Origin: Komagataeibacter intermedius TF2
Lineage (GTDB): Bacteria > Pseudomonadota > Alphaproteobacteria > Acetobacterales > Acetobacteraceae
Direction of reading: 5' to 3'
DNA: 64,000 nucleotides
Assembly: GCF_000964425.1 (NCBI RefSeq)
Contig: NZ_BANF01000010.1
Span: 1-64,000 of the forward strand
The notes beneath the pieces were generated by a model. The model saw only the letters and a program-made list of their open reading frames with translations, was not told the origin of the DNA and made no database searches. A program made the translations under genes and the position numbers. Below, in pieces: positions 1 through 64,000 of the stretch. Numbering within the stretch: the stretch's first letter is position 1; each line of letters begins with the position of its first letter.

Positions 1-194
1 CCCGAAAACAAAAAACCACAGAAAACCAACAATCCAGGGAATTATATGAATTGAGAAAAACATGACGGGCGGACAGAATCCGTTTGCCCCTCCCCCGTCA
101 GCATAAATCCTATCCATTTTAAGATGGACGCATCGGGACAGATTCTGAGACATACCCCTGAATTATTACACCATATTGCTGCAAGCAGGTTCCC

Positions 195-644
195 ATGCCG
201 AATCCTTCGACCAAACCCTCCCTTCTTCATGAAGTGAACGATCATGTGGCCGTGCGCATGACGATCATATTCGGAAGCATCTGGTGCGTTTATGCCTTTC
301 TGGTCTTTTCCCTTATCCCGCTGGCCGCACCCGGGTGGCAGAATACGCTGCTTTACATAAGCAACTGTATCCAGCTGGTTGCCCTCCCTGCCCTTATGGT
401 GGGCAATGCGGTACTCAGCCGGGGGACCGACCGGCGCGCGGCGGAAGATCACGCAGCCCTGTTGGAAATATTGAATGATGTCAGATCTGAAGTCGCGGAA
501 CTGAAAACAGTGACAGATGATCTGGCCCGCAAAACGAACGAAGCGGCCAGCCGCACACCTTCGGAAGTCGTATCGTTTTCCGATGAAGCTGTTATAAATG
601 TAACGGAAAACGGTGCCCATGCAGCGCCTGCAGCCAAGACATAA
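195..644 (+). CDS. Conserved two-TM membrane protein of unknown function
   Basis: 149 aa. The sequence shows a short polar N-terminus, two hydrophobic segments (about residues 23-45 and 51-70), then a charged helix (about 75-115) and a low-complexity Ala-rich tail. The layout 'WCVYAF ... QLVALPALMVG' followed by a charged helix resembles small bacterial inner-membrane proteins with two helices and a cytoplasmic coil, including low-affinity iron permease-like proteins, but I recognise no named family securely. An AGG lies just ahead of the ATG. It is followed 28 bases later by hpxZ on the same strand and may share its transcript. Function unknown. Confidence 0.6.
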   Translation: MPNPSTKPSLLHEVNDHVAVRMTIIFGSIWCVYAFLVFSLIPLAAPGWQNTLLYISNCIQLVALPALMVGNAVLSRGTDRRAAEDHAALLEILNDVRSEVAELKTVTDDLARKTNEAASRTPSEVVSFSDEAVINVTENGAHAAPAAKT

Positions 645-672
645 CGTCACCATCACATTTTATGGAAACATC

Positions 673-1062
673 ATGTCCCCTGTCCTGAACCGTCCTGAAA
701 TCGTCGCGGAACTGACCGCCATGTCCGATCGCTATGAAAAGGCGCTGGGTGAAAATAACCTTCAGGAACTTGATGCGCTCTTTTACCACGGGCCGGAAAC
801 CGTGCGGTATGGGGTTGGCGAAACGCTGTACGGGTTTGATGAAATCGCCGCGTTCCGCCGCAACCGGACAGGAGGGTCCCCCCCGCGCGATGTGCTGCGG
901 CGCCATATTACCGCCATCGGTACGGATGCCGGCACGGTTGACCTGGAATTCCGTCGCCATGGCGGCGAACGGATCGGACGGCAGAGCCAGACATGGATCC
1001 GCACCCCCGATGGATGGAAGGTCATTGCCGCGCATGTCTCCCTTATGGCGGATATATCCTGA
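673..1062 (+). CDS. hpxZ: HpxZ/AtzH-like protein (DUF3225, SnoaL-like fold)
   Basis: 129 aa. The family is small, single-domain and NTF2/SnoaL-like. HpxZ is encoded with oxalurate/oxamate catabolism genes, and its relative AtzH is a 1,3-dicarboxyurea amidohydrolase. Family signatures visible here are 'DRYEKAL', 'LDALF', 'ETVRYGVGETLYG', 'RQSQTWIR' and a C-terminal 'AAHVSLM'. I chose the ATG at 673 because it gives the usual family length; an upstream in-frame ATG at 613 would add 20 residues overlapping the previous gene. Its expected partners hpxX, hpxY and hpxW lie about 46-49 kb away in the purine cluster of this window, so the usual hpxWXYZ set is split. Substrate inferred only. Confidence 0.85.
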   Translation: MSPVLNRPEIVAELTAMSDRYEKALGENNLQELDALFYHGPETVRYGVGETLYGFDEIAAFRRNRTGGSPPRDVLRRHITAIGTDAGTVDLEFRRHGGERIGRQSQTWIRTPDGWKVIAAHVSLMADIS

Positions 1063-1063
1063 A

Positions 1064-1891
1064 TTACCTGATCCCGTCGGAGCTGTCGGTGTCCTGCAGA
1101 TGCGCCAGGACATCGACAAATCCGGTCGCGAAGGAGGCAGGTCCACCTGCGCTCCGGGCCGCGATTTCCGCTGCACGCGCATATAATGCGTGAATGGCGG
1201 CCACAGCGACCAGCCTGTCCGGTTCCTCCGGGGTCACAGCAAGGGCCGCTGCCACCAGCCCCCCCAAGGCGCATCCCGCCCCTGTCACGACCGTCAGCAG
1301 CCGGTGGCCGCCGGGCACGACAAGATGACGTCCATCAGGGCCGAGTATATGGTCCTCCGGCCCGCTGATCGCCACGATCACCTGTTTATTACGGGCCAGA
1401 TCCTGCCCCATTGGCACCGCCTGCGCGATGGATGCCGTGGTTTCCACCCCCCGCGCCGTCGCCGCACCACCGGCCAGGGCCATGACCTCGCTGGCATTCC
1501 CCCGTATGACGGCTGGTCCCTGTCGCGCCAGGTCACGGATAATTGCGTCATATTCCCCGATACCCGCCCCCATGGCCACGGGGTCGAGCACCCATGGCAC
1601 CCCTGCGGCATTCGCAGCCCGCACGGCGTCCAGCATATCCTGCGCGGTGCAGTTGATCAGCCCCGCAGCATTGACCCATATTGCCCCTGCCTGCCCCCCG
1701 AAACCGGCCGGCCAGCCCGGCGCTGCGCCAATCGCGGGCGCCGCCCCCGCCGCCAGCAGTACATTGGCGCTGAGGGCCGCCGCAACATAGTTGGTCAACC
1801 CGTACACAAACGGCGCCTGCTGCCTGACCTGCCGCAGGACGGCGCGGCAGGCAGGATGATCGTAATTCATGGATATGGCTGCTGCGTGCAT
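1064..1891 (-). CDS. thiM: Hydroxyethylthiazole kinase ThiM
   Basis: 275 aa, the normal family length. It phosphorylates 4-methyl-5-(2-hydroxyethyl)thiazole for thiamine salvage. Family features are 'PFVYGLTNYVAAALSANVLLAAG' near the N-terminus (thiazole site), 'VLDPVAMGAG', 'VIRGNASE' and 'VVTGAGCALGG' near residue 205, where the Cys lies in the ATP-binding loop. The ATG at 1891 follows GGAAAGGAGCGCAACCTC, a strong Shine-Dalgarno; the frame is open further upstream but that part looks non-coding. No thiD or thiE is adjacent. It ends one base after hpxZ, tail to tail. I searched the leader for a TPP riboswitch core and found none. Confidence 0.93.
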   Translation of the reverse strand: MHAAAISMNYDHPACRAVLRQVRQQAPFVYGLTNYVAAALSANVLLAAGAAPAIGAAPGWPAGFGGQAGAIWVNAAGLINCTAQDMLDAVRAANAAGVPWVLDPVAMGAGIGEYDAIIRDLARQGPAVIRGNASEVMALAGGAATARGVETTASIAQAVPMGQDLARNKQVIVAISGPEDHILGPDGRHLVVPGGHRLLTVVTGAGCALGGLVAAALAVTPEEPDRLVAVAAIHALYARAAEIAARSAGGPASFATGFVDVLAHLQDTDSSDGIR

Positions 1892-2064
1892 GAGGTTGCG
1901 CTCCTTTCCCACGCGTCCAGCCCATGGGGGCCCGACACGGACAGGGGTTGCCTTTTGGTGGTAATCGACTGAAAAACAAAGAGCGCAGCCGGTCAATCGT
2001 ACCGGTAGCCCTCTTGATCTCATATATGTTTTTACCAGCCGACATATCGTAGCAGGAACATACC

Positions 2065-2562
2065 GTGCGACCAGCTTTCCTCTCTGCCCCTGTCATTCTT
2101 GCCGCAGGACTACTGGCCTCCTCTTCCGCATGGGCTGCGGACGCACTGGGACAGCCAACGGCCAGGTTATGTTTCACCCTGCGCGACGCAGCCCTTGCCG
2201 GCGGGTATTCCTGGGGCAAGGGACGCCTGTATTTTGGCGAACACTCCTATCCGGTCAAGATTACTGGCGGTGGAGCAATCGGGATTGGGTACAGCAAGCT
2301 CAGGGGCGAAGGGACGGTCTATAATCTTGCCCGCCTGTCCGATATCAATGGCACGTACTGGTCCGTCCGGGCGGAAGGCACCATGGGCCGTGGGCGCAAT
2401 GTCGCGGTGCTGGATAACAACCATGGCGTGGACATAAAGACGACCATGCATACCAGTGGCGCACATCTGGCCGCCGCCGTCATGCGGCTGACCCTGCGCG
2501 TGGACCCGGGCCGGGAGCGGGCCGATACCCTGCCGGCCCGCTGCACCTTTCCCCTGCGCTGA
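2065..2562 (+). CDS. Secreted protein of unknown function
   Basis: 165 aa from a GTG start with AGGA about 8 bases upstream. Residues 1-24 form a signal peptide (hydrophobic core, then Ala-Trp-Ala | Ala-Asp as likely cleavage site). The mature part is rich in Gly and beta-type residues: 'GGYSWGKGRLYFGEHSYPVK', 'GIGYSKLRGEGTVYNL', then an Asn/Gly-rich stretch. This pattern resembles small exported alphaproteobacterial proteins that repeat a 'GxGKGxL..' strand, but no named domain is secure. One Cys early in the mature part and one near the C-terminus could form a disulphide. Divergent from thiM. Probably periplasmic or outer-membrane-associated (inference). Confidence 0.7.
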   Translation: MRPAFLSAPVILAAGLLASSSAWAADALGQPTARLCFTLRDAALAGGYSWGKGRLYFGEHSYPVKITGGGAIGIGYSKLRGEGTVYNLARLSDINGTYWSVRAEGTMGRGRNVAVLDNNHGVDIKTTMHTSGAHLAAAVMRLTLRVDPGRERADTLPARCTFPLR

Positions 2563-2579
2563 AGACCGGACCGTTTTTT

Positions 2580-4280
2580 CTAGATCGTGCTGATCACGAT
2601 CTCGACAAGGTTGGGACGGCCAGATGCCATTGCGGCCTCGATCGCCGGGGCAATATCCGTCGCACGGGTAATAAGGCAGGCGTCCAGGCCATAGGACGTG
2701 GCCATGGCCTGATAATCGATCGGTGGATTACACAGGTCCATCGCCAGAAAATTCCCTTCCTGCGCGGAAATGTAGTGCGTCTGTCCGCGCATGAAGCCCT
2801 TCAACACGTTATATTCACGATTGTTCATCACCACGAAGGTCACCGGCAGGCTTTCATGCGCCGCCGTCCACAGGGCCTGCGGGGAATACAGTGCCGCACC
2901 ATCCCCAACCAGGCAGACCACCGGCTCCCGCCCCAGCCCGAGCGAGGCCCCGACCGCGGCCGGCATCCCCCACCCCAGCGCACCACCGCGCAGGAAGGAA
3001 TATTGCGCAGCCCAGTCGCTATCAAGGAACATGCGCGTATAGGAGGATGTCGCAATCGCTTCATCCACAATGGCAATCCGGGGACCAATGGCACGCACGA
3101 CCTCATGCGCGGCGACACAGGGTGCTATGACCGGGTCATCGCGGTGACGGGCCACAAGGCCCTCCGCCTCGGCACGCCTGCTGGCGCGGGCGGCGATAAT
3201 ACGATGGCGGGCTGCCGTGAATTCGGCCCGGCGGGGCTGCGTCGCCTGCTGCAGCAGGGGTAGCAGCACATCCAGTGACGCACGGATATTCCCCACCAGC
3301 GAAAGCGGGGTCTGGAATGTACGCCCCAGATCACGCACATCGGCCGATACCTGATAAACCGCGCAGCCCGGCGGCACGGGCGAGCCTTCGGAATACAGGA
3401 TGGTAATCAGCGATTTGCCACCCAGCGCGAAGATCGCGTCATAATCCGCAAGCCTGTGGGCGATGTCGGTCGCACGCGTGGGCATGTTTCCCGCCCATAA
3501 TGGGCAGGACGTCGCAAACGGAATACGCGATGGCCAGGACGCGCCATAAACCGGCGCACCAAGAATTTCGGCCACTGCCGCGACCTGTGCCGCCGCATCC
3601 GCGCCGTGGACCTCATCCCCCGCGATGATCGCCAGCCGCCCCGGCGTAATCCCCGCCAGCGCACGCGCCAGATCCGGCAGGCCGCCAGCTATGGAGTCGC
3701 GATTGATGACGGATGGGGAGCCAACATCCACATCACTGGTTTCCTCCATCACGTCCATGGGCAGCGACAGGAAGACCGGCCCGGACGGAGCGGCCATCGA
3801 ATCATTGAAGGCCCGCCGCACCAGCACAGGCAACTGGTCCGCATGCAGGACTTCCTGCGCCCATTTGACGGCAGGGGTCGCGATACTGACCAGATCCCCG
3901 AACAGCAGCGGGTCGGAAATCGTATGCCGCGAGTCCTGCTGTCCCGCCGTCACCACAAGCGGCGTCTGTGACACGCTAGCGTTCAGCAGATTGCCCATGC
4001 CATGCCCCAGCCCCCCTGCGGTGTGCAGGTTGAGGAAACCGGGACGACCCGCGGCCTGTGCATAACCATCGGCCATGGCCACTACGCTCGCTTCCTGCAG
4101 CGCGAGGATATATTTCAGGTCCGGACGGCCCTGAAGCGCATCGATCAGGGGCAGTTCCGTCGTGCCGGGATTGCCAAAAATGTAGCTAACCCCTTCACTT
4201 TCCAGAATTTCCAGCAGGATATCGGCACCCCGCCGCCCCCCTGTCCGCCGTGCTGCGACCTCAAGCGGTGTAATAGCCAT
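2580..4280 (-). CDS. Benzoylformate-decarboxylase-like thiamine diphosphate enzyme
   Basis: 566 aa with the three-domain layout of ThDP decarboxylases. The Pyr domain has 'IFGNPGTTELPL' and the cofactor Glu in 'LALQEASVVAMADGYAQ'. 'LNLHTAGGLGHGMG' keeps the His equivalent to His70 of Pseudomonas putida benzoylformate decarboxylase. The PP domain has 'GDGAALYSPQALW ... MNN', the Mg-ThDP motif. The serine equivalent to Ser26 is Thr, and the position of His281 reads 'TSCPLW', so that His is missing. The overall fold is benzoylformate-decarboxylase-like, but the substrate is uncertain; another 2-oxo acid decarboxylase or a carboligase is possible. The ATG at 4280 follows AGGGG; the longer reading to 4406 only translates the upstream operator. 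A Fur-box promoter lies 98 bases upstream, so expression is probably iron-responsive. Confidence 0.75.
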   Translation of the reverse strand: MAITPLEVAARRTGGRRGADILLEILESEGVSYIFGNPGTTELPLIDALQGRPDLKYILALQEASVVAMADGYAQAAGRPGFLNLHTAGGLGHGMGNLLNASVSQTPLVVTAGQQDSRHTISDPLLFGDLVSIATPAVKWAQEVLHADQLPVLVRRAFNDSMAAPSGPVFLSLPMDVMEETSDVDVGSPSVINRDSIAGGLPDLARALAGITPGRLAIIAGDEVHGADAAAQVAAVAEILGAPVYGASWPSRIPFATSCPLWAGNMPTRATDIAHRLADYDAIFALGGKSLITILYSEGSPVPPGCAVYQVSADVRDLGRTFQTPLSLVGNIRASLDVLLPLLQQATQPRRAEFTAARHRIIAARASRRAEAEGLVARHRDDPVIAPCVAAHEVVRAIGPRIAIVDEAIATSSYTRMFLDSDWAAQYSFLRGGALGWGMPAAVGASLGLGREPVVCLVGDGAALYSPQALWTAAHESLPVTFVVMNNREYNVLKGFMRGQTHYISAQEGNFLAMDLCNPPIDYQAMATSYGLDACLITRATDIAPAIEAAMASGRPNLVEIVISTI

Positions 4281-4377
4281 GCTGTCCCCTGCGTATGCAT
4301 TGACGGTGCGGCTATCGCACCACGTTTCTGGGACCGGGTCCACCATCGGGATAATCAGGGCAGATGCCATTTTTATC

Positions 4378-4406
4378 TTGATAATGATAATTATTATCAT
4401 TATCAA
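4378..4406. promoter_or_regulatory. Fur box with overlapping divergent promoters
   Basis: A perfect inverted repeat with 14-base arms (TTGATAATGATAAT at 4378-4391 and its complement at 4393-4406) around a single T. It contains the classical GATAATGAT units of the Fur consensus. The same 29 bases give TTGATA-17 bp-TATCAA on the + strand (-35 at 4378-4383, -10 at 4401-4406). By symmetry they give an identical promoter on the minus strand. A bound repressor would cover both -35/-10 pairs. The minus promoter would make a leader of about 90 nt for the ThDP enzyme gene; the + promoter would start near 4414. Confidence 0.82.
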
Positions 4407-4413
4407 TTTCCTT

Positions 4414-4510
4414 ACCCGTGGGTCGCCCGACAGATTCCCGATCGTCGATTTCCCAACTTGTCCACGGAACCTTACGGCATCACCCGGTTCCCGGATGATG
4501 CCGTTTTTTT
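4414..4510 (+). ncRNA. Candidate Fur-regulated small RNA
   Basis: Predicted from signals only. The + strand promoter inside the Fur box should start near A4414, and an intrinsic terminator ends at 4510, giving an RNA of about 97 nt with no credible reading frame. CCGTGG (4416-4421) can pair with CCACGG (4462-4467). This encloses pyrimidine-rich stretches (ATTCCCG, ATTTCCCAAC) that could pair with purine-rich ribosome-binding sites. Promoter repression by Fur, small size and a strong terminator are the architecture of RyhB/PrrF/NrrF-type iron-sparing RNAs. No sequence similarity to those is claimed. Confidence 0.6.
4474..4510 (+). terminator. Rho-independent terminator of the candidate small RNA
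   Basis: ACGGCATCA (4474-4482) pairs perfectly with TGATGCCGT (4496-4504). The stem extends inward past one mismatch through CCGG/CCGG to a TTC triloop, and seven T follow (4504-4510). No + strand gene ends upstream of it, so it must terminate a transcript starting in the 4.4 kb intergenic region. Confidence 0.85.
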
Positions 4511-4640
4511 ATCCGGCCTTTTCAGCCCGCAGGCATTTGGACCGGAAGGAAGGATATTTTTTCATGCCGGAGCGGGGATAATCGTACTCTTTCAATTGAC
4601 CCACGTTCCGGACGTGAAGATGATGCGGTAACACGCAGTC

Positions 4641-5108
4641 ATGAAAGTGAGCCCCTTGTCCGCTGACAGTCCCGCTACCCTGTCTGCCCTGCCATCCGAC
4701 GGGAATAACGCGGAGAATGCGCCCCTGTCGCCCGTAATCGATGCGCTGCATCGCGGCGGCCTGATTACCGCGCACCACATGGCGGCAGCCCGGTTCTGGG
4801 CCACGGATTACCGGATTGGCGTCATGGGACAGGAAGACCCGGATCTGGACAAGACATCCCTCGGCCTGTCCATGCGGCCGCTGAACGGGCGGATGGGGTC
4901 AATCAACCGTTACAGATATATTCATGACATCATTGGCCACCGCTACGAGCGGATTCTGGTCGCCACCATGATCAACAACCAGCCGATGCATGAAATCGCC
5001 TACCATGCCCGGTATGATCCCCGGCATATGGGCAGTGTGCTGGCGCTGCTGCTGGATTTCCTGACCCGGCATTATGACGCCATGCCCGGGCACCTGTGGC
5101 GCGGCTGA
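4641..5108 (+). CDS. Conserved protein of unknown function, DUF6456-like
   Basis: 155 aa, no signal peptide or membrane segment. After a variable N-terminus of about 35 residues comes 'GLITAHHMAAARFWATDYR', a basic middle with 'RYRYIHDIIGHRYERILVA', and an end 'LALLLDFLTRHYDA'. This order (xxITxxxxxAAxRF..., arginine-rich helix, ..LxLxLDxLxxHY) resembles the alphaproteobacterial DUF6456 domain, often found in DNA-associated regulators; I hold this tentatively. The ATG has only a weak ribosome-binding site. It lies downstream of the small-RNA terminator, so it probably has its own promoter or depends on read-through. Confidence 0.55.
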   Translation: MKVSPLSADSPATLSALPSDGNNAENAPLSPVIDALHRGGLITAHHMAAARFWATDYRIGVMGQEDPDLDKTSLGLSMRPLNGRMGSINRYRYIHDIIGHRYERILVATMINNQPMHEIAYHARYDPRHMGSVLALLLDFLTRHYDAMPGHLWRG

Positions 5109-5119
5109 TCCCGGATATG

Positions 5120-5152
5120 AAAAAGGGCGCCCCGCCAATGACGGGACGCCCC
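5120..5152 (-). terminator. Intrinsic terminator of glk
   Basis: Read on the minus strand, CGTCCCG/CGGGGCG-type arms form a GC-rich hairpin (5125-5129 with 5147-5151, and 5131-5134 with 5142-5145), followed by TTTTT at 5124-5120. It lies 11 bases past the glk stop and could also slow transcription arriving from the + strand gene ending at 5108. Confidence 0.8.
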
Positions 5153-5163
5153 TTCAGGCCGTA

Positions 5164-6132
5164 TCAGCGATAGGCTTCGGCAAAGGCTGCCGCCGCACCC
5201 AGCAGCCCGGGCTGGGGATAGGTAATCAGCTTGACCGGCATTTCCGACATCATGCCTTCAAACCGGCCCTTGGCCACGAAACGTTCGGCAAAACCGGAAC
5301 GGGGCAGGTGTTCGGCCAGACGCAGCCCAAGGCCACCGGCGATCACGACCGCGCTGCCCCCCTGCGCCAGGGCCAGGTCACCCGCGACCGTGCCAAGGCT
5401 GAGGCAGAAACGTTCCAGCGCCGCGGCAGCCACCGGGTCGGACCCTTCCAGCGCCATGGTCCACAGCGCCTTGTCATCACGCGCCTTGACCGACAGTTCC
5501 CCCATTTCGGCAATCGCCTCGTACAGGTTCAGCAGCCCCGGCCCCGACACCACGCGCTCGACCGATACACGCCGGTAGCGACGGCGCAGCACGCTCAGGA
5601 TCCGGTCTTCAAGCTGATCCAGCGGGGAAAAGTCGATATGGCCGCCTTCGGTCTCGCACACGAAATAACCATTCTTGCGGCGTACGATATAGGCGGATCC
5701 CAGACCGGTGCCCGGCCCTACAACGGTAATCACACCCTGTTCAGGCAGGGGCAGCTCGGGGCCGCAGATATGCTGCAGGCTGTCTTCGCCCACCTGCGCC
5801 ACGGCATGGGCCACGGCGCCGAAATCATTCACCAGGATCAGTTCGTCCACACCCAGCTTGACCGGCAGCCACGCGGGCTGGATGACCCATGGGTTATTGG
5901 TCAGCTTGAGGATGTCGCCCTTGATCGGGCAGGCCACGGCAATGCCTGCGGCCCTGGGCAGGGGACGGTCAACCACGCGGGCAAAGGCTTCCCATGCCAG
6001 CTGCAGGCTGGCGTGATCGGCACATTTCAGGGTCGTGGCGTCCCCCAGCGTGACAACCCGCCCCTGATCAACCTGGGCAATGGCAAAGCGCGCATGCGTG
6101 CCGCCAATATCAACTGCTACGATCTCTTTCAT
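5164..6132 (-). CDS. glk: Glucokinase
   Basis: 322 aa, normal for the bacterial GlcK/Glk family (ROK-unrelated, hexokinase fold). It phosphorylates glucose with ATP in the cytoplasm. Visible motifs are 'VAVDIGGTHARFAIA' (phosphate 1), 'LILVNDFGAVAHAV' with the catalytic Asp, 'VVGPGTGLGSAYI' (adenosine/phosphate 2), 'ETEGGHIDFSP' and 'VVIAGGLGLRL'. The start at 6132 gives the canonical N-terminus. Downstream is a clear terminator; upstream is a 260-base AT-richer gap with no gene, so the unit is monocistronic. In acetic acid bacteria most glucose is oxidised in the periplasm, so this serves the intracellular share feeding the pentose phosphate route. Confidence 0.95.
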   Translation of the reverse strand: MKEIVAVDIGGTHARFAIAQVDQGRVVTLGDATTLKCADHASLQLAWEAFARVVDRPLPRAAGIAVACPIKGDILKLTNNPWVIQPAWLPVKLGVDELILVNDFGAVAHAVAQVGEDSLQHICGPELPLPEQGVITVVGPGTGLGSAYIVRRKNGYFVCETEGGHIDFSPLDQLEDRILSVLRRRYRRVSVERVVSGPGLLNLYEAIAEMGELSVKARDDKALWTMALEGSDPVAAAALERFCLSLGTVAGDLALAQGGSAVVIAGGLGLRLAEHLPRSGFAERFVAKGRFEGMMSEMPVKLITYPQPGLLGAAAAFAEAYR

Positions 6133-6392
6133 GTCCGGTCACGCTCCGTGGCCATACGGCAGCTCCTTGCCCCGCTATTACAATAAAAACAGTCTGCGAT
6201 TGTGCCCTTTCCCATGCATTTTATGCAACAGAACAGGCAATTCAGGCGCCGCAGACATACCGATTAACACATCTGACCAGAAAACAAGACCAGCTATCGC
6301 GCAATTTCATTGATAAATGTCACGAAATGGCCACAATCGTTCCGATCAACATTAAAACATATTATACGGCCCCTGCCCCCACCGCAGGCAGT

Positions 6393-7190
6393 TCAGTCCA
6401 TCTGGTCGGCCTTGATGGCCGACAGGATTCGCCGCTTGAGTGGCCACGGCACCAGCGTATCCACCAGCCGCAGCACTGAAAACACGAACGGAAAGACCAG
6501 GTGCGGCCGGTTGCGGTCCACGGCACGGGCGATCCTGCGCGCGGCGGAAGGTGCGCTCTGCAGGAAGGGCTTGGCCCCCACCACGCGGCGGCTCATGGGG
6601 GTATCCACAAACCCGGGCGAAACCAGCGTCACCCCGATCCCCAGCGGGGCCAGCGCCATCTGCTGCGCCTCGGCAAAGCGTTTCAGCCCCGCCTTGGACC
6701 CGGAATAGGCCGCGGCGAATGGCAGGGCATGAAAGGCGGCAACGGAACTGATCATCACGATATGTCCCCGCCCGCGCGGAGCCATGCGCTCGGCCGCGGC
6801 GGCCGCCATGGCCGATGGCGTGGCATAATTGACCATCCCCAGGCGCAGCACGTCCTCCGCGCGTTCCACCACGTCGTCCCCGCGCCGCATGTCCCCAAGT
6901 CCCGCGGCAAGGATGGCGATATCCACCGGATGGCTGTCATCATCCTCACGCAGGGCTGCAATCGCCGCCGCCCCATCAGACAGGTCCAGCACGCGCGTAT
7001 GCACGCTGACGCCGTAACTGCGGGCGCGTACGGCCACATTTTCCAGCCGTTCGGCATTGCGCCCCCACAGCACCAGCGGCCGACCACGGGCCGCATACAG
7101 CCACGCCAGTTCCGCCCCGATCCCGCTGGATGCCCCCGTAATCAGCACATATGCCCCTTCATCCATGCGTGAACCGGACCGAACCGTCAT
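6393..7190 (-). CDS. Short-chain dehydrogenase/reductase (SDR family)
   Basis: 265 aa classical SDR. 'YVLITGASSGIGAELA' is the TGxxxGxG cofactor loop, 'LDLS' the adenine-contacting acid, and 'ISSVAAFHALPFAAAYSGSKAGLKRF' supplies the Ser, Tyr and Lys of the catalytic set. The Arg after the early strand ('WGRNAERL') suggests NADP(H) preference. The C-terminus is hydrophobic and basic ('FVFSVLRLVDTLVPWPLKRR'), as in membrane-associated SDRs of lipid metabolism, but the substrate is not predictable. The ATG at 7190 follows AAGGAAG at proper spacing. Confidence 0.85.
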   Translation of the reverse strand: MTVRSGSRMDEGAYVLITGASSGIGAELAWLYAARGRPLVLWGRNAERLENVAVRARSYGVSVHTRVLDLSDGAAAIAALREDDDSHPVDIAILAAGLGDMRRGDDVVERAEDVLRLGMVNYATPSAMAAAAAERMAPRGRGHIVMISSVAAFHALPFAAAYSGSKAGLKRFAEAQQMALAPLGIGVTLVSPGFVDTPMSRRVVGAKPFLQSAPSAARRIARAVDRNRPHLVFPFVFSVLRLVDTLVPWPLKRRILSAIKADQMD

Positions 7191-7346
7191 TGTCTATCTT
7201 CCTTTTAAGGGTCCTTCTGTGCCATCAGCACAGCAACAGGACGGACCACCGAATCATTTCTTTTAACCCATGCCTGCATAGCCTGCCCCGTTCCGTGACG
7301 GAATGAAGGTCGATGCGGGTAATGTTCAGGATGCAACGAACCGGTC

Positions 7347-8507
7347 ATGAACGAAACCGATCGTCTTACTATCATTCCCGTTTCCGGCTTTCGTCAGATG
7401 ACCACCTTTATCCAGCTGCCCCGCCGCCTGTACGCCGGGTTGCCGGGTTATGTCGCGCCCCTGGACCTGACCCAGCGCGACCTGCTGACCCCACGCAAGA
7501 GTCCATTTTTCCGTCAGGGCCGTGCGCAGTATTTCCTGGCCATGCGGGGCAACCGGGCCGTGGGGCGCATATCCGCCCAGATCGACCCGGTTTCCATGGA
7601 ACATTATGGCGAACCGGTCGGCTTTTTCGGCGCGCTGGACGCCATTGACGATCTGAAGGTTGTATCCGCCCTGCTGGACGCGGCGGGCACATGGCTGCGC
7701 CAGCACGGCATGAAGCTCATGCGCGGGCCGCAGACGCTGGATAGCAATGGTGAATTCGGCATGATGATCGAGGGCCACCACGCCCTGCCCATGGTGGCCA
7801 TGCCGTGGCACCCCCAATGGCTGCCCGGCATGATGGAAGCCTGCGGCTGCACCAAGGTGCGCGACCTTGTCGCCTACCAGATGCGCACCGGCCCGGATGC
7901 GGAGGAAGCCCACCTTGTCCCCGCCAGCCTGCGTCTGGGCGAAGGGCGTCTGGGCAATGTCACCACCCGTGGCCTGCGCATGGACCGCATTGACGAAGAT
8001 GGGGAGATCCTGCGCACGCTGTACAACGACGCATGGCGCAACAACTGGGGATCGATCCCGCTGGCGCGGGAAGACATGCAGGCCATGATCGTGGAAATGA
8101 AGCCGATCCTGCGGCCCGAGCATTTCGTGCTGATCGAACAGGATGGCAAGCCGGTCTGCGTGGCGCTGGTTGTGCCCAATGTGTTCGACATTTCCGCCGA
8201 CCTCAACGGAGATCCCTCACCGCTGGGATGGCTGAAGCTGGGCAAGCGCCTGCTGCGGCATGAATTCCATTCCGCCCGCGTTATCCTGCTGGGGGTCAGT
8301 TCCGTGCTGGATGGCACGGCACTGGGCGCGATCATGCCCGCGCTCGCCATTACCGAACTCATGAAACGCGGGCGCAGCCTGCCCTACCGCACGGTCGAAC
8401 TGGGCTGGGTGCTGGAAACAAACCTGCCCATGCGCCGCCTGATCGAACGCATCACGCCCGAACCGTGCAAGCGCTACCGGGTCTATGACCGTTCCCTGAC
8501 CGACTGA
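7347..8507 (+). CDS. YghO-like GNAT-fold acyltransferase
   Basis: 386 aa. The protein matches the YghO type of GNAT-related proteins: an N-terminal 'FIQLPRRLYAGLPGYVAPL' segment, 'FFRQGRAQYFLAMRGNRAVGRISA' (start of the acyl-CoA-binding fold), 'MRGPQTLDSNGEFGMMIEG', and a C-terminal 'TAL...ELGWVLETNLPMRRLIER' that ends with a GNAT-like beta-alpha element. Members are often annotated as N-acetyltransferases, but their substrate is not established to my knowledge. It is divergent from the SDR gene (156-base gap) and followed tail to tail by thiL. Cytosolic, no signal peptide. Confidence 0.7.
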   Translation: MNETDRLTIIPVSGFRQMTTFIQLPRRLYAGLPGYVAPLDLTQRDLLTPRKSPFFRQGRAQYFLAMRGNRAVGRISAQIDPVSMEHYGEPVGFFGALDAIDDLKVVSALLDAAGTWLRQHGMKLMRGPQTLDSNGEFGMMIEGHHALPMVAMPWHPQWLPGMMEACGCTKVRDLVAYQMRTGPDAEEAHLVPASLRLGEGRLGNVTTRGLRMDRIDEDGEILRTLYNDAWRNNWGSIPLAREDMQAMIVEMKPILRPEHFVLIEQDGKPVCVALVVPNVFDISADLNGDPSPLGWLKLGKRLLRHEFHSARVILLGVSSVLDGTALGAIMPALAITELMKRGRSLPYRTVELGWVLETNLPMRRLIERITPEPCKRYRVYDRSLTD

Positions 8508-8528
8508 ACGGCATATCGTGGCCGGGGC

Positions 8529-9521
8529 TCAGCCCCTGTCCGGCACATGGCTCCAGCCGCGCCGGGCCAGCACCATCTCGTGCCCTGCACCGTCGCGCAC
8601 CTGCACGCCATTTCCCGCCACCACCTGACCGATGCGCGTCACCGCCACCCCGGACCGTGCGGCATGGCGCAGCAGGCGATCTTCATGCGCAGGCGGGACG
8701 GCCAGCAGCAGTTCATAATCATCCCCCCCGCTCAGGCAGGTGGGCAGCCATTGCGGGCCAAGCGCACGCACGGCCGGCGAAAGCGGCACCTGATCCGCAT
8801 GGATCACGATACCGACCCCGCTTTCACGCGCCATGTGCCCCAGATCCTGCACCAGCCCATCGGATACATCCATCCCGGCGGATGCCACATCGCCCAGCGC
8901 CAGCCCCAGCCGGGGTCGTGGCAACTGGTACCGTCGCGCCAGGAAATGATCGGGGTCGGCCACCTGGCCCCGTCGCGCCAGCAGGCCCATCGCGCCATCA
9001 CCAATGGTGCCCGTCACCCATATGCCGTCACCCACGCGGGCGGTACTGCGCCGTAACGCCTGCCCCGGTGCCACATGCCCCAGCACCGTCAGGGACAAAA
9101 CAAGCGGCCCGGAGGTCGAGGTGGTATCCCCCCCCAGCAACGTAATGCCAAAGCGTTTCTGGTCACGCACCAGACCGGATGCAAAGCCTGCGAACCATGC
9201 CTCATCCCGCTCGGGCGGCATGGACACCGTCATGAGATAGCCCAGCGGGGTCGCATCCATTGCGGCAAGATCAGACAGATTGCAGCGCAGCAGCTTGCGC
9301 CCGACGGTATCAGACGGATCATCAGGCAGGAAATGGACGCCTTCAACCATGGCGTCGGCGGCAATGACCAGTTCACGCCCGGCAGGCGGCATGAACACGG
9401 CGGCATCATCGCGCAGGTCCAGCGCCCCATTTCCCGCAAGCGGGCGGAAAATACGGGCAATAAACCCGAATTCCGCCGGCAGGCCATTATCTGACAGCGT
9501 GTCCTGTCCCATGGCCGTCAT
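8529..9521 (-). CDS. thiL: Thiamine-monophosphate kinase ThiL
   Basis: 330 aa. It makes thiamine diphosphate from thiamine monophosphate, the last step of the pathway. AIR-synthase-like fold: 'DLRDDAAVF' and 'VIAADAMVEGVHF' bind Mg-ATP, followed by 'NLSDLAAMDATPLG', 'GGDTTS' and 'AGMDVSDGLVQDL', then 'CLSGGDDYELLLAV'. Gene order nrdR-nusB-thiL on the minus strand is a common alphaproteobacterial arrangement. It starts 15 bases after the nusB stop, so they are probably cotranscribed. It complements the thiM salvage gene elsewhere in the window. Confidence 0.95.
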   Translation of the reverse strand: MTAMGQDTLSDNGLPAEFGFIARIFRPLAGNGALDLRDDAAVFMPPAGRELVIAADAMVEGVHFLPDDPSDTVGRKLLRCNLSDLAAMDATPLGYLMTVSMPPERDEAWFAGFASGLVRDQKRFGITLLGGDTTSTSGPLVLSLTVLGHVAPGQALRRSTARVGDGIWVTGTIGDGAMGLLARRGQVADPDHFLARRYQLPRPRLGLALGDVASAGMDVSDGLVQDLGHMARESGVGIVIHADQVPLSPAVRALGPQWLPTCLSGGDDYELLLAVPPAHEDRLLRHAARSGVAVTRIGQVVAGNGVQVRDGAGHEMVLARRGWSHVPDRG

Positions 9522-9536
9522 GCCCTTCCGCCGGGT

Positions 9537-10121
9537 TCAGGCAGGCCTGGTGTCGGGCGCGGCATCGGCGGCGGGAACTTCTTCTTCATCCACCGCGACC
9601 GTTTCCACGCCATCCGTATCCGCCACGGGCGCTACCGGGTCATTAATCCGCCGCGAAAGGGCATCGAGCACGCCGTTGAGCATGCGCGGCTCATCCCCGG
9701 CGAGGAACCCATGGGCGATATCCATGTATTCATTGATGATGACACGGGCGGGAACAGGGTCCGCGCCGGTCATCTCGCCACCCGCGGCATGCATGATCGC
9801 ACGCAGCACCGGGTCCAGCCGGGCCAGCGGCCACGAGGCGGGCAGGATGTCGTGCAGAAACGCATCAATGCGGTCCTGCCGGGCCATGGCGCCCCGCACC
9901 ACGATCCCGAACAGGCGCGCATCCGCATCAGGCACCTGACCGTCGGCATAGGCACACTGTTCGGATGCGGACGTGCCCAGCCGGTGGCGCATGAACTGGT
10001 TTATGACACGTTCCGGGCTTTCATTGCCCTGTTCGATCTGGAACAGGGCCTGCACCGCGGCAACACGCGATGCGGTACGGGAACGGACCCTGGGCTGCCG
10101 GTCACCGTCTGTCTGTGTCAT
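9537..10121 (-). CDS. nusB: Transcription antitermination factor NusB
   Basis: 194 aa, longer than the usual 140-160 because of an acidic Ala/Glu/Asp-rich C-terminal tail of about 30 residues. NusB binds boxA RNA with NusE (S10) for rRNA antitermination. Signatures are 'RVAAVQALFQIEQG', 'RLGTSASE', 'MARQDRIDAFL', 'PASWPLARLDPVLRAIMHAAGGEM' and 'VIINEYMDIAHGF'. It sits between nrdR (72-base gap) and thiL. Confidence 0.95.
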   Translation of the reverse strand: MTQTDGDRQPRVRSRTASRVAAVQALFQIEQGNESPERVINQFMRHRLGTSASEQCAYADGQVPDADARLFGIVVRGAMARQDRIDAFLHDILPASWPLARLDPVLRAIMHAAGGEMTGADPVPARVIINEYMDIAHGFLAGDEPRMLNGVLDALSRRINDPVAPVADTDGVETVAVDEEEVPAADAAPDTRPA

Positions 10122-10193
10122 GGCGCGTTACTCCTGCTATGGCATTGCTGCAAATTCTGGGTTTCATCGCCTCTTTGCGCGGCGGGGTCCAGT

Positions 10194-10700
10194 TCAATCT
10201 TTGTCTTTCGGGTCGGATGGGGAAAACTCTTCGCCCGCATCCCCCGATACGGATGCTGAAATCGTATCCAGAATATCCGCGAAATCCTTGGTTTCCCGGA
10301 AATCCCAATGCACGCTGGCGAAACGGATATAGGCCACGGAATCAATTTCACGCAGCGTTTCCATGATCAGCCGGCCAATATCGCGTGACGGAATATCCGT
10401 CTCACCCATTGCTTCAAGATGCCGGACCAGACCATTGACGATCCGTTCAATCCGATCGGCATCCACCGGGCGTTTGCGCAGCGCGATACGGACCGACCGC
10501 GCCATCTTGTCGCGTTCGAACGGCACGCGGCGCCCGTCGGCCTTGATCACCACAAGATCCCGCAACTGCACGCGCTCGATGGTGGTGAAACGCTGCCCGC
10601 ATGATCCGCATATGCGCCTGCGCCGGATGGCCGCACCGTCTTCATGCGGGCGGCTGTCCTTCACCTGCGTATCGTCATTTCCACAAAAAGGGCAACGCAT
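10194..10700 (-). CDS. nrdR: Transcriptional repressor NrdR
   Basis: 168 aa. It represses ribonucleotide reductase genes and senses dATP/ATP. The N-terminal zinc ribbon is complete ('[13 protein letters not shown]...', '[15 protein letters not shown]', four Cys), followed by the ATP-cone ('[29 protein letters not shown]') and '[11 protein letters not shown]'. The C-terminal tail is acidic and about 15 residues longer than typical. First gene of the nrdR-nusB-thiL group. Confidence 0.96.
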
Positions 10701-10762
10701 GCAAAACCGTTTCCTGATTACGCGATGAAACAGAACACGCCACGCAGGGGCGACGTGACGGG

Positions 10763-12598
10763 CTAGGCGCCGACATCAGCCAGTACATCCAGCACCGCAG
10801 CACCATAGCGGGCCAGCTTGGAGCCACCCACCCCCCGGATCATGCCAAGTTCATCCAGCGAGGTCGGGCATTCCAGTGCAATATCATGCAGCACGGCATC
10901 ATGGAAAATGACATAGGGCGGAATTTCCTGCTCCCGCGCCTCACCCAGCCGCCATTGCCGCAGCGCCTCGTACCGTGCTGCGGCTTCCGGCGTCAGGTCC
11001 ACCATCTGGGGCCGCTGCCCGCTGCCTGAACCGCGACCTGCCGCCTTCAAATCCTCGGTCGCGTCCTCGCGCAGCATGATCTGCTCCTCGCCACGCAATA
11101 TGGGACGCGCACGTCCCTCCTCAAGGGCAAGGGCATTATATTCGCCTGTCACCTTTATCGCACCACGCGCGATCAGCTGGCGGATCACGCCACGCCAGAA
11201 GGGTTCGGGCCGATCGCGGCCAATACCGAACACACTCAGCTTTTCATGCCCATGGCGCGACGTCATGTCCGACGCCTTGCCCCGCAGCACGCCTGCCACA
11301 TGCACCGCGCCAAAACGCTGCCCCGTGCGATAGATGGCCGACAGCACCTTCTGTGCCGCCACCGTGCCATCAAACGTCGCGACCGGATTGCGGCAGTTGT
11401 CGCAGTGCCCGCAGGCGGTAGACAGTTCCTCGCCAAAACAGGACAGCAGCGCCTGCGTGCGGCATCCCGTGGTCTCGGTCAGGGCGATCATGGCTTCCAG
11501 GCGGGCACTCATGATCCGTTTCTGGGCCTCGGGCGCGTTGGACTGTTCCAGCCAGTACCGGGCACGGGCCATGTCATCGCCACCATACAGCAGCACGGTC
11601 TCGGCCTGCGCGCCATCACGCCCGGCGCGGCCGATCTGCTGATAGTACCCTTCGGGCGAGGACGGCATGTCCAGATGCACGACGGCGCGCACGTCGGGCC
11701 GGTCGATTCCCATGCCAAAGGCGATGGTGGCGACGATCACCACCGGCTCCCCCGAGCGGAACCGCATGAGGGCCGCGCGCTTTTCCACCGGCGACAGGCC
11801 GGCATGGAACGGCAGCGCGGCATAGCCCTTCCCCGCAAGCGAACGGGCAATCCGCTCGGTCTTGCTGCGGCTGCCGCAATAGACGATGGACGCCGTCCCC
11901 CGGTGCCGGTCCAGTATGCCTGTCAACTGCCGCAGTTCCGATGTCTTGGGACGCACGGCGATATCAAGGTTGGGCCGGTGGAAGCTGGCCTTCAGCACCG
12001 TTGCATCGGGCATCGCCAGCGCATCGAGGATATCACTGCGCGTACGCGCATCCGCCGTGGCGGTCAGGGCGATGCGGGGCACATTGGGAAAATGCTGTGG
12101 CAGGGCCGCAAGTTCGCGGTATTCGGGCCGGAATTCATGGCCCCACGCGGAAATGCAGTGAGCTTCGTCAATCGCGATGACCGACAGCGTCAGGCGCCCG
12201 AGCCGTTCCAGCATGCCGGGAGAAAGCAGCCGTTCAGGCGAGACATAAAGAATGTCCAGCCGCCCCGCCATAAGGTCCGATCGGACACGGGCGGCATCAT
12301 CGGCTTCCTGTTCGGAATGCAGCGCGCCAGCATTCACCCCCAGCTGGCGCAGGGCCGCCACCTGATCGTCCATCAGCGCGATCAGGGGGGAAATGACCAG
12401 CCCGGTCCCGGGGCGCGCCAGGGCGGGCACCTGATAGCAGACACTCTTGCCGCCACCCGTCGGCATGAGCACAAGACAGTCCCGGCCTGCCATGACCTCA
12501 TCCACGGCCTGCTGCTGCAGGCCACGGAAATCAGGGAAGCCGAATACCTCGGCCAGCACATTACGCGGATTGCGCGATGCGCCGTCATGGGCAGTCAT
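10763..12598 (-). CDS. recQ: ATP-dependent DNA helicase RecQ
   Basis: 611 aa, full-length bacterial RecQ. It acts in RecF-type recombinational repair and fork processing. Domains: helicase core with Walker A '[12 protein letters not shown]', '[18 protein letters not shown]' (DEAH plus the RecQ aromatic loop) and 'QIGRAGRDG' (motif VI); the RecQ-Ct zinc site with Cys at '[16 protein letters not shown]'; winged helix; and a C-terminal HRDC domain (about residues 530-605, '[16 protein letters not shown]'). The stop is 24 bases ahead of the nrdR-side gap, and the upstream lipoprotein gene ends 23 bases before its start. Confidence 0.96.
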
Positions 12599-12621
12599 AT
12601 CGTCAGAAAAAGGACCGTCGC

Positions 12622-12996
12622 TCAGCGTCCACCAACCTCGATTTCGACACGGCGCGACGCCAGCGCACCATTTTCGTTGTTCAGCGGGCCGCGCGGCTGC
12701 TGGCGGATACGGCTGGCGTCCACGCCGTCAACCGCAAGCTGGCGGGCCACGATCTTGGCACGGTCGATGGCTAGCAGCTCATCAGCCGACAGGTCGTGGC
12801 TGGCAGCGGCGTAACCTTCAACACGCACATTGGCGTGGCTCGAGACCGCGCGCTGCGCAGCCTGCGTGATCACGGTCTGGGCCGGCGTGTCGAGCTGGGT
12901 GGAGTTCTCGGTAAAGAACACGACATATTTACCCGGATGGCCACCAGCACACCCTGTCAGCAGACCAAGACCAAGAAGAAGGGACAGGCGACGCAT
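12622..12996 (-). CDS. Small OmpA-domain lipoprotein
   Basis: 124 aa. A short signal peptide ends in a lipobox 'LLTGC' at residue 16, so it is probably lipidated. The remainder is a compact OmpA/MotB peptidoglycan-binding domain: 'YVVFFTENSTQLD', 'VITQAAQRA', 'VRVEGYAAASHD', 'LAIDRAKIVARQLAVDGVDASRI' and a final 'SRRVEIEV'. Members tether the outer membrane to peptidoglycan. It lacks the usual 'NRRV' Asn, having 'ASRRVE'. It could belong to a Pal-like group, but tol genes are not nearby. Confidence 0.8.
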   Translation of the reverse strand: MRRLSLLLGLGLLTGCAGGHPGKYVVFFTENSTQLDTPAQTVITQAAQRAVSSHANVRVEGYAAASHDLSADELLAIDRAKIVARQLAVDGVDASRIRQQPRGPLNNENGALASRRVEIEVGGR

Positions 12997-13133
12997 GATG
13001 AATTTACTCCTGATTCAGGTATTCAAGACGGATCGCTCTCAGCCTTATGGTATGCCCGATCCGGTTTTCCGCTACTTCGTGCCCTGTAGGGATAGCCGCG
13101 TCAATCCTTTCGACCGGCATGGCCGCCCCTTTG

Positions 13134-14828
13134 TCACCGGACACTGACCATTTTTCCGCCAGAAATACGCCATATTTTGTCCAGTTTTTCGATGCCTGTC
13201 AGGCGGTGCGCGATCAGGATGACGGTGCGCCCCTGTGTGACATCATTCAGGGTCTGGAGGAATTCCTGCTCGGTGCGGGCATCAAGCCCCGTGGCCGGTT
13301 CATCCAGTATCAGGATGGGCGCGCGTGACAGCAGCACCCGAGCCAGCGCCAGACGCCGCCCCTGCCCGCCGGACAGGCTTGCGCCGCCTTCACCCAGCCA
13401 GCTGTCCAGACCTTCAGGCAGGTCACGCACCACATCCGCAACCCGGGCCTGTTCCAGCGCGGTCCACAAATCGGCTTCCGTGGCATCGGGACGGCCCAGC
13501 AGCAGGTTGACACGAATCGTATCGGCAAACAGGTGCGTCGCCTGCGACAGCCATGCGATCCGCCCGCGCAGGTCCTCATCGCGGATGGTGGCGATATCGC
13601 GGCCACCCAGCGTAATGCACCCCGCCTGGGGCGCCACCGCCTTGAGCAGCAGCGCCGCCAGCGTGGACTTCCCGGCGCCCGACGATCCCAGCACCGCAAT
13701 GCGCTGGCCTGCCGGAATGCCCAGGCTCAGGTCATCAAGCACCGGGGCACGATTGGCGTCCCAGCGGAAGGAAACATGATCGAAGCAGATGTCGGTCCCT
13801 GCCGGCGCGGGCTCGGTGCCTTCGGGCGGGGCATGTTCCGGCATGTCGCTTACGGCCACGACACGGGCCGCGGCCCGTGTAATGCTGCCTGCCAGCGCAC
13901 CCGCGCGGGTCAGTCCCCCAACGCTTTCAAAGGCCGCAACTGTCAGGAACAGGACTGCCGCCGCAGGCAGGGGCGCAATATGCGGCAGCCCGATGCCCAG
14001 TGCCGCGGCCAGCACCACCAGCACCGCCGCCTGTCCGCACAGGTAAGACGCGGCGCCTGCCATGGCCAGCATGCGCGCCTGCTTCATCTGGGCACGGTAC
14101 AGGGCATCGTCACGGTCACGGACATGGGCCAGCATGCGGCCTTCCGCCCCGAAGGTTGCGATTTCGCGCAGCCCCCCCACCATGTCCAGCACGCCAATCC
14201 GCAACTGCGCGCTGGCGTGGTTGACCAGGCCGCCCTCGCGTCGTCCCAGCATGGCGGCGACCAGCGGCAGGCCAAAGGCACTGCAGGCAAACAGCCCGGC
14301 CACGACAACCGCCAGCACCGTATTGACCATGTTGATGGCAATGAACAGGAACGGCAGCACCAGACAGGCGCCAAGCAGCGGGATGATGATGCGCAGGTAC
14401 AGCCCGTCCAGCGTCTCGACATCAGACACCAGCCGCGACAGCAGATCACCCGCGCGACGGAAGCCCAGCCCCGCCGCAGCCCCGCGGGCGAGGTTGCGGA
14501 AGAACCATACCCGCACATCCGCCAGCGCGCGGAACATCGCGTCATGCGTGACCAGACGTTCGGTGTAGCGCAGGATCACACGCGCGCTGCCGAAGATACG
14601 CAGCGCCCCGGTCGTCACCACGACCATGCCCACCGTCATGGCCGCGACCCGCATGCCCGCCTCGCGCATCAGCACAAGGCCGATCAGCACGGCCAGCAGG
14701 GACAGAAGCGCGCCCGCTGTCAGCAACGGGGCGCGGCGCTGCCATATGTGCAGGATCTGCACCACCGGCCCCATCACGCCTTCACGCCGCGCCTGCCGCG
14801 CGAATTCCCGGTTTTCCGAGGATTTCAC
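13134..14828 (-). CDS. cydC: Thiol reductant ABC exporter subunit CydC
   Basis: 564 aa, fused membrane and ATPase domains. With CydD it forms the heterodimeric exporter of glutathione/cysteine (recent work also implicates haem) needed for cytochrome bd assembly. About residues 1-310 carry six hydrophobic segments. The ATPase follows with Walker A 'VLGSSGAGKST', signature 'LSGGQGRRLALARVLL', Walker B 'ILILDEPATGLD' and the switch His in 'ILIAHRLTG'. It overlaps the cydD stop by four bases (ATGA), so translation is coupled. cydAB is not in the window. Confidence 0.92.
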   Translation of the reverse strand: MKSSENREFARQARREGVMGPVVQILHIWQRRAPLLTAGALLSLLAVLIGLVLMREAGMRVAAMTVGMVVVTTGALRIFGSARVILRYTERLVTHDAMFRALADVRVWFFRNLARGAAAGLGFRRAGDLLSRLVSDVETLDGLYLRIIIPLLGACLVLPFLFIAINMVNTVLAVVVAGLFACSAFGLPLVAAMLGRREGGLVNHASAQLRIGVLDMVGGLREIATFGAEGRMLAHVRDRDDALYRAQMKQARMLAMAGAASYLCGQAAVLVVLAAALGIGLPHIAPLPAAAVLFLTVAAFESVGGLTRAGALAGSITRAAARVVAVSDMPEHAPPEGTEPAPAGTDICFDHVSFRWDANRAPVLDDLSLGIPAGQRIAVLGSSGAGKSTLAALLLKAVAPQAGCITLGGRDIATIRDEDLRGRIAWLSQATHLFADTIRVNLLLGRPDATEADLWTALEQARVADVVRDLPEGLDSWLGEGGASLSGGQGRRLALARVLLSRAPILILDEPATGLDARTEQEFLQTLNDVTQGRTVILIAHRLTGIEKLDKIWRISGGKMVSVR

Positions 14829-16537
14829 GATGCATTCTCCCCACTGGTGACAATACGGCCATGATCAAGGTCCACCCGCTGTCCCCCGAACCCGTCCACC
14901 GCTGCCGAATGGCTGGCGAGGATAACCGTGCGACGGGCCGCAAGCGCACGCAGGCTGTCGAACACGTCCGCCTCGGTCTGCGGGTCAAGGTGGGATGTCG
15001 GTTCATCCAGCAAAAGCAGCGGCGCGTCCTTGAGGAAGGCACGCGCAATCGCCACGCGCTGCGCCTGCCCGCCCGACAGGCCGAACCCGCCTTCGCCGAT
15101 CAGGGTCTCAAGGCCATGCGGCAGGGTGGCGATGAACGTGTCCGCCGCCGCCGCCCTAATGGCGGCCTGCAACTGCGCATCCGTGGCGTCGGGACGGGCA
15201 AACAGGATATTTTCGCGCAGGGTGCCCGCGAACAGGACCGGCTTCTGTCCGATCCACGATGTCATGGCCACCAGCGCCTCGGGCAGGATGGTGGTCATGT
15301 CGACACCGTTGAAGGTAATGCGCCCGCTTTCAGGCTGGATGAAGCCCAGCAGCATTTCGATCACGGTGGACTTGCCCGACCCCGACGGTCCGCACAGCAC
15401 CAGCGTCTGGCCTGCAGGCGCGGTAAACGTAATATCATCCAGCGTCGCGCCGCGCGCGGGATCCCACATGAAGCCCACATGCTCGAACGCGACACTGACC
15501 CCCTGCCCCGTTTCGCACACTGCCTGCCCGGCGGTGCGCACGGCGGTGGCATCAGGCAGGATCCGCATGGCCGCGGCAGCGCCCGATGCATGGGCGCGAT
15601 CCTGATACGCCAGCGCCAGACTGCGGAAGGGCGCGAAGAATTCCGGCACCAGCAGCACGACAAACAGCCCGCGCGCCACATGCGCCGCCATCAGCGCCGC
15701 CGACATGCCCTGATCATGCAGCGCCATAAGCTGCGCCCCGTTGCGCAACGCCACCAGCACAAGGGCCACGACCATCGCGCAGTCAATGGATGCCGAGGAC
15801 AGGAACGCAACCCGCAGCACCTTCATGGTGCGCAGGCGCAGTTCTTCCGCCGCAGCCGCAAGCCTGCGCGTTTCATCGTCCGTCCGCCCGGACAGGACAA
15901 TGGTGGCGATGCCCCTCACCCGGTCAAGGAAGCGGGCCTGCAGGCGGGTCATGGCGAGGAACTGGTTGCGCGACGCAACCGCGGCACCGATGCCGAACAG
16001 GGCCTGCCCGAAGGGCACGGCAATACCGCATATCGCCATGATCAGCGCCGAACCCGGCTGCACCAGGGCGGCAAGGACACCAATGACAAGCGGGGCCGCG
16101 ACCCACAGCACGGAAGCAGGCAGCCAGCGGGCGAAGAACCCGTCCAGCGCCTCGATCCGGTCAACGGCCAGTGCCGCCAGTTCCCCTGTATGGTGACGGC
16201 GCAGCAGACCCGGCCCGCCGCGCAGGATGGCGTCCAGCACCCCGCCACGCAGGCGCGCGCGCGCCTTCATGCCCGCACGGGCGGCCAGCATGTCCGACCC
16301 CATCTGCAAGACAGCGCGGATGATGGCCAGCACCACCAGCCCGGCCAGCGGCCACGTCACCGCAGGCTGGCCGCCGCCCACCAGCACGTACGCCAGCACG
16401 TTGGCCACGCACCAGACCTGTCCCACCGCGGTGGCCGCCGTGGCCAGCCCCAGCAACACAACCGGCATGGCCTGCCGGCGCCCAAGACGCGACTGTGCCT
16501 TCGTCCACGCCTTCATCACTGTCTTGTCATCGTTCAT
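14825..16537 (-). CDS. cydD: Thiol reductant ABC exporter subunit CydD
   Basis: 570 aa. N-terminal membrane domain (about 1-320), then the ATPase: 'VLCGPSGSGKSTVIEML' (Walker A), 'LSGGQAQRVAIARAFL' (signature), 'LLLLDEPTSHLD' (Walker B) and 'ILASHS' (H-loop). 'TGELAALAVDRIEALDGFFARWLPA' in the first half is a hallmark of CydD coupling helices. Transcribed first, with cydC overlapping its end. The 98-base gap upstream separates it from the sensor kinase gene on the same strand. Confidence 0.92.
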   Translation of the reverse strand: MNDDKTVMKAWTKAQSRLGRRQAMPVVLLGLATAATAVGQVWCVANVLAYVLVGGGQPAVTWPLAGLVVLAIIRAVLQMGSDMLAARAGMKARARLRGGVLDAILRGGPGLLRRHHTGELAALAVDRIEALDGFFARWLPASVLWVAAPLVIGVLAALVQPGSALIMAICGIAVPFGQALFGIGAAVASRNQFLAMTRLQARFLDRVRGIATIVLSGRTDDETRRLAAAAEELRLRTMKVLRVAFLSSASIDCAMVVALVLVALRNGAQLMALHDQGMSAALMAAHVARGLFVVLLVPEFFAPFRSLALAYQDRAHASGAAAAMRILPDATAVRTAGQAVCETGQGVSVAFEHVGFMWDPARGATLDDITFTAPAGQTLVLCGPSGSGKSTVIEMLLGFIQPESGRITFNGVDMTTILPEALVAMTSWIGQKPVLFAGTLRENILFARPDATDAQLQAAIRAAAADTFIATLPHGLETLIGEGGFGLSGGQAQRVAIARAFLKDAPLLLLDEPTSHLDPQTEADVFDSLRALAARRTVILASHSAAVDGFGGQRVDLDHGRIVTSGENAS

Positions 16538-16635
16538 GACCGTTCCCTATACCGAAGGACACGGCACAGGGACAGCCATCATCCATGGCCTGAATCTGCC
16601 CACGCCATAACTCTGCCATGCATTTTTGCATGGAT

Positions 16636-18438
16636 TCACGCGGATGTTTCATCCTGTTCGGGCTGCTTTAACGGAAAAACAAGGACATAGCGGGTCCCGT
16701 TTTCCTCAAACATCTGCAGTTCTCCCCCCAGTTGCCGGGCAAAACCACGGATCAGCTGCATGCCGATCCCGCTGCGCCCTTCCTCTGCCGCGGCATGGTT
16801 GCGCGCCGCCGCCATGCCCACGCCGTTATCGGCAATCCACAGGCAGGCCCGGTCGCCAGACAGCGCGCGCAGGCCAACTTCCAGCGTGCCGTGCTGGCGG
16901 TCGGGAAAGGCGTATTTGATGGTATTGCTGACCGCTTCCGTCACGATCAGGGCCAGCGGCACCGCCTGGTCCGGCACCATCAGCAGATCATCGACGCGGA
17001 TATCAAGCGTGATGCGGCTTTCGTCGGATTCACCAATGGCGTGCATGATCTGGCCGCACAGTTCGCGCACGAAACTCTGCATGTTCAGGCTGTACAGCTC
17101 GCCATCGGCGTAAAGGTAGCGGTGCAGGGTGGCCAGCGCGCGCACACGGTCACGCGCCTGCGCGAATTCCTCGCGCGCGGCGGGCTGGCGGATGCGCCCG
17201 GCCTGCAGGTTCAGCAGCGACGCCACGATCTGCAGGTTGTTCTTGACGCGATGATGCATTTCCTTGAGCAGCAGTTCCTGCCGCGCCTGCGCGCGTTCCA
17301 GCCGCTTCTCATGCCGCGCCAGCCTGCGGGTGGCCTTGCTGAAGGCATGGGCAAGCTGCCTGACCTCCAGCGGCATGGCCCAGTTGGAACGCACGTCATA
17401 CATGCCCCCCAGCTGCCACTGGTTGACGGATGCCGTCAGCTGCCGCAACGGCGTGATCACCAGTACGTCGGCGCTCTTGGATGCCCCAAGCAGGCCCGCC
17501 AGCAACAGCAGCCCGCTACTGACCAGCGATACGGCGAACATGACCACCGCATGCCGCTCCCCCGCATTGCGACGCGTCATGGTCAGGACATGTACGCCCC
17601 CCTGCACGCGACCGATGGAAAACGATCCCTCCGGCAGGGTTATGTGCGCATGGTCAGCCCCCGTCCCCAGGGTTACGCGCGCCCACTGCATGATGCGGTC
17701 GGTCGGGCGGGCGGCCCAGTTGCAGTCGGAACACAGCGGGGCTGCGGCGCGGGCCAGACTGTCCACCACCCATATCTGGATGGGCCCGTTCTGCTGCACC
17801 AGGTCCAGCCGCGGGTCACTGGCCTGCAGGATGGCGCTGCGCCACGACAGCGGCATGACCGCAGTCAGGTAACCCGGACGCGCGGGCCTGCCCGCGTCGT
17901 CATAGATGGCGGCGGAAACCGTAATCCGGAAATAACCGGGCACATGGGTCAGGGGATCGGTCAGCGCGACCATACGGACGTCGCCCTGGAAACGGGGCAT
18001 GGCATCCGCCCCCAGCGCAGGCGCATCGCCCTGCCGTCCCACGGCGGTCAGGATGTTGCCCCGGTCATCCGCCAGGGCGATCTGGCTGTAATGCCGGCCG
18101 GTCAGGGACTGCACCAGTTCAAGCATATGCCGCAGGCCCGCATCATCAAGCCGCATGCGCGACACGGCCTGCAGCAGGGAGCCGAGGTGATCGGCCTCAT
18201 GCCGCAGTTCAAGGTCGATGCGCGATACCGTCAGGTCGGTCCGCTCACCGGGTGCTTCAAGGGTGGAATGGTAACTGTGCCATGCCTGCACCGCACCGAT
18301 CAGGGCAATGGGCATGGCCGCCAGCAGGATGATCGCCATCATCCGGCCACGCACGGCGTCGAACACGCGACCGACGCGGGTAAACAGGCTCCGGTGACGG
18401 ACCTGCCTGCCGTGACCGGAAGAAGGGAACACGGACAT
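16636..18438 (-). CDS. Membrane sensor histidine kinase, HisKA_2 type (PhyK-like)
   Basis: 600 aa. One membrane segment near residues 33-50, an extracytoplasmic sensor of about 250 residues, a second segment near 300-325, a HAMP-like linker, then 'LLLKEMHHRVKNNLQIVASLL' (HisKA_2 phosphorylation box) and an HATPase ('TEAVSNTIKYAF', 'ADNGVGM', 'SGIGMQLI'). This family feeds phosphate to PhyR in the alphaproteobacterial general stress response. It begins 3 bases after nepR, consistent with an operon of anti-sigma factor and kinase. The sensor contains a CxxC pair ('LCSDCNW', about residue 241), which could be redox-active or structural. PhyR as partner is inferred from context. Confidence 0.88.
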   Translation of the reverse strand: MSVFPSSGHGRQVRHRSLFTRVGRVFDAVRGRMMAIILLAAMPIALIGAVQAWHSYHSTLEAPGERTDLTVSRIDLELRHEADHLGSLLQAVSRMRLDDAGLRHMLELVQSLTGRHYSQIALADDRGNILTAVGRQGDAPALGADAMPRFQGDVRMVALTDPLTHVPGYFRITVSAAIYDDAGRPARPGYLTAVMPLSWRSAILQASDPRLDLVQQNGPIQIWVVDSLARAAAPLCSDCNWAARPTDRIMQWARVTLGTGADHAHITLPEGSFSIGRVQGGVHVLTMTRRNAGERHAVVMFAVSLVSSGLLLLAGLLGASKSADVLVITPLRQLTASVNQWQLGGMYDVRSNWAMPLEVRQLAHAFSKATRRLARHEKRLERAQARQELLLKEMHHRVKNNLQIVASLLNLQAGRIRQPAAREEFAQARDRVRALATLHRYLYADGELYSLNMQSFVRELCGQIMHAIGESDESRITLDIRVDDLLMVPDQAVPLALIVTEAVSNTIKYAFPDRQHGTLEVGLRALSGDRACLWIADNGVGMAAARNHAAAEEGRSGIGMQLIRGFARQLGGELQMFEENGTRYVLVFPLKQPEQDETSA

Positions 18439-18441
18439 CCG

Positions 18442-18624
18442 TTATTTTGTCCGTTTCCGGTCTTCCTCAATCAAACGCAGGAGTTCCTCGGGCACTGGCT
18501 CTTTTGTTACATCATCGAACAACTGATGCAGCCCCCGCTTCAACCATAGCTCGAACGCGTCATCCGATCTGTTTATGGGCTTCTTTCCTGGTTGCCTGGG
18601 AGGACACTTGTCCTTCAGAGCCAT
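18442..18624 (-). CDS. nepR: Anti-sigma factor NepR
   Basis: 60 aa. The small helical family signature is clear: 'LKRGLHQLFDDVTKEPVPEELLRLIEE'. NepR sequesters EcfG sigma factor until phosphorylated PhyR binds it (partner switching). The basic N-terminus and 'DDV..EPVP' motif fit the known NepR core. It lies between an ecfG-type gene (146-base gap containing an inverted repeat) and the kinase gene, which begins 3 bases downstream. Confidence 0.9.
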   Translation of the reverse strand: MALKDKCPPRQPGKKPINRSDDAFELWLKRGLHQLFDDVTKEPVPEELLRLIEEDRKRTK

Positions 18625-18642
18625 CGCATTATCCCGAAGTAA

Positions 18643-18761
18643 ATTCCCACTTCACACAATCCCCGCCCGTATCAGGGCCGCATCCTACCCTGCAAATGCC
18701 AGGGTAGCGGTGAAGATGTTACTGTCAGTGCCATATTCACGCCGCAATTCAAAGTGGGAAT
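18643..18761. repeat. Long-range inverted repeat with central hairpin between ecfG and nepR
   Basis: ATTCCCACTT at 18643-18652 is repeated exactly inverted at 18752-18761 (AAGTGGGAAT). Inside, CTACCCTG (18685-18692) pairs with CAGGGTAG (18700-18707) over a 7-base loop. The segment fills the whole gap between the sigma gene stop and the nepR start. It might be a structured nepR leader, a small mobile repeat, or a pair of regulator sites. No U-tract follows the hairpin. Confidence 0.6.
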
Positions 18762-18770
18762 CCTCTCAAT

Positions 18771-19334
18771 TCAGACCGATGCCGCAGGACGCGCCTCCAT
18801 GCGCGAACGCAGGCGCTGCACCGCACCGCGCAGTTCGACGGTGGAAATGTCGCGTTCCTCGCCATACAGCCACGTGGCCAGCTGGCGGCGGGCGCGGAAA
18901 ACGCGGCTTTTGGCGGTACCGACTGCGCAGCCGGTCGCCGCGGCCAGTTCGTCGTAGCTCATGCCCTGCATCACCACCAGCACCAGCGCCTCGCGCTGGT
19001 CGGCGGGCAGGCGGTTCATGGCCTCGACCAGTTCCTTGACCACCAGACGTTCCTCATGCGCGCCGCTGCCGGCCATGGCGGACGCGGGCACGTCCTCGAT
19101 ATTGCCGGTTTCGCGCTTCTTGCGCAGGTCGGAAATGAAGCGATTGCGCAGGATGCGGTGCATCCATGCGGAAAAGTTGGTGCCCGGGGTAAAGCTGTGC
19201 TGTGCGGCCAGCGCATTGCACACGGCGTCCTGCACCAGATCATCCGCTGCCGCGCGGTTACGTGTCAGCGACAGGGCCTGAACGCGCAGACGGGGCAGGA
19301 TTGCAATCATTTCGTCATGAAAGCTGTTGGTCAT
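18771..19334 (-). CDS. EcfG-family (ECF15) sigma factor, copy near nepR
   Basis: 187 aa. Region 2: 'ILPRLRVQALSLTRNRAAADDLVQDAVCNAL', then 'FTPGTNFSAWMHRILRNRFISDLRK'. Region 4: 'MNRLPADQREALVLVVMQGMSYDELAAATGCAVGTAKSRVFRAR'. EcfG drives general stress genes when NepR is titrated. I chose the ATG at 19334 since AGGGGAG sits 7 bases ahead; ATGs at 19340 and 19361 are possible. The C-terminus extends about 20 residues beyond region 4. It is upstream of nepR in the same orientation, the canonical pairing. Confidence 0.88.
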   Translation of the reverse strand: MTNSFHDEMIAILPRLRVQALSLTRNRAAADDLVQDAVCNALAAQHSFTPGTNFSAWMHRILRNRFISDLRKKRETGNIEDVPASAMAGSGAHEERLVVKELVEAMNRLPADQREALVLVVMQGMSYDELAAATGCAVGTAKSRVFRARRQLATWLYGEERDISTVELRGAVQRLRSRMEARPAASV

Positions 19335-19441
19335 GTTCATCTCCCCTTTGATGTCGTTCATGCGGGTGCAATGAACGGGGGGGACAAAAGGTTACATCCA
19401 TCGACATAACGAAAACGCGAGGACGACGCCGCGGGTATCCC

Positions 19442-19930
19442 TCACCCCTTTTCCGGCGGAGGGGTCATGTATTCCATGATCTGGCTGCGCGCGCGTGATA
19501 CGCGGGCCTTGATGGTGCCCACCGTGACGCCACACACATGGGCAGCCTCGGCATAGGTCATTTCCTGCACGCCAACCAGCACCAGCGCCTCACGCAGGCG
19601 GGGGCTCAGCCGCCAGATCGCGCCATCAAGGTCGCGCAGCGCATCCGCCTCCCCTTCCCCCGTGCCACTTTCGGGCCGGTCGGGGCGGCGGGCGTAGTCG
19701 GACATGACATCGCGCTCGCGCCGTCCGTGGCGCACCTGTTCATAAAAAAGATTGCGCGCGATCGTGTACAGCCACGCCTTCATGCTGGTGCCGGGGGCAA
19801 ACTGGTCCAGCGCCGCCAGCGCCCGCAGCACGGTTTCCTGAACAAGGTCGTCCGCCAGCGCGGCCTGCCCCGTCAGAAAACGGGCAAAACCACGTAATTG
19901 CGGCAGAAGGGACAGGATCTCCCCACGCAA
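19442..19930 (-). CDS. Second EcfG-family sigma factor
   Basis: 162 aa from a TTG codon. 'LLPQLRGFARFLTGQAALADDLVQETVLRALAAL', 'FAPGTSMKAWLYTIARNLFYEQVRHGRRE' and 'LRDLDGAIWRLSPRLREALVLVGVQEMTYAEAAHVCGVTVGTIKARVSRARS' give both sigma regions. No in-frame ATG or GTG exists upstream before a stop. A CTG at 19972 preceded by GAAGAG would add 14 residues, so the true start is unsettled. The gene is head-to-head with phyR across 127 bases and 107 bases upstream of the other sigma gene. Two EcfG paralogues in one locus suggest different NepR affinity or promoter choice (inference). Confidence 0.85.
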   Translation of the reverse strand: MRGEILSLLPQLRGFARFLTGQAALADDLVQETVLRALAALDQFAPGTSMKAWLYTIARNLFYEQVRHGRRERDVMSDYARRPDRPESGTGEGEADALRDLDGAIWRLSPRLREALVLVGVQEMTYAEAAHVCGVTVGTIKARVSRARSQIMEYMTPPPEKG

Positions 19931-20057
19931 GTGCGTGACCGCTGACGGATCGGGTGGTATTCTTGCTTCCAGTTTGTTTACTCTTCAACTCTTGCAGCAC
20001 AGTCTAACGCTGTCATGATCCGGAGTGTAACAGTTTATCTGGGGAGATGAATGCCTC

Positions 20058-20798
20058 ATGCCGCTATCACGGCGTCAAGACCTGCTTCGCGCCCTGCCCT
20101 ATGCCCGGCGGTACGCCCGCGCATTATGTGGCAGTCAGTCGAGTGGCGACCTGCTGGTTGCCGAAAGCCTGCGCGAACTCATGGCGGTGGACGATCCCTC
20201 CATGCCGCCGAGGCTGCGCCTTTACCAGTGGATATCCCGACACCATGCCGAACACGGCCGCGAAGACGAGACGGCGGGCGGCATGCCGCCGCTGGGGCGC
20301 AAGCTGCTGCTCCTGACCTCGCTGGAGGAACTGCCGGTCAGTGACGCGGCGCGTGTCCTGTCACTGTCCCCCGCGCAGGCCGCCACCATACTGGAGGACG
20401 CCCACACCCGCCTGCGTTCATGCGCCCAGACCAGCGTGCTGATCATCGAGGACGAACCGATCATCGCGATGGATATCGAGGAACTGGTACGCCAGTGCGG
20501 CCATACCATTGCGGGCGTCGCCAGCAGCGAGGCGGAAGCCATAAGGCTTGCGCGCGAAACCCGGCCGGGCCTGATCCTGGCCGACATCAACCTTGGTGAT
20601 GGCGGCGACGGGATGAAGGCGGTTTCCAGCATCCTGCAGCATCAGGACATTCCCATCATCTTCGTCACCGCCTACCCCGAACGCCTGCTGACGGGCGATA
20701 CGATCGAACCGGCATTCGTGATTACCAAACCCTTTGAACCACTTACGCTGGCCGTTTCCACCTATCAGGCCGTTTCGGGTGGCGTTTCCCTGAACTGA
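20058..20798 (+). CDS. phyR: Anti-anti-sigma response regulator PhyR
   Basis: 246 aa. Residues 1-125 form the sigma-like domain ('RRQDLLRALPYARRYARALCGS', 'LLLTSLEELPVSDAARVLSLS'), which mimics EcfG to bind NepR. About 128-246 is a receiver with acidic pair 'IIEDEPIIAMDIEE', phosphoacceptor Asp in 'LILADINLGDG' and Lys in 'VITKPFEP'. Phosphorylation exposes the sigma-like domain, freeing EcfG. The ATG has GGGGAGATGA just upstream. Divergent from the second ecfG gene and followed by otsA. Confidence 0.94.
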   Translation: MPLSRRQDLLRALPYARRYARALCGSQSSGDLLVAESLRELMAVDDPSMPPRLRLYQWISRHHAEHGREDETAGGMPPLGRKLLLLTSLEELPVSDAARVLSLSPAQAATILEDAHTRLRSCAQTSVLIIEDEPIIAMDIEELVRQCGHTIAGVASSEAEAIRLARETRPGLILADINLGDGGDGMKAVSSILQHQDIPIIFVTAYPERLLTGDTIEPAFVITKPFEPLTLAVSTYQAVSGGVSLN

Positions 20799-20925
20799 TA
20801 CATCCGCATGCCAGTACCGCGCCTGCGCCATCCCCCCCATATGGCCCGGCGTGTATGGTGCCTGTTCTGGCCGCATGGTCGGCTGGGGCTGATCCGCCAC
20901 GCGACAGCTTATCAGAGAGGGCAGA

Positions 20926-22305
20926 ATGAAACGGCTGGTCATCGTATCCAATCGCGTTCCCGTTCCCAAGGAAGGGCTGCGGCCCGGCGGCCTCGCGGTT
21001 GTGCTGAAGGACCTGCTGGCGCGCAAGGGGGGCATGTGGTTCGGCTGGAACGGCACCTGCCATCCCGACGCAGCCCATCTGCCGCCTGAAATCCAGCAGG
21101 CGGACGGAGTGGAATACGCCACCATCGGCCTGACGCCCGCCGAACACCGTAATTATTACACCGGCTTTTCCAATTCCACGCTGTGGCCGCTCATGCATTC
21201 CCTGCCCGAGCACATCCACTTCGAACGGCGTGAACTGGCCACCTACTGGTCGGTCAACGAACGGTTCTGTGAAAACCTGCTGCCCCTGCTGCGGGCGGAC
21301 GACGTGATCTGGATCCACGACTACCACCTGCTGCCGCTTGCGGCCCTGCTACGCCGCCATGGCGTGCGCCAGCCCATCGGCTTTTTCCTCCATACCCCTT
21401 TCCCCGCGCCCGACATGCTGGCCACGGCACCCGATGGCGGCACGTTCCTGCGTGACCTGCTGCGTGCGGACCTGCTGGGTTTCCAGACGGCGGACGACAC
21501 GGCCAATTTCATCTTTGCCGCCACCCGCAAGGCAGGCGCCACGGCGGAAGATGACAGCACCCTGACATTCGAGGGGCGCAGGGTACGCGTCGGCACCTTT
21601 CCCGTTGAAATCGATCCCCAGGCCTTCGCCCATGCGGCAACTGCTGCCGCCGGGTCACAGGACCTGCGCCGGCTGTCCGGTTCGCTTGCGGGACGCAAGC
21701 TGGTCTTTGGCGTGGACCGCATGGACCCGACCAAGGGGCTTGACCATCGCCTTGCCGGATATGAACGCCTGCTGGAAACCTATCCCGAACGGGAACGGCA
21801 GGTCACGTTCCTGCAGATCGCGGCCGAAAGCCGGACGGACGTGCCGTCCTATCAGGCGCTGCGCAACAAGCTAGAACACCAGATCGGCAAGCTGAACGCC
21901 CATAAGGGACAGGCCGACTGGACGCCGCTGCGCTTCCTGACGCGCGGCAGCCCCCGTCCCACCGTGGCAGGCTACATGCGGCTGGCGGATATTGGCTACA
22001 TCACCCCGCTGCGCGATGGCATGAACCTGGTGGCCAAGGAATTCATCGCAGCCCAGGACCCCGAAAACCCCGGCGTGCTGATCCTCTCGCGCCTTGCGGG
22101 AGCGGCCAAGCAGCTTGAGGCGGCCCTTCTGGTCAACCCGCTGGATCATGACGGGATGGCTGATGCGCTGGAACGCGCGCTGGCCATGTCGATGGAAGAA
22201 CGGCGCGAACGCTGGCAGGCATGCTGGAACAGCATCGCCAACCGCACGGCCCTTGGCTGGGGACTGTCGTTCCTGAACATCCTTGAAAACGCGGCGCGGC
22301 GGTAG
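20926..22305 (+). CDS. otsA: Trehalose-6-phosphate synthase
   Basis: 459 aa, GT20 family, UDP-glucose plus glucose-6-phosphate to trehalose-6-phosphate. Motifs: '[12 protein letters not shown]', 'WFGWNGTC', '[16 protein letters not shown]', '[12 protein letters not shown]', '[14 protein letters not shown]', '[12 protein letters not shown]' (with the Lys and Arg that bind phosphate) and '[14 protein letters not shown]'. No OtsB phosphatase domain is fused or adjacent. Trehalose is a typical general-stress output, and the gene sits 127 bases after phyR on the same strand; I see no clear EcfG-type promoter in that gap. Ribosome-binding site AGAGAGGGCAG precedes the ATG. Confidence 0.95.
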
Positions 22306-22355
22306 TCCCCCACACCGGCCTTGCGCAGGGGGTGGTTGAGAATACATAAGTGGGC

Positions 22356-24182
22356 ATGGCCTCACCTCCCCTTCTTCTCCTTCAGGATATTACCCTGACC
22401 CTTGGCGGCGCGCCGCTGCTCAATGGCGCGGGCTTCGGCGTTGGCCCGGGCGAGCGCATCTGCCTTGTCGGGCGCAATGGCTGCGGCAAGTCCACCCTTC
22501 TGCGCATTGCCGCGGGTGAGATACAGGCCGATGACGGCACCGTTTTCATCCAGCCCGGCACCACCGTGCGCTACCTGCCGCAGGAACCCGACCTGTCGGG
22601 CTTCGCCACCACGCTGGATTATGTCCGCGCGGGCATGGGACCGGGCGACCCGGAATACCGCGCCGAACTGCTTCTGACCGAACTGGGGCTGAACGGCACG
22701 GAAGACCCGGCCACGCTGTCTGGCGGTGAAGCCCGCCGCTGCGCGCTGGCCCGCGCACTTGCGCCCGAGCCAGACCTGCTTCTGCTGGACGAACCCACCA
22801 ACCATCTGGACATGCCCACCATTGAATGGCTGGAGCGCGAACTGCTGTCGCTGTCTTCCGCCATGGTCATCATAAGCCATGACCGCCGCCTGCTGGAAAC
22901 GCTGTCGCGTTCGGTCGTGTGGCTGGACCGGGGCGTGACCCGCAGGCTGGACCAGGGATTCGCCCGGTTCGAGACATGGCGCGAGGAGGTGCTGGAGCAG
23001 GAAGAACGCGACAGCCACAAGCTTGACCGCCAGATCGCGCGTGAAGAAGACTGGATGCGCTATGGCGTAACCGCGCGGCGCAAGCGCAATGTCCGCCGCG
23101 TGGCCGAACTGGCCGAACTGCGCAATACCCGCCGCACCGCCATCCGGCAGCCCGGCGGCCTGAAGATGGAAGCACGCGAAAGCGACCTGTCGGGCAAGCT
23201 GGTTGCGGTGGCGGAAGACATGTCACGCGCCTATGACCCCGCCCACCCGGTGGTCAGCCATCTGGACCTGCGTGTCCTGCGCGGCGACCGGCTGGGAATC
23301 GTGGGGGCCAACGGCGCGGGCAAGAGTACGCTGCTGCGCCTGCTGACGGGACTGGACAAACCGGATTCCGGCACCATCAATATCGGCAGCGCGCTCAATG
23401 TCGTGACACTGGACCAGCAGCGCCGCTCGCTCGATCCCGATACCACGCTGGCGGACACGCTGACAGGTGGCGGCGGTGACATGGTGCAGGTTGGCGATGA
23501 GAAACGCCACGTCATCGGCTACATGAAGGACTTCCTGTTCCGCCCTGAACAGGCGCGCACCCCGGTGGGCGTGCTGTCGGGGGGCGAGCGCGGGCGGCTC
23601 ATGCTGGCCTGCGCGCTGGCGCGGCCGTCCAACCTGCTGGTGCTGGATGAGCCGACCAACGACCTTGACCTTGAAACGCTTGACCTGCTGCAGGACATGC
23701 TGGCCGCCTATTCCGGCACGGTGCTGCTGGTCAGCCATGACCGTGACTTCCTTGACCGGGTCGCCTCCTCCATCCTGATGGCGGAAGGCGGCGGGAAATG
23801 GGTGGAATATGCCGGTGGCTACAGCGACATGCTGGCCCAGCGGCAGGACGCGACACTGGCCGCCCGCCCCCGTCAGGTCCGCGCTGATGCCGCACCGGCC
23901 AGAACCGATGTGGCGCCGTCGTCCTCACCCCGGCAGCCATCGCGCAAGATGTCATATAAAGACAAGCACGCGCTGGAACAGTTGCCCAGGCAGATGGCGG
24001 CGCTGGAGGCGGAAATCGAGCGCCTGCGGGCCATCCTGTCCGATGGGGGACTGTATGCGCGCGACCCCGCCACCTTTACTGCCGCCACCGCGGCGCTGGA
24101 AAAGGCGGAGGCCGATCTGACAGCAGCGGAGGAACGCTGGCTGGAACTCGAAATGCTGCGTGAGACGCTTCAGTCTTCCTGA
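22356..24182 (+). CDS. uup: ABC-F family ATPase, Uup-like
   Basis: 608 aa, two ATPase domains and no membrane segment. First: 'VGRNGCGKSTLLR', 'LSGGEARRCALARAL', 'LLLLDEPTNHLD'. Second: 'VGANGAGKSTLLR', 'LSGGERGRLMLACAL', 'LVLDEPTNDLD'. The inter-domain linker is highly charged ('EERDSHKLDRQIAREEDWMRYG...'), and the C-terminal 80 residues form a coiled-coil ('ALEQLPRQMAALEAEIERL') as in Uup, which binds branched DNA and helps ribosome function. A GTG six bases upstream is an alternative start. Its end overlaps the tail of the convergent oxidoreductase gene by 13 bases. Confidence 0.88.
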   Translation: MASPPLLLLQDITLTLGGAPLLNGAGFGVGPGERICLVGRNGCGKSTLLRIAAGEIQADDGTVFIQPGTTVRYLPQEPDLSGFATTLDYVRAGMGPGDPEYRAELLLTELGLNGTEDPATLSGGEARRCALARALAPEPDLLLLDEPTNHLDMPTIEWLERELLSLSSAMVIISHDRRLLETLSRSVVWLDRGVTRRLDQGFARFETWREEVLEQEERDSHKLDRQIAREEDWMRYGVTARRKRNVRRVAELAELRNTRRTAIRQPGGLKMEARESDLSGKLVAVAEDMSRAYDPAHPVVSHLDLRVLRGDRLGIVGANGAGKSTLLRLLTGLDKPDSGTINIGSALNVVTLDQQRRSLDPDTTLADTLTGGGGDMVQVGDEKRHVIGYMKDFLFRPEQARTPVGVLSGGERGRLMLACALARPSNLLVLDEPTNDLDLETLDLLQDMLAAYSGTVLLVSHDRDFLDRVASSILMAEGGGKWVEYAGGYSDMLAQRQDATLAARPRQVRADAAPARTDVAPSSSPRQPSRKMSYKDKHALEQLPRQMAALEAEIERLRAILSDGGLYARDPATFTAATAALEKAEADLTAAEERWLELEMLRETLQSS

Positions 24183-25174
24183 CCGGCAGGGATGATCAGG
24201 CCGGACGCCTCCATCCGCGCACGGGTGGCGGCGATTCCCTGTGTCACCGCCAGCGCCGCAGCCAGCGCCCGGCGGCCCGCCACCGCGTCCACCAGCACCT
24301 GTGCGCCATCAAGGCATGAGGCCGCGAAGGCGGCATGTTCGGCCGCCAGCGTATCATGGTCGCGCCACGTTACGGATTCGCGACGGAACCCGCCAGATCC
24401 GGGCAGCGGCAGTCCGCGCGTGCGCCCGATCATGGTCAGTTCACGCTTCATGAAATCAGCGGACAGGTAGCCTTCCTGCGAGAAAACGCGCATCCGCCGC
24501 TCGGTCTTGAGGGAAATGCGACTGGCCGCGATGGTGGCGACACAGCCGTTTTCGAAACGCACGCGGGCGTTGGCAATATCCTCGAAGGGCGAACTGACGG
24601 CAGCCCCCAGCGCATCGACACTTTCGATCGGGCTGTCCACGATGGACAGTACCAGGTCAAGGTCATGGATCATGAGATCAAGGATGACCGACACATCCGT
24701 CCCGCGCGGCTTGTAGGGCGCAAGGCGCGTGGCCTCGATATAGAGGGGGCGCGAAATCCGGTCTGTAATGGCCTGGTGCTCGGCGGAATAGCGCAGAAGG
24801 TGCCCCACCTGCAGCACCACGCCGTACAGCTGCGCCAGATGCGCCAGTTCATCGGCCTGCGCCAGTGTCGCCGCCATGGGCTTTTCCACCAGCACATGCT
24901 TTCCCGCCGCAAGGGCCTGCCGGGCAAGGTCGAAATGATGTTCGGCGGGGGCTGCGACAATAATCGCATCCGAACAGGCCAGCAGGTCGGGATAGGACAG
25001 GACCGGCGCGCCGCCGGCCTCCGCCGCGACCCTGCGCGCACGCGCCGTATCGGGGTCATGGATGCCTGTCAGCACTTCCCGCGCGGCGGCCTGCACCTTG
25101 AGCGCATGAAAACGGCCAAAATGCCCCGCCCCCACGATCCCGACGCGTAACAACCCCGTTCCTGACTGCGCCAT
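24170..25174 (-). CDS. Gfo/Idh/MocA-family oxidoreductase
   Basis: 334 aa. The N-terminal Rossmann fold 'LRVGIVGAGHFGRFHALKV' binds NAD(P), 'HVLVEKPMAATL' carries the family EKP motif, and 'DLMIHDLDLVLSIV' supplies the catalytic-site His. The overall sequence resembles the uncharacterised alphaproteobacterial members found beside lipid A genes, with no such neighbour here. The ATG at 25174 has AGGAG six bases ahead; an ATG at 25195 would add seven residues. Substrate probably a sugar or inositol derivative (family inference only). Confidence 0.82.
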   Translation of the reverse strand: MAQSGTGLLRVGIVGAGHFGRFHALKVQAAAREVLTGIHDPDTARARRVAAEAGGAPVLSYPDLLACSDAIIVAAPAEHHFDLARQALAAGKHVLVEKPMAATLAQADELAHLAQLYGVVLQVGHLLRYSAEHQAITDRISRPLYIEATRLAPYKPRGTDVSVILDLMIHDLDLVLSIVDSPIESVDALGAAVSSPFEDIANARVRFENGCVATIAASRISLKTERRMRVFSQEGYLSADFMKRELTMIGRTRGLPLPGSGGFRRESVTWRDHDTLAAEHAAFAASCLDGAQVLVDAVAGRRALAAALAVTQGIAATRARMEASGLIIPAGQED

Positions 25175-25424
25175 GCCCTGCTCCTGCCTGTTCATGTCCG
25201 TAACCTGCCTTCCGGATTAGCAGCCAGCCACGCATGCGCCCACCCCCGCTGGCCGCACGCGCGGCATGACGGGCCGTGCGAATTGCGGCAAAACGGCAAC
25301 GGATGCGGTCTGGCTGGCGGATCAGCGGTTGCATCATCGGGCGGGGACCGGCATGTTCCCGCCACTGATTTTCGCACACGCGATACACTGATCATGCCGG
25401 GCGTAGGGAGCTTTCCATCAAGTC

Positions 25425-26975
25425 ATGATGTATTACAGTCGGCTCAGAATGGCTTCGGTCATTGGCGTTTGTCTGATCGGGCTGGCGCTGTGCCTGCCCA
25501 ATGTCATCCGCCAGCCCATGGCGTCCCTGCCGTGGCGGCAGATCCACCTGGGCCTTGACCTGCGGGGCGGGTCCTACCTGCTGCTGCAGGTCGATATGAA
25601 CAGCGTGACAGCCGACCGGCTGCGCGGACTGCAGGACGAAACCCGCCAGACCCTGCTGAAGAATTCGCTGGGATACCGCAACCTGACCACCAGCGCGCAT
25701 GGCGTGACGTTCACGCCCCGCACGCCCGAAGAAGCCCAGCCCGACATCAGGGCGCTACGCGCCATGCCGATGAACGTGCCGGGCGAATTCAGGGTTGAGC
25801 AGGCCGAGGGCGGCCAGATTACCCTTACCCTGTCGGAAGAGGCCGCACGCCAGCGCTCCTATGACGCGGTGACCCAGTCGATCGAGATCGTGCGCCGCCG
25901 TATCGACGCGACGGGCGCCATTGACCCCGAAATCACCCGCCAGGGCGATGACCGGATCATTGTCGAACTGCCCGGTATCAGCGACCCCGAACGGGTCAAG
26001 AACCTGCTGGGCACCACCGCGAAGATGACGTTCCACCTGGTTGCGGATTCCGCCATCGGGTCCTCCGTGCCGCCGCCGGGCGTGGAACTGCTGCCCATGA
26101 CCGACGGGCAGAGCAAGCTGCCGGTCTTTTCGCACGTGGATGTGGATGGCGCGGACCTGACCAACGCCAGCGCCTCGATCGACCAGCAGAGCGGCGAATG
26201 GGCGGTGAACTTCACCTTTGATTCGACCGGCGCTCAGGAATTCGGTGACGTCACCCGCGCCAATGTGGGCAAGCGCTTCGCCATCGTGCTGGATAACAAG
26301 GTGATCGAGGCCCCGGTCATCCGCACCGCCATTACCGGCGGCAGCGGGCAGATCACCGGCGGGTTCAGCGCCCAGCAGGCGACCGACATGGCGCTGCTGC
26401 TGCGCGCGGGTGCGCTGCCCGCACCGCTGAACGTGATCGAACAGCGCTCCATCGGCCCGTCGCTGGGGGCTGATTCGATCCGGGCGGGCGGCTACAGCCT
26501 TGCCGCCGGCTTCGTGCTGGTGATCGCGTTCATGGCGCTGTTCTATGGCCGGTTCGGGTGGTACGCGAACATTGCCCTGCTGGCCAATCTGGTGCTGATG
26601 ACGGCCATCCTGTCACTGTTCGAGGCGACGCTGACCCTGCCGGGCATGGCGGGCATGCTGCTGACCCTGGGCATGGCGGTGGATGCGAACATCCTGATCA
26701 ACGAACGCATCCGCGAGGAAGTGGGCCGTGGCCGCAGCGCGCTGCAGGCCATGCAGGCGGGCTTTGAACGCGCGACCGGCACGATCGTGGACAGTAATGC
26801 CACCGCCCTGCTGGCGCATGTCATGCTGTTCGTTTTCGGGACCGGGCCGGTTCGCGGCTTCGCGCTGACCATTACGATCGGTATCGTGACCACCCTTTTC
26901 ACCACCCTTCTCCTATCCCGGATGCTGATGGTGCGCTGGTATGCCCGCACGCGCCCCAGCGCCCTGCCGGTCTGA
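25425..26975 (+). CDS. secD: Protein translocase subunit SecD
   Basis: 516 aa, six-TM RND-type protein that with SecF uses proton motive force to help pull exported proteins through SecYEG. TM1 near residues 8-25; 'IHLGLDLRGGSYLLLQVD' (D1 motif); large periplasmic P1 domain with 'RRRIDATGAIDPEITRQGDDRIIVELPGI'; then five helices, including 'TLGMAVDANILINERIREE' and 'NATALLAHVMLFVFGTGPVRGFA'. secF follows after 10 bases. GGGAG lies about 12 bases before the ATG pair at 25425/25428. Confidence 0.96.
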   Translation: MMYYSRLRMASVIGVCLIGLALCLPNVIRQPMASLPWRQIHLGLDLRGGSYLLLQVDMNSVTADRLRGLQDETRQTLLKNSLGYRNLTTSAHGVTFTPRTPEEAQPDIRALRAMPMNVPGEFRVEQAEGGQITLTLSEEAARQRSYDAVTQSIEIVRRRIDATGAIDPEITRQGDDRIIVELPGISDPERVKNLLGTTAKMTFHLVADSAIGSSVPPPGVELLPMTDGQSKLPVFSHVDVDGADLTNASASIDQQSGEWAVNFTFDSTGAQEFGDVTRANVGKRFAIVLDNKVIEAPVIRTAITGGSGQITGGFSAQQATDMALLLRAGALPAPLNVIEQRSIGPSLGADSIRAGGYSLAAGFVLVIAFMALFYGRFGWYANIALLANLVLMTAILSLFEATLTLPGMAGMLLTLGMAVDANILINERIREEVGRGRSALQAMQAGFERATGTIVDSNATALLAHVMLFVFGTGPVRGFALTITIGIVTTLFTTLLLSRMLMVRWYARTRPSALPV

Positions 26976-26985
26976 GGCGCGCCAG

Positions 26986-27939
26986 ATGATGTTTGATCGT
27001 CCCCTTCTCCGGTTCGTGCCGCGTGGCACGAAAATCAACTTCATGCGCGGCCGCTTTATCGGCCTCGCCACATCGGCGGTGCTGTCCATTGCCTCGCTGA
27101 TCCTGTTCTTCCACCCCGGCCTGACGCTGGGGCTGGATTTCCGTGGCGGCATCGTGGTGGAAGCCCGCACGCAGGGACCGGCGGATTTCAACGCCATCCG
27201 CGCAGCACTTGCAGCCCAGCATGTCTCCGCTGCGGGCGTGCAGTCCTTTGGCGGGCCGGATGACGTGCTGATCCGCCTTGATACGCCACCTGACAGCGAA
27301 CCCGACCATGAAGCGCGCACGCAGGCCATGGTCGATTCCGTACGCCATGCCATCGGCACCCTGCCCGGCGCGCAGGTGCTGCGTGCGGATGCGGTGGGCG
27401 CTTCGGTTTCAAAAGAACTGTTCCGTAACGGCATGCTGGCCCTTGGCATCAGCCTGCTGATGATCCTGGCCTATATCTGGTTCCGCTTTGAATGGGAGTT
27501 CGCGGTCAGCGCGGTGGTGACGCTGATCCTGGACCTGACCAAGGCCATCGGCTTCCTGGTCATCACGCATTTCGAATTCGATCTGGTCATGGTGGCCGCC
27601 ATCCTGACCATCCTTGGCTATTCCACCAATGACAAGGTGGTGGTCTATGACCGCGTGCGTGAAAACCTGCGCAAATACCGCACCATGCCGCTGGCGGAAC
27701 TGATTGACCTGTCAATCAACGAAACACTCAGCCGCACACTGGGCACGTCCTCGACCGTGTTCCTTGCCGCCCTGCCGCTGGCGCTGTTTGGCGGCGCCAG
27801 CCTGTCGGGGTTCGCGTGGGTGATGCTGTTCGGGATCGTGGTGGGCACGTCATCCTCCATCTTCATCGCGGCACCACTGCTGCTGCTGATGGGGGAAAGG
27901 CGCCTGCGGCGCGACGCGCGACCGCCCACGCGCACATAA
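26986..27939 (+). CDS. secF: Protein translocase subunit SecF
   Basis: 317 aa. 'LTLGLDFRGGIVVEA' after TM1, then 'SVSKELFRNGMLALGISLLMILAYIWFRFE', 'TILGYSTNDKVVVYDRVRENLRK' and 'INETLSRTLGTSSTVFLAALPLALFGG' are family hallmarks. The start is the ATG pair at 26986/26989; an earlier in-frame ATG at 26941 lies inside secD and is unlikely. It is followed by a GC hairpin without a T run and a convergent lipoprotein gene. Confidence 0.95.
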   Translation: MMFDRPLLRFVPRGTKINFMRGRFIGLATSAVLSIASLILFFHPGLTLGLDFRGGIVVEARTQGPADFNAIRAALAAQHVSAAGVQSFGGPDDVLIRLDTPPDSEPDHEARTQAMVDSVRHAIGTLPGAQVLRADAVGASVSKELFRNGMLALGISLLMILAYIWFRFEWEFAVSAVVTLILDLTKAIGFLVITHFEFDLVMVAAILTILGYSTNDKVVVYDRVRENLRKYRTMPLAELIDLSINETLSRTLGTSSTVFLAALPLALFGGASLSGFAWVMLFGIVVGTSSSIFIAAPLLLLMGERRLRRDARPPTRT

Positions 27940-27988
27940 CCAGGCGTCCCCGCCCACGCACCGGAATGCGTGGGGAGCGGGGACGACC

Positions 27989-28444
27989 TTACCTGCCGGG
28001 GGCGGGCATGGCCGATTGCGGCTGGGCCTGCCCCTTTTTTGCATCTGCCCCCACAAAACCAGCCGGCAGGCAACGGGCCGACGCCCCGCCGGGGAAGGTG
28101 GAGGGATCGGGCTGGTTGGTGCACGCGACCATCAGCTCCACCGCGCGCTGGCCATCACGGCGCGCCCTGCCCGAGGGTTTGGTCAGGGCGGCGAGCAGCA
28201 TGCTCTTGCCGTATTTGAGTGCGGTCGCCATGTCATACACCTGCTGGCCCGACAGGCCGCCATCCTGCAGGCGGCTGACCATGCCCCCTTCGGCCATGAA
28301 ATAGGATGTGATCAGCAGGTAATCCTGTGCCGGGGCCGACAGGTGCGACATGTCCTGCCGTGGGGCGCTGTGGCACCCCGCCAGCCCGGCCGCCACGGAC
28401 AGGGCCAGCAGCCCCCGGCGCACATGTCGTGTAATATCAATCAT
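27989..28444 (-). CDS. Putative lipoprotein of unknown function
   Basis: 151 aa from the ATG at 28444. A signal peptide with lipobox 'AGLAGC' (Cys at about residue 23) predicts a lipidated periplasmic protein. The mature part has 'SAPAQDYLLITSYFMAEGGMVSRLQDG' and a paired-Cys region ('VACTNQPDPS...ASARCLP'). The C-terminus is Gln/Ala/Pro-rich. I do not recognise the family. It is convergent with secF; the mscL gene lies upstream on the same strand behind a strong terminator. Confidence 0.65.
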   Translation of the reverse strand: MIDITRHVRRGLLALSVAAGLAGCHSAPRQDMSHLSAPAQDYLLITSYFMAEGGMVSRLQDGGLSGQQVYDMATALKYGKSMLLAALTKPSGRARRDGQRAVELMVACTNQPDPSTFPGGASARCLPAGFVGADAKKGQAQPQSAMPAPGR

Positions 28445-28517
28445 AAGCCAGCCCTTCACCATACCGGGGGATATTGGGCAGTCCCGTCCCCCCACACAAG
28501 GGCGGTCATGGGTACGC

Positions 28518-28548
28518 AAAAAAAACGGGCACCCGATCGGGTGCCCGT
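28518..28548 (-). terminator. Strong intrinsic terminator of mscL
   Basis: On the minus strand, ACGGGCACCCG pairs with CGGGTGCCCGT as a near-continuous perfect palindrome (28525-28548), followed by eight T (28525-28518). It lies 30 bases past the mscL stop. Confidence 0.9.
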
Positions 28549-28578
28549 CCTGCCGTGCCGCAACCTGATATGTGTGGA

Positions 28579-29094
28579 TCAGGCCTTGGGCGCGGGTGCC
28601 GCCGGCTTCTGGGCCGCTTCCGCCTTCAGCACATCGAGGATGTCCTGCAGCAGCACTTCGTTGCGCGGCGGTGCGGGCGGGGTCGTGGGCTTTTCGGCCT
28701 CTTTCTTCACCGTCAGGCGATTGATGGCCTTCACAACCCAGAAAATCACGAAACCGATGATGATGAACTGGATCACGGCGTTCAGGAACAGGCCGATATT
28801 GATCGTGACCGCCCCGGCCTTCTGCGCGTCGGCCAGTGTCGCCATATGCGGACCGCGCAGGGTGATGAACAGGTTGGTAAAGTCGATACCACCGATCAGC
28901 AGGCCCAGCACCGGCGTGAACACGTCCTTCACGAGGCTGTTCACAATGGCGGTAAACGCAGCGCCAACGATCACACCGACCGCCAGGTCAACCACATTGC
29001 CACGCATCAGGAATGCGCGGAATTCCCCCAGCCAACCGGGTACATGAAGATCCTTGACGTGCAGTTCGGGCACGTGATCCGGCAGTTTCGCCAT
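28579..29094 (-). CDS. mscL: Large-conductance mechanosensitive channel MscL
   Basis: 171 aa, about 30 longer than typical MscL. The core 'EFRAFLMRGNVVDLAVGVIVGAAFTAIVNSLVKDV' is TM1 with its amphipathic N-helix, and 'INIGLFLNAVIQFIIIGFVIFWVVKAIN' is TM2. The extra length is an N-terminal extension of about 20 residues ('LPDHVPELHVKDLHVPGW') and an Ala/Pro-rich C-terminal tail after a helix. The channel releases solutes on hypo-osmotic shock. The start at 29094 has AGGATT upstream. Monocistronic, with a terminator downstream. Confidence 0.92.
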   Translation of the reverse strand: MAKLPDHVPELHVKDLHVPGWLGEFRAFLMRGNVVDLAVGVIVGAAFTAIVNSLVKDVFTPVLGLLIGGIDFTNLFITLRGPHMATLADAQKAGAVTINIGLFLNAVIQFIIIGFVIFWVVKAINRLTVKKEAEKPTTPPAPPRNEVLLQDILDVLKAEAAQKPAAPAPKA

Positions 29095-29346
29095 GGATGC
29101 CAATCCTTTATTTGATAGAAGATGCCATAGCTCTAGCAACATCCCGACATCATGACGACCATATATTGTCACATGGCTTTTTCATTCCGCGCCATATGAT
29201 GCAAGCGGGTAACACTACGCCGGCAAACCCGGGGAACCGGCTTTTCTTGCCATCGGGTGTTGATCTTGCCGGTGCTTGTCGTCTATACGCCTGCCGATAC
29301 AACGCCCCCGGTCGGCATCGGTGGGCCCAGCGCGAAAGTGTTTGAA

Positions 29347-29577
29347 ATGAAATCCGGCATCCACCCCGACTATCACGAAATCAATGTCATCATGACCGAT
29401 GGCACCGAGTACACGACCCGCTCCTGCTACGGCAAGGCTGGTGACACGCTTCGTCTCGACATCGACCCGAAGTCCCACCCGGCATGGACCGGCGTGCAGC
29501 GCATGATGGACACCGGGGGCCAGGTCGCCAAGTTCAACAAGAAGTTCGGCGCGCTGGGCCAGCGCAAGAAGGGCTGA
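29347..29577 (+). CDS. rpmE: 50S ribosomal protein L31
   Basis: 76 aa. '[22 protein letters not shown]', then 'HPAWTG' and '[11 protein letters not shown]' are L31 family features. It is the Cys-poor, zinc-free form: only one Cys ('TRSCYGKAG') where zinc-binding L31 has four. The longer upstream frame beginning at 29257 has no family sequence and is rejected. A possible promoter, TTGATC-17 bp-CTATAC, lies near 29262-29290. Confidence 0.94.
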
Positions 29578-29611
29578 TCACCCCGCCCTCCCGAACAGGT
29601 CTGACGTTTAT

Positions 29612-29650
29612 GGAAATGCCCGGTCCCTTGAACAGGGGGCCGGGCATTCC
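29612..29650. terminator. GC-rich hairpin after rpmE, no U tract
   Basis: GGAAATGCCCGGTCCC (29612-29627) pairs with GGGGGCCGGGCATTCC (29635-29650) around a 7-base loop. It lies 34 bases after the rpmE stop, so it may terminate or stabilise that message, but a T run is absent. Confidence 0.5.
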
Positions 29651-29705
29651 CATGTCTGGAGTGCGCCGGACGCCCACGCGGGTCCATGCGCATCACCCGA
29701 AAATC

Positions 29706-29768
29706 GCGGTCCGCTCAGCCGAGGGGCCGCAAGACGACAGACCTTGCTTCATGGAGGTTTCAAACATG
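29706..29768 (+). promoter_or_regulatory. ROSE-like RNA thermometer in the hsp20 leader
   Basis: A stable hairpin GCGGTCC/GGGCCGC (29706-29712 with 29724-29730) is followed by ACCTTGC (29741-29747). That segment can pair, with one bulged G, to the Shine-Dalgarno GGAGGT (29753-29758) across a UUCAU loop. A 'UUGCU' facing the ribosome-binding site with a bulged G is the hallmark of ROSE elements that repress small heat shock genes at low temperature. The ATG is at 29766. Confidence 0.65.
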
Positions 29769-30308
29769 GCTTATGATTTCGCGCCGCTGTTTCGCAGCGC
29801 CATAGGATTCGACCGTCTGGCCCAGCTTGTCGATACGGCGGCACAGAACCCGGTCAGCCCGTCCTATCCCCCCTACAATATCGAAAAACTGTCGGACGCC
29901 CAGTATGCCCTGACAATGGCGGTCGCGGGCTTCGGTCCCGATGATATTGAACTGACGGTGCAGGACAATACCCTGATCGTGTCAGGGCGCGTCAGCGACA
30001 GTGCGCAGGGGCGGGAAATGCTGTATCGCGGCATCGCCACGCGGGCCTTTGAACGCCGCTTCGTGCTGGCGGACCATGTGGTGGTGGAAAAGGCCGACCT
30101 GACCAACGGACTGCTTCGCATCGCCGTACGCCAGATCATGCCTGAGGCGCTCAAGCCGCGCCGTATTCCCATTTCATCGGGGCAGGCCATGGCAGACAAT
30201 GAAGCGTCAGGCGACGCGCCTGCCCCCGCAACCAGTGAAATGGATGGGCAGATCGCAGCCCGGACCGACGCGACACCTGCCCCGCAGCCCACGCGGCAGG
30301 CAGCGTAA
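29766..30308 (+). CDS. Small heat shock protein, Hsp20/IbpA family
   Basis: 180 aa. The N-terminus 'FAPLFRSAIGFDRLAQLVD' and 'SYPPYNIEKLSDAQYALTMAVAGF' are IbpA-like. The alpha-crystallin domain spans about residues 35-130, ending 'RRFVLADHVVVEKADLTNGLLRIAV'. A disordered Ala/Pro/Thr tail of about 40 residues follows, and the classical C-terminal IxI motif is present as 'RRIPI' before it. It is an ATP-independent holdase that binds unfolding proteins. GGAGG at 29753-29757 precedes the ATG and is probably masked by the leader structure. Confidence 0.92.
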   Translation: MAYDFAPLFRSAIGFDRLAQLVDTAAQNPVSPSYPPYNIEKLSDAQYALTMAVAGFGPDDIELTVQDNTLIVSGRVSDSAQGREMLYRGIATRAFERRFVLADHVVVEKADLTNGLLRIAVRQIMPEALKPRRIPISSGQAMADNEASGDAPAPATSEMDGQIAARTDATPAPQPTRQAA

Positions 30309-30334
30309 CATTCCACCTTCACCATATTTTACCG

Positions 30335-30366
30335 CAGGGGCGGGCCGTTGGCCTGCCCCTGTTTTT
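30335..30366 (+). terminator. Intrinsic terminator of hsp20
   Basis: CAGGGGC pairs with GCCCCTG, and inside it GGCC with GGCC over a GTT loop; five T follow at 30362-30366. It is 27 bases after the hsp20 stop. Confidence 0.85.
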
Positions 30367-30527
30367 ATTGATGCGAAACATCCCGGGCGGGTGGATTGAA
30401 GTCTTGACCTTTGCGGTCCGCAACCGTCATATCACTTCCACGAGTGTTTTCTGTTTCTGGCGCGCCAGCAGGTACGCACGGTCCCCACTTTGTCAGGGGG
30501 CTGTTTCAAACACCATTTCAGGTGCCT

Positions 30528-30545
30528 GCGTGTGGCGCCACACGC
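30528..30545. promoter_or_regulatory. Perfect 18-bp palindrome just before trcR
   Basis: GCGTGTGGC joined directly to its complement GCCACACGC, ending 14 bases before the trcR ATG. As DNA it could be an operator for a dimeric regulator; as RNA it cannot form a tight hairpin without a loop, so a DNA role is more natural. No other copy was noticed in the window. Confidence 0.5.
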
Positions 30546-30559
30546 TGTAGGACCTGAGA

Positions 30560-31147
30560 ATGACTGCCCTGCCCTTAATGCCCAAGGCAACCGCCGTGTG
30601 GCTTATTGAAAAGACGGCGCTGACCTTTACCCAGATTGCCGAATTCTGTGGAATGCACCCCCTGGAAGTACAGGCCATTGCCGATGGGGAAGTTGCACAG
30701 GGAATCGTGGGCTATGACCCGATTGCCAACCACCAGCTGACCCAGGCGGAAATCGACCGCTGCGAAAAGGACCCGGAATCCCGGCTCAAGATCCTGCCGC
30801 CAGCCAACCCGATCAACCGCCGGTCCAAGGGCGCGCGCTATACCCCGGTCGCCAAGCGTAACGACCGGCCGGACGCGATTGCCTTCATCCTGCGTAATTT
30901 CCCGCAGCTGTCGGAACAGCAGACCAGCAAGCTGCTGGGCACGACCAAGGACACCATTGAAAAGGTGCGCACCAAGCAGCACTGGAACAGCGCCAACATC
31001 AAGCCGCGCGACCCGGTGACGCTGGGCCTGTGCAGCCAGACGGACCTGAACGCCATGGTGGCCGCCGCCAACGAGCGCCTGGCGCGCGAAGGCCAGGCCG
31101 TGCCGCCGCCGCTGGAACTGGACGACGACAGCGAACACGGAATGTGA
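30560..31147 (+). CDS. trcR: Cell-cycle regulator TrcR (DUF1013)
   Basis: 195 aa. It is highly conserved in Alphaproteobacteria: 'MPKATAVWLIEKTALTFTQIAEFCGMHPLEVQAIADGEVA' (helix-turn-helix-like), 'GYDPIANHQLTQAEIDRCEKDP', 'YTPVAKRNDRPDAIAFILRNFP' (second helical module with 'KLLGTTKDTIEKVR') and 'PRDPVTLGLCSQTDLNAMV'. TrcR is described as a cytosolic transcription regulator in the cell-cycle network. Either the ATG at 30560 or 30578 could be used; GGACCTGAGA precedes the first. A palindrome immediately upstream suggests autoregulation. Confidence 0.9.
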   Translation: MTALPLMPKATAVWLIEKTALTFTQIAEFCGMHPLEVQAIADGEVAQGIVGYDPIANHQLTQAEIDRCEKDPESRLKILPPANPINRRSKGARYTPVAKRNDRPDAIAFILRNFPQLSEQQTSKLLGTTKDTIEKVRTKQHWNSANIKPRDPVTLGLCSQTDLNAMVAAANERLAREGQAVPPPLELDDDSEHGM

Positions 31148-31153
31148 CCCGCC

Positions 31154-31183
31154 CCCTGCCGCCCGGCCCACCGGGCGGCAGGG
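31154..31183. terminator. Perfect 13-bp-stem hairpin between convergent genes
   Basis: CCCTGCCGCCCGG (31154-31166) pairs perfectly with CCGGGCGGCAGGG (31171-31183) over CCCA. It separates trcR from the convergent DUF465 gene. There is no T run on either side, so termination would rely on the hairpin or Rho. Confidence 0.5.
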
Positions 31184-31189
31184 ATGCTG

Positions 31190-31360
31190 TCAGCCCAGCC
31201 GGGCCAGACGCTCGATTTCCTCCTTCACACGAAGTTTCTCAAGCTTGAGCCGACGCAGGGCGCCCTCATCGGGCATGGGCCTGCGGTCTTCATCGAAAAT
31301 GCGGGCATCAAGCCGCGCATGACGGGTTTTGAGGCTGTTGATACGTGCTTCGTACGACAT
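31190..31360 (-). CDS. DUF465 (YdcH-type) small protein
   Basis: 56 aa, read directly from the minus strand. The sequence runs from an ATG at 31360 to a TGA: 'MSYEARINSLKTRHARLDAR', 'DEDRRPMPDEGALRRLKLEK', 'LRVKEEIERLARLG'. The charged two-helix pattern 'L...H..LD..I..E..RP.PD...L..LK..KL..KEEI..L' is DUF465, common as short helical proteins in Alphaproteobacteria. AGGGTTCC precedes the ATG. It is divergent from a second DUF465 gene 160 bases away. Confidence 0.85.
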   Translation of the reverse strand: MSYEARINSLKTRHARLDARIFDEDRRPMPDEGALRRLKLEKLRVKEEIERLARLG

Positions 31361-31520
31361 GGAACCCTCCAGCGTCTTTGCTACAACCCGATCAGGCTAG
31401 ACCAGACCGTGCGGCAATTTCCATGCTAAAATTGCAGCCCCCGGGGGGCATGCCGGGCATTTCGCCTTTTGCCGCGGATATGCTTAGGATACGACATGTC
31501 CACCTAAAAGATGAGCCGCC

Positions 31521-31721
31521 ATGCTGACAGACCGGGACACCCTTCTTCGCAAGCTGCACGAACTGCGCAGCGAACACCGTGACCTTGATACGGTCATAAG
31601 CCGCATGGCCCTGCAGGTAACGGACCAGTTGCAGCTACAGCGGCTGAAAAAGCGCAAGCTGCTGCTGAAAGACGAGATCACATGGCTGGAAAGCCGCATG
31701 ATCCCCGACAGTATCGCCTGA
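31521..31721 (+). CDS. DUF465 (YdcH-type) small protein
   Basis: 66 aa. 'LLRKLHELRSEHRDLDTVISRMA', then 'DQLQLQRLKKRKLLLKDEITWLES' is the DUF465 helical hairpin. Function unknown; members are often highly expressed and may form dimers. It lies 24 bases ahead of purE and may be cotranscribed with purEK. It pairs head to head with the other DUF465 gene. Confidence 0.85.
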   Translation: MLTDRDTLLRKLHELRSEHRDLDTVISRMALQVTDQLQLQRLKKRKLLLKDEITWLESRMIPDSIA

Positions 31722-31745
31722 TACCCAGACAAGAGTATTTCAATC

Positions 31746-32261
31746 GTGAGCCACCCCCCCCTTCCGTCCTCCGGCACGAAATCCCCGCGCGTGGGGCTGA
31801 TCATGGGCAGCCAGTCCGACTGGGAAACCATGCGCCACGCCACCGTCGTGCTGGACGCGCTGGACATTGCGCATGAGGTGCGCATCGTGTCCGCCCACCG
31901 CACGCCCGACCGGCTGGCGGAGTATGCGAAATCAGCACAGGGACGTGGCCTGTCGGTCATTATCGCCGGCGCGGGAGGGGCGGCCCACCTGCCGGGCATG
32001 TGCGCCGCATGGACGGCGCTGCCGGTACTTGGCGTTCCGGTCGAATCCCATGCGCTGAAGGGCATGGACAGCCTGCTGTCCATCGTGCAGATGCCCGGCG
32101 GCATTCCCGTGGGCACGCTGGCCATTGGCAAGGCGGGGGCAACCAACGCAGCCCTTCTGGCGGCGTCCATCCTTGCCCTGTCGGATGCCCCCCTGGGGGA
32201 ACGTCTGGCGGCATGGCGGGCGAAACAGACTGCCGCCGTGGCGCAGGAACCTGTGCGATGA
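31746..32261 (+). CDS. purE: N5-carboxyaminoimidazole ribonucleotide mutase
   Basis: 171 aa from a GTG. '[17 protein letters not shown]', '[19 protein letters not shown]', '[18 protein letters not shown]' and '[33 protein letters not shown]' are class I PurE motifs, including the catalytic His of 'SAHRTP'. It converts N5-CAIR to CAIR in purine synthesis. It overlaps purK by four bases (ATGA). Confidence 0.97.
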
Positions 32262-33400
32262 CACAGCTTCCCCCCGGTTCGGTCCTTGGCATTGTCGGGG
32301 GCGGGCAGCTTGGCCGCATGTCGGCCATTGCCGCCGCCCGCCTTGGCTATCATGCCCATATCCTGACAACGGAAAACGATGGCCCGGCCGCGCAGGTGGC
32401 CGATGCCATCACCCTTGGCCGGTATGATGATCATGACGCCCTGCGCCGCTTTGCCGATGCGGTGGATGTCATCACCTTTGAATTCGAGAATATCAGCGCC
32501 GACGGGCTGGACCTGCTGTCCAGCATCCGCCCGGTCCACCCCGCAGGCCATATCCTGCGGATCAGCCAGGACCGGATCGCGGAAAAGACCTTCATGGCGG
32601 AAAACGATATTCCGGTGGCCCCGTGGCGGGGGGTGCACGACCGCGCCGATCTGGACAGGGCAGCGCAGGCACTGGGCTACCCCTTCATCCTCAAGACCAC
32701 GCGCCTTGGCTATGATGGCAAGGGACAGGCCCGAATCCATGATGCGGATGGTCTGGACGCCGCATTCGACAGCCTGCGCCCCCATCCGCTGGTAGCTGAA
32801 GGCATGGTGCGCTTTGCCTGTGAGGTCAGCGTGATGGTGGCCCGCAACGCGCACGGCGACATCGTGACCTTTGACGTAACCGAAAACCGCCATCGCGACG
32901 GTATTCTGGACATCAGTCTGGCCCCGGCCCGAATCGCGCCCGACCTTGCGGCGCAGGCGCGCGATCTTGCACGCCGCATTGCCACTGCGCTGGATCTGGT
33001 TGGCCTGCTGGGGGTTGAAATGTTCGTGGACCGTGATGGCAGCCTGCGCGTGAATGAAATCGCGCCCCGGCCCCATAATTCGGGACACTGGACCATGGAT
33101 GCCTGCCCCGTGGACCAGTTTGAAATGCATGTGCGCGCCGTAACCGGCCTGCCCCTGCCCCCGGCCAGCCGCCACAGCGACGCCGTCATGAAAAACCTGA
33201 TCGGCCCCGATGACATGGCCCTATGGCCTGAAATCATGGCGACGTCCGGCCTGCTGGCCCATCATTATGGCAAGGCGGAAGCCCGCCCGGGGCGCAAGAT
33301 GGGACATGTGAACGTCCTGTTCCCCAAGGGCGCGCTGCCGGGGGAATTCGGGGTGGAGGCGGCTCTTGGCCCGCTGGCGCGCCCGGTGAACGCCGCATAG
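32258..33400 (+). CDS. purK: N5-carboxyaminoimidazole ribonucleotide synthase
   Basis: 380 aa, ATP-grasp enzyme. '[23 protein letters not shown]', 'ITFEFENIS', '[12 protein letters not shown]', '[20 protein letters not shown]' and '[19 protein letters not shown]' are PurK motifs. It makes N5-CAIR from AIR, bicarbonate and ATP, feeding PurE. Translation is coupled to purE. It meets the radC gene tail to tail with no spacer. Confidence 0.97.
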
Positions 33401-34072
33401 CTAGATCAGCAGCCCCGCCTCGCGGAAGCTGTGGGTGCGGCCATTGCCCACGATGATATGGTCATGGACCGTGACCTGCATGATCCGCCCGATCTGGGCG
33501 ATGCGCAGCGTCATTTCGATATCGGCGGGCGACGGCTCCGGCTGGCCCGCAGGGTGGTTATGCGCCAGCACCAGCAGCCGTGCCCCAAGCGCCAGGGCGC
33601 GGCGCATGATCTCACGCGGGTACACCGGCGAATGGTTGACCGTGCCGGTGCCCATCAGTTCATCGGCCAGCAGGTGGAAGCCTTCATCAAGGAACAGCAC
33701 CCGGAACTGCTCGATCACTTCATGGCCCATGCAGGCCTGCAGGTAAGCCTCCAGCCCCCCACGCCCCGCCAGCACGTCCGTGCGGCGCACGCGGGCGCGG
33801 TACAGGCGCAGCGCCGCCTCCCGCACCACCGCAAGCAGCGGCGGCAGCGCGGTTTCCCGTCCCGCCACTTCATCCAGTCCCCCCACATGCGCTGACAGCG
33901 CCATACCCGCCGAACCGAAATGCGCCAGAAAGCTGGCAGCCAGCCGGTCCGGCGCGGGGTGGGTGGTATCCAGCGTGCGGATCAGATTCTGCACGAAGGC
34001 ATGGTCATCCGCCCGGCTTATGCCGCCCCCAAGGGGTAACGTGACCGGCGCGTACTGCCTGTGTTCGGACAA
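33401..34072 (-). CDS. radC: RadC-family JAB protein with intact metal motif
   Basis: 223 aa. The N-terminal helix-hairpin-helix-like region ('LAASFLAHFGSAGMALSA') is followed by the RadC JAB domain. 'EQFRVLFLDEGFHLLADELMGTGTVNHSPVYPREIMRRAL' leads to 'VLAHNHPAGQPEPSPADIEMT', the complete JAMM motif HxHPxGxPxPSxxD, and 'VHDHIIVG'. RadC proteins are poorly understood and are linked to DNA repair and genetic competence. It is one of two RadC paralogues here, 0.9 kb apart and on the same strand. Confidence 0.93.
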   Translation of the reverse strand: MSEHRQYAPVTLPLGGGISRADDHAFVQNLIRTLDTTHPAPDRLAASFLAHFGSAGMALSAHVGGLDEVAGRETALPPLLAVVREAALRLYRARVRRTDVLAGRGGLEAYLQACMGHEVIEQFRVLFLDEGFHLLADELMGTGTVNHSPVYPREIMRRALALGARLLVLAHNHPAGQPEPSPADIEMTLRIAQIGRIMQVTVHDHIIVGNGRTHSFREAGLLI

Positions 34073-34155
34073 AACGGGGATTTCCCAACAATTTCAGGAC
34101 AAGGCCGCCCGGAATGATGCATGATGTGTTCAGGACAAGGAGGTTATGAACCTGC

Positions 34156-34848
34156 ATGCTGCTTCACAAGAACCATACCGTACTTTTTGACCTGGACGGA
34201 ACCATCGTGCGGTCCCGCGATGGTATTGTAGAATCCATTTATGCCGTACTGCGTGACCTCGGGCATGAACCGGACATGTCGGTTGACCTGACATGGGTGG
34301 TCGGGCCACCGCTGGAGGAACTGATCGCCCATATCCTCGCCCATTATGGCGATGACCGGGTGCATGAGGCGATGGCGCTTTACCGCAAGCACTACGAATC
34401 GGAAGGCATGCACAAAAGCCCGGTCTTCGATCACATGCGCAACGTGATCGAAACCCTGTCGGCGGAAGGAGTGCGGCTGTTTGTCGCGACATCCAAGCCA
34501 CGCCACCTTGCACGCAAGATCCTGCACCTGCGCAACCTCGTGCAGTATTTTGATGGCCTGTCCGGCGCGCGCGCCGATGACAGCGGCGCCGAAAAGCCCG
34601 AACTGATCGCCGCCGTGCTGCGCGAACATGACATCCGCCGCGAAGACGCGCTGATGATCGGCGACCGGCGTTTTGACATAAGCGGCGCCCATGCCAACCA
34701 CGTCCGTGCCCTGGGCGTGCTATGGGGATATGGCACGCGGGAGGAACTGACGCAGGCAGGCGCGGACGCGCTGGTCAGCCAGCCGTCCGAACTGCTGGAC
34801 GCCATCCGTCAGCAGTTTGCCGCAGCCGAAGCCCATCCCCACGCCTGA
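34156..34848 (+). CDS. HAD-superfamily phosphatase, Gph-like
   Basis: 230 aa. 'VLFDLDGTIVRSRDGI' supplies the nucleophile Asp and general acid, 'FVATSKPRHLARKIL' motif II/III, and 'LMIGDRRFDISGAHANHVRALGVLWGYG' the acidic motif IV. The cap lies between about residues 20 and 95. Overall closest in style to phosphoglycolate phosphatase/AHBA-type HADs; the substrate is not certain. It sits between the two radC genes in the opposite direction. AAGGAGG occurs about 15 bases upstream, a little far from the ATG. Confidence 0.85.
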   Translation: MLLHKNHTVLFDLDGTIVRSRDGIVESIYAVLRDLGHEPDMSVDLTWVVGPPLEELIAHILAHYGDDRVHEAMALYRKHYESEGMHKSPVFDHMRNVIETLSAEGVRLFVATSKPRHLARKILHLRNLVQYFDGLSGARADDSGAEKPELIAAVLREHDIRREDALMIGDRRFDISGAHANHVRALGVLWGYGTREELTQAGADALVSQPSELLDAIRQQFAAAEAHPHA

Positions 34849-34855
34849 CCGGCTG

Positions 34856-34964
34856 CCTAGAGCAGATCCGGTTTGAATGGACACATTCGAACTGGTGAAT
34901 ATGCTATATAAACAATAAGTTAGAGAAATTTCACTGAGCCGGAGTTCAGTGAAATTGCTCTAGG
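34856..34964. repeat. MITE-like repeat, 109 bp, with 9-bp terminal inverted repeats
   Basis: CCTAGAGCA at 34856-34864 is matched exactly inverted by TGCTCTAGG at 34956-34964. The interior is AT-rich, unlike flanking genes, and its right half has a large inner inverted repeat (GAAATTTCACTGA with TCAGTGAAATT). There is no coding capacity. Short AT-rich elements of this kind beginning with CTAGAGCA are dispersed in alphaproteobacterial genomes (general knowledge, not checked). Its right end supplies the TAG stop of the adjacent radC-like gene. Confidence 0.7.
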
Positions 34965-35631
34965 CCACGATCATGGCCCGCAGGCTGGTGCTGGTCCCAC
35001 CGCCGCGTACCACGCAGTCATGCAGGGTCAGGCCCAGCAGGCGGGCATGGGTATGCAGCATGCGGCCGAAACGCAGCTCCGCGGGACTGCCGCCTTTCGG
35101 CGGGGTCTGCCGGCCCATGTCCCTGACCGCGACGAGGGAGACGGCATGCAGTTCCAGCGCCCGCGCCAGCACTGCACGGCACATGTCGGCAGGCTGGCCG
35201 GTGGCCGTCACCTCATCGGCCAGCACATGCCGCACGGAATCCAGGTAGAACACCCGCCATCCGTCCGCGTCATGCACCGGCAGCCGGTCACAGTATTCCA
35301 GCACCGCCGCCATATCCGTGAACATTACCTGCGCACGCAGGTCGGGATGGGCCAGACGCCACGCGACGCGCGCGGGACACCCCAGCACCGCCACCCCACG
35401 CGGCCCCAGCCCCGCCGCGCGCAATGCGGCGGGCGTAGCATCCAGCACAGCCTCCAGACTGCCAAATCTGGCCAGCAGCGCCTTGGCCTTCGGCTTGGTA
35501 TCGCGCCGGGGCACTGCCGCGAACAGAAGTACTTCCAGCAGTTCATAATCCGCCAGCGAATGCGCGCCCGCCGTGCGGATGCGCCTGCGCATGCGCGCCC
35601 TGTGGCCGCCCGGTCCCGTACCCGTTTTCAT
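34960..35631 (-). CDS. RadC-family protein with degenerate JAMM motif
   Basis: 223 aa from the ATG at 35631 (AGGGA upstream; a GTG at 35649 is the alternative). The N-terminal UPF0758/HhH region is well kept: 'ADYELLEVLLFAAVPRRDTKPKAKALLARFGSLEAVLDA' and 'AALRAAGLGPRGVAVL'. The JAB half is recognisable ('WRVFYLDSVRHVLADEV', 'RAVLARALELHAVSLVAVRD'). However, the metal motif reads 'VRDMGRQTPPKGGSPAELRF' in place of HNHP...PSxxD, so both His and the Asp are missing. Probably non-catalytic. The final stop codon lies inside the MITE-like repeat, so the original C-terminus may have been replaced. Confidence 0.85.
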   Translation of the reverse strand: MKTGTGPGGHRARMRRRIRTAGAHSLADYELLEVLLFAAVPRRDTKPKAKALLARFGSLEAVLDATPAALRAAGLGPRGVAVLGCPARVAWRLAHPDLRAQVMFTDMAAVLEYCDRLPVHDADGWRVFYLDSVRHVLADEVTATGQPADMCRAVLARALELHAVSLVAVRDMGRQTPPKGGSPAELRFGRMLHTHARLLGLTLHDCVVRGGGTSTSLRAMIVA

Positions 35632-35719
35632 GCCGTCCCTGCTTCCCACCGCATTTCCCCCTGGCCACGACTGATAGCATTGGTTCCCCCGCGCCGGGGT
35701 TGCTATAGAAGATACCGTG

Positions 35720-37933
35720 ATGGACAGCCTTATCCCAACCGGCCGCGCGCCGGATTACCTGAACCGCCTCAATCCCGAACAGCGGGCCGCGATCGAGACC
35801 ACCGATGGTCCGCTTCTGGTCCTTGCCGGCGCGGGCACGGGCAAGACGCGGGTGCTGACAACGCGGTTCGCGCATATCCTGCTGTCGGGCCGGGCGCGCC
35901 CCAACCAGATCCTTGCCGTAACCTTCACCAACAAGGCCGCGCGCGAAATGCGCGAACGCGTCAGCGCCCTGCTAGGTGAACCGGCGGAAGGGCTGTGGCT
36001 GGGCACGTTCCATGCCCTGTGCGCGCGCATGCTGCGCCGCCATGCGGAATATGTCGGGCTGACCAGCAGCTTCACCATCCTTGATACCGATGACCAGCTG
36101 CGTCTGCTCAAACAGATTCTCGAACCCTACCGTATCGATACCAAGCGCTGGCCGCCACAGGCCATAATGGGCGTGATCCAGCGATGGAAGGACCGCGGGC
36201 TGGTGCCCGACGCCATCACGGCGGCGGAGGATACGGATTTCGCCAATGGCCGGTGCGCCGAAATCTATACCGATTACCAGCAGCGCCTGCGGCAGATAAA
36301 CGCCTGCGACTTTGGCGACCTCATGCTGCACATGACGGAAATCCTGCGCAGGCACCCCGATGTGCTGGCGCAGTATCACCGTTTCTTCCGGTATATTCTG
36401 GTGGACGAATATCAGGACACCAACACCATCCAGTACCTGTGGCTGCGGCTGCTGGCGCACCGCGACGGCCAGCCATCGAACATCTGCTGCGTGGGGGATG
36501 ATGACCAGTCGATCTATTCATGGCGCGGGGCGGAAGTGGAAAACATCCTGCGCTTCGAACGCGATTTCCCCGGGGCGAAGGTCGTGCGGCTGGAACGCAA
36601 CTACCGCTCCACCCGGCAGATCCTTGGCGCGGCGTCGGGCCTGATCGCCCATAACGAGGAACGTCTGGGCAAGACGCTTCACCCCGGCCGCGAGGATGCG
36701 GAAGGCGAGAAGGTCCGCGTCATTTCCGTGCAGGATTCGGATGACGAAGCCCGCATGGTCGGCAGCGAGATCGAACGCCTGCGCGCCGATGGCCACCCGA
36801 TGGCGGAAATCGCCATCCTTGTCCGCGCTGGCTTCCAGACCCGCGCGTTCGAGGAACGGCTGATCACCCTTGGCCTGCCCTATCGCGTGGTGGGCGGCCT
36901 GCGCTTTTACGAACGCGCCGAAATCCGCGACGCCATCGCCTACATGCGCGTGGTCAACCAGCCGTCCGATGACCTTGCGTTCGAACGCATCATCAACGTG
37001 CCGCGCCGGGGCGTGGGCACCACGGGCCTGCAGAAAATGCACATGCACGCCCGCGAACGCCAGATCCCGCTGACCGCGGCCGTACTGGAAATGCTGGGGG
37101 CGGGCGACATCAAAGGCCGGGCGAAGGAACAGCTTGCCACCCTCATGCGCACGCTGGCCACCACGCGGGACATGCTGGGGCGCGAGGGGCATGTCGTCGC
37201 CATTGATTACCTGCTGGAAGACAGCGGGTATATCGACATGTGGAAGGCCGACAAATCCCCCGATGCCCCCGGACGGCTGGAAAACCTGAAGGAACTGGTG
37301 CGCTCGCTGGCGGATTATGAAAACCTCAGCGGGTTCCTTGAACATGTCGCCCTTGTCATGGACACCGAAGACAGGTCGGGCGAGGACAGCATGAGCATCA
37401 TGACGCTGCATGGCGCCAAGGGGCTGGAATTCGACACCGTATTCCTGCCGGGGTGGGAAGAAGGCGTCTTCCCGTCCCAGCGCACGCTGGATGAAGGCGG
37501 CCTGAAAGGACTGGAGGAGGAGCGCCGCCTTGCCTATGTCGGCATTACGCGCGCGCGCAGACTGGCGATTATCAGCCACGCCGCCAACCGCCGCATATAT
37601 GGCAACTGGCAGTCCGCCATTCCCAGCCGCTTTGTCGAGGAACTGCCGGGGGAACATGTCGAGATACGCGGCGATACATCCAACAGCAGGCGCAGCTTCC
37701 TGGGCCGTCCGGCCGTGTTTGGCAGCACGCCCTTCCCGCTGGTGGCGTCGCGCCGCGTGCATGACGTAACCCCGTCCACCAACGCCACGTCGGCCATGAA
37801 GGTGGGCGCGCGTGTATTCCACCAGAAATTCGGCTACGGCACGATTACCTCGGTCGAGGGAAACCGGCTGGAAGTCGCGTTTGAAAAAGCAGGCCCCAAG
37901 CGGGTGATCGATACATTTGTTGAGCAGGTATAG
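35720..37933 (+). CDS. uvrD: UvrD/PcrA-type superfamily 1 DNA helicase
   Basis: 738 aa. All SF1A motifs are visible: 'LNPEQRAAI' (Q), 'VLAGAGTGKTRVLTTR' (I), 'VTFTNKAAREMRERV' (Ia), 'ILVDEYQDTN' (II), 'VGDDDQSIYSWRGAEVENILRFERDFP' (III), 'LERNYRST' (IV), 'IMTLHGAKGLEFDTVFLPGWEEGVFP' (V) and 'EEERRLAYVGITRAR' (VI). The C-terminal 'MKVGARVFHQKFGYGTITSVEGNRLEVAFEKAG' is the Tudor-like RNA polymerase-binding domain of UvrD/PcrA. It acts in excision and mismatch repair. The ATG follows a GTG by one codon. prmA starts directly after the stop. Confidence 0.95.
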   Translation: MDSLIPTGRAPDYLNRLNPEQRAAIETTDGPLLVLAGAGTGKTRVLTTRFAHILLSGRARPNQILAVTFTNKAAREMRERVSALLGEPAEGLWLGTFHALCARMLRRHAEYVGLTSSFTILDTDDQLRLLKQILEPYRIDTKRWPPQAIMGVIQRWKDRGLVPDAITAAEDTDFANGRCAEIYTDYQQRLRQINACDFGDLMLHMTEILRRHPDVLAQYHRFFRYILVDEYQDTNTIQYLWLRLLAHRDGQPSNICCVGDDDQSIYSWRGAEVENILRFERDFPGAKVVRLERNYRSTRQILGAASGLIAHNEERLGKTLHPGREDAEGEKVRVISVQDSDDEARMVGSEIERLRADGHPMAEIAILVRAGFQTRAFEERLITLGLPYRVVGGLRFYERAEIRDAIAYMRVVNQPSDDLAFERIINVPRRGVGTTGLQKMHMHARERQIPLTAAVLEMLGAGDIKGRAKEQLATLMRTLATTRDMLGREGHVVAIDYLLEDSGYIDMWKADKSPDAPGRLENLKELVRSLADYENLSGFLEHVALVMDTEDRSGEDSMSIMTLHGAKGLEFDTVFLPGWEEGVFPSQRTLDEGGLKGLEEERRLAYVGITRARRLAIISHAANRRIYGNWQSAIPSRFVEELPGEHVEIRGDTSNSRRSFLGRPAVFGSTPFPLVASRRVHDVTPSTNATSAMKVGARVFHQKFGYGTITSVEGNRLEVAFEKAGPKRVIDTFVEQV

Positions 37934-38836
37934 ATGAGCCTTTCCCCCCGGCGTCACGCCACAGAACTGGAAACCATATCGGTCTCCGTCCCGCCGGACG
38001 CGGTCGAAGCATACGAATCCGCCCTGTCCACCGTCTGCGCCACCATCGGTATCTTTGAAGTCGATGACAGCCAGACCCTGTGGCGCGTGGAAGGCGTCAA
38101 GGATACCGGCAGCGGGGAAGACGAACTGCGCGCCGCCCTGATCCTTGCGGCGCTGACCAGCGGCGTCGATGCGGAACTGGAACGCAGCCACACGGAATCC
38201 GAAGGCTGGCTGGCCCGCACGTACGAATCCTTTCCCGAGCAGCTTGCTGGCAAGCGCTTCGCGATCCGTGGCACGCACCTTGAACGCACCACCAGCCCCC
38301 AGCGCATCACCATCACGCTGGATGCGGGCGTCGCCTTCGGATCGGGGGAACACGGCTCGACCCGTGGCTGCCTGCGCGCGCTGGAAATGGTCGCCTGTCG
38401 CAGGCCGCAGCGTATCCTCGACCTTGGCTGCGGATCGGGCATCCTGGCCATGGCCGCGGCAGCCCTGCTGCACAAACGCGTGCTTGCGACCGACATCGAC
38501 CCGTGGTCCGTGCGCGTGACCCGGCGCAACGCGGCCATGAACGGGCTGTCCAATCTGGTGGACTGCCACCTTGGCAATGGCTGGGCCACGCCCGCCATCC
38601 GCCACCATGCCCCCTATGACCTTGTCTTCGCCAATATCCTTGCCCGCCCGCTGTGCAGCATGGCGGCGGACCTTGCGCGCAACCTGCTGCCCGGTGGCAC
38701 CGCCATCCTTGCGGGACTGCTGAACACGCAGGTACGCATGGTGCTGGCCGCCCATCGCCGCCACGGGCTTATTCTGGAACGCCACCTGCGTGAAGGCGAC
38801 TGGGGCACGCTTATCCTGCGCAAACCCAATGGCTGA
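37934..38836 (+). CDS. prmA: Ribosomal protein L11 methyltransferase
   Basis: 300 aa. N-terminal substrate-recognition domain of about 100 residues, then 'ITLDAGVAFGSGEHGSTRGCLRALE' (PrmA signature), 'ILDLGCGSGILAMAAA' (SAM site), 'VLATDIDPWSVRVTRRNAAMNG' and 'YDLVFANILARPL' (NxL catalytic loop). It starts on the base after the uvrD stop and overlaps the next GNAT gene by eight bases. Confidence 0.95.
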   Translation: MSLSPRRHATELETISVSVPPDAVEAYESALSTVCATIGIFEVDDSQTLWRVEGVKDTGSGEDELRAALILAALTSGVDAELERSHTESEGWLARTYESFPEQLAGKRFAIRGTHLERTTSPQRITITLDAGVAFGSGEHGSTRGCLRALEMVACRRPQRILDLGCGSGILAMAAAALLHKRVLATDIDPWSVRVTRRNAAMNGLSNLVDCHLGNGWATPAIRHHAPYDLVFANILARPLCSMAADLARNLLPGGTAILAGLLNTQVRMVLAAHRRHGLILERHLREGDWGTLILRKPNG

Positions 38837-39347
38837 CACGCCCCCCCTGCTGATCCGTGATGCAACGGATGCGGATATTCCCGCCATTGTCGAAATCGTC
38901 AATCACGCCATCCGCAACAGCACATCCATGTGGGAAACCCACGAAACCACCATCGCCGCCCGGCTGGACTGGCTGCATTCCAGCCAGGCCAGCGGGTTTC
39001 CCGTGCTGGTGGCCGAAACACCCGATGGCCATGTGGCGGGATACAGCAGCTGGAAAACATTCCGGCCCTTTTCCGGCTACAGGCACACGGTCGAACATTC
39101 GCTGTACATCGCTCCGGCCTACAAGCGCCGTGGCATTGGCAGCGCGCTGCTACAGGCCCTGTGCGACCGCGCGAAGGCGGCGGAGGTACATGTCATGATC
39201 GCGGGCATCACCTCCACCAACATCGCATCACGCAAGCTGCATGAACGCTTTGGCTTCCAGCATGGTGGCCTGCTGCCGGAATGTGGCACGAAATACGGAC
39301 GGTGGATGGACCTTCTGTTCCTGTACCGCATCATGTCCGTTGCCTGA
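38829..39347 (+). CDS. GNAT acetyltransferase, phosphinothricin/PatB-like
   Basis: 172 aa. 'LLIRDATDADIPAIVEIVNHAIRNSTSMWETHETT', 'RLDWLHSSQASGFPVLVAE', 'GYSSWKTFRPFSGYRHTVEHSLYIAPAYKRRGIGSALLQAL' (acetyl-CoA binding, R/Q-x-x-G-x-G/A) and 'IASRKLHERFGFQHGGLLPECGTKYGRWMDLLFLY' match the phosphinothricin/methionine sulfoximine acetyltransferase subfamily. These N-acetylate amino acid analogues; the natural substrate is unknown. The ATG at 38829 lies within prmA, a translationally coupled arrangement. Confidence 0.88.
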   Translation: MADTPPLLIRDATDADIPAIVEIVNHAIRNSTSMWETHETTIAARLDWLHSSQASGFPVLVAETPDGHVAGYSSWKTFRPFSGYRHTVEHSLYIAPAYKRRGIGSALLQALCDRAKAAEVHVMIAGITSTNIASRKLHERFGFQHGGLLPECGTKYGRWMDLLFLYRIMSVA

Positions 39348-39372
39348 TCCCCTGCACCCGAAGGAGATGCCC

Positions 39373-41145
39373 ATGCCCCCAGCCCCGAACCGCCCCGATG
39401 CGCTGCGCACCGTGCTGAAACAGATGGGTGTCGACGGATTCATCCTGCCCCGTGGGGATGAGCACCTGGGCGAATATGTCGCCCCCTGCGCCGAACGGCT
39501 GGCATGGCTGACCGGCTTTACCGGCAGTGCGGGCATGGCGGCGGTACTGCCGGACCGGGCGGCCGTGTTTTCCGATGGCCGCTACATCACCCAGATGGAC
39601 CAGCAGGTCGATGCCGCCGCATGGGAACGGCTGCATATCCGCGAGATGCCCCCCGCCACATGGCTGGCGCGGCATGGCGCGACCTGCCGGATCGGCTACG
39701 ACCCACGCCTGATCAGCGAAAGCGCGCTGCGCCCGTTCAGTGACGCGGGGCTGGAACTTGTGGCGCTGCCCGCCAACCCGGTTGACCGGATATGGACCGA
39801 CCGCCCGACCGCCCCCTGCACGCCCTGCGTGCCGCAGCCCGAGGAATGGGCCGGGCAGTCCAGTCAGGACAAGCGCACGGCCATTGCCGACGGATTGCGC
39901 GATGCGGGGGATGCCGCACTGGTGCTGAGCGACCCGGCCTCGATCGCATGGCTGCTGAACATACGCGGCCGTGACGTGCCGTACACGCCGCTCAGCCTGT
40001 CATTCGCCATCGTGCATGATACCGGTCGCGTCACATTGCTGATCGATCCGGCCAAAGTATCCGACGCCACGCGGCAATGGCTGGGCGCAGATGTCACGAT
40101 TGCCCCCCCCGATGCGCTGGAACCCGGCCTGCGCGCCCTGTCTGGCGCACGCGTGCAGGTGGACCCGGTCAGCAACGCCGTCTGGTTCATGCAGACGCTG
40201 GAAGATGCGGGGGCTACGGTCATCCGCAAGGGCGATCCCTGCCAGATGCCCAAGGCGATCAAGAACGCAACCGAACAGGACGGCAGCCGCCGCGCCCATC
40301 TGCTGGACGGCATCGCCATCTGCCGTTTCCTGCACTGGCTGGATGAAAACGCCACGAATACGGCGGAACTGGAGGCGGCGAACCAGCTGGAGCGTTTCCG
40401 CGCGGCCTGCCCGGATTACCGCGAGGAAAGCTTTCCCGCCATTTCCGGTTCCGGCCCGAACGGGGCCATCATCCATTACCGCGTCACCCCCGAAACCGAC
40501 CGCAGGCTGCAGCCGAACGAGGTGTACCTGATCGACAGTGGTGGCCAGTACCCCTTTGGCACCACCGATATTACCCGCACGGTCTGGACCGGGCCGGACG
40601 CACCGGGGGCGGAGGTGCGCGATGCCTTCACCCGCGTGCTGCGCGGACATATCGCGCTGGCCCGCGCGCATTTCCCGCGTGGCGTGACCGGCCACGCGCT
40701 GGATGCCCTTGCCCGCCATGCCCTGTGGGAGGGGGGACTGGATTATGACCATGGCACCGGCCACGGCATTGGCAGCTATCTGTCGGTGCATGAGGGACCG
40801 GCCACCATTTCCCCCGTTTTCCGTCCCGTAAAGCTGCATGCAGGCATGATCCTGTCCAACGAGCCAGGCTATTACCGCCCCGGCGCATTTGGCATCCGCC
40901 TGGAGAACCTGCATCTGGTCCAGCCATCCCCCACGGCGGAGGAAGGACGCAGCTTCCTGCAGTTCGAAGTGCTGACCCTTGCGCCATTTGACCGGCGGCT
41001 GATTGACGCAGGCAGCCTGCAGAAAAACGAGATTGCCTGGCTGGACGCCTATCATGCACGGGTTTTTGAAATGATCGCCCCACATCTGGGAAGTCAGGAA
41101 CGCACATGGCTTGGCGTCGCATGCGCACCGCTGAACGCCGGATAA
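39373..41145 (+). CDS. pepP: Xaa-Pro aminopeptidase (M24B)
   Basis: 590 aa, the long three-domain form of aminopeptidase P. N-terminal creatinase-like domain ('DGFILPRGDEHLGEYVAPCAERLAWLTGFTGSAG', 'VFSDGRYI'), a second similar domain ('LLNIRGRDVPYTPLSLSFAIV'), then the pita-bread catalytic domain. Metal ligands fall in 'YLIDSGGQYPFGTTDITRT' (two Asp), 'HGTGHGIGSYLSVHEGP' (His), 'LSNEPGYY' (Glu) and 'LQFEVLT' (Glu). It removes N-terminal residues ahead of proline. The ATG at 39373 is chosen because AAGGAG sits six bases upstream; the ATG at 39367 touches that site. Confidence 0.94.
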   Translation: MPPAPNRPDALRTVLKQMGVDGFILPRGDEHLGEYVAPCAERLAWLTGFTGSAGMAAVLPDRAAVFSDGRYITQMDQQVDAAAWERLHIREMPPATWLARHGATCRIGYDPRLISESALRPFSDAGLELVALPANPVDRIWTDRPTAPCTPCVPQPEEWAGQSSQDKRTAIADGLRDAGDAALVLSDPASIAWLLNIRGRDVPYTPLSLSFAIVHDTGRVTLLIDPAKVSDATRQWLGADVTIAPPDALEPGLRALSGARVQVDPVSNAVWFMQTLEDAGATVIRKGDPCQMPKAIKNATEQDGSRRAHLLDGIAICRFLHWLDENATNTAELEAANQLERFRAACPDYREESFPAISGSGPNGAIIHYRVTPETDRRLQPNEVYLIDSGGQYPFGTTDITRTVWTGPDAPGAEVRDAFTRVLRGHIALARAHFPRGVTGHALDALARHALWEGGLDYDHGTGHGIGSYLSVHEGPATISPVFRPVKLHAGMILSNEPGYYRPGAFGIRLENLHLVQPSPTAEEGRSFLQFEVLTLAPFDRRLIDAGSLQKNEIAWLDAYHARVFEMIAPHLGSQERTWLGVACAPLNAG

Positions 41146-41315
41146 TGTGACTGCAAAACCACAGCCATGGCCCGGTGGCCCGATTGTCACGCGGGGCTGG
41201 GGGGCCTAGGACTTTTAACCAGTTCCGACGGGGCGCCCGGCAACGAACCGGGTCCGCCAAGCCGGTGCATGCTGAAACGCTTTTCAGTAGCAAGCACAAA
41301 GGGAGACGTCCGAGA

Positions 41316-42344
41316 ATGTCTACAGAAAAAACAATTCCCGCCACCCTGATTCCCGGTGATGGAATCGGGCCTGAAATCGTCCAGTCCGTTACCGAGATCC
41401 TGGATGCGGTTGGTGCCCCTTTCAAATGGGAAAAGGCTCTTGGTGGTGTCGCGGCTCTTGATGCCACCGGCAGCCCGCTGCCCAAGGAAACGATCGAAAG
41501 CATCCGCCGCACCGGCCTTGCGCTGAAAGGCCCGCTGACAACCCCGGTCGGTGGTGGCTTCAAATCCATCAACGTGACACTGCGTCAGGAGTTCGGCCTG
41601 TTCGCGAATGTCCGTCCGACCAAGACGATCGTGCCCGGTGGCCGTTTCGAGAACATCAACCTCGTCATCTTCCGCGAAAACCTCGAAGGGTATTACGCGG
41701 CGATGGAAAACTACATTCCCTACGGTGACGACCCGCATGCCATCGCCACCAGCGCAGGCTACACCACGCGCAAGGAATGCAACCGCATCGTGCGCTATGC
41801 CTTTGAATACGCGGTCAAGAACAACCGCAAGCGCGTCACCCTGGTGCACAAGGCCAACATCCTGAAGCTGCTGACGGGCCTGTTCCTTGAAGAAGGCCGC
41901 AAGGTCGCCAAGGAATATGAAGGTCGCGTGGAAGTGAACGAACGGATTGTCGATGCCTGCGCCATGCAGCTGGTGACCGATCCGTGGCAGTATGACTGCA
42001 TTGTCACCACCAACCTGTTTGGTGACATCCTGTCCGACCTGACCGCCGGTCTGGTTGGTGGTCTTGGCCTTGCGCCGGGTGCCAACATTGGCGAAAAAGC
42101 CGCCGTGTTTGAAGCCGTCCATGGTTCGGCGCCGGACATCGCGGGCCAGAACAAGGCCAACCCGACGTCCCTGCTGCTGGCCGCGAACATGATGCTGGCG
42201 CATGTGGGCCGCCAGGATCTGGCCACCCGTATCGACAAGGCCATTGAAAAGGTCATCACCTCGGGCGCCGTGCGCACGGGCGACCTGGGCGGCAAGGCCA
42301 GCACGACCGACCTGACCGCAGCCCTGAAGCAGGCACTGGTCTGA
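41316..42344 (+). CDS. icd: Isocitrate dehydrogenase, NAD-type
   Basis: 342 aa, compact beta-decarboxylating dehydrogenase. 'TLIPGDGIGPEIVQSVTEIL', 'LKGPLTTPVGGGFKSINVTLRQEFGLFANVRPTKT' (substrate loop with Ser/Asn and Arg), 'IFRENLEGYYAAME', 'LVHKANILK' (catalytic Lys), 'DIVT'-type 'YDCIVTTNLFGDILSDL' (Mg-binding Asp) and 'HGSAPDIAGQNKANP' (NAD-binding). The short size and the Asp-based cofactor pocket region point to the NAD enzyme of the TCA cycle. A homologous decarboxylating dehydrogenase with another 2-hydroxyacid is possible but less likely. GGGAGACGTCCGAGA precedes the ATG; a terminator follows. Confidence 0.9.
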   Translation: MSTEKTIPATLIPGDGIGPEIVQSVTEILDAVGAPFKWEKALGGVAALDATGSPLPKETIESIRRTGLALKGPLTTPVGGGFKSINVTLRQEFGLFANVRPTKTIVPGGRFENINLVIFRENLEGYYAAMENYIPYGDDPHAIATSAGYTTRKECNRIVRYAFEYAVKNNRKRVTLVHKANILKLLTGLFLEEGRKVAKEYEGRVEVNERIVDACAMQLVTDPWQYDCIVTTNLFGDILSDLTAGLVGGLGLAPGANIGEKAAVFEAVHGSAPDIAGQNKANPTSLLLAANMMLAHVGRQDLATRIDKAIEKVITSGAVRTGDLGGKASTTDLTAALKQALV

Positions 42345-42384
42345 TCCGGTTTTTCCCGCGGCGGCCAGTCTGCTGCGGGATACG

Positions 42385-42424
42385 AAAAAGGGCCATGGCG
42401 TTACATACGCCATGGCCCTTTCTG
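42385..42424 (+). terminator. Intrinsic terminator of icd
   Basis: AAGGGCCATGGCG (42388-42400) pairs perfectly with CGCCATGGCCCTT (42408-42420) over TTACATA; TTTCTGTT follows. On the other strand the A run also gives a T tract, so it may stop both directions. Confidence 0.9.
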
Positions 42425-42426
42425 TT

Positions 42427-42568
42427 AGAGACTGTTTAAAAACAACTCATTGATGAAAAAAGAATAAAAGTTTTGAAATGCCACCTTTTTGCAAAAAGCT
42501 TCACCAAAACTGTCTTTAATTTTAAAACGCCATCATAAGCTGACTTTTTAAATAATCCCTCGACCCGC
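42427..42568. repeat. AT-rich repeat-like segment behind uraH
   Basis: The 142 bases between the icd terminator and the uraH stop differ sharply in composition from all neighbours, with long A and T runs. They contain a perfect 14-bp palindrome CTTTTTGCAAAAAG (42485-42498) and begin AGAGACTGTTTAAAA. Similar T-rich, AAGCTTTTT-containing segments are dispersed in acetic acid bacterial genomes in my general knowledge; whether this is an insertion-sequence scar or a dispersed repeat cannot be decided here. No gene is seen. Confidence 0.5.
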
Positions 42569-42925
42569 TCAACTACCGCGATAGGTCGAAAACCCGTAGG
42601 GCGAGACCAGCAGCGGCACATGGTAATGGCCGCCCTTTTCCCCCGGTGCCACCTGCGCCATGCCAAAGGCAATGGGCACCACGTCAAGGAACGGTGGATC
42701 CGACAGCGCGACATCACGGGCACGGAAATACGCCGCTACGGCAAATTCCAGCCGGTAGGCCCCCGCCTGCATGTCCCCTGTCGTCTGGCTCAGTTCCGGG
42801 CAGCGGCCATCTGCATTGGTCACGCCGCGAAACAGGCATTCGCGTCCTGCCCACAGGCTGATCGCCATGCCTGCGGCGGGCTGGCCCGAAACAAGGTCAA
42901 GGACATGGGTGGAAAGGGTGCTCAT
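42569..42925 (-). CDS. uraH: 5-Hydroxyisourate hydrolase
   Basis: 118 aa, transthyretin-like. It hydrolyses 5-hydroxyisourate to OHCU. 'LSTHVLDLVSGQPAAGM' holds the first active-site His, 'FRGVTNADGRC' the Arg, 'HYHVPLLVSPYGFSTYRGS' the second His and the conserved C-terminal YRGS. It overlaps uraD by four bases and is the last gene of the purine cluster. Confidence 0.96.
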   Translation of the reverse strand: MSTLSTHVLDLVSGQPAAGMAISLWAGRECLFRGVTNADGRCPELSQTTGDMQAGAYRLEFAVAAYFRARDVALSDPPFLDVVPIAFGMAQVAPGEKGGHYHVPLLVSPYGFSTYRGS

Positions 42926-43449
42926 GGTTCCTGCTCCAGCCGCGCCAGCACGTCCGCCAGCCGCAGGGCGGCAATCTTGTTGATTTCACACAGCGCGGCC
43001 TGCTGTTCTTCTTCCGGCGTATTGTCCAGCCGGATGCGCATTCCGTTCAGGATTCCTTCCTTGTCCGACCGCCGCACACAGATAATGAACGGAATGCCGA
43101 ACCTGGCTGCATAGGCATCATTCAGGGCGCGGAATGTTGTGAATTCCTCCGGCGTCAGCCGATCCAGCCCGGCGGATGCCTGCTCCGCCGCTGATGCGGA
43201 TGTCAGCGTCGGGTCCACGCCCATGCGCTGCGCCAGTTCAGGATGGGCACGGATCAACGCCATTTTTTCCGCATCCGTCGCCCGGTCCAGTTCATGACGC
43301 ATGGCAGCCAGCATAGCGTCCCTGTCGGCAAAGGGGCCATGGGCATGCGCACGCTGGGCGATCCATGGGGAATGTTCGTATATTGGGCCGAACAGTTCCA
43401 CAAACCGGACTGTGGACGCCCCGTTGACCCGATCCATCACGTTTTTCAT
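42922..43449 (-). CDS. uraD: OHCU decarboxylase
   Basis: 175 aa. It converts 2-oxo-4-hydroxy-4-carboxy-5-ureidoimidazoline to (S)-allantoin. 'FVELFGPIYEHSPWIAQRAHA', 'LIRAHPELAQRM' (catalytic His), 'SAAEQASAGLDRLTPEEF' (Glu) and 'RFGIPFIICVRR' are family motifs. The ATG at 43449 overlaps the puuE stop by four bases. UraD acts directly after UraH. Confidence 0.95.
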   Translation of the reverse strand: MKNVMDRVNGASTVRFVELFGPIYEHSPWIAQRAHAHGPFADRDAMLAAMRHELDRATDAEKMALIRAHPELAQRMGVDPTLTSASAAEQASAGLDRLTPEEFTTFRALNDAYAARFGIPFIICVRRSDKEGILNGMRIRLDNTPEEEQQAALCEINKIAALRLADVLARLEQEP

Positions 43450-44357
43450 GCTGGATGTACATCCAGCCAGTGCCGGGCGATATCCAGCCGGGTCGCGACC
43501 CATACTTTTTCGCGCGTGGCGATATAGTCAAGGAAACGCGCCACCGCCCGCGCACGCCCCGGACGCCCCGCCACACGGCAGTGCAGGCCAACCGACATCA
43601 TGCGCGGCCTGTCGGCACCCTCCTCATACAGTTCATCAAAGGTATCGCGCAGGTAGTTGAAGAACTGTTCACCTTCGGTAAAGCCGTTCAGCGCGACAAA
43701 GCGCATGTCGTTCACATCCAGCGTATAGGGCACGATCAGCTGTGCGCGGCCGTTGCTGCGGTCATAATATGGCAGGTCATCGGCGTAGGAATCCGCGTCG
43801 TATACAAAGCCGCCTTCTTCCGCCACCAGACGCGCGGTATTGGGGCTGGTGCGCCCCTGGTACCAGCCCAGCGGGCGTGATCCGGTCAGCTTCGTATGCA
43901 GCGCGATACATTCCTGGATATGCGCGCGTTCCACCGCTTCGGGCACGTGCTGGTAATCGATCCAGCGCAGCCCATGGGACGCGATTTCCCAGCCTGCGTC
44001 CTTCATCGCCGCAACCGCTGCCGGGTTACGCGCCATGGCCGCCGCCACGGCAAAGACCGTCAGGGGCTGCTTACGTTCGGTAAAGATGCGGTGCAGCCGC
44101 CAGAACCCGGCACGGGAGCCATATTCATACAGGCTTTCCATCGCAATCGCGCGCGCGCCGGTAATCGACTGCGCCCCGACCATTTCCGACAGGAACGCTT
44201 CCGACCCGCGGTCACCATGAAGGACCGAGTTCTCGGCCCCCTCTTCATAATTGATGACGAACTGCACCGCGATCCGCGCGCCGCCGGGCCATTTCGCATC
44301 CGGCGGGTTGCCCGCGTACCCAACCAGATCGCGGGGATAGCTATCCGTTCCAGACAT
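43446..44357 (-). CDS. puuE: Allantoinase PuuE (polysaccharide-deacetylase fold)
   Basis: 303 aa. 'YPRDLVGYAGNPPDAKWPGGARIAVQFVINYEEGAENSVLHGD' is the PuuE N-terminus, then 'SLYEYGSRAGFWRLHRIF', 'WEIASHGLRWIDY' and 'GWYQGRTSPNTARLV', ending with the 'SVGLHCRVAGRPGRARAVARFLDYI' segment. This is the metal-independent-lineage allantoinase related to NodB-type deacetylases, unlike amidohydrolase AllB. It opens allantoin to allantoate. Start at 44357, 19 bases after pucG. Confidence 0.94.
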   Translation of the reverse strand: MSGTDSYPRDLVGYAGNPPDAKWPGGARIAVQFVINYEEGAENSVLHGDRGSEAFLSEMVGAQSITGARAIAMESLYEYGSRAGFWRLHRIFTERKQPLTVFAVAAAMARNPAAVAAMKDAGWEIASHGLRWIDYQHVPEAVERAHIQECIALHTKLTGSRPLGWYQGRTSPNTARLVAEEGGFVYDADSYADDLPYYDRSNGRAQLIVPYTLDVNDMRFVALNGFTEGEQFFNYLRDTFDELYEEGADRPRMMSVGLHCRVAGRPGRARAVARFLDYIATREKVWVATRLDIARHWLDVHPA

Positions 44358-44376
44358 TATGCCAGATCCCCCGTTC

Positions 44377-45606
44377 TTATGCGTTATAGGCCGCAAGGGC
44401 GGCATCGACGCCGCTGCCTGCGGCAAAGCTGTAGCCTTCGTGGCGCAGGACGGTTTCCAGCGCGCCGATGGTCAGCAGTACCTTGTGCTTTTCCGCGTTG
44501 TAGCCCATCGCGCCAATACGCCAGATCTTGCCCTGCAGCGGCCCGAAGGCGGAACCGATCTCGATTTCGAAATCCTCGCGCATGCGGCCACGCACCTTTT
44601 CACCGTCAATGCCCTTGGGAATGTAGACGCCGGTCACGTTGGTCATGCGGTAGTCGTCGCAACCAAACAGTTCCAGCCCTAGCGCGCGCATGCCCGCGCA
44701 CATCGCGCGTGACGCACTGGCATGGCGGGCGAAGCGGGCCTGAAGCCCTTCTTCCAGCACGATACGGGCGGCTTCACGCGCGCCATACAGCATGGAGGTG
44801 GCTTCGGTATGATGGTTCAGCCGCTTTTCGGACCAGTAGTCCATGATCATGGCCAGGTCGAAATAGTTCGAGGGAATGCGCACGCGCGTGCCATCATGCG
44901 TATCCGCGCCGCGGATCCCGGCTTCGACATGGCGACGGGCGAAAATATGTTCCGCCGCACGGTCGGAAATGGTGATGGGGGCCGAACCCGGCGGGCCGCC
45001 CATGCATTTCTGCAGACCCGAACTGACTACGTCCACACCCCAGCGGTCGGTCGCAACTTCCATGCCGCCCAGCGTGGCGGTGGTATCGACATAGGACAGC
45101 ACGCCATATTTGCGGCACAGCGCGCCAACACCATCAAGCGGCTGGGCAACGGTGGTGGAGGTATCGCCATGGATGCACGCCAGCACATGCGGACGGTGGG
45201 TGGTGAGTGCGTCCTCGATCTGCTCCAGCGTCGCGACCTCGCCCCACGGAATGTCCAGCGTCACGATTTCAGCGCCAATGCGCTGCGCGATTTCGGACAG
45301 CAGCAGCCCGAAGCGGCCTGCGCGCACGATCAGCAGTTTCATGCCCGGTTCGACCAGCGAGACAAGCGATGCCTCGATCCCGGCGCGCGCCGTGCCATCG
45401 ACCAGGAATGTCCAGCGGTTGTTGGTCATGAACACCTGACGGTACAGGTCCATCGTCTGGTTCATGTATTCGGTCATTTCCGGGTCGAACTGACCCAGCA
45501 TGTCAGCCGCCATGGCCCGCAGCACACGCGGGTGCGCATTGACCGGTCCCGGCCCCATCAGCAGCCGGGCGGGAGGGTTGATCTGGCCGAAAAATGTCTG
45601 GGTCAT
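44377..45606 (-). CDS. pucG: Ureidoglycine-glyoxylate aminotransferase
   Basis: 409 aa, class V PLP aminotransferase. 'LLMGPGPVNAHPRVLRAM', 'FLVDGTARAGIEASLVSLVEPGMKLLIV', 'IHGDTSTTVAQPL', 'SYVDTTATLGGMEVA' and 'SSGLQKCMGGPPGSAPI' (PLP Lys). PucG/HpxJ transfers the amino group from (S)-ureidoglycine to glyoxylate, giving oxalurate and glycine. Clustering with allC and hpxWXY supports this over serine- or alanine-glyoxylate aminotransferase. It overlaps the allC stop by four bases. Confidence 0.9.
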   Translation of the reverse strand: MTQTFFGQINPPARLLMGPGPVNAHPRVLRAMAADMLGQFDPEMTEYMNQTMDLYRQVFMTNNRWTFLVDGTARAGIEASLVSLVEPGMKLLIVRAGRFGLLLSEIAQRIGAEIVTLDIPWGEVATLEQIEDALTTHRPHVLACIHGDTSTTVAQPLDGVGALCRKYGVLSYVDTTATLGGMEVATDRWGVDVVSSGLQKCMGGPPGSAPITISDRAAEHIFARRHVEAGIRGADTHDGTRVRIPSNYFDLAMIMDYWSEKRLNHHTEATSMLYGAREAARIVLEEGLQARFARHASASRAMCAGMRALGLELFGCDDYRMTNVTGVYIPKGIDGEKVRGRMREDFEIEIGSAFGPLQGKIWRIGAMGYNAEKHKVLLTIGALETVLRHEGYSFAAGSGVDAALAAYNA

Positions 45607-46853
45607 CCGAAACGTCTCTCAAAAAGTCCGATAAAAGTAATCATCGCCCGCAGCGCGGCATCCGTATCATCATCGGTCACGGATTCAGCCGGGTTATGGC
45701 TGATACCACCCGCGCACCGGATAAACAGCATGGAAACCGGGGCCAGATGCGCCATGATCATCGCGTCATGTCCCGCGCCGCTGACCAGCAGCGGGGCCGG
45801 GGCATGGGTCACGTCATGCACCGCCAGTTCCATAAGCGCGGTCAGCGCAGGGTCGCATGGCGTGGCGTCCAGATCCTGCTGCAGCGCCACATCCATCTCC
45901 AGCCCGCGCCGGTCCGCGACCTGACGGGCCTCCTCCAGGATTTCCGCCGCCGCGCGGTCGCGCGTGGCGTCAGTGCCGGCACGGACATCAATGGTGAACA
46001 CCACTTCGCCCGGCACGACATTGGCTGCCCCCGGCATGACATCCAGCGACCCGACAGTGGCCACCAGCCCGTCCGCGCCGGCACGGCCAATGCGTTCAGC
46101 GGCAAGGATGATGTCCGCCGCCCCCGCCAGCGCGTCGCGCCGCAGCTTCATGGCCACCGTGCCCGCATGGCCCGCCATGCCGCGCAGCGTCACGCGGTAG
46201 CGGTACTGGGCCGCGATGGCGCTGACCACGCCAAGGGCGCAGCCTTCGGCCTCCAGCGCCGGGCCCTGTTCGATATGCGCCTCGACATAGGCCACGACCG
46301 GGTCGCCCCTGCGGGACGCGGCCTGCATCTGACCCACATCCAGCCCGAATGCTTCCAGCGCGCTGGCCAGGGTGGCGGTCTCGGCCCAGTCGGACATGGC
46401 CGGATCTGGACTATCCAGCACGCCTGCCACGGCATGGGAGGTCAGCATGCCGGACGGAAACCGCGATCCTTCCTCGTCCCCGAAGCCGATGACTTCCAGC
46501 GCGAAGGGAAAGCGTTTTCCCTGCCGCGCGAAATGGGCCACCGTCTCGATGCCAAGGATCACGCCCAGCATCCCGTCAAAGAACCCGCCATCGCGCACGC
46601 TGTCGATATGCGAGCCAAGCAGCACGACCGGGGCATCGGGCGTCAGGCCGTCATACCGCCCGACAAGGTTGCCTGCGGCATCGATGCGCGTGGTCATGCC
46701 TGCATCGCGCATCCACTCCGCCAGCCGCCCACAGGTCGCGCGGTAGGACGGGCTGAGATAGGGGCGGAACAGCCCCCCTTCCATATCCGAATACGGCGCA
46801 CGGCCCAGTTCGGTGCACCGCGCCACGGCACGTGCGCCACAGGGATGATCCAT
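45603..46853 (-). CDS. allC: Allantoate amidohydrolase
   Basis: 416 aa from the ATG at 46853 (AGGCAGGT upstream; ATGs at 46871 and 46877 overlapping the hpxW stop are possible). M20 di-metal fold: 'LLGSHIDSVRDGGFFDGMLGVI' (His/Asp), 'FGDEEGSRFPSGML' (Glu pair), 'YVEAHIEQGP' (His), 'VTLRGMAGHAGTVAM' (dimer-domain substrate loop) and a final 'AGHDAMIM'. It releases ammonia from allantoate to give ureidoglycine, the PucG substrate. Related hydantoinase/beta-ureidopropionase enzymes look similar; context decides. Confidence 0.9.
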   Translation of the reverse strand: MDHPCGARAVARCTELGRAPYSDMEGGLFRPYLSPSYRATCGRLAEWMRDAGMTTRIDAAGNLVGRYDGLTPDAPVVLLGSHIDSVRDGGFFDGMLGVILGIETVAHFARQGKRFPFALEVIGFGDEEGSRFPSGMLTSHAVAGVLDSPDPAMSDWAETATLASALEAFGLDVGQMQAASRRGDPVVAYVEAHIEQGPALEAEGCALGVVSAIAAQYRYRVTLRGMAGHAGTVAMKLRRDALAGAADIILAAERIGRAGADGLVATVGSLDVMPGAANVVPGEVVFTIDVRAGTDATRDRAAAEILEEARQVADRRGLEMDVALQQDLDATPCDPALTALMELAVHDVTHAPAPLLVSGAGHDAMIMAHLAPVSMLFIRCAGGISHNPAESVTDDDTDAALRAMITFIGLFERRFG

Positions 46854-46870
46854 TATTTTACCTGCCTGCA

Positions 46871-48463
46871 TTACCATGCCGCCACGCATCCATCGCTACG
46901 CGGGTCGGTCGCCCCTTCCAGCAGGCCCGATCCATGGCGCACCAGCGCGCCCGCATGGCCCATTGTGGAAGAAAACGGTTCAACCCGTTCCATCTGGTGT
47001 CCCGCCGCCTGCATCCGGGCGATGACCTCAGGGTCGAAGCGATCCTCGTATTTCAGGCTGACGCTGCTTTCGCCCCATGTCCGCCCCAGCAGCCAGCGTG
47101 GCGCCGTGACGGCTTCCTGCAGTTCCATGCCGTAGCGCGCGTAGCGGGTGAAAATGGCGGACTGCGTCTGTGGCTGTCCCTCGCCCCCCATGGTGCCATA
47201 GACCATGGTCCGCCCGTCATCAAAACGGGCACCGGCGGGGTTGAGTGTATGGAACGGCTTGCGGCCCGGACGCAGGCCATTCCAGCCCTGCGGGTCCAGT
47301 CCGAAGCTGGTGCCACGGTTCTGCCAGACAATGCCGGTGCGCGGCAGCACGACGCCGGACCCGTATTCGAAATACAGGCTCTGGATCATGCTGACGGCCA
47401 GTCCGTCGGAATCAATCACACCCAGCCAGACCGTGTCCCCCGCCTGCGACTGCCACGGCCACGGCGCCGCCCGGTCGGGATCAATGCTGGCGGCCATGCG
47501 ATCAAGCGCCTTGCGGTCATCAAGGATGTCCTGCGCCTGAACGGTCATGTAGGCGGGATCGCCCACATGGGTATCGCGGTAACGGAACGCCTGCTTGGTC
47601 GCTTCGACCAGCCCGTGCAGGTAATCGAAATCATCCGCCTTCGCCGCCTTCAGCCGGTCGAACAGCGCAAGGATCAGCAGCGACGCGACCCCCTGCGTCG
47701 GCGGCGCGAGGTTGTACAGGTCCGCCCCATGGATACGCGCATGCAGCGCGGGCTGGTGGGTTGCCCTGTGCCCCTGCAGGTCCGCAAGCGCAAGCGGACT
47801 GCCCACGTCGTTCAGGTCGGCTGCGATCTCGCGCGCCACATTTCCACGATAGAAACTGGACAGCCCTTCATCCGCCAGCTGCCGCAGGGTCTTGGCAAGG
47901 CGGGGATTGTGCAGGATGTCACCAGGCTGCGGCAGGCGACCACCGGGCGTGAACAGGTCCCGGAAACCGGGCACGTCCTTCAGTTCATCAAACTTCGCGC
48001 GGGTCAGGTTGGCCGCGCTGTCGGTTACGGGCACGCCCTGTTCCGCATAATACAGCGCATCACGCAGCACCCGCCCCAGTGGCAGGGCGGACGTCATGGC
48101 ATGGCTCCATGACAGCGCCATGTCCCAGCCCGATACGGTGCCCGCCACGGTATTGGCCGCAAGCGGACCGCGCCAGGGAATCGTATCCAGCCCTGCGGCG
48201 TGGTAAAAGGCGGGATCGGCCTTCTGTGCCGCCGCCCCACAGGCATCAATGGTTTCCACGCGCCCATCGGGCCACATGGTCAGCCAGAACGCATCCCCGC
48301 CAATCCCGGTCATGTGTGGATAGACCACAGCCAGGGCCGCGGCGGTGGCGACAGCGGCCTCGATTGCCGTGCCCCCCGCCTTGAGCACGTCAAGCCCGGC
48401 CTGACTGGCCAGGTGGTGGGGGGATGTGACCATCCCCCGGCATGAACGCGGCGTATTCAGCAT
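46871..48463 (-). CDS. hpxW: Gamma-glutamyltransferase-fold oxamate amidohydrolase HpxW
   Basis: 530 aa, Ntn-hydrolase of the GGT fold. 'MVTSPHHLASQAGLDVLKAGGTAIEAAVATAAALAVVYPHMTGIGGDAF' is the N-terminal half; self-cleavage would expose the Thr of 'AGDTVWLGVIDSDGLAVSMIQS'. No signal peptide, unlike periplasmic GGT. HpxW is known to hydrolyse oxamate to oxalate and ammonia. It is followed by allC and preceded by hpxY, whose stop overlaps its ATG. Confidence 0.85.
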   Translation of the reverse strand: MLNTPRSCRGMVTSPHHLASQAGLDVLKAGGTAIEAAVATAAALAVVYPHMTGIGGDAFWLTMWPDGRVETIDACGAAAQKADPAFYHAAGLDTIPWRGPLAANTVAGTVSGWDMALSWSHAMTSALPLGRVLRDALYYAEQGVPVTDSAANLTRAKFDELKDVPGFRDLFTPGGRLPQPGDILHNPRLAKTLRQLADEGLSSFYRGNVAREIAADLNDVGSPLALADLQGHRATHQPALHARIHGADLYNLAPPTQGVASLLILALFDRLKAAKADDFDYLHGLVEATKQAFRYRDTHVGDPAYMTVQAQDILDDRKALDRMAASIDPDRAAPWPWQSQAGDTVWLGVIDSDGLAVSMIQSLYFEYGSGVVLPRTGIVWQNRGTSFGLDPQGWNGLRPGRKPFHTLNPAGARFDDGRTMVYGTMGGEGQPQTQSAIFTRYARYGMELQEAVTAPRWLLGRTWGESSVSLKYEDRFDPEVIARMQAAGHQMERVEPFSSTMGHAGALVRHGSGLLEGATDPRSDGCVAAW

Positions 48464-49836
48464 CAGCTGTCCTTCCGTGCGTATCCTGCCTCGATCGGGC
48501 GGCAGGCCGCGAGACCCGCGCGCTGCAGTTCGGCCGCCACGGCAAACAGCTTCGCTTCCCCGCCCGGCGCACCGATAAGCTGGATGCCCTGCGGCAGGCC
48601 ATCAACCGCAAGCGGGGCCGCCAGCACCGGCAGCCCGGCAAGGCTGATCGGCTGCGTGAAAATGCCAAGGTTGGCGCGGGCGGACACCGTCCTGCCATTC
48701 ACGGTGATGGATGGCTGGTCAATCCGGGGGGCGACACCCACCGTGGTTGGCGCCACCAGCACATCCGCATGGGCAAGGGCGGCATGCACATGCCCACGGA
48801 ACCAGCGGCGGAAACGCTGCGCCTGCACGAATGTCGCGGCAGGCAGCATGGCCCCGGCCATAAGCCGCCCGCGCGTGGCGGGATCATACTGCATGGCCCG
48901 GCGGCGCAGGCGCGGCAGGTGCAGGTTGCCCCCTTCCGCCGCGCTGATCAGGAATGCCGCGGCGCGCGCACGCGCGACTTCAGGCAGTTCGATCACCCGG
49001 TCATGCCCCAGATGCGCCATGACACGGTCAATGCCTGCCGCAAGTTCCGGGCTGATATTTTCGGCAAACCATCCGCCAAGGCGGGCCACACGCACATCAC
49101 CCACGTCGGGTTCGCCCACATGCACCCCGCCGGCCATGATGCCGTACACCGCCCGCAGGTCCTCGACCGTGTCGGCCATCGGACCAACCACATCCAGGCT
49201 GGCCACGAACGGATAGACCCCGCGCAGCGGCATCTGCCCGTAAGTCGGCTTCAGCCCCCATACCCCGCATAGCGAGGACGGGACGCGGATGGACCCGTTG
49301 GTGTCCGATCCCAGCGTGAACGGCAGCAGGCCCGCGGCCACCGATGCCGCCGACCCACCCGATGACCCACCGGCCAGACGCGCGGGATCATGCGGATTGC
49401 GCGTTGTGCCGGTATGGGCGTTTTCGGTGGAAAAGCCGTAGGCGAACTCATCCATGTTCAGCGTCGCGACCGGCACGGCGCCTGCCGCGCGCAGGCGTTC
49501 GACCACCTCTGCATCGCGCGTGGCGGGCAGGTTGTCGCGCAGGACAATGGACCCTGCCGTGGTGACCTCGCCCCGGACGTCAAACAGGTCCTTCACGCCA
49601 AAGGGCACGCCCGCCAGCGGGCCGGGATCGCGCCCCGCCGCAACGGCCTTGTCCACCTCCTCGGCCTGCGCCACGGCGGCGGGGCCAAGGATGCGGGTCA
49701 CACTGTTGAAACGGGTATCACGGACCTCGATATCCGCGATGACGGCGGTCACGACCGACACGGCGCTGCGGCGTCCGGCCCGCACATCCGCCGCAATGGC
49801 AAGGGCGGCGCCCGCCTTGTGCCCCTGAACGGTCAT
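48463..49836 (-). CDS. hpxY: AtzE/HpxY-type amidase
   Basis: 457 aa, amidase-signature enzyme. The Ser-cisSer-Lys set is complete: Lys in 'GVPFGVKDLFDV', Ser pair in 'LAGGSSGGSAASVAAGL' and 'GSDTNGSIRVPSSLCG'. AtzE hydrolyses 1-carboxybiuret in complex with small AtzG; HpxY is the purine-cluster counterpart. Translation is coupled to hpxX upstream (ATGA) and hpxW downstream. It probably acts on oxalurate or a related carbamoyl compound (inference). Confidence 0.88.
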   Translation of the reverse strand: MTVQGHKAGAALAIAADVRAGRRSAVSVVTAVIADIEVRDTRFNSVTRILGPAAVAQAEEVDKAVAAGRDPGPLAGVPFGVKDLFDVRGEVTTAGSIVLRDNLPATRDAEVVERLRAAGAVPVATLNMDEFAYGFSTENAHTGTTRNPHDPARLAGGSSGGSAASVAAGLLPFTLGSDTNGSIRVPSSLCGVWGLKPTYGQMPLRGVYPFVASLDVVGPMADTVEDLRAVYGIMAGGVHVGEPDVGDVRVARLGGWFAENISPELAAGIDRVMAHLGHDRVIELPEVARARAAAFLISAAEGGNLHLPRLRRRAMQYDPATRGRLMAGAMLPAATFVQAQRFRRWFRGHVHAALAHADVLVAPTTVGVAPRIDQPSITVNGRTVSARANLGIFTQPISLAGLPVLAAPLAVDGLPQGIQLIGAPGGEAKLFAVAAELQRAGLAACRPIEAGYARKDS

Positions 49837-50066
49837 GGCGTGTACTCATAGGCGGGTTCGCAGTCATCAGGCAGCGCAAAACCGCTGACCAGATCGGCAT
49901 ACCCCTGCAGCAGGGCGGTATTCGCCACGACATCGGGCATGCAGGCGGCCGGAATGGACAGGCCGATAATCCGCGCCATATCGGCCACGGGTGGACCCTT
50001 GCGGTCATCATGCCCCCCCGCGCCGGCAACCGGCGCGGAAGGGGAAAGGCGTGCTGCACTGCTCAT
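49833..50066 (-). CDS. hpxX: AtzG/HpxX-like small subunit (DUF4089)
   Basis: 77 aa. 'ARIIGLSIPAACMPDVVANTALLQGYADLVSGFALPDDCEPAYEY' is the DUF4089 helical motif that wraps the amidase partner, as GatC does GatA. About 30 residues at the N-terminus are low-complexity. The ATG at 50066 is preceded by GGGAGAAAG; the stop overlaps the hpxY ATG, the usual pairing. Confidence 0.85.
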   Translation of the reverse strand: MSSAARLSPSAPVAGAGGHDDRKGPPVADMARIIGLSIPAACMPDVVANTALLQGYADLVSGFALPDDCEPAYEYTP

Positions 50067-50109
50067 CTGATCAACTTTCTCCCGAATGGATAACTCTACC
50101 CGGGATGCA

Positions 50110-51633
50110 TCATGCAACAGGAGGGTCAAGACTGACCAGTTCCGGCACGTCATAGGCCAGCAGACTTTCAAGATGCTGCCTGCCATCGGCCACGTACAGG
50201 TCACGCCCCAGCCCATGGGCCAGACGCTCCACGCCAAAGCGCATGCCGCTGATGGACGCGCCCGACAGGCCCATGCTGGGCGTGGCCGAGAACGTGAAGT
50301 TATGGATGTTCGCCAGCATGGGCGCCAGCGGGTCATCCGCGCGGCGCGGCAGGAACTGGTAGTTTTCCCCCAGATAGGGATAGCTTTCCAGCACGGCGCT
50401 TTCCGACCCTGCGGGTGCGGTGTAACGATCGCCCCACAGCGCGACGGAGGACGCGAAGGATTTCGTTTCGGCCCTGCGGGACAGGTCGGTTGTGAAACCC
50501 GTGCCGATAATCACGAAATCGAACCGCATTTCGCCGGTGGGCGAATCGACCACGATCTCATCCCCGTCCATGCGCACGCCCGTCCAGGGGCAGCCCGTGC
50601 GGAAGGAGAAGTTCGCATGCCGGCGGCAGCGCCAGAACGTATCCTGCGGCGGCGGCTGGTTAAGTTCGAAAATCCGGCGCATGAAGCCCCAGCGCAGCTC
50701 ATCCGACAGGGCGGGGTAATAGGCGAGGAAGCCGGTATTTTCCATCCACCGATATGGGTTGATGGACGGGATTTCCTTGCGTCGCAGGCACAGCGTCACG
50801 CTGCCCGCACCGTCTTCCAGCGCCGTGGCCGCATTATCAAACGCCGAGGCGCCAGCCCCCAGCACACCGATCCGCTTGCCCTTCAGCGCCGCGAAATCAA
50901 TGTTTTCCGACGTATGGGCATACCGCGCGCGTGGCAGGGCGTCGCGGATGAAATCGGGCACATGCCACGAACCACAGCCTTCGATCCCGGTGGCCAGCAC
51001 CAGCTTGCGCGCGTAATGCACATGGGTCGAGCCGTCGGGGCGACGGAAGGTCAGGCGCAGCAGTCCGCCTTCCCATGTCACGCCCTGGAAATCATGGTCG
51101 TTGGCGACCGGCAGCTTCAGGATGTCGCGGTACCAGTCCAGATAGGCCTGCCACTGCCCACGCGGGATCTTGTCCAGCTTTTCCCAGGCTTCGGCGCCAT
51201 ACTGCGCTTCGTACCACGAACGCGGGGTCAGGGACGGCACGCCAAGGTCGGGGCCGGTCACGTATTTGGGCGTGCGCAGCGTGATCATGCGTGCGAATGT
51301 CACCCACGGGCCTTCGCCCCCCTTGGCCGCACGGTCAAAGATGCGGACATTGGTGATGTTGTTACGCTTGAGCGCAAAGGCCGTGGCAAGGCCACCCTGC
51401 CCGCCCCCGATAATGGCCACGTCCAGCACGCGCTGGCCGTCACGTTCCATGGGGGGAACCCATTCCTTGCGGGGATAGCGGATGATTTCCAGATCCCGGC
51501 GCACTGCCGCATTCAGTGCAGCAAGCCCGCCGGCCGTCCCGGCATTCGGCTGCGTTGTGGTATCCATCTGCGGGTTCCCATCCATTTTTTTACTGTGTGT
51601 TGATGCAGCCCGCATGACGTCCCCCGACGCCAT
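50110..51633 (-). CDS. Flavin monooxygenase-like FAD/NAD(P) protein, candidate urate hydroxylase
   Basis: 507 aa. 'VLDVAIIGGGQGGLATAFALKRN' (FAD Rossmann), 'GPWVTFARMITLRTPKYVTGPDLG', 'KLVLATGIEGCGSWHVPDFI' and 'KRIGVLGAGASAFDNAATAL' (NADPH Rossmann) show a group B-type flavoprotein monooxygenase. The cluster has xdhABC before it and uraH/uraD after it but no recognisable uricase, HpxO or PuuD, so oxidation of urate to hydroxyisourate is its most natural role (inference). ATGs at 51633, 51615, 51585 and 51567 are possible; GGGGGA before 51633 favours the longest. A promoter and LysR-type palindrome precede it. Confidence 0.72.
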   Translation of the reverse strand: MASGDVMRAASTHSKKMDGNPQMDTTTQPNAGTAGGLAALNAAVRRDLEIIRYPRKEWVPPMERDGQRVLDVAIIGGGQGGLATAFALKRNNITNVRIFDRAAKGGEGPWVTFARMITLRTPKYVTGPDLGVPSLTPRSWYEAQYGAEAWEKLDKIPRGQWQAYLDWYRDILKLPVANDHDFQGVTWEGGLLRLTFRRPDGSTHVHYARKLVLATGIEGCGSWHVPDFIRDALPRARYAHTSENIDFAALKGKRIGVLGAGASAFDNAATALEDGAGSVTLCLRRKEIPSINPYRWMENTGFLAYYPALSDELRWGFMRRIFELNQPPPQDTFWRCRRHANFSFRTGCPWTGVRMDGDEIVVDSPTGEMRFDFVIIGTGFTTDLSRRAETKSFASSVALWGDRYTAPAGSESAVLESYPYLGENYQFLPRRADDPLAPMLANIHNFTFSATPSMGLSGASISGMRFGVERLAHGLGRDLYVADGRQHLESLLAYDVPELVSLDPPVA

Positions 51634-51696
51634 GCGGATATTCCCCCAACCGCACCATGATGGGGAAATCTAACCAGCCTTCCCCCTGTTTCGTCT

Positions 51697-51735
51697 AGTA
51701 TAATGATCTGACCGTTCCGTTGCGCAAAACGCAAC
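51697..51735 (-). promoter_or_regulatory. LysR-type operator and -10 ahead of the flavoprotein gene
   Basis: GTTGCG-CAAAA-CGCAAC (51719-51735) is a perfect interrupted palindrome with the T-N11-A core of LysR-family sites. On the minus strand it is followed by TATACT (51702-51697), a good -10 with no good -35, as expected for an activator-dependent promoter. The start point would be near 51690, 57 bases before the gene. The LysR gene ends 6 bases upstream. Confidence 0.65.
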
Positions 51736-51740
51736 ACATG

Positions 51741-52697
51741 TCAGACCACCCGTTCATCGCTGACACCCTGCACGCGCCGCAGTTCCAGGCGCAGTTCCTC
51801 GATTACCGTTTCCAGCAATGGCGGCAGCCAGCGGGATTCCCGCACGTAGGCCCCAAGGTCCGTAACCGCCCGGGTATCACGCAGCGGCACGTGGCGCAGG
51901 GTGTCCTGTCCCGGCTGCACGCCCACCGCCAGCGGGGACTGGAACGCCAGCCCGACGCCCGCCTGCACCATGCGGTTGGTCAGTTCGATCGACCCGGTCT
52001 GCAACACCACGTTCAGACGGTCCTGCCACGGGCGCAGCATGGGTTCCATGACACGGTACAGCGACAGCGTGCGCGTGGGCAGGATCAGGCGATAGGCCGT
52101 GCATTCCTCCACCGTGACCGTGCGCAGGTGCGCCAGCGGATGATCCGCGCGCACCACCGCGCCAACGGGGAAATGCCCTACCGCCACCCGCCGCAGTTCG
52201 GGATACAGCGCCAGCGAAAACGCAATGCCCAGATCCACCCGTCCGTCCTGCAGGGCGGAGACGATGGTCTTGGGCGCGCCGACTTCCACATGCAGCTCCA
52301 CGGCCGGATAGGCGGAAATGATGCGTTCCAGCAGGGCAGGCAGCAACTGTCCCGCGATGCCTTCCACCGCCATGATACGCAGCCGCCCGTCATGCCGGCC
52401 GGACAGGGCGTTGATCTGTTCTTCCGTCCGGGCGGCGTCCTGCATGACCGTGACGATATGTCGGGCCATGATCGTGCCCACCTCCGTCAGGACCATGCCA
52501 TCGGGCAGGCGGTCGAACAGGGGGGCGCCGATTTCCGCCTCCATCTGCGCAAGCTGGCGGGTCAGGGCGGATGGCGTGACGTTCAGCCTTCGCGCCGCCT
52601 CGCGGATGGAGCGGCATTCCCGCACGGCGTTGAAATAGGAAATGCCCCGCGCGTGCAGCCGCATCATGCGGGGCGTGCGGGAAAGCGGATCATTCAT
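51741..52697 (-). CDS. LysR-type transcriptional regulator of the purine cluster
   Basis: 318 aa. The winged helix has 'ISYFNAVRECRSIREAARRLNVTPSALTRQLAQMEAEIGAPLFDR', followed by a linker helix and periplasmic-binding-like effector domain ('RLRIMAVEGIAGQLLPALLERIISAYPAVELHVEVG'). Its ATG overlaps the xdhC stop by four bases, so it is cotranscribed with xdhABC, while the downstream flavoprotein gene has a LysR-type palindrome. The effector is probably a purine intermediate (inference). Confidence 0.9.
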   Translation of the reverse strand: MNDPLSRTPRMMRLHARGISYFNAVRECRSIREAARRLNVTPSALTRQLAQMEAEIGAPLFDRLPDGMVLTEVGTIMARHIVTVMQDAARTEEQINALSGRHDGRLRIMAVEGIAGQLLPALLERIISAYPAVELHVEVGAPKTIVSALQDGRVDLGIAFSLALYPELRRVAVGHFPVGAVVRADHPLAHLRTVTVEECTAYRLILPTRTLSLYRVMEPMLRPWQDRLNVVLQTGSIELTNRMVQAGVGLAFQSPLAVGVQPGQDTLRHVPLRDTRAVTDLGAYVRESRWLPPLLETVIEELRLELRRVQGVSDERVV

Positions 52698-53548
52698 GGG
52701 CTGGTGTCATCCCCGTTTACATGACCGCCCGCCTGCACGGGGTGCAGGAAGCGGGTGACAATTTCCGCCGCGACCAGTGCGGCGATAACGGCGGGCCGCT
52801 TGTCGCGCACGCCCCGGTCCCCGATCGGGCAGACCAGTGCGGCGATGCGGTCTTCCGGCAGGCCGATCTGGCGGAACCCGGCTTCGAACCGGCGGCGCTT
52901 CGTGTGCGAACCAATCAGGCCGACATATCGAAAATCCCCCCGTTCCAGGATGGATGCAACAATCACGCTGTCCAGCGCATGGCTCTGCGTCAGGACCAGC
53001 GCGCCTGAACCCGCGGGCGCGCTGGCGACCAGCCGTTCCCATGCGCCATCGTCATGCACCTCCACCCCCTGGGGAATGGTTGATCCGAATTCATGCGGAC
53101 GCGAATCGCACCATGCCAGGCGCAGCGGCAGCGGGGCCAGCACATGCGCCAGCGCACGGCCCACATGCCCCGCCCCGAACAGCAGCAGCAGCGGCTGCGT
53201 ACGGCGCTGACGGTCCAGCTGTTCCATGATGGCGTCCAGCCCGTCGGCGGGGGGCAGGTCAAGGTTCAGCCAGACCTCCCCCCCGCAGCACTGTCCCGAA
53301 TTTCCCCCCAGGCTTATGCGCTGGACCAGCGCGTCGCCGCCATGTTCCAGCAGCCTGCGGGCCTGGTGGATGGCGTTCCATTCCAGATCCCCCCCGCCAA
53401 TCGTGCCGGACTGTTCCGTGAGGGTGACCAGCATGAAGGTTCCGGCCTCACGCGGGGTGGACCCCCGCGCGTCCGATACACTGATCCGGGCGATGGGCTG
53501 GCCTGACATCCGCCATCGCACCAGATCCGCGCGCATCTGCATGCCCAT
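52694..53548 (-). CDS. xdhC: Xanthine dehydrogenase accessory protein XdhC
   Basis: 284 aa. It binds Mo cofactor and inserts the sulphurated form into XdhB. N-terminal 'PIARISVSDARGSTPREAGTFMLV' and 'GTIGGGDLEWNAIHQARRLL', 'GQCCGGEVWLNLD' (Moco-related Cys pair), then the Rossmann half 'LLLFGAGHVGRALAHVLAPLPLRLAWCDSR' and 'RYVGLIGSHTKRRRFEAGFR'. It starts 4 bases after the xdhB stop. Confidence 0.95.
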   Translation of the reverse strand: MGMQMRADLVRWRMSGQPIARISVSDARGSTPREAGTFMLVTLTEQSGTIGGGDLEWNAIHQARRLLEHGGDALVQRISLGGNSGQCCGGEVWLNLDLPPADGLDAIMEQLDRQRRTQPLLLLFGAGHVGRALAHVLAPLPLRLAWCDSRPHEFGSTIPQGVEVHDDGAWERLVASAPAGSGALVLTQSHALDSVIVASILERGDFRYVGLIGSHTKRRRFEAGFRQIGLPEDRIAALVCPIGDRGVRDKRPAVIAALVAAEIVTRFLHPVQAGGHVNGDDTSP

Positions 53549-53552
53549 GTGA

Positions 53553-55919
53553 TCAGGCGGCGGGCGGATTGCCGTGCCGCATGCGTTCGGCCACGCGCAG
53601 GATCATTTCCGGCGTGGCGGGCGCGTCCAGACGGGGACAGGTGCGGTAGTCATCCAGACTGGCCAGCGCATCGGACACCGCCTGCAGCACCGACACGCCA
53701 TGAACGAATGGCGGTTCCCCCACGGCCTTGGAACGGAAGATGCTGTATTCCCGGTTGGGCGCGTTTTCCAGCAGTTCGACATTGAACACCCGCGGACGGT
53801 CGGAACAGGCCGGGATCTTGTACGTGCTGGGCGCGTGCGTGCGCAGGCGGCCCGCTTTGTCCCAGACCAGTTCCTCGCAGGTCAGCCATCCTGCGCCCTG
53901 CACGAAGCCGCCTTCGACCTGACCGATGTCCAGAACGGGGTTCAGGGACTGCCCCGCGTCATGCAGGATGTCCACGCGGTCGATCTTCATCTCCCCCGTC
54001 AGCAGGTCGATCACGACCTCCGAACACGCTGCCCCGTATGCAAAGTAGTAGAAAGGACGGCCCTGCCCCGTATCCCCGTTCCATGAAATCTTGGGCGTCT
54101 TGTAAAATCCGTTGGCAGACATGGATACGCGCGCGAAATAGGCCTGCCGCGTCAGGTGCGAAAACGCGATCACCTTCTGCCCCACATGCACGCCATCGGG
54201 CGCGAAGCGGACGTCGTCCTCGGCCACGTTCCAGTGACCGGCCGCGAATTCCACCAGCCTGCGCTTGATCCGGCGCACCGCGTCAAGCACCGCCATGCCA
54301 TTGAGGTCCGCGCCGGACGACGCGGCGGTGGCCGACGTATTGGGCACCTTGCCCGTCGTGGTGGCGGTAATGCGCACCTGATCCGTGCCCAGCCCCAGTT
54401 CGCGCATGACGACCTGCACCATCTTGGTATGCAGGCCCTGCCCCATTTCCGTGCCGCCGTGATTCACCTGTACCGACCCGTCGGTATAGACATGAACCAG
54501 CGCGCCCGCCTGGTTGTAATGCGTGGCGGTAAAGGAAATGCCGAACTTGACCGGCGTGATCGCAATGCCGCGCCGCAGGTAGGGACTGCCGGCATTGAAT
54601 GCACGGCAGGCCGCGCGCCGTTTCACATAATGGCAGCGCCGCGCCAGTTCAGGCAGGACGTCGGCGGTGATCGAGTCCTCGACCACCATGTTGTAGGGCG
54701 TGACGTTGCGGTCATGCGTGCCATAGACATTGCGCAGCCTGACCTCCAGCGGGTCAAGGCCGGTGGCGAAGGCGATTTCCTCAATCACGCGCTCGGCCGC
54801 GACAATGCCCTGCGGGCCGCCAAAACCGCGATAGGCGGTGTTGGACTGCGTATTGGTGCGCAGCGGTTCGGAGCGCAGACGCACATCGGGATAGAAATAG
54901 GCATTGTCCGCATGGAACAGCGCGCGGTCGATCACGGGACCGGACAGGTCGGCCGACCACCCGCACCGCGCCGCCAGCACCATGTCCACCGCAAGGATAT
55001 GTCCCTCATCGGTATAGCCGACATCGTAATCAATGACGAAATCATGCCGCTTGCCGGTCATGGTCATGTCGTCGTCACGGTCCAGCCGCATCTTGGCCGC
55101 GCGCCCGGTCAGGTCGGCCACCAGCGCCGAAAGGCAGGCACAGGCATTGGCCTGCGTTTCCTTGCCGCCAAAGCCGCCGCCCATGCGCCGGACCTCCACC
55201 GTCACCAGGTTGGCGGGACGGTCCAGAACATGGGCGACCATGTGCTGGGTTTCGGTCGGATGCTGGGTGGAGGACGTAACGTGCATCTCCCCTTCCTCAC
55301 CCGGGCGGGCAAGGGCGATCTGCCCTTCGAGGTAGAAATGTTCCTGCCCGCCCACGGTAATGCGGCCGGACAGCCTGCGGGGCGCGTGCTCCAGCCCGGC
55401 CACCACGTCGCCACGCTTCATTTCCATCGGCCGCCAGACCATGGGGCTGCCCGCCGCACGGGCCTCGGCCACGTTCAGGATGGCGGGCAGGTCTTCATAT
55501 TCCACTTTCGCCAGCCGCACGGCCCGGCGCGCAGCCATGCGCGTGGTCGCGGCGACCACGAATAACGGCTGGCCATAAAACGAGACCTCGGAGCCCGCCA
55601 GCAGGGGTTCATCCCCCTTGCCGACAGGGCTGATCTGGTTCTCACCGGGAATGTCGGCGGCGGTATAGACCCCCACGACGCCTTCGGCCTGCCGCACTGC
55701 GTCAAGGTCCATGGACACGATGCGGGCATGGGCGCGCGCGCTCAGCCCCGGGACAAGGTGCAGCGTGCCACGCGGTTCGGGCAGGTCATCAATATAGGCG
55801 GCGCTGCCCTGCACATGCATGGCGGCGCTTTCATGCCGCAGGCTGCGTGATGCGCCACCGGGCACGATGCCGTCGCCCGGCGTGGGGGCTGTCGTGGCAA
55901 AGCTGTTTCCATCAGCCAT
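53553..55919 (-). CDS. xdhB: Xanthine dehydrogenase molybdopterin subunit
   Basis: 788 aa. Aldehyde oxidase/xanthine dehydrogenase a/b hammerhead ('SAAMHVQGSAAYIDDLPEPRG'), Moco loops 'MGGGFGGKETQ', 'NTQSNTAYRGFGGPQG' and 'GGTEMGQGLHTK', and catalytic Glu in 'SKAVGEPPFVHGVSVL'. It oxidises hypoxanthine and xanthine to urate. GGGAG lies nine bases ahead of the ATG at 55919; another ATG two codons earlier is possible. The first codons overlap the xdhA stop. Confidence 0.96.
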   Translation of the reverse strand: MADGNSFATTAPTPGDGIVPGGASRSLRHESAAMHVQGSAAYIDDLPEPRGTLHLVPGLSARAHARIVSMDLDAVRQAEGVVGVYTAADIPGENQISPVGKGDEPLLAGSEVSFYGQPLFVVAATTRMAARRAVRLAKVEYEDLPAILNVAEARAAGSPMVWRPMEMKRGDVVAGLEHAPRRLSGRITVGGQEHFYLEGQIALARPGEEGEMHVTSSTQHPTETQHMVAHVLDRPANLVTVEVRRMGGGFGGKETQANACACLSALVADLTGRAAKMRLDRDDDMTMTGKRHDFVIDYDVGYTDEGHILAVDMVLAARCGWSADLSGPVIDRALFHADNAYFYPDVRLRSEPLRTNTQSNTAYRGFGGPQGIVAAERVIEEIAFATGLDPLEVRLRNVYGTHDRNVTPYNMVVEDSITADVLPELARRCHYVKRRAACRAFNAGSPYLRRGIAITPVKFGISFTATHYNQAGALVHVYTDGSVQVNHGGTEMGQGLHTKMVQVVMRELGLGTDQVRITATTTGKVPNTSATAASSGADLNGMAVLDAVRRIKRRLVEFAAGHWNVAEDDVRFAPDGVHVGQKVIAFSHLTRQAYFARVSMSANGFYKTPKISWNGDTGQGRPFYYFAYGAACSEVVIDLLTGEMKIDRVDILHDAGQSLNPVLDIGQVEGGFVQGAGWLTCEELVWDKAGRLRTHAPSTYKIPACSDRPRVFNVELLENAPNREYSIFRSKAVGEPPFVHGVSVLQAVSDALASLDDYRTCPRLDAPATPEMILRVAERMRHGNPPAA

Positions 55920-57411
55920 GTGCATGTTCTCCCGCAGCGGTGCATGCAGCACGCACGCTGGTCTGCGCGCGCGCGTCCCGTGGGCCGCAATCGGCGTAAA
56001 GCCGGGTCAGCAGATTGGCCGCGACGGTGCGGCGATACCAGTCGCTGGCCCGCATGTCGGTAATGGGGGCGAAATCGTCCATCATGGCCTGCCGCGCGGC
56101 AGCCAGCGTGGTATCGTCCCACTTCCGGCCTTCCAGTGCGGCTTCCGTCCGGCTGGCGCGACGCGGCGTGGCCGCCATGCCGCCAAAGGCCACGCGGGCA
56201 TTGGTGATGGTGCCATCAGGGCCGATCGTAAGCGAAAATGCCCCCAGAATGGCCGAAATATCCTGATCGAACCGTTTGGAGACCTTCCATGCCCGGACCA
56301 CGGTATCCGGCGAGGGGCGGGGAATGCTCACGCCTTCCACGAACTCACCCGGCGCGCGGTCCTGCCTGCCGTAATCAATGAAGAAATCTTCCAGCGCGAT
56401 GACACGCCGCGCGTCCCCGCGGCGCAGGTGCAGCTTCGCCCCCGCCGCGATCAGCACCGGCGGCCCGTCACCAATGGGCGAACCATTGGCGATATTGCCG
56501 CATACCGTGCCGCTGTTGCGCACCTGCACGGACCCGATGCGCCGGATCACCTCCGCATCCGGCTGAGGCAGGATGTCCGCCAGCGCCGCGCGCGCTTCCT
56601 GCCATGTCACAGCCGCGCCAAGGTACACGCCGTCCGCACTGCATTCGATCCGGCGCAGATCGGGCACCTGACCTATGGTGACGACATGCGGCAGGTCGCG
56701 CATGCCCTTGGTCACCCACAGGCCCACATCGGTCGCCCCGGCCACGATCCGCGCATCGGGGTCCGCCAGCATGGCCTGCGCCAGCGCGTCCCCTGTCGCG
56801 GGAATGGTCAGACGGCCCGCAGACCCGCTGAGTTCCACCGTCGCGCCATCGCGAAGGGCGCGCAGGCGATCCGCAATCGCGTGGGCCTGCGCATCAAAAT
56901 GGTCCGGCCCCGCTTCCATGGCCTGCCGCATGGCGCGCACGATGGGCGCGTATCCGGTGCAGCGGCACAGGTTGCCCGCCAGCATGTCGTCAATTGCGTG
57001 TTCATCCTGCGCCAGCCCGTCAGCCTTGCGGCCCGCCACCATGGACATGACAAAGCCGGGCGTGCAGAAGCCGCACTGCGAGCCGTGCTGGTCCACCATG
57101 GCCTGCTGCACCGGATGCAGGCTGCCATCGGGGGCGCGCACGTCCTCGATGGTCAGGACCTGCGCACCATCCAGCATGGAGACGAACTGGATGCAGGCAT
57201 TGACCGCGCGCCAGACCAGCCGGTCGCCCTCCAGCCGCACCACCAGAACGGTGCACGCCCCGCAATCGCCTTCGTTACAGCCTTCCTTGGTGCCGGTCAG
57301 GCCGCGATCCTCGCGCAGCCAGTCCAGCAGCGTACGCGTTGGCGCGACATCGGCCAACGTGTGGCATTCGTTTCCGACATAGAAACGGATACCGTGTCTG
57401 ATCCCCGTCAA
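55912..57411 (-). CDS. xdhA: Xanthine dehydrogenase Fe-S/FAD subunit
   Basis: 499 aa. Plant-type [2Fe-2S] domain 'CNEGDCGACTVLV', second cluster 'GSQCGFCTPGFVMSM' and 'GNLCRCTGYAPI', then the FAD domain ('ADPDARIVAGATDVGLWVTKG', 'SGTVCGNIANGSPIGDG'). It carries electrons from the Mo centre to NAD. The start is TTG at 57411 with GAGGGA seven bases ahead; no in-frame ATG lies nearby. First gene of the cluster, with a promoter about 80 bases upstream. Confidence 0.95.
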   Translation of the reverse strand: MTGIRHGIRFYVGNECHTLADVAPTRTLLDWLREDRGLTGTKEGCNEGDCGACTVLVVRLEGDRLVWRAVNACIQFVSMLDGAQVLTIEDVRAPDGSLHPVQQAMVDQHGSQCGFCTPGFVMSMVAGRKADGLAQDEHAIDDMLAGNLCRCTGYAPIVRAMRQAMEAGPDHFDAQAHAIADRLRALRDGATVELSGSAGRLTIPATGDALAQAMLADPDARIVAGATDVGLWVTKGMRDLPHVVTIGQVPDLRRIECSADGVYLGAAVTWQEARAALADILPQPDAEVIRRIGSVQVRNSGTVCGNIANGSPIGDGPPVLIAAGAKLHLRRGDARRVIALEDFFIDYGRQDRAPGEFVEGVSIPRPSPDTVVRAWKVSKRFDQDISAILGAFSLTIGPDGTITNARVAFGGMAATPRRASRTEAALEGRKWDDTTLAAARQAMMDDFAPITDMRASDWYRRTVAANLLTRLYADCGPRDARAQTSVRAACTAAGEHAHG

Positions 57412-57496
57412 ATCTGTTCCCTCTGATCATGGCCACATGACTGCCTCACCCCCCTCAAGGCAGACAGCCGGAACAGCCTTTTGTTTTGATATACGT

Positions 57497-57526
57497 AATA
57501 TATGGAACCTGATTGCGCCTTGTCAC
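57497..57526 (-). promoter_or_regulatory. Putative promoter of the xdh/purine cluster
   Basis: Minus-strand GTGACA (57526-57521), 18-bp spacer, TATATT (57502-57497). Transcription would start near 57490, leaving a leader of about 80 nt. The -10 overlaps a near-palindromic ATATTACGTATAT that could hold a regulator. It lies in the only real gap (142 bases) upstream of xdhA. Confidence 0.5.
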
Positions 57527-57553
57527 CCCGGCAAAACAAGAAAGGTCGTGATC

Positions 57554-58942
57554 CTATGGTTCCCCGTCACGCGTGGACAGGTGCGCCGCCCTGCGCATCC
57601 GTGCCGACAGCGCGGGACGGAACGCCGGGCACGGCACATACGCCCCGTGCTGCGCGGCAGCGTATGGCCTGTTGTCCTTCCACACCGTCACTCCGCCGCG
57701 AATGACCTGCACCGCACGCCCCCCCAGCGTAATCCCGGCATACAGGCCGGACGGGGCAGCGGGACACGTTTCTTCCGCCCCGCCGTCCCACAGCACGATA
57801 TCCGCATCCGCGCCCGGCATGATCGCCCCCTTGCGGGGATAGATGTTGAAGGCGCGCGCCGCCGCCTGTGACGTGACGGCCACGAATTCCTCTGCCGTCA
57901 GCACGCCCGCCTGCACGCCATGCCGCCAGACCACGCGCATGCGCTGCGCAAGGCCGTCCCCCAGCCCGTCGCCCCCCATACCCGCCGCACGGAACCCGCT
58001 GGCGACCATGCCGATGTTGCCCGATGCCACAGCCCCCCATAACGCACGCCGATGGGTTACGTCACGAAAGGGCGGCAGGGTCAGATACGGGGCGGGTTCG
58101 CCTGCCCCATCGCCTTCAGGATCATAGACCGCTTCATCCACGACCAGATGCGGGGCCAGCACATGCCCCTCCACCCGCTGCCCGTGCAGGCGGGCGCGCG
58201 CAAGGCCCTGCGTGGCCCCGGTGGTGGAAACCGGCCCCACATGCACCGGCGCGCCCACAAGGCCCGCCAGCATGAGGGCGCGGTCCACCGCTTCGGCCTC
58301 GACCTGCGGGGGGGCCGACAGCAGGCAGGCTTCCCCACCGGCAATGCCTGCCTGATCCAGTTCCGCGCGCAGGTAGGCCACGGCCTGTGCGTTCTGGGCG
58401 GCAATCCGGCACAACGCACCGCAATCCATGGCATGGCGGGACAGTTTCAGGATGGCGCGGTCAGACAGCCCGCCCGCCATGGACAGGTGAAAGGTGTTCA
58501 CCCCCCTGTCCGCCACCAGCGCGTCCATGCCATCCAGCACGGCCTGGTCCGCATCCGGCAGCGCCATATGCAGCCCGACATCGACATGCGACCGGCGTGC
58601 CGCATGCCGCCACGCCCGCCACGCCGCATCCAGCCCGTCACGACCGGGGCTCATGGTGTCGAGTATGGTGGTCGTGCCACCGGACAGGGCGTCCACCGTG
58701 CAGGCGAATCCCGCCTCATCCGCGCCGATGGCGGTCTGCGGGTCCACCCCGCCGGGCATGACCAGCAGGCCGCCGGCATCCACCACCCCGCACCCGACGG
58801 GGATATCCAGATCGGGACCGACGGCCAGGATTTCGCCCACGCCGCCACACAGCACATCCACCCGCAGGCTGGCCTGCCCCGTCACCACCGTGCCGCCACG
58901 GACCAGCAGCAGGTCGCGCCCATGTCCATGCCGCATGCCCAT
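57554..58942 (-). CDS. Dihydropyrimidinase-like protein lacking all metal ligands
   Basis: 462 aa. The cyclic amidohydrolase fold is recognisable: N-terminal 'LLLVRGGTVVTGQASLRVDVLCGGVGEILAVG', 'GGLLVMPGGVDPQTAIG', 'LSGGTTTILDTMSPG', and a C-terminal beta-sandwich 'ARAFNIYPRKGAIMPGADADIVLWD'. However, HxH has become Gln-Thr-Ala ('VDPQTA'), the carboxylated-Lys segment reads 'NTFHLSMAGG', the HAENG His is gone ('IAAQNA'), the next His is Pro ('VHVGPVSTTG') and the Asp site reads 'GMVASGF'. It is probably a non-catalytic scaffold or binding protein. It lies between ppx and xdhA on the same strand. Confidence 0.75.
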   Translation of the reverse strand: MGMRHGHGRDLLLVRGGTVVTGQASLRVDVLCGGVGEILAVGPDLDIPVGCGVVDAGGLLVMPGGVDPQTAIGADEAGFACTVDALSGGTTTILDTMSPGRDGLDAAWRAWRHAARRSHVDVGLHMALPDADQAVLDGMDALVADRGVNTFHLSMAGGLSDRAILKLSRHAMDCGALCRIAAQNAQAVAYLRAELDQAGIAGGEACLLSAPPQVEAEAVDRALMLAGLVGAPVHVGPVSTTGATQGLARARLHGQRVEGHVLAPHLVVDEAVYDPEGDGAGEPAPYLTLPPFRDVTHRRALWGAVASGNIGMVASGFRAAGMGGDGLGDGLAQRMRVVWRHGVQAGVLTAEEFVAVTSQAAARAFNIYPRKGAIMPGADADIVLWDGGAEETCPAAPSGLYAGITLGGRAVQVIRGGVTVWKDNRPYAAAQHGAYVPCPAFRPALSARMRRAAHLSTRDGEP

Positions 58943-58974
58943 ATCGCCCTGTATTCCGTTCCTGCCCAGAGGGA

Positions 58975-60489
58975 TCAGTGATCGCGGATCCTGACCGTCA
59001 TATCCAGCGCATTGCCCAGCCGTTCCAGCCTGCGGCGCACGCTTTCGCCCTGCACCACGTCGCGGCCCGGCGCGAAATGCAGCGACAGGACGCCGTCCAC
59101 ACAGTCCAGCCGCGTGCCATCCAGCAGCGCCTCGGTCCCGCCACTGACGGTATAGGCCAGCCGCAATGCCTGCCCCAGCGCCACGGCGCGGCCAAACTGC
59201 ACCTGATCCAGCAGCTGCCGCGACGGCTGCAGATATGCCACCGACAGGTCCGCGCCATACCGCACCGCCAGCGTCAGTGACAGGAACGCGCGCGCCTGAT
59301 GGGTAAAGCCCACCCCCTGCATGCGCAGGATACGCAGATAGGTCTGTTCCGCGCGATATTCGGGGTGGTCATGCGCGCCCACGTCCGACAGCCAGCATGC
59401 AACGCCGCGCAGGCGGGTCGCGACCTGACCTTCATCAGGAAAAAGGGGCGCGGTCCATTCCGCCAGCCGTTCAGGCAGGGTCATGCTGCGGCCCAGCATG
59501 CAGCACATCTCACGCGCGACGGCGTCCTGCGGGTCATTTTCCGCCACACTGGCGGCGACGTTGCGCATGTACCAGCCTTCGCGCAGGCCATCGACACAGA
59601 ACACCAGCCCCGTCGAATGCGTGCGCCGCATGAGCCTGCGCAGCACTGTCGCGGCATAGGGCGCATCCTCCAGCCGCTTGCGCGGCACACCGGGCAGTCG
59701 TTCGAGCGAACGCCTGCTCGCGCCAATGATCCAGTCCGCCATTTCCCGCGTGACATCGGGCGTAAGGCTGTACAGATGCACGATATTCAGTGGATACGCC
59801 GTCCGGGCGATCTGCATGCGGGCCAGCGCGCGAAACGCCCCGCCCACCAGGTACAGGTCCTGGCCATGCACGTCATCCAGCCACCCAACCCTGGCCAGGT
59901 CCTCGTCCACCAGCGCGCGGGCGCGGGCCAGGTCGCCATCGGCACGGTCATTCAGCCGGATTACACCCAGCGGCAGCGTGCAGGCATTGAGCTTGCGCCC
60001 GTTTTCCAGCCGGATCAGTTCCAGCGACCCGCCGCCAATATCGGCCACCAGCCCGTTGGCGTCCGGTATGCCGCACAGGACGCCGGTGGCGGAGTAATCG
60101 GCTTCCTCCTCCCCGCTCAGGATACGGATCGGCACGCCGGGCAGCCGGGACTTCAGCCCCGCCACGAATTCCGGCCCGTTGCTGGCGTCACGCACGGCAG
60201 CGGTGGCCAGGACCTCGAACGGACTGGCCTCCATCCCGCGCGCGATGGCGTTGAAACGGGCCATGACCTCCATCGCCAGGGGTACGGCTTCCTCATTCAG
60301 GCGCCCCGTCGCATTCAGGCCCCGCCCCAGTCGCAGGACCACCTTTTCATTGAAAATGGGAGCCGGATTGCGTGAAATCCCGTCAAACACCACAAGGCGG
60401 ACGGAATTCGATCCCAGATCTATGACCGCCGAGCGGCGAAACCCGCCATCCACCGTCACATCCGGCCCCATATGTCGCCAGCCCACCAT
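58975..60489 (-). CDS. ppx: Exopolyphosphatase
   Basis: 504 aa, Ppx/GppA family. 'AVIDLGSNSVRLVVFDG' (phosphate 1), 'VLATAAVRDASNGPEFV', 'RILSGEEEADYSATGVL', 'GLVADIGGGSLELIRLENG' (phosphate 2) and a C-terminal HD-like helical domain with 'DVGAHDHPEYRAEQ'. It degrades polyphosphate, or pppGpp as GppA does. It starts 27 bases after the ppk stop, so the two form a polyphosphate operon. Confidence 0.93.
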   Translation of the reverse strand: MVGWRHMGPDVTVDGGFRRSAVIDLGSNSVRLVVFDGISRNPAPIFNEKVVLRLGRGLNATGRLNEEAVPLAMEVMARFNAIARGMEASPFEVLATAAVRDASNGPEFVAGLKSRLPGVPIRILSGEEEADYSATGVLCGIPDANGLVADIGGGSLELIRLENGRKLNACTLPLGVIRLNDRADGDLARARALVDEDLARVGWLDDVHGQDLYLVGGAFRALARMQIARTAYPLNIVHLYSLTPDVTREMADWIIGASRRSLERLPGVPRKRLEDAPYAATVLRRLMRRTHSTGLVFCVDGLREGWYMRNVAASVAENDPQDAVAREMCCMLGRSMTLPERLAEWTAPLFPDEGQVATRLRGVACWLSDVGAHDHPEYRAEQTYLRILRMQGVGFTHQARAFLSLTLAVRYGADLSVAYLQPSRQLLDQVQFGRAVALGQALRLAYTVSGGTEALLDGTRLDCVDGVLSLHFAPGRDVVQGESVRRRLERLGNALDMTVRIRDH

Positions 60490-60516
60490 GCCATGACCGC
60501 ACCCATACCGTAATCC

Positions 60517-62787
60517 CTAGTCCTCAATCGTCTGTTCCGCATGCCATGGCTGGGACGCACTGACCCGGATCGGGGCATCGCCCACCGTGCCCCGTCCCGC
60601 ATGGACCGGATGTTCCATGAAATATTCATGGGATGAAAAGGGCCGACGCCCCGGCTCCAGCCGACGCCATACACCGTTCCGCTGTAGAATCCACGACTGC
60701 AGGTTGTCCTTGAGGTCGATCATCATGATCTGTTCAAGCACGCGGGCATGGACCTGTGGGTCCAGCATGGGCACCATGCTTTCCACCCGCCAGTCCATGT
60801 TGCGCTGCATCCAGTCCGCCGAGGAAATATACAGCTTCGCCTGCCGACTGGGCAGCCGGTGCCCGTCGCCAAAGGCGTAGATGCGGGCATGTTCCAGGAA
60901 ACGCCCGACAATCGACTTGACCTTGATGTTATCCGACAGCCCCGGAACACCGGGACGCAGGCAGCAGATCCCCCGCACCACGGCCGTGATCTTCACCCCC
61001 GCGCATGACGCGGCGTACAGCCGGTCGATCAGGTCGGGATCGACCAGCGAGTTCATCTTGAGCCAGATCTGCCCAGGCCTGCCCGCCTGCACATGGGCGA
61101 TTTCCCCCGCGATCAGTTCCTCGATCGTGCGGCGGATGGTCACGGGCGAAAACGCGATCGCCTCCATCCGTGCGGGCACGGCGTAGCCGGTCATGTAATT
61201 GAACAGCCGCGCCGAGTCCCGCGCCAGTTCGGGATTGCAGGTGAAAAACGACAGGTCGGTATAGATCCGCGCCGTGATCGGGTGATAGTTGCCGGTGCCG
61301 AAATGGGCGTAGGACCGCAGCGCCCCCCCCTCGCGCCGCACGACAAGGCTGAGCTTGGCATGCGTCTTGAGGTCGGAAAAGCCAAAGACCACCTGCACCC
61401 CCGCCCCTTCCAGCGCGCGGGCAAGGCGGATGTTGGCTTCCTCATCGAAGCGCGCGCGCAGTTCCACCATGGCGGTCACGGCCTTGCCGGCCTCCGCCGC
61501 CTCGATCAGGGCCTTGACGATGGGACTGTCGCGCGATGTGCGGTACAGCGTCTGCTTGATCGCGACCACGGCCGGGTCGATGGCGGCCTGACGCAGGAAC
61601 TGCACCACCACGTCAAAGCTTTCAAAGGGATGATGCACGATCATGTCGCGCGCACGGATGGCGGCGAAGCAGTCGCCCCCGCAATCGACAATCCGTTCGG
61701 GAAAACGCGGGGTATAGGGGGGGAACAGCAGGTCGGGCCGGTCATCGACAATCAGCTGCTTGAGGTCCACCACGCCGATCAGCCCGGACTGCACGAACAC
61801 TTCATCCGGGGGCGGGGCCAGCCCCTCGGCCATGGACCGGGCCAGGTCCTCGGGCATGCGGGCCTCGATGTCCAGATGGATCACCACGCCCCGCCTGCGG
61901 CGTTTCAGCGCGCTTTCATACGACCGGACCAGATCCTCGGCCTCGTCCTCGAATTCCACGTCCGTGTCGCGCACCACGCGCATCACCCCCCAGTCCCCCG
62001 CCACAAGGCCGGGGAACAGGCGGTCGATGCACATGACAATCAGCCGTTCCAGCAGGATGAAGCGCGTCACCCCCGGCGGCGACAGGGCGGCGGGCAGACG
62101 GATGAAGCGTTCGATCCGCGCAGGCAGCAGGATCAGCGCTTCCATCACGAACTGCCCGGTTTCGGCGTTCATCAGCCGCAATGCCTGCGCAATCCCCATG
62201 TTGGGAATGAAGGGCAGCGGATGGGCCGGGTCGATGGCCAGCGGTGTCAGGACGGGAAAGACCCGTTCCATGAAGCAGGTTTCCAGCCATGCCTGCTCCT
62301 CCGGCGTGAAGGAGATTTCATCGCGCACGACAATGCCCGCCTCCTCCAGCTCGCGCTGCAGGTCGCGCCAGATGCGCTGCTGTTCCTGCAGCAGGCGACC
62401 CGTGCGCTCGCGCACGGCGGAAAGCTGCTGCTGTGGCGTCAGCCCGTCGGGGGATGTCTTGACCAGCCCCTCGCGCACCTGCCCCACCAGCCCGGCCACG
62501 CGCACGGAATAGAACTCGTCAAGGTTACTGGCGCTGATCGACAGGAAGCGCACGCGTTCAAGCAGCGGATTGCGCGGATTGTCGGCTTCATCCACCACGC
62601 GCTGGTTGAAATCGAGCCATGACAGTTCACGGTTGATGAAGCGCGCGGGCGATGTGGCGTCGGGTACGGGTTCGATCGGCGCACGTACCGCAACCTGCCG
62701 CCCGGTCGCCGCCGACTTGCGGCTGCGCGCGCGTGGACGCGGCTTGCGCGGGGTATCTTCCGGGGCTTTGCGTGGCGATGTGGCCAA
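60517..62787 (-). CDS. ppk: Polyphosphate kinase 1
   Basis: 756 aa, PPK1 with its four domains. '[35 protein letters not shown]' (N domain), '[13 protein letters not shown]', '[34 protein letters not shown]', '[29 protein letters not shown]' (phospholipase D-like C1) and '[25 protein letters not shown]', with the autophosphorylated His in the last. A basic N-terminal tail of about 45 residues precedes the core. It polymerises ATP gamma-phosphate to polyphosphate. Followed by ppx. Confidence 0.96.
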
Positions 62788-62877
62788 TGGATTCGGTCTC
62801 CCGTTCGGGGGTGGTGTTCTTTATTGCATATGACCCTAGGCCAGCGACACGCCTGTTGGCCAGAGCAACCGCATGGT

Positions 62878-63726
62878 TCAGTCTCCGGGCGAACTGCCGG
62901 CGGGCGACATTGTGTCCACCAGCATGTCCGCCAGCACGCGTGCGGCAAAGCCGCGGGTAATGGGCCGCGCACAGGCAAGGGCGGCATGATCCAGCCGGTC
63001 CACGGCGTCCTGCATCGCCCGCGCGGTCCGTGGCAGGCGCCGCAGCAGCCATTCCACGACCGGCTGCGACACGACAATCTGCCGTTCCGCCAGCAGGCGC
63101 AGCAGCAGCACGCGCAGCAGTCCGTCGCCCGGCTGCCGTATGGCCACCGCCATGGTCGCCCGCAGCCTGCTGGCCAGGTCGGGCAGCGCCACGGGCCAGC
63201 GCGCAGGTGGCGTCCGCCCGCCCAGAAGCAGGGCAATCCGCTGTTCGCGCGCGGTATTGAGCAGGTGCAGAAGCGCCCGTTCGTCCCTGCATTCATCGGC
63301 CTGGTCCACCGCCATGGCCATGACCGGAACCCCCGTGGCGCGCGCGGCGAACAGGGCGGTGACATGGGCATGGGACAGGCTGCCGCCATGCAGCAGCACC
63401 GCATCATGCACGCGCGCCCATATTTCCAGCATATGGGTCTTGCCCGTGCCTGCCGCCCCCCACAGCGCCAGCCTGCGCTCCGGCCATGGCGTGGGGCCAA
63501 GCACCCAGCTGCGCGCAGCCGCGTTGGAGGCGGAAAAGACAAAGTCCCCCACTGCAAAACGTGGCGTGTGGGCAAACGGCAACACCAGTTGCCCGATCAC
63601 CCCCGCAACCGCGTTTTCATCCGTTTTCAGCTTCGTGCCTTCAACCACCGCTTTGTGCGTTGCCCCGCCTTGACGTAAAGAAGGCCGGAAGTCCGTTCGA
63701 CCCCGGTCCCATACGACGGTTTTCAT
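62878..63726 (-). CDS. hdaA: DnaA-related replication regulator, Hda-type
   Basis: 282 aa from the ATG at 63726, or 240 aa from a GTG at 63600, which is closer to usual HdaA length. The DnaA-like AAA+ domain shows 'LVLPFAHTPRFAVGDFVFSASNAAARSWV', Walker A 'LWGAAGTGKTHMLEIWARV', Walker B-like 'VMAMAVDQADE', sensor region 'ALLLGGRTPPARWPVALPDLASRLRATMAVAI' and a helical C-terminus ('LRRLPRTARAMQDAVDRLD'). No DNA-binding domain IV. HdaA with the beta clamp switches DnaA to its ADP form. It is divergent from purM, the arrangement seen in other Alphaproteobacteria. Confidence 0.86.
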   Translation of the reverse strand: MKTVVWDRGRTDFRPSLRQGGATHKAVVEGTKLKTDENAVAGVIGQLVLPFAHTPRFAVGDFVFSASNAAARSWVLGPTPWPERRLALWGAAGTGKTHMLEIWARVHDAVLLHGGSLSHAHVTALFAARATGVPVMAMAVDQADECRDERALLHLLNTAREQRIALLLGGRTPPARWPVALPDLASRLRATMAVAIRQPGDGLLRVLLLRLLAERQIVVSQPVVEWLLRRLPRTARAMQDAVDRLDHAALACARPITRGFAARVLADMLVDTMSPAGSSPGD

Positions 63727-63782
63727 AGCCCGCGTGCGGGAGTCCGGGAAAGTGATAGTTTGATTACGAAAAAGGCCCCCGC

Positions 63783-64000
63783 ATGACGTCCGCCCCCTGC
63801 CCGCCCAATGCTTCATCCGATACAGCGCCCGGCGCCACCTACCGCGATGCCGGGGTGGACATTGCCGCCGGTGACGCCCTTGTCGAAGTCATCAAGCCCG
63901 CTGCAAAGGCAACGGACCGCCCCGGCACCATGGGCGGACTGGGCGGTTTCGGCGCGCTGTTTGACCTGAAGGCAGCCGGTTTTTCCGATCCCATCCTGGT
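63783..64000 (+). CDS. purM: Phosphoribosylformylglycinamidine cyclo-ligase, 5' part
   Basis: The first 72 codons are visible before the window ends. After a short linker, '[56 protein letters not shown]' is the PurM (AIR synthetase) N-terminus. It produces AIR, the substrate of PurK encoded elsewhere in this window. Truncated by the window edge, not by mutation as far as can be seen. Confidence 0.93.

Follow-up and report, generated by a model that had tools for sequence, protein, structure and literature searches.

What lies between a perfect palindrome and a hairpin in an intergenic region of Komagataeibacter intermedius TF2? A circuit in which iron shortage induces a small RNA (sRNA) that switches off iron-rich citric acid cycle enzymes is well known from Escherichia coli and other bacteria. 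The original prediction, made from the letters of a 64,000-nucleotide stretch of DNA (here, the window), proposed a Fur-repressed, iron-sparing sRNA of this kind. Joint conservation in relatives, covariance matches in further genera, and target complementarity support that proposal. Specifically, we put at roughly 85% the probability that positions 4414–4511 specify a trans-acting iron-sparing sRNA that is RyhB/PrrF/NrrF-like in action and unrelated to those RNAs in sequence. The following features define the control region and its surroundings.

4378..4406, no strand: putative Fur-type operator, a perfect 14-1-14 palindrome (palindrome scan and similar boxes elsewhere in the genome)
4378..4406, plus strand: promoter readable inside the operator, -35 TTGATA at 4378–4383, 17 nt, weak -10 TATCAA at 4401–4406 (family-wide promoter pattern)
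2580..4280, minus strand: neighboring thiamine-diphosphate enzyme gene, divergent from the operator (Pfam TPP_enzyme N, M, C)
4641..5108, plus strand: neighboring 155-aa reading frame, no family match

The operator reads TTGATAATGATAAT-T-ATTATCATTATCAA, and its 14-nt arms are 100% complementary, so the 29-bp Fur-type palindrome is exactly as first described. When up to three mismatches are allowed, it is the sole such palindrome in the window (both strands report the same place), with 0.00 expected from 100 shuffles. Searched genome-wide with at most three mismatches, GATAATGATAATNATTATC yields 17 matches at 11 places, compared with 1 for the reversed control. Of the ten places besides 4378–4406, we examined in context the four that deviate by no more than two bases. 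One of these boxes precedes fur, and the others precede genes for a heme oxygenase, for an Fe2+ transport protein, and for a protein of an unknown family. Because near-identical boxes precede fur and the heme oxygenase and Fe2+ transport genes, the 4378–4406 box very likely represents the native Fur operator. The genome contains three Fur-family genes above the Pfam cut-off.

A -35/-10 pair with 17-bp spacing is readable within the palindrome, but its -10 element is weak (4/6), and the TTGATA/TATCAA pair is absent from the listing of a consensus promoter scan. On the plus strand near the box, that scan instead listed ATGCCA...GATAAT at 4364–4391, from which transcription would start inside the palindrome. 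A loose pattern, TTGNNA and a TA hexamer 16–18 nt apart, is present upstream in 46/46 aligned family members (the alignment is described below). At the level of sequence, the predicted Fur box and promoter overlap. The divergent gene at 2580–4280 may share the operator, and with it Fur control. The best model for the product of that gene is benzoylformate decarboxylase, at 371 bits, under the cut-off of 493.

Downstream of the operator, the candidate RNA and its helices are as follows.

4414..4511, plus strand: putative sRNA gene copy A, ~98 nt with both ends predicted (kept in 17/18 relatives; covariance models R1 and R2)
4416..4467, plus strand: outer helix P1, 4416–4422 with 4461–4467 (covariation)
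4428..4447, plus strand: inner hairpin P2, 4428–4431 with 4444–4447 (pairs constant or changed on one side)
4474..4510, plus strand: intrinsic terminator, stem 4474–4482/4496–4504, U run 4504–4510 (fold and covariation)

The strong hairpin with seven T is present as described, 67 nt beyond the operator. The earlier figure of about 70 nt from start to hairpin needs correction: the terminator stem begins 60 nt after the predicted start at 4414. The consensus scan did not list this terminator within 3000–6500, because the scan requires a loop of 3–8 nt and an uninterrupted stem. A chance terminator was considered and rejected. The stretch 4407–4515 folds at -36.4 kcal/mol (shuffled mean -24.7, z -3.8), and 0/200 shuffles fold as well. 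Single-sequence folds of four members, including that of the distant genome G158, all give P1, P2, an open linker, and the terminator.

Conservation shows how far this unit extends. A blastn search of 4281–4640 against 59 relatives finds matches in 18/18 genomes of the same genus and in 0/41 others. The nearest relative, K. oboediens, is 95% identical across the intergenic region. Joint conservation of promoter and terminator had been named in advance as a test, and the unit passes it: the box, the RNA body, and the terminator are present together in 17/18 other Komagataeibacter genomes. In the 18th, G005, all three are gone in one deletion, and a second copy of the RNA, discussed below as copy B, is retained. 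The junction lies at TTTTTATC, a repeat found beside the box and again in the U run. Recombination between the two repeats apparently removed the unit. G005 matches Komagataeibacter swingsii, in that a 300-bp stretch around copy B is identical to a record of that name, and K. swingsii (G005; loci L032, L033) presents a natural, clean deletion of copy A.

A covariance search of other Acetobacteraceae, also suggested at the outset, finds the RNA in further genera. Model R1, built from 18 sequences, matches 16/249 genomes of the family and reveals the second copy in the same genome (copy B, G000:C750:18006-18105, matched by R1 over 18006-18103), which carries the same pairing segments. A broader model, R2, detects 33 copies in 19/19 Komagataeibacter genomes, of which 14 have two copies, 4 have only copy A, and G005 has only copy B. 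Across the family, R2 matches 37/397 genomes. Of these matches, 32 score at least 50 bits and span five genera: beyond Komagataeibacter, the RNA occurs in Gluconacetobacter, Novacetimonas, and two further genera. The five others, at 30–34 bits, look like chance; the two that were examined both lack the core. A pattern scan of the genome collection returns 61 stretches, of which Komagataeibacter, Gluconacetobacter, and Novacetimonas account for 37. The 24 outside the acetic acid bacteria were taken as chance on the basis of record titles and sequence. Alignment A3 comprises 46 sequences, namely 35 of those 37 stretches (two are incomplete) and 11 others; two further loci were omitted because they duplicate others exactly. 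The pattern scan requires the core, so the conservation of the core in A3 is to some extent built in; the blastn and R1 searches are free of this bias. We regard it as virtually certain that the RNA family is real.

Among the 46 sequences, 97.5% of cells pair, and double-sided change occurs at 9/19 pairs. Double-sided cells number 90, versus 33.5 in shuffles, with 0/500 shuffles as high. Of the five covariation measures, one (further pair types) is no higher than in the shuffles (15 versus 16.3). Two of the three helices covary strongly. In P1, 4/6 counted pairs show double-sided change, and the helix reads CCGUGG/CCACGG in copy A and UCACGG/CCGUGA in copy B. In P2, alignment pairs 20-38, 21-37, and 22-36 are kept, the outermost pair is absent in 14/46, and double-sided change was not found among the 46 sequences. 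The locus has the predicted makeup of the RyhB class in one respect, a short RNA with an intrinsic terminator and a conserved structure.

These patterns bear on two other accounts of the locus. According to one, the palindrome serves only the divergent gene at 2580–4280 and the hairpin is an unrelated terminator. The gene does start 97 nt from the box, and the half of the box on the gene side is well conserved; yet constraint and covariation run across the whole RNA body, and boxed copies occur at other loci that lack this gene, making the account very improbable. The other holds that the region encodes a small protein. No plus-strand reading frame had been thought to lie here. In fact, two open plus-strand frames cross the region (4002–4631 and 4279–4581), and a GTG at 4418 opens a short one. 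The idea behind the claim nevertheless survives, since one-base indels within the RNA distinguish the relatives, and the region therefore looks noncoding. Given these one-base gaps, a copy B without such a GTG, and constraint that follows the RNA helices, a protein-coding role is scarcely credible.

What does copy B add? In the present genome, it is flanked by the divergent, ferritin-like dps on one side and by a gene of unknown function on the other. Gluconacetobacter asukensis has one copy next to dps and the other immediately downstream of fur. Upstream of copy B is TTGCAACTGATATTCGTTTGCAATA, in the same register as the box of copy A, and this element would be its Fur box. On these sequence grounds, we are highly confident that the RNA family is controlled by Fur.

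The gene that follows copy B has ~320–340 codons and is without a Pfam or NCBIfam match. Its copies or relatives are found at four places.

L064:1627-2601, plus strand: copy or relative of the gene following copy B
L060:1640-2596, plus strand: copy or relative of the gene following copy B
L174:580-1557, minus strand: copy or relative of the gene following copy B
L004:1718-2722, plus strand: copy or relative of the gene following copy B

A relative in the same genome (L004, by eye) has a Fur-like box of its own, and the gene looks like a member of an unnamed Fur-linked family. Structure prediction for the product of the gene beside copy B is poor (mean pLDDT 58). The upstream region of the copy B locus also contains a fluoride riboswitch (L064:304-380, minus strand; 47.5 bits against a gathering threshold of 34).

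Copy B ends ~20–30 nt before this gene in Komagataeibacter, in Novacetimonas, in the second Gluconacetobacter copy, and in g10 and g55. That arrangement is what one would expect if the RNA were a cis-acting leader, that is, a Fur-controlled 5′ region, perhaps a riboswitch, whose terminator attenuates the downstream gene. A constant position directly upstream of one gene is, however, a property of copy B and not of copy A or of the first Gluconacetobacter copy. Copy A stands alone, in that the next plus-strand frame begins 130 nt past the U run, and the gene next to the first Gluconacetobacter copy is convergent with it. No antiterminator was seen by eye, and trans complementarity, which changes in step with sdhC (see below), accounts for the conserved core. 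We consider the cis-acting leader quite unlikely as an account of the family. The closeness of copy B to the gene means that an added leader role is possible for this copy, which could therefore act also in cis.

The trans-acting reading depends on two segments of the RNA, both of which are complementary to the start regions of candidate target genes.

4443..4454, plus strand: pairing segment 2, CGUCGAUUUCCC, versus the sdhC leader at -20..-9 (complementarity)
4437..4446, plus strand: pairing segment 1, CCCGAUCGUC here and CCCAACCGUC in most copies, versus acnA codons 2–5 (complementarity)

Target tests used sdhC, aconitase-family, and superoxide dismutase genes from 11 genomes in five genera, and leuC from 10. 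In 9/11 genomes, the sdhC leader at -20..-9 is GGGAAAT(T/C)GACG, the 12-nt complement of CGUCGAUUUCCC. Contiguous pairing in these nine extends 12–13 nt and is matched by 0–1 of 1000 dinucleotide-shuffled leaders; the nine represent few independent cases, because the leaders are conserved as a block. Genome G158 departs from the block on both sides. Its RNA linker is AUCGUCGCCUCG and its sdhC leader, at the start codon, is CGAGGCGACGAU; both are altered, and together with their flanks they form 15 contiguous pairs, with 0/1000 shuffles as strong. The G158 RNA scores 36 against its own sdhC leader, compared with 16 against every one of the other ten. In G027, CGUCGAUCCCCC faces GGGGGACGACG, and pairing needs a bulged A; the contiguous score is not unusual (212/1000). 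Complementarity to sdhC is thus contiguous in 10/11 genomes and bulged in 1/11. When loops are allowed, duplex energies separate sdhC from 500 shuffles only moderately: 3–19 shuffles do as well in the nine genomes, 0 in G158, and 104 in G027. Across five genomes, GGGAAATYGAC occurs 41 times. Eight of the occurrences are the RNA genes themselves and five are sdhC leaders, one per genome. Among the 30/41 contexts that were examined, no other start-proximal site recurs in all five genomes. We strongly favor sdhC as a direct target.

In 3/5 of these genomes (L296, L288, L285), GGGAAATYGAC also appears ~17 codons inside one gene, which we take to be the cellulose synthase gene bcsD. There the motif reads conserved amino acids, so the site is probably due to the protein sequence, and bcsD was rejected as a target.

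Evidence for acnA comes from codons 2–5, GACGGTTGGG, which form a 10-nt pairing with CCCAACCGUC in 8/11 genomes (3–15 of 1000 shuffles). In the two Gluconacetobacter genomes, the pairing is 10 and 8 nt (16 and 62 of 1000), and in G027 it was not found (566 of 1000). In copy A of the window, all ten pairs are possible, two of them as G-U. The GTT and GGG codons at the site account for 13% of the Val and 9% of the Gly codons of acnA, and both are kept in 10/11 genomes. In three genomes, GACGGTTGGG occurs 16 times, with acnA among the occurrences in two. These features suggest that acnA is also a direct target, a claim that we consider fairly likely. The C-rich stretches had been proposed to address ribosome-binding sites; complementarity to the sdhC leader and, probably, to the acnA start agrees with that proposal, and predicted pairing to sdh and acn start regions is a further property of the RyhB class. 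No conserved pairing was found for leuC (10 genomes, with G017 excluded; one case at 40 of 1000) or for superoxide dismutase (11 genomes). A seven-base seed placed before ATG gave 65 and 56 matches in two genomes (controls 25 and 16) and no clear candidate.

Could the RNA be real and Fur-controlled, with its complementarity to sdhC and acnA coincidental or minor and its main targets elsewhere? Room for this idea is left by the small number of genes tested as targets (four), by the block conservation of the sdhC leaders, by the location of the acnA site within coding sequence, and by loop-allowing energies that are only moderately unusual. Against it, G158 shows joint change of the RNA and the sdhC leader, the pattern search recovered the sdhC site in 5/5 genomes, and, according to excerpts of PMC11257911, sRNAs of this type often target aconitase and succinate dehydrogenase. 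We judge the idea improbable.

The trans-acting iron-sparing reading suggests the following sequence of events. When iron is plentiful, Fur on 4378–4406 would block the promoter inside the operator. When iron falls, an RNA of ~98 nt that ends at the U run would be made. By computation, the RNA folds into P1, P2, and the terminator hairpin, leaving the C-rich linker exposed. CGUCGAUUUCCC would then bind the sdhC leader at -20..-9, within the ribosome landing site, and CCCAACCGUC would bind acnA codons 2–5; the complementarity is computed in both cases. Hfq assistance is assumed. Translation of succinate dehydrogenase and aconitase would drop, and iron would be saved. More broadly, we think it likely that this system is a RyhB-type arm of alphaproteobacterial iron control, through which Fur in acetic acid bacteria acts on succinate dehydrogenase and aconitase. 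Its sRNA family would be duplicated, with two separate pairing segments. In one lineage, the sdhC segment and its target were altered together while the acnA segment remained fixed; the commoner copy travels with an unknown gene beside dps or fur.

Acetic acid bacteria seem to have an undescribed iron-starvation sRNA, in one or two copies. Our literature search covered titles and abstract openings, with subscription papers and preprints outside its range, and among the matches listed there was no description of such an RNA. The second copy, the covariation, the named targets, and the joint change of RNA and target are new relative to the original prediction.

How does the RNA compare with known systems? 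At gathering thresholds, Rfam 15 gives 0 matches in the window. The best weak match at the RNA is Esr41 (19.7 bits versus a gathering threshold of 102), and at the loci of five relatives there is no match at the RNA. The RNA is thus no sequence member of any Rfam family tested, RyhB and NrrF included. Membership in PrrF (RF00444) was rejected: the score is 17.6 bits against a gathering threshold of 90 with the box, and there is no match without it.

Judging from excerpts of PMC6120978 and PMC11257911, the candidate shares a Fur-type operator over the promoter and a short terminated RNA with RyhB of enterobacteria, PrrF1/PrrF2 of Pseudomonas aeruginosa, NrrF of Neisseria, FsrA of Bacillus subtilis, and IsrR of Staphylococcus aureus. 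It also shares with them, here by prediction, succinate dehydrogenase and aconitase as targets. It differs from all five in having no sequence or model match, other pairing segments, and another fold. Two copies per genome recall PrrF1/PrrF2 as portrayed in the same excerpts, although the copies here are not in tandem.

Within the Alphaproteobacteria, RusT of Caulobacter crescentus is likewise an sRNA induced by iron starvation. Unlike the present candidate, RusT is under NtrYX, its authors found no Fur box, and its candidate targets are mostly outer membrane transporters (PMC11005374, in excerpt). In Caulobacter, the consulted portions of PMC6120978 and PMC11475020 describe Fur as coupling iron to sdh and acnA by binding promoters directly (activation), whereas in our reading the coupling here would run via an sRNA. 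Those portions of PMC6120978 report two sRNAs raised in a fur mutant, report no Fur box before any iron-responsive sRNA, and cite direct Fur activation of sdh, acnA, and nuo; those of PMC11475020 hold that most iron control there is probably exerted by proteins. Closer to home, the Fur network of Gluconacetobacter diazotrophicus, from the same bacterial family, uses a 19-bp Fur box and a Fur that complements an E. coli mutant, with sdh and acnA among the genes with predicted Fur sites (PMC9368920, in part); the terms "small RNA" and "RyhB" are absent from the main text of that paper.

If our reading is correct, Alphaproteobacteria also use the RyhB strategy, with an RNA of unrelated sequence, and this locus provides a compact example of coordinated change in an sRNA and its target. 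In bacteria that produce vinegar and cellulose, the RNA would tie the citric acid cycle to iron supply.
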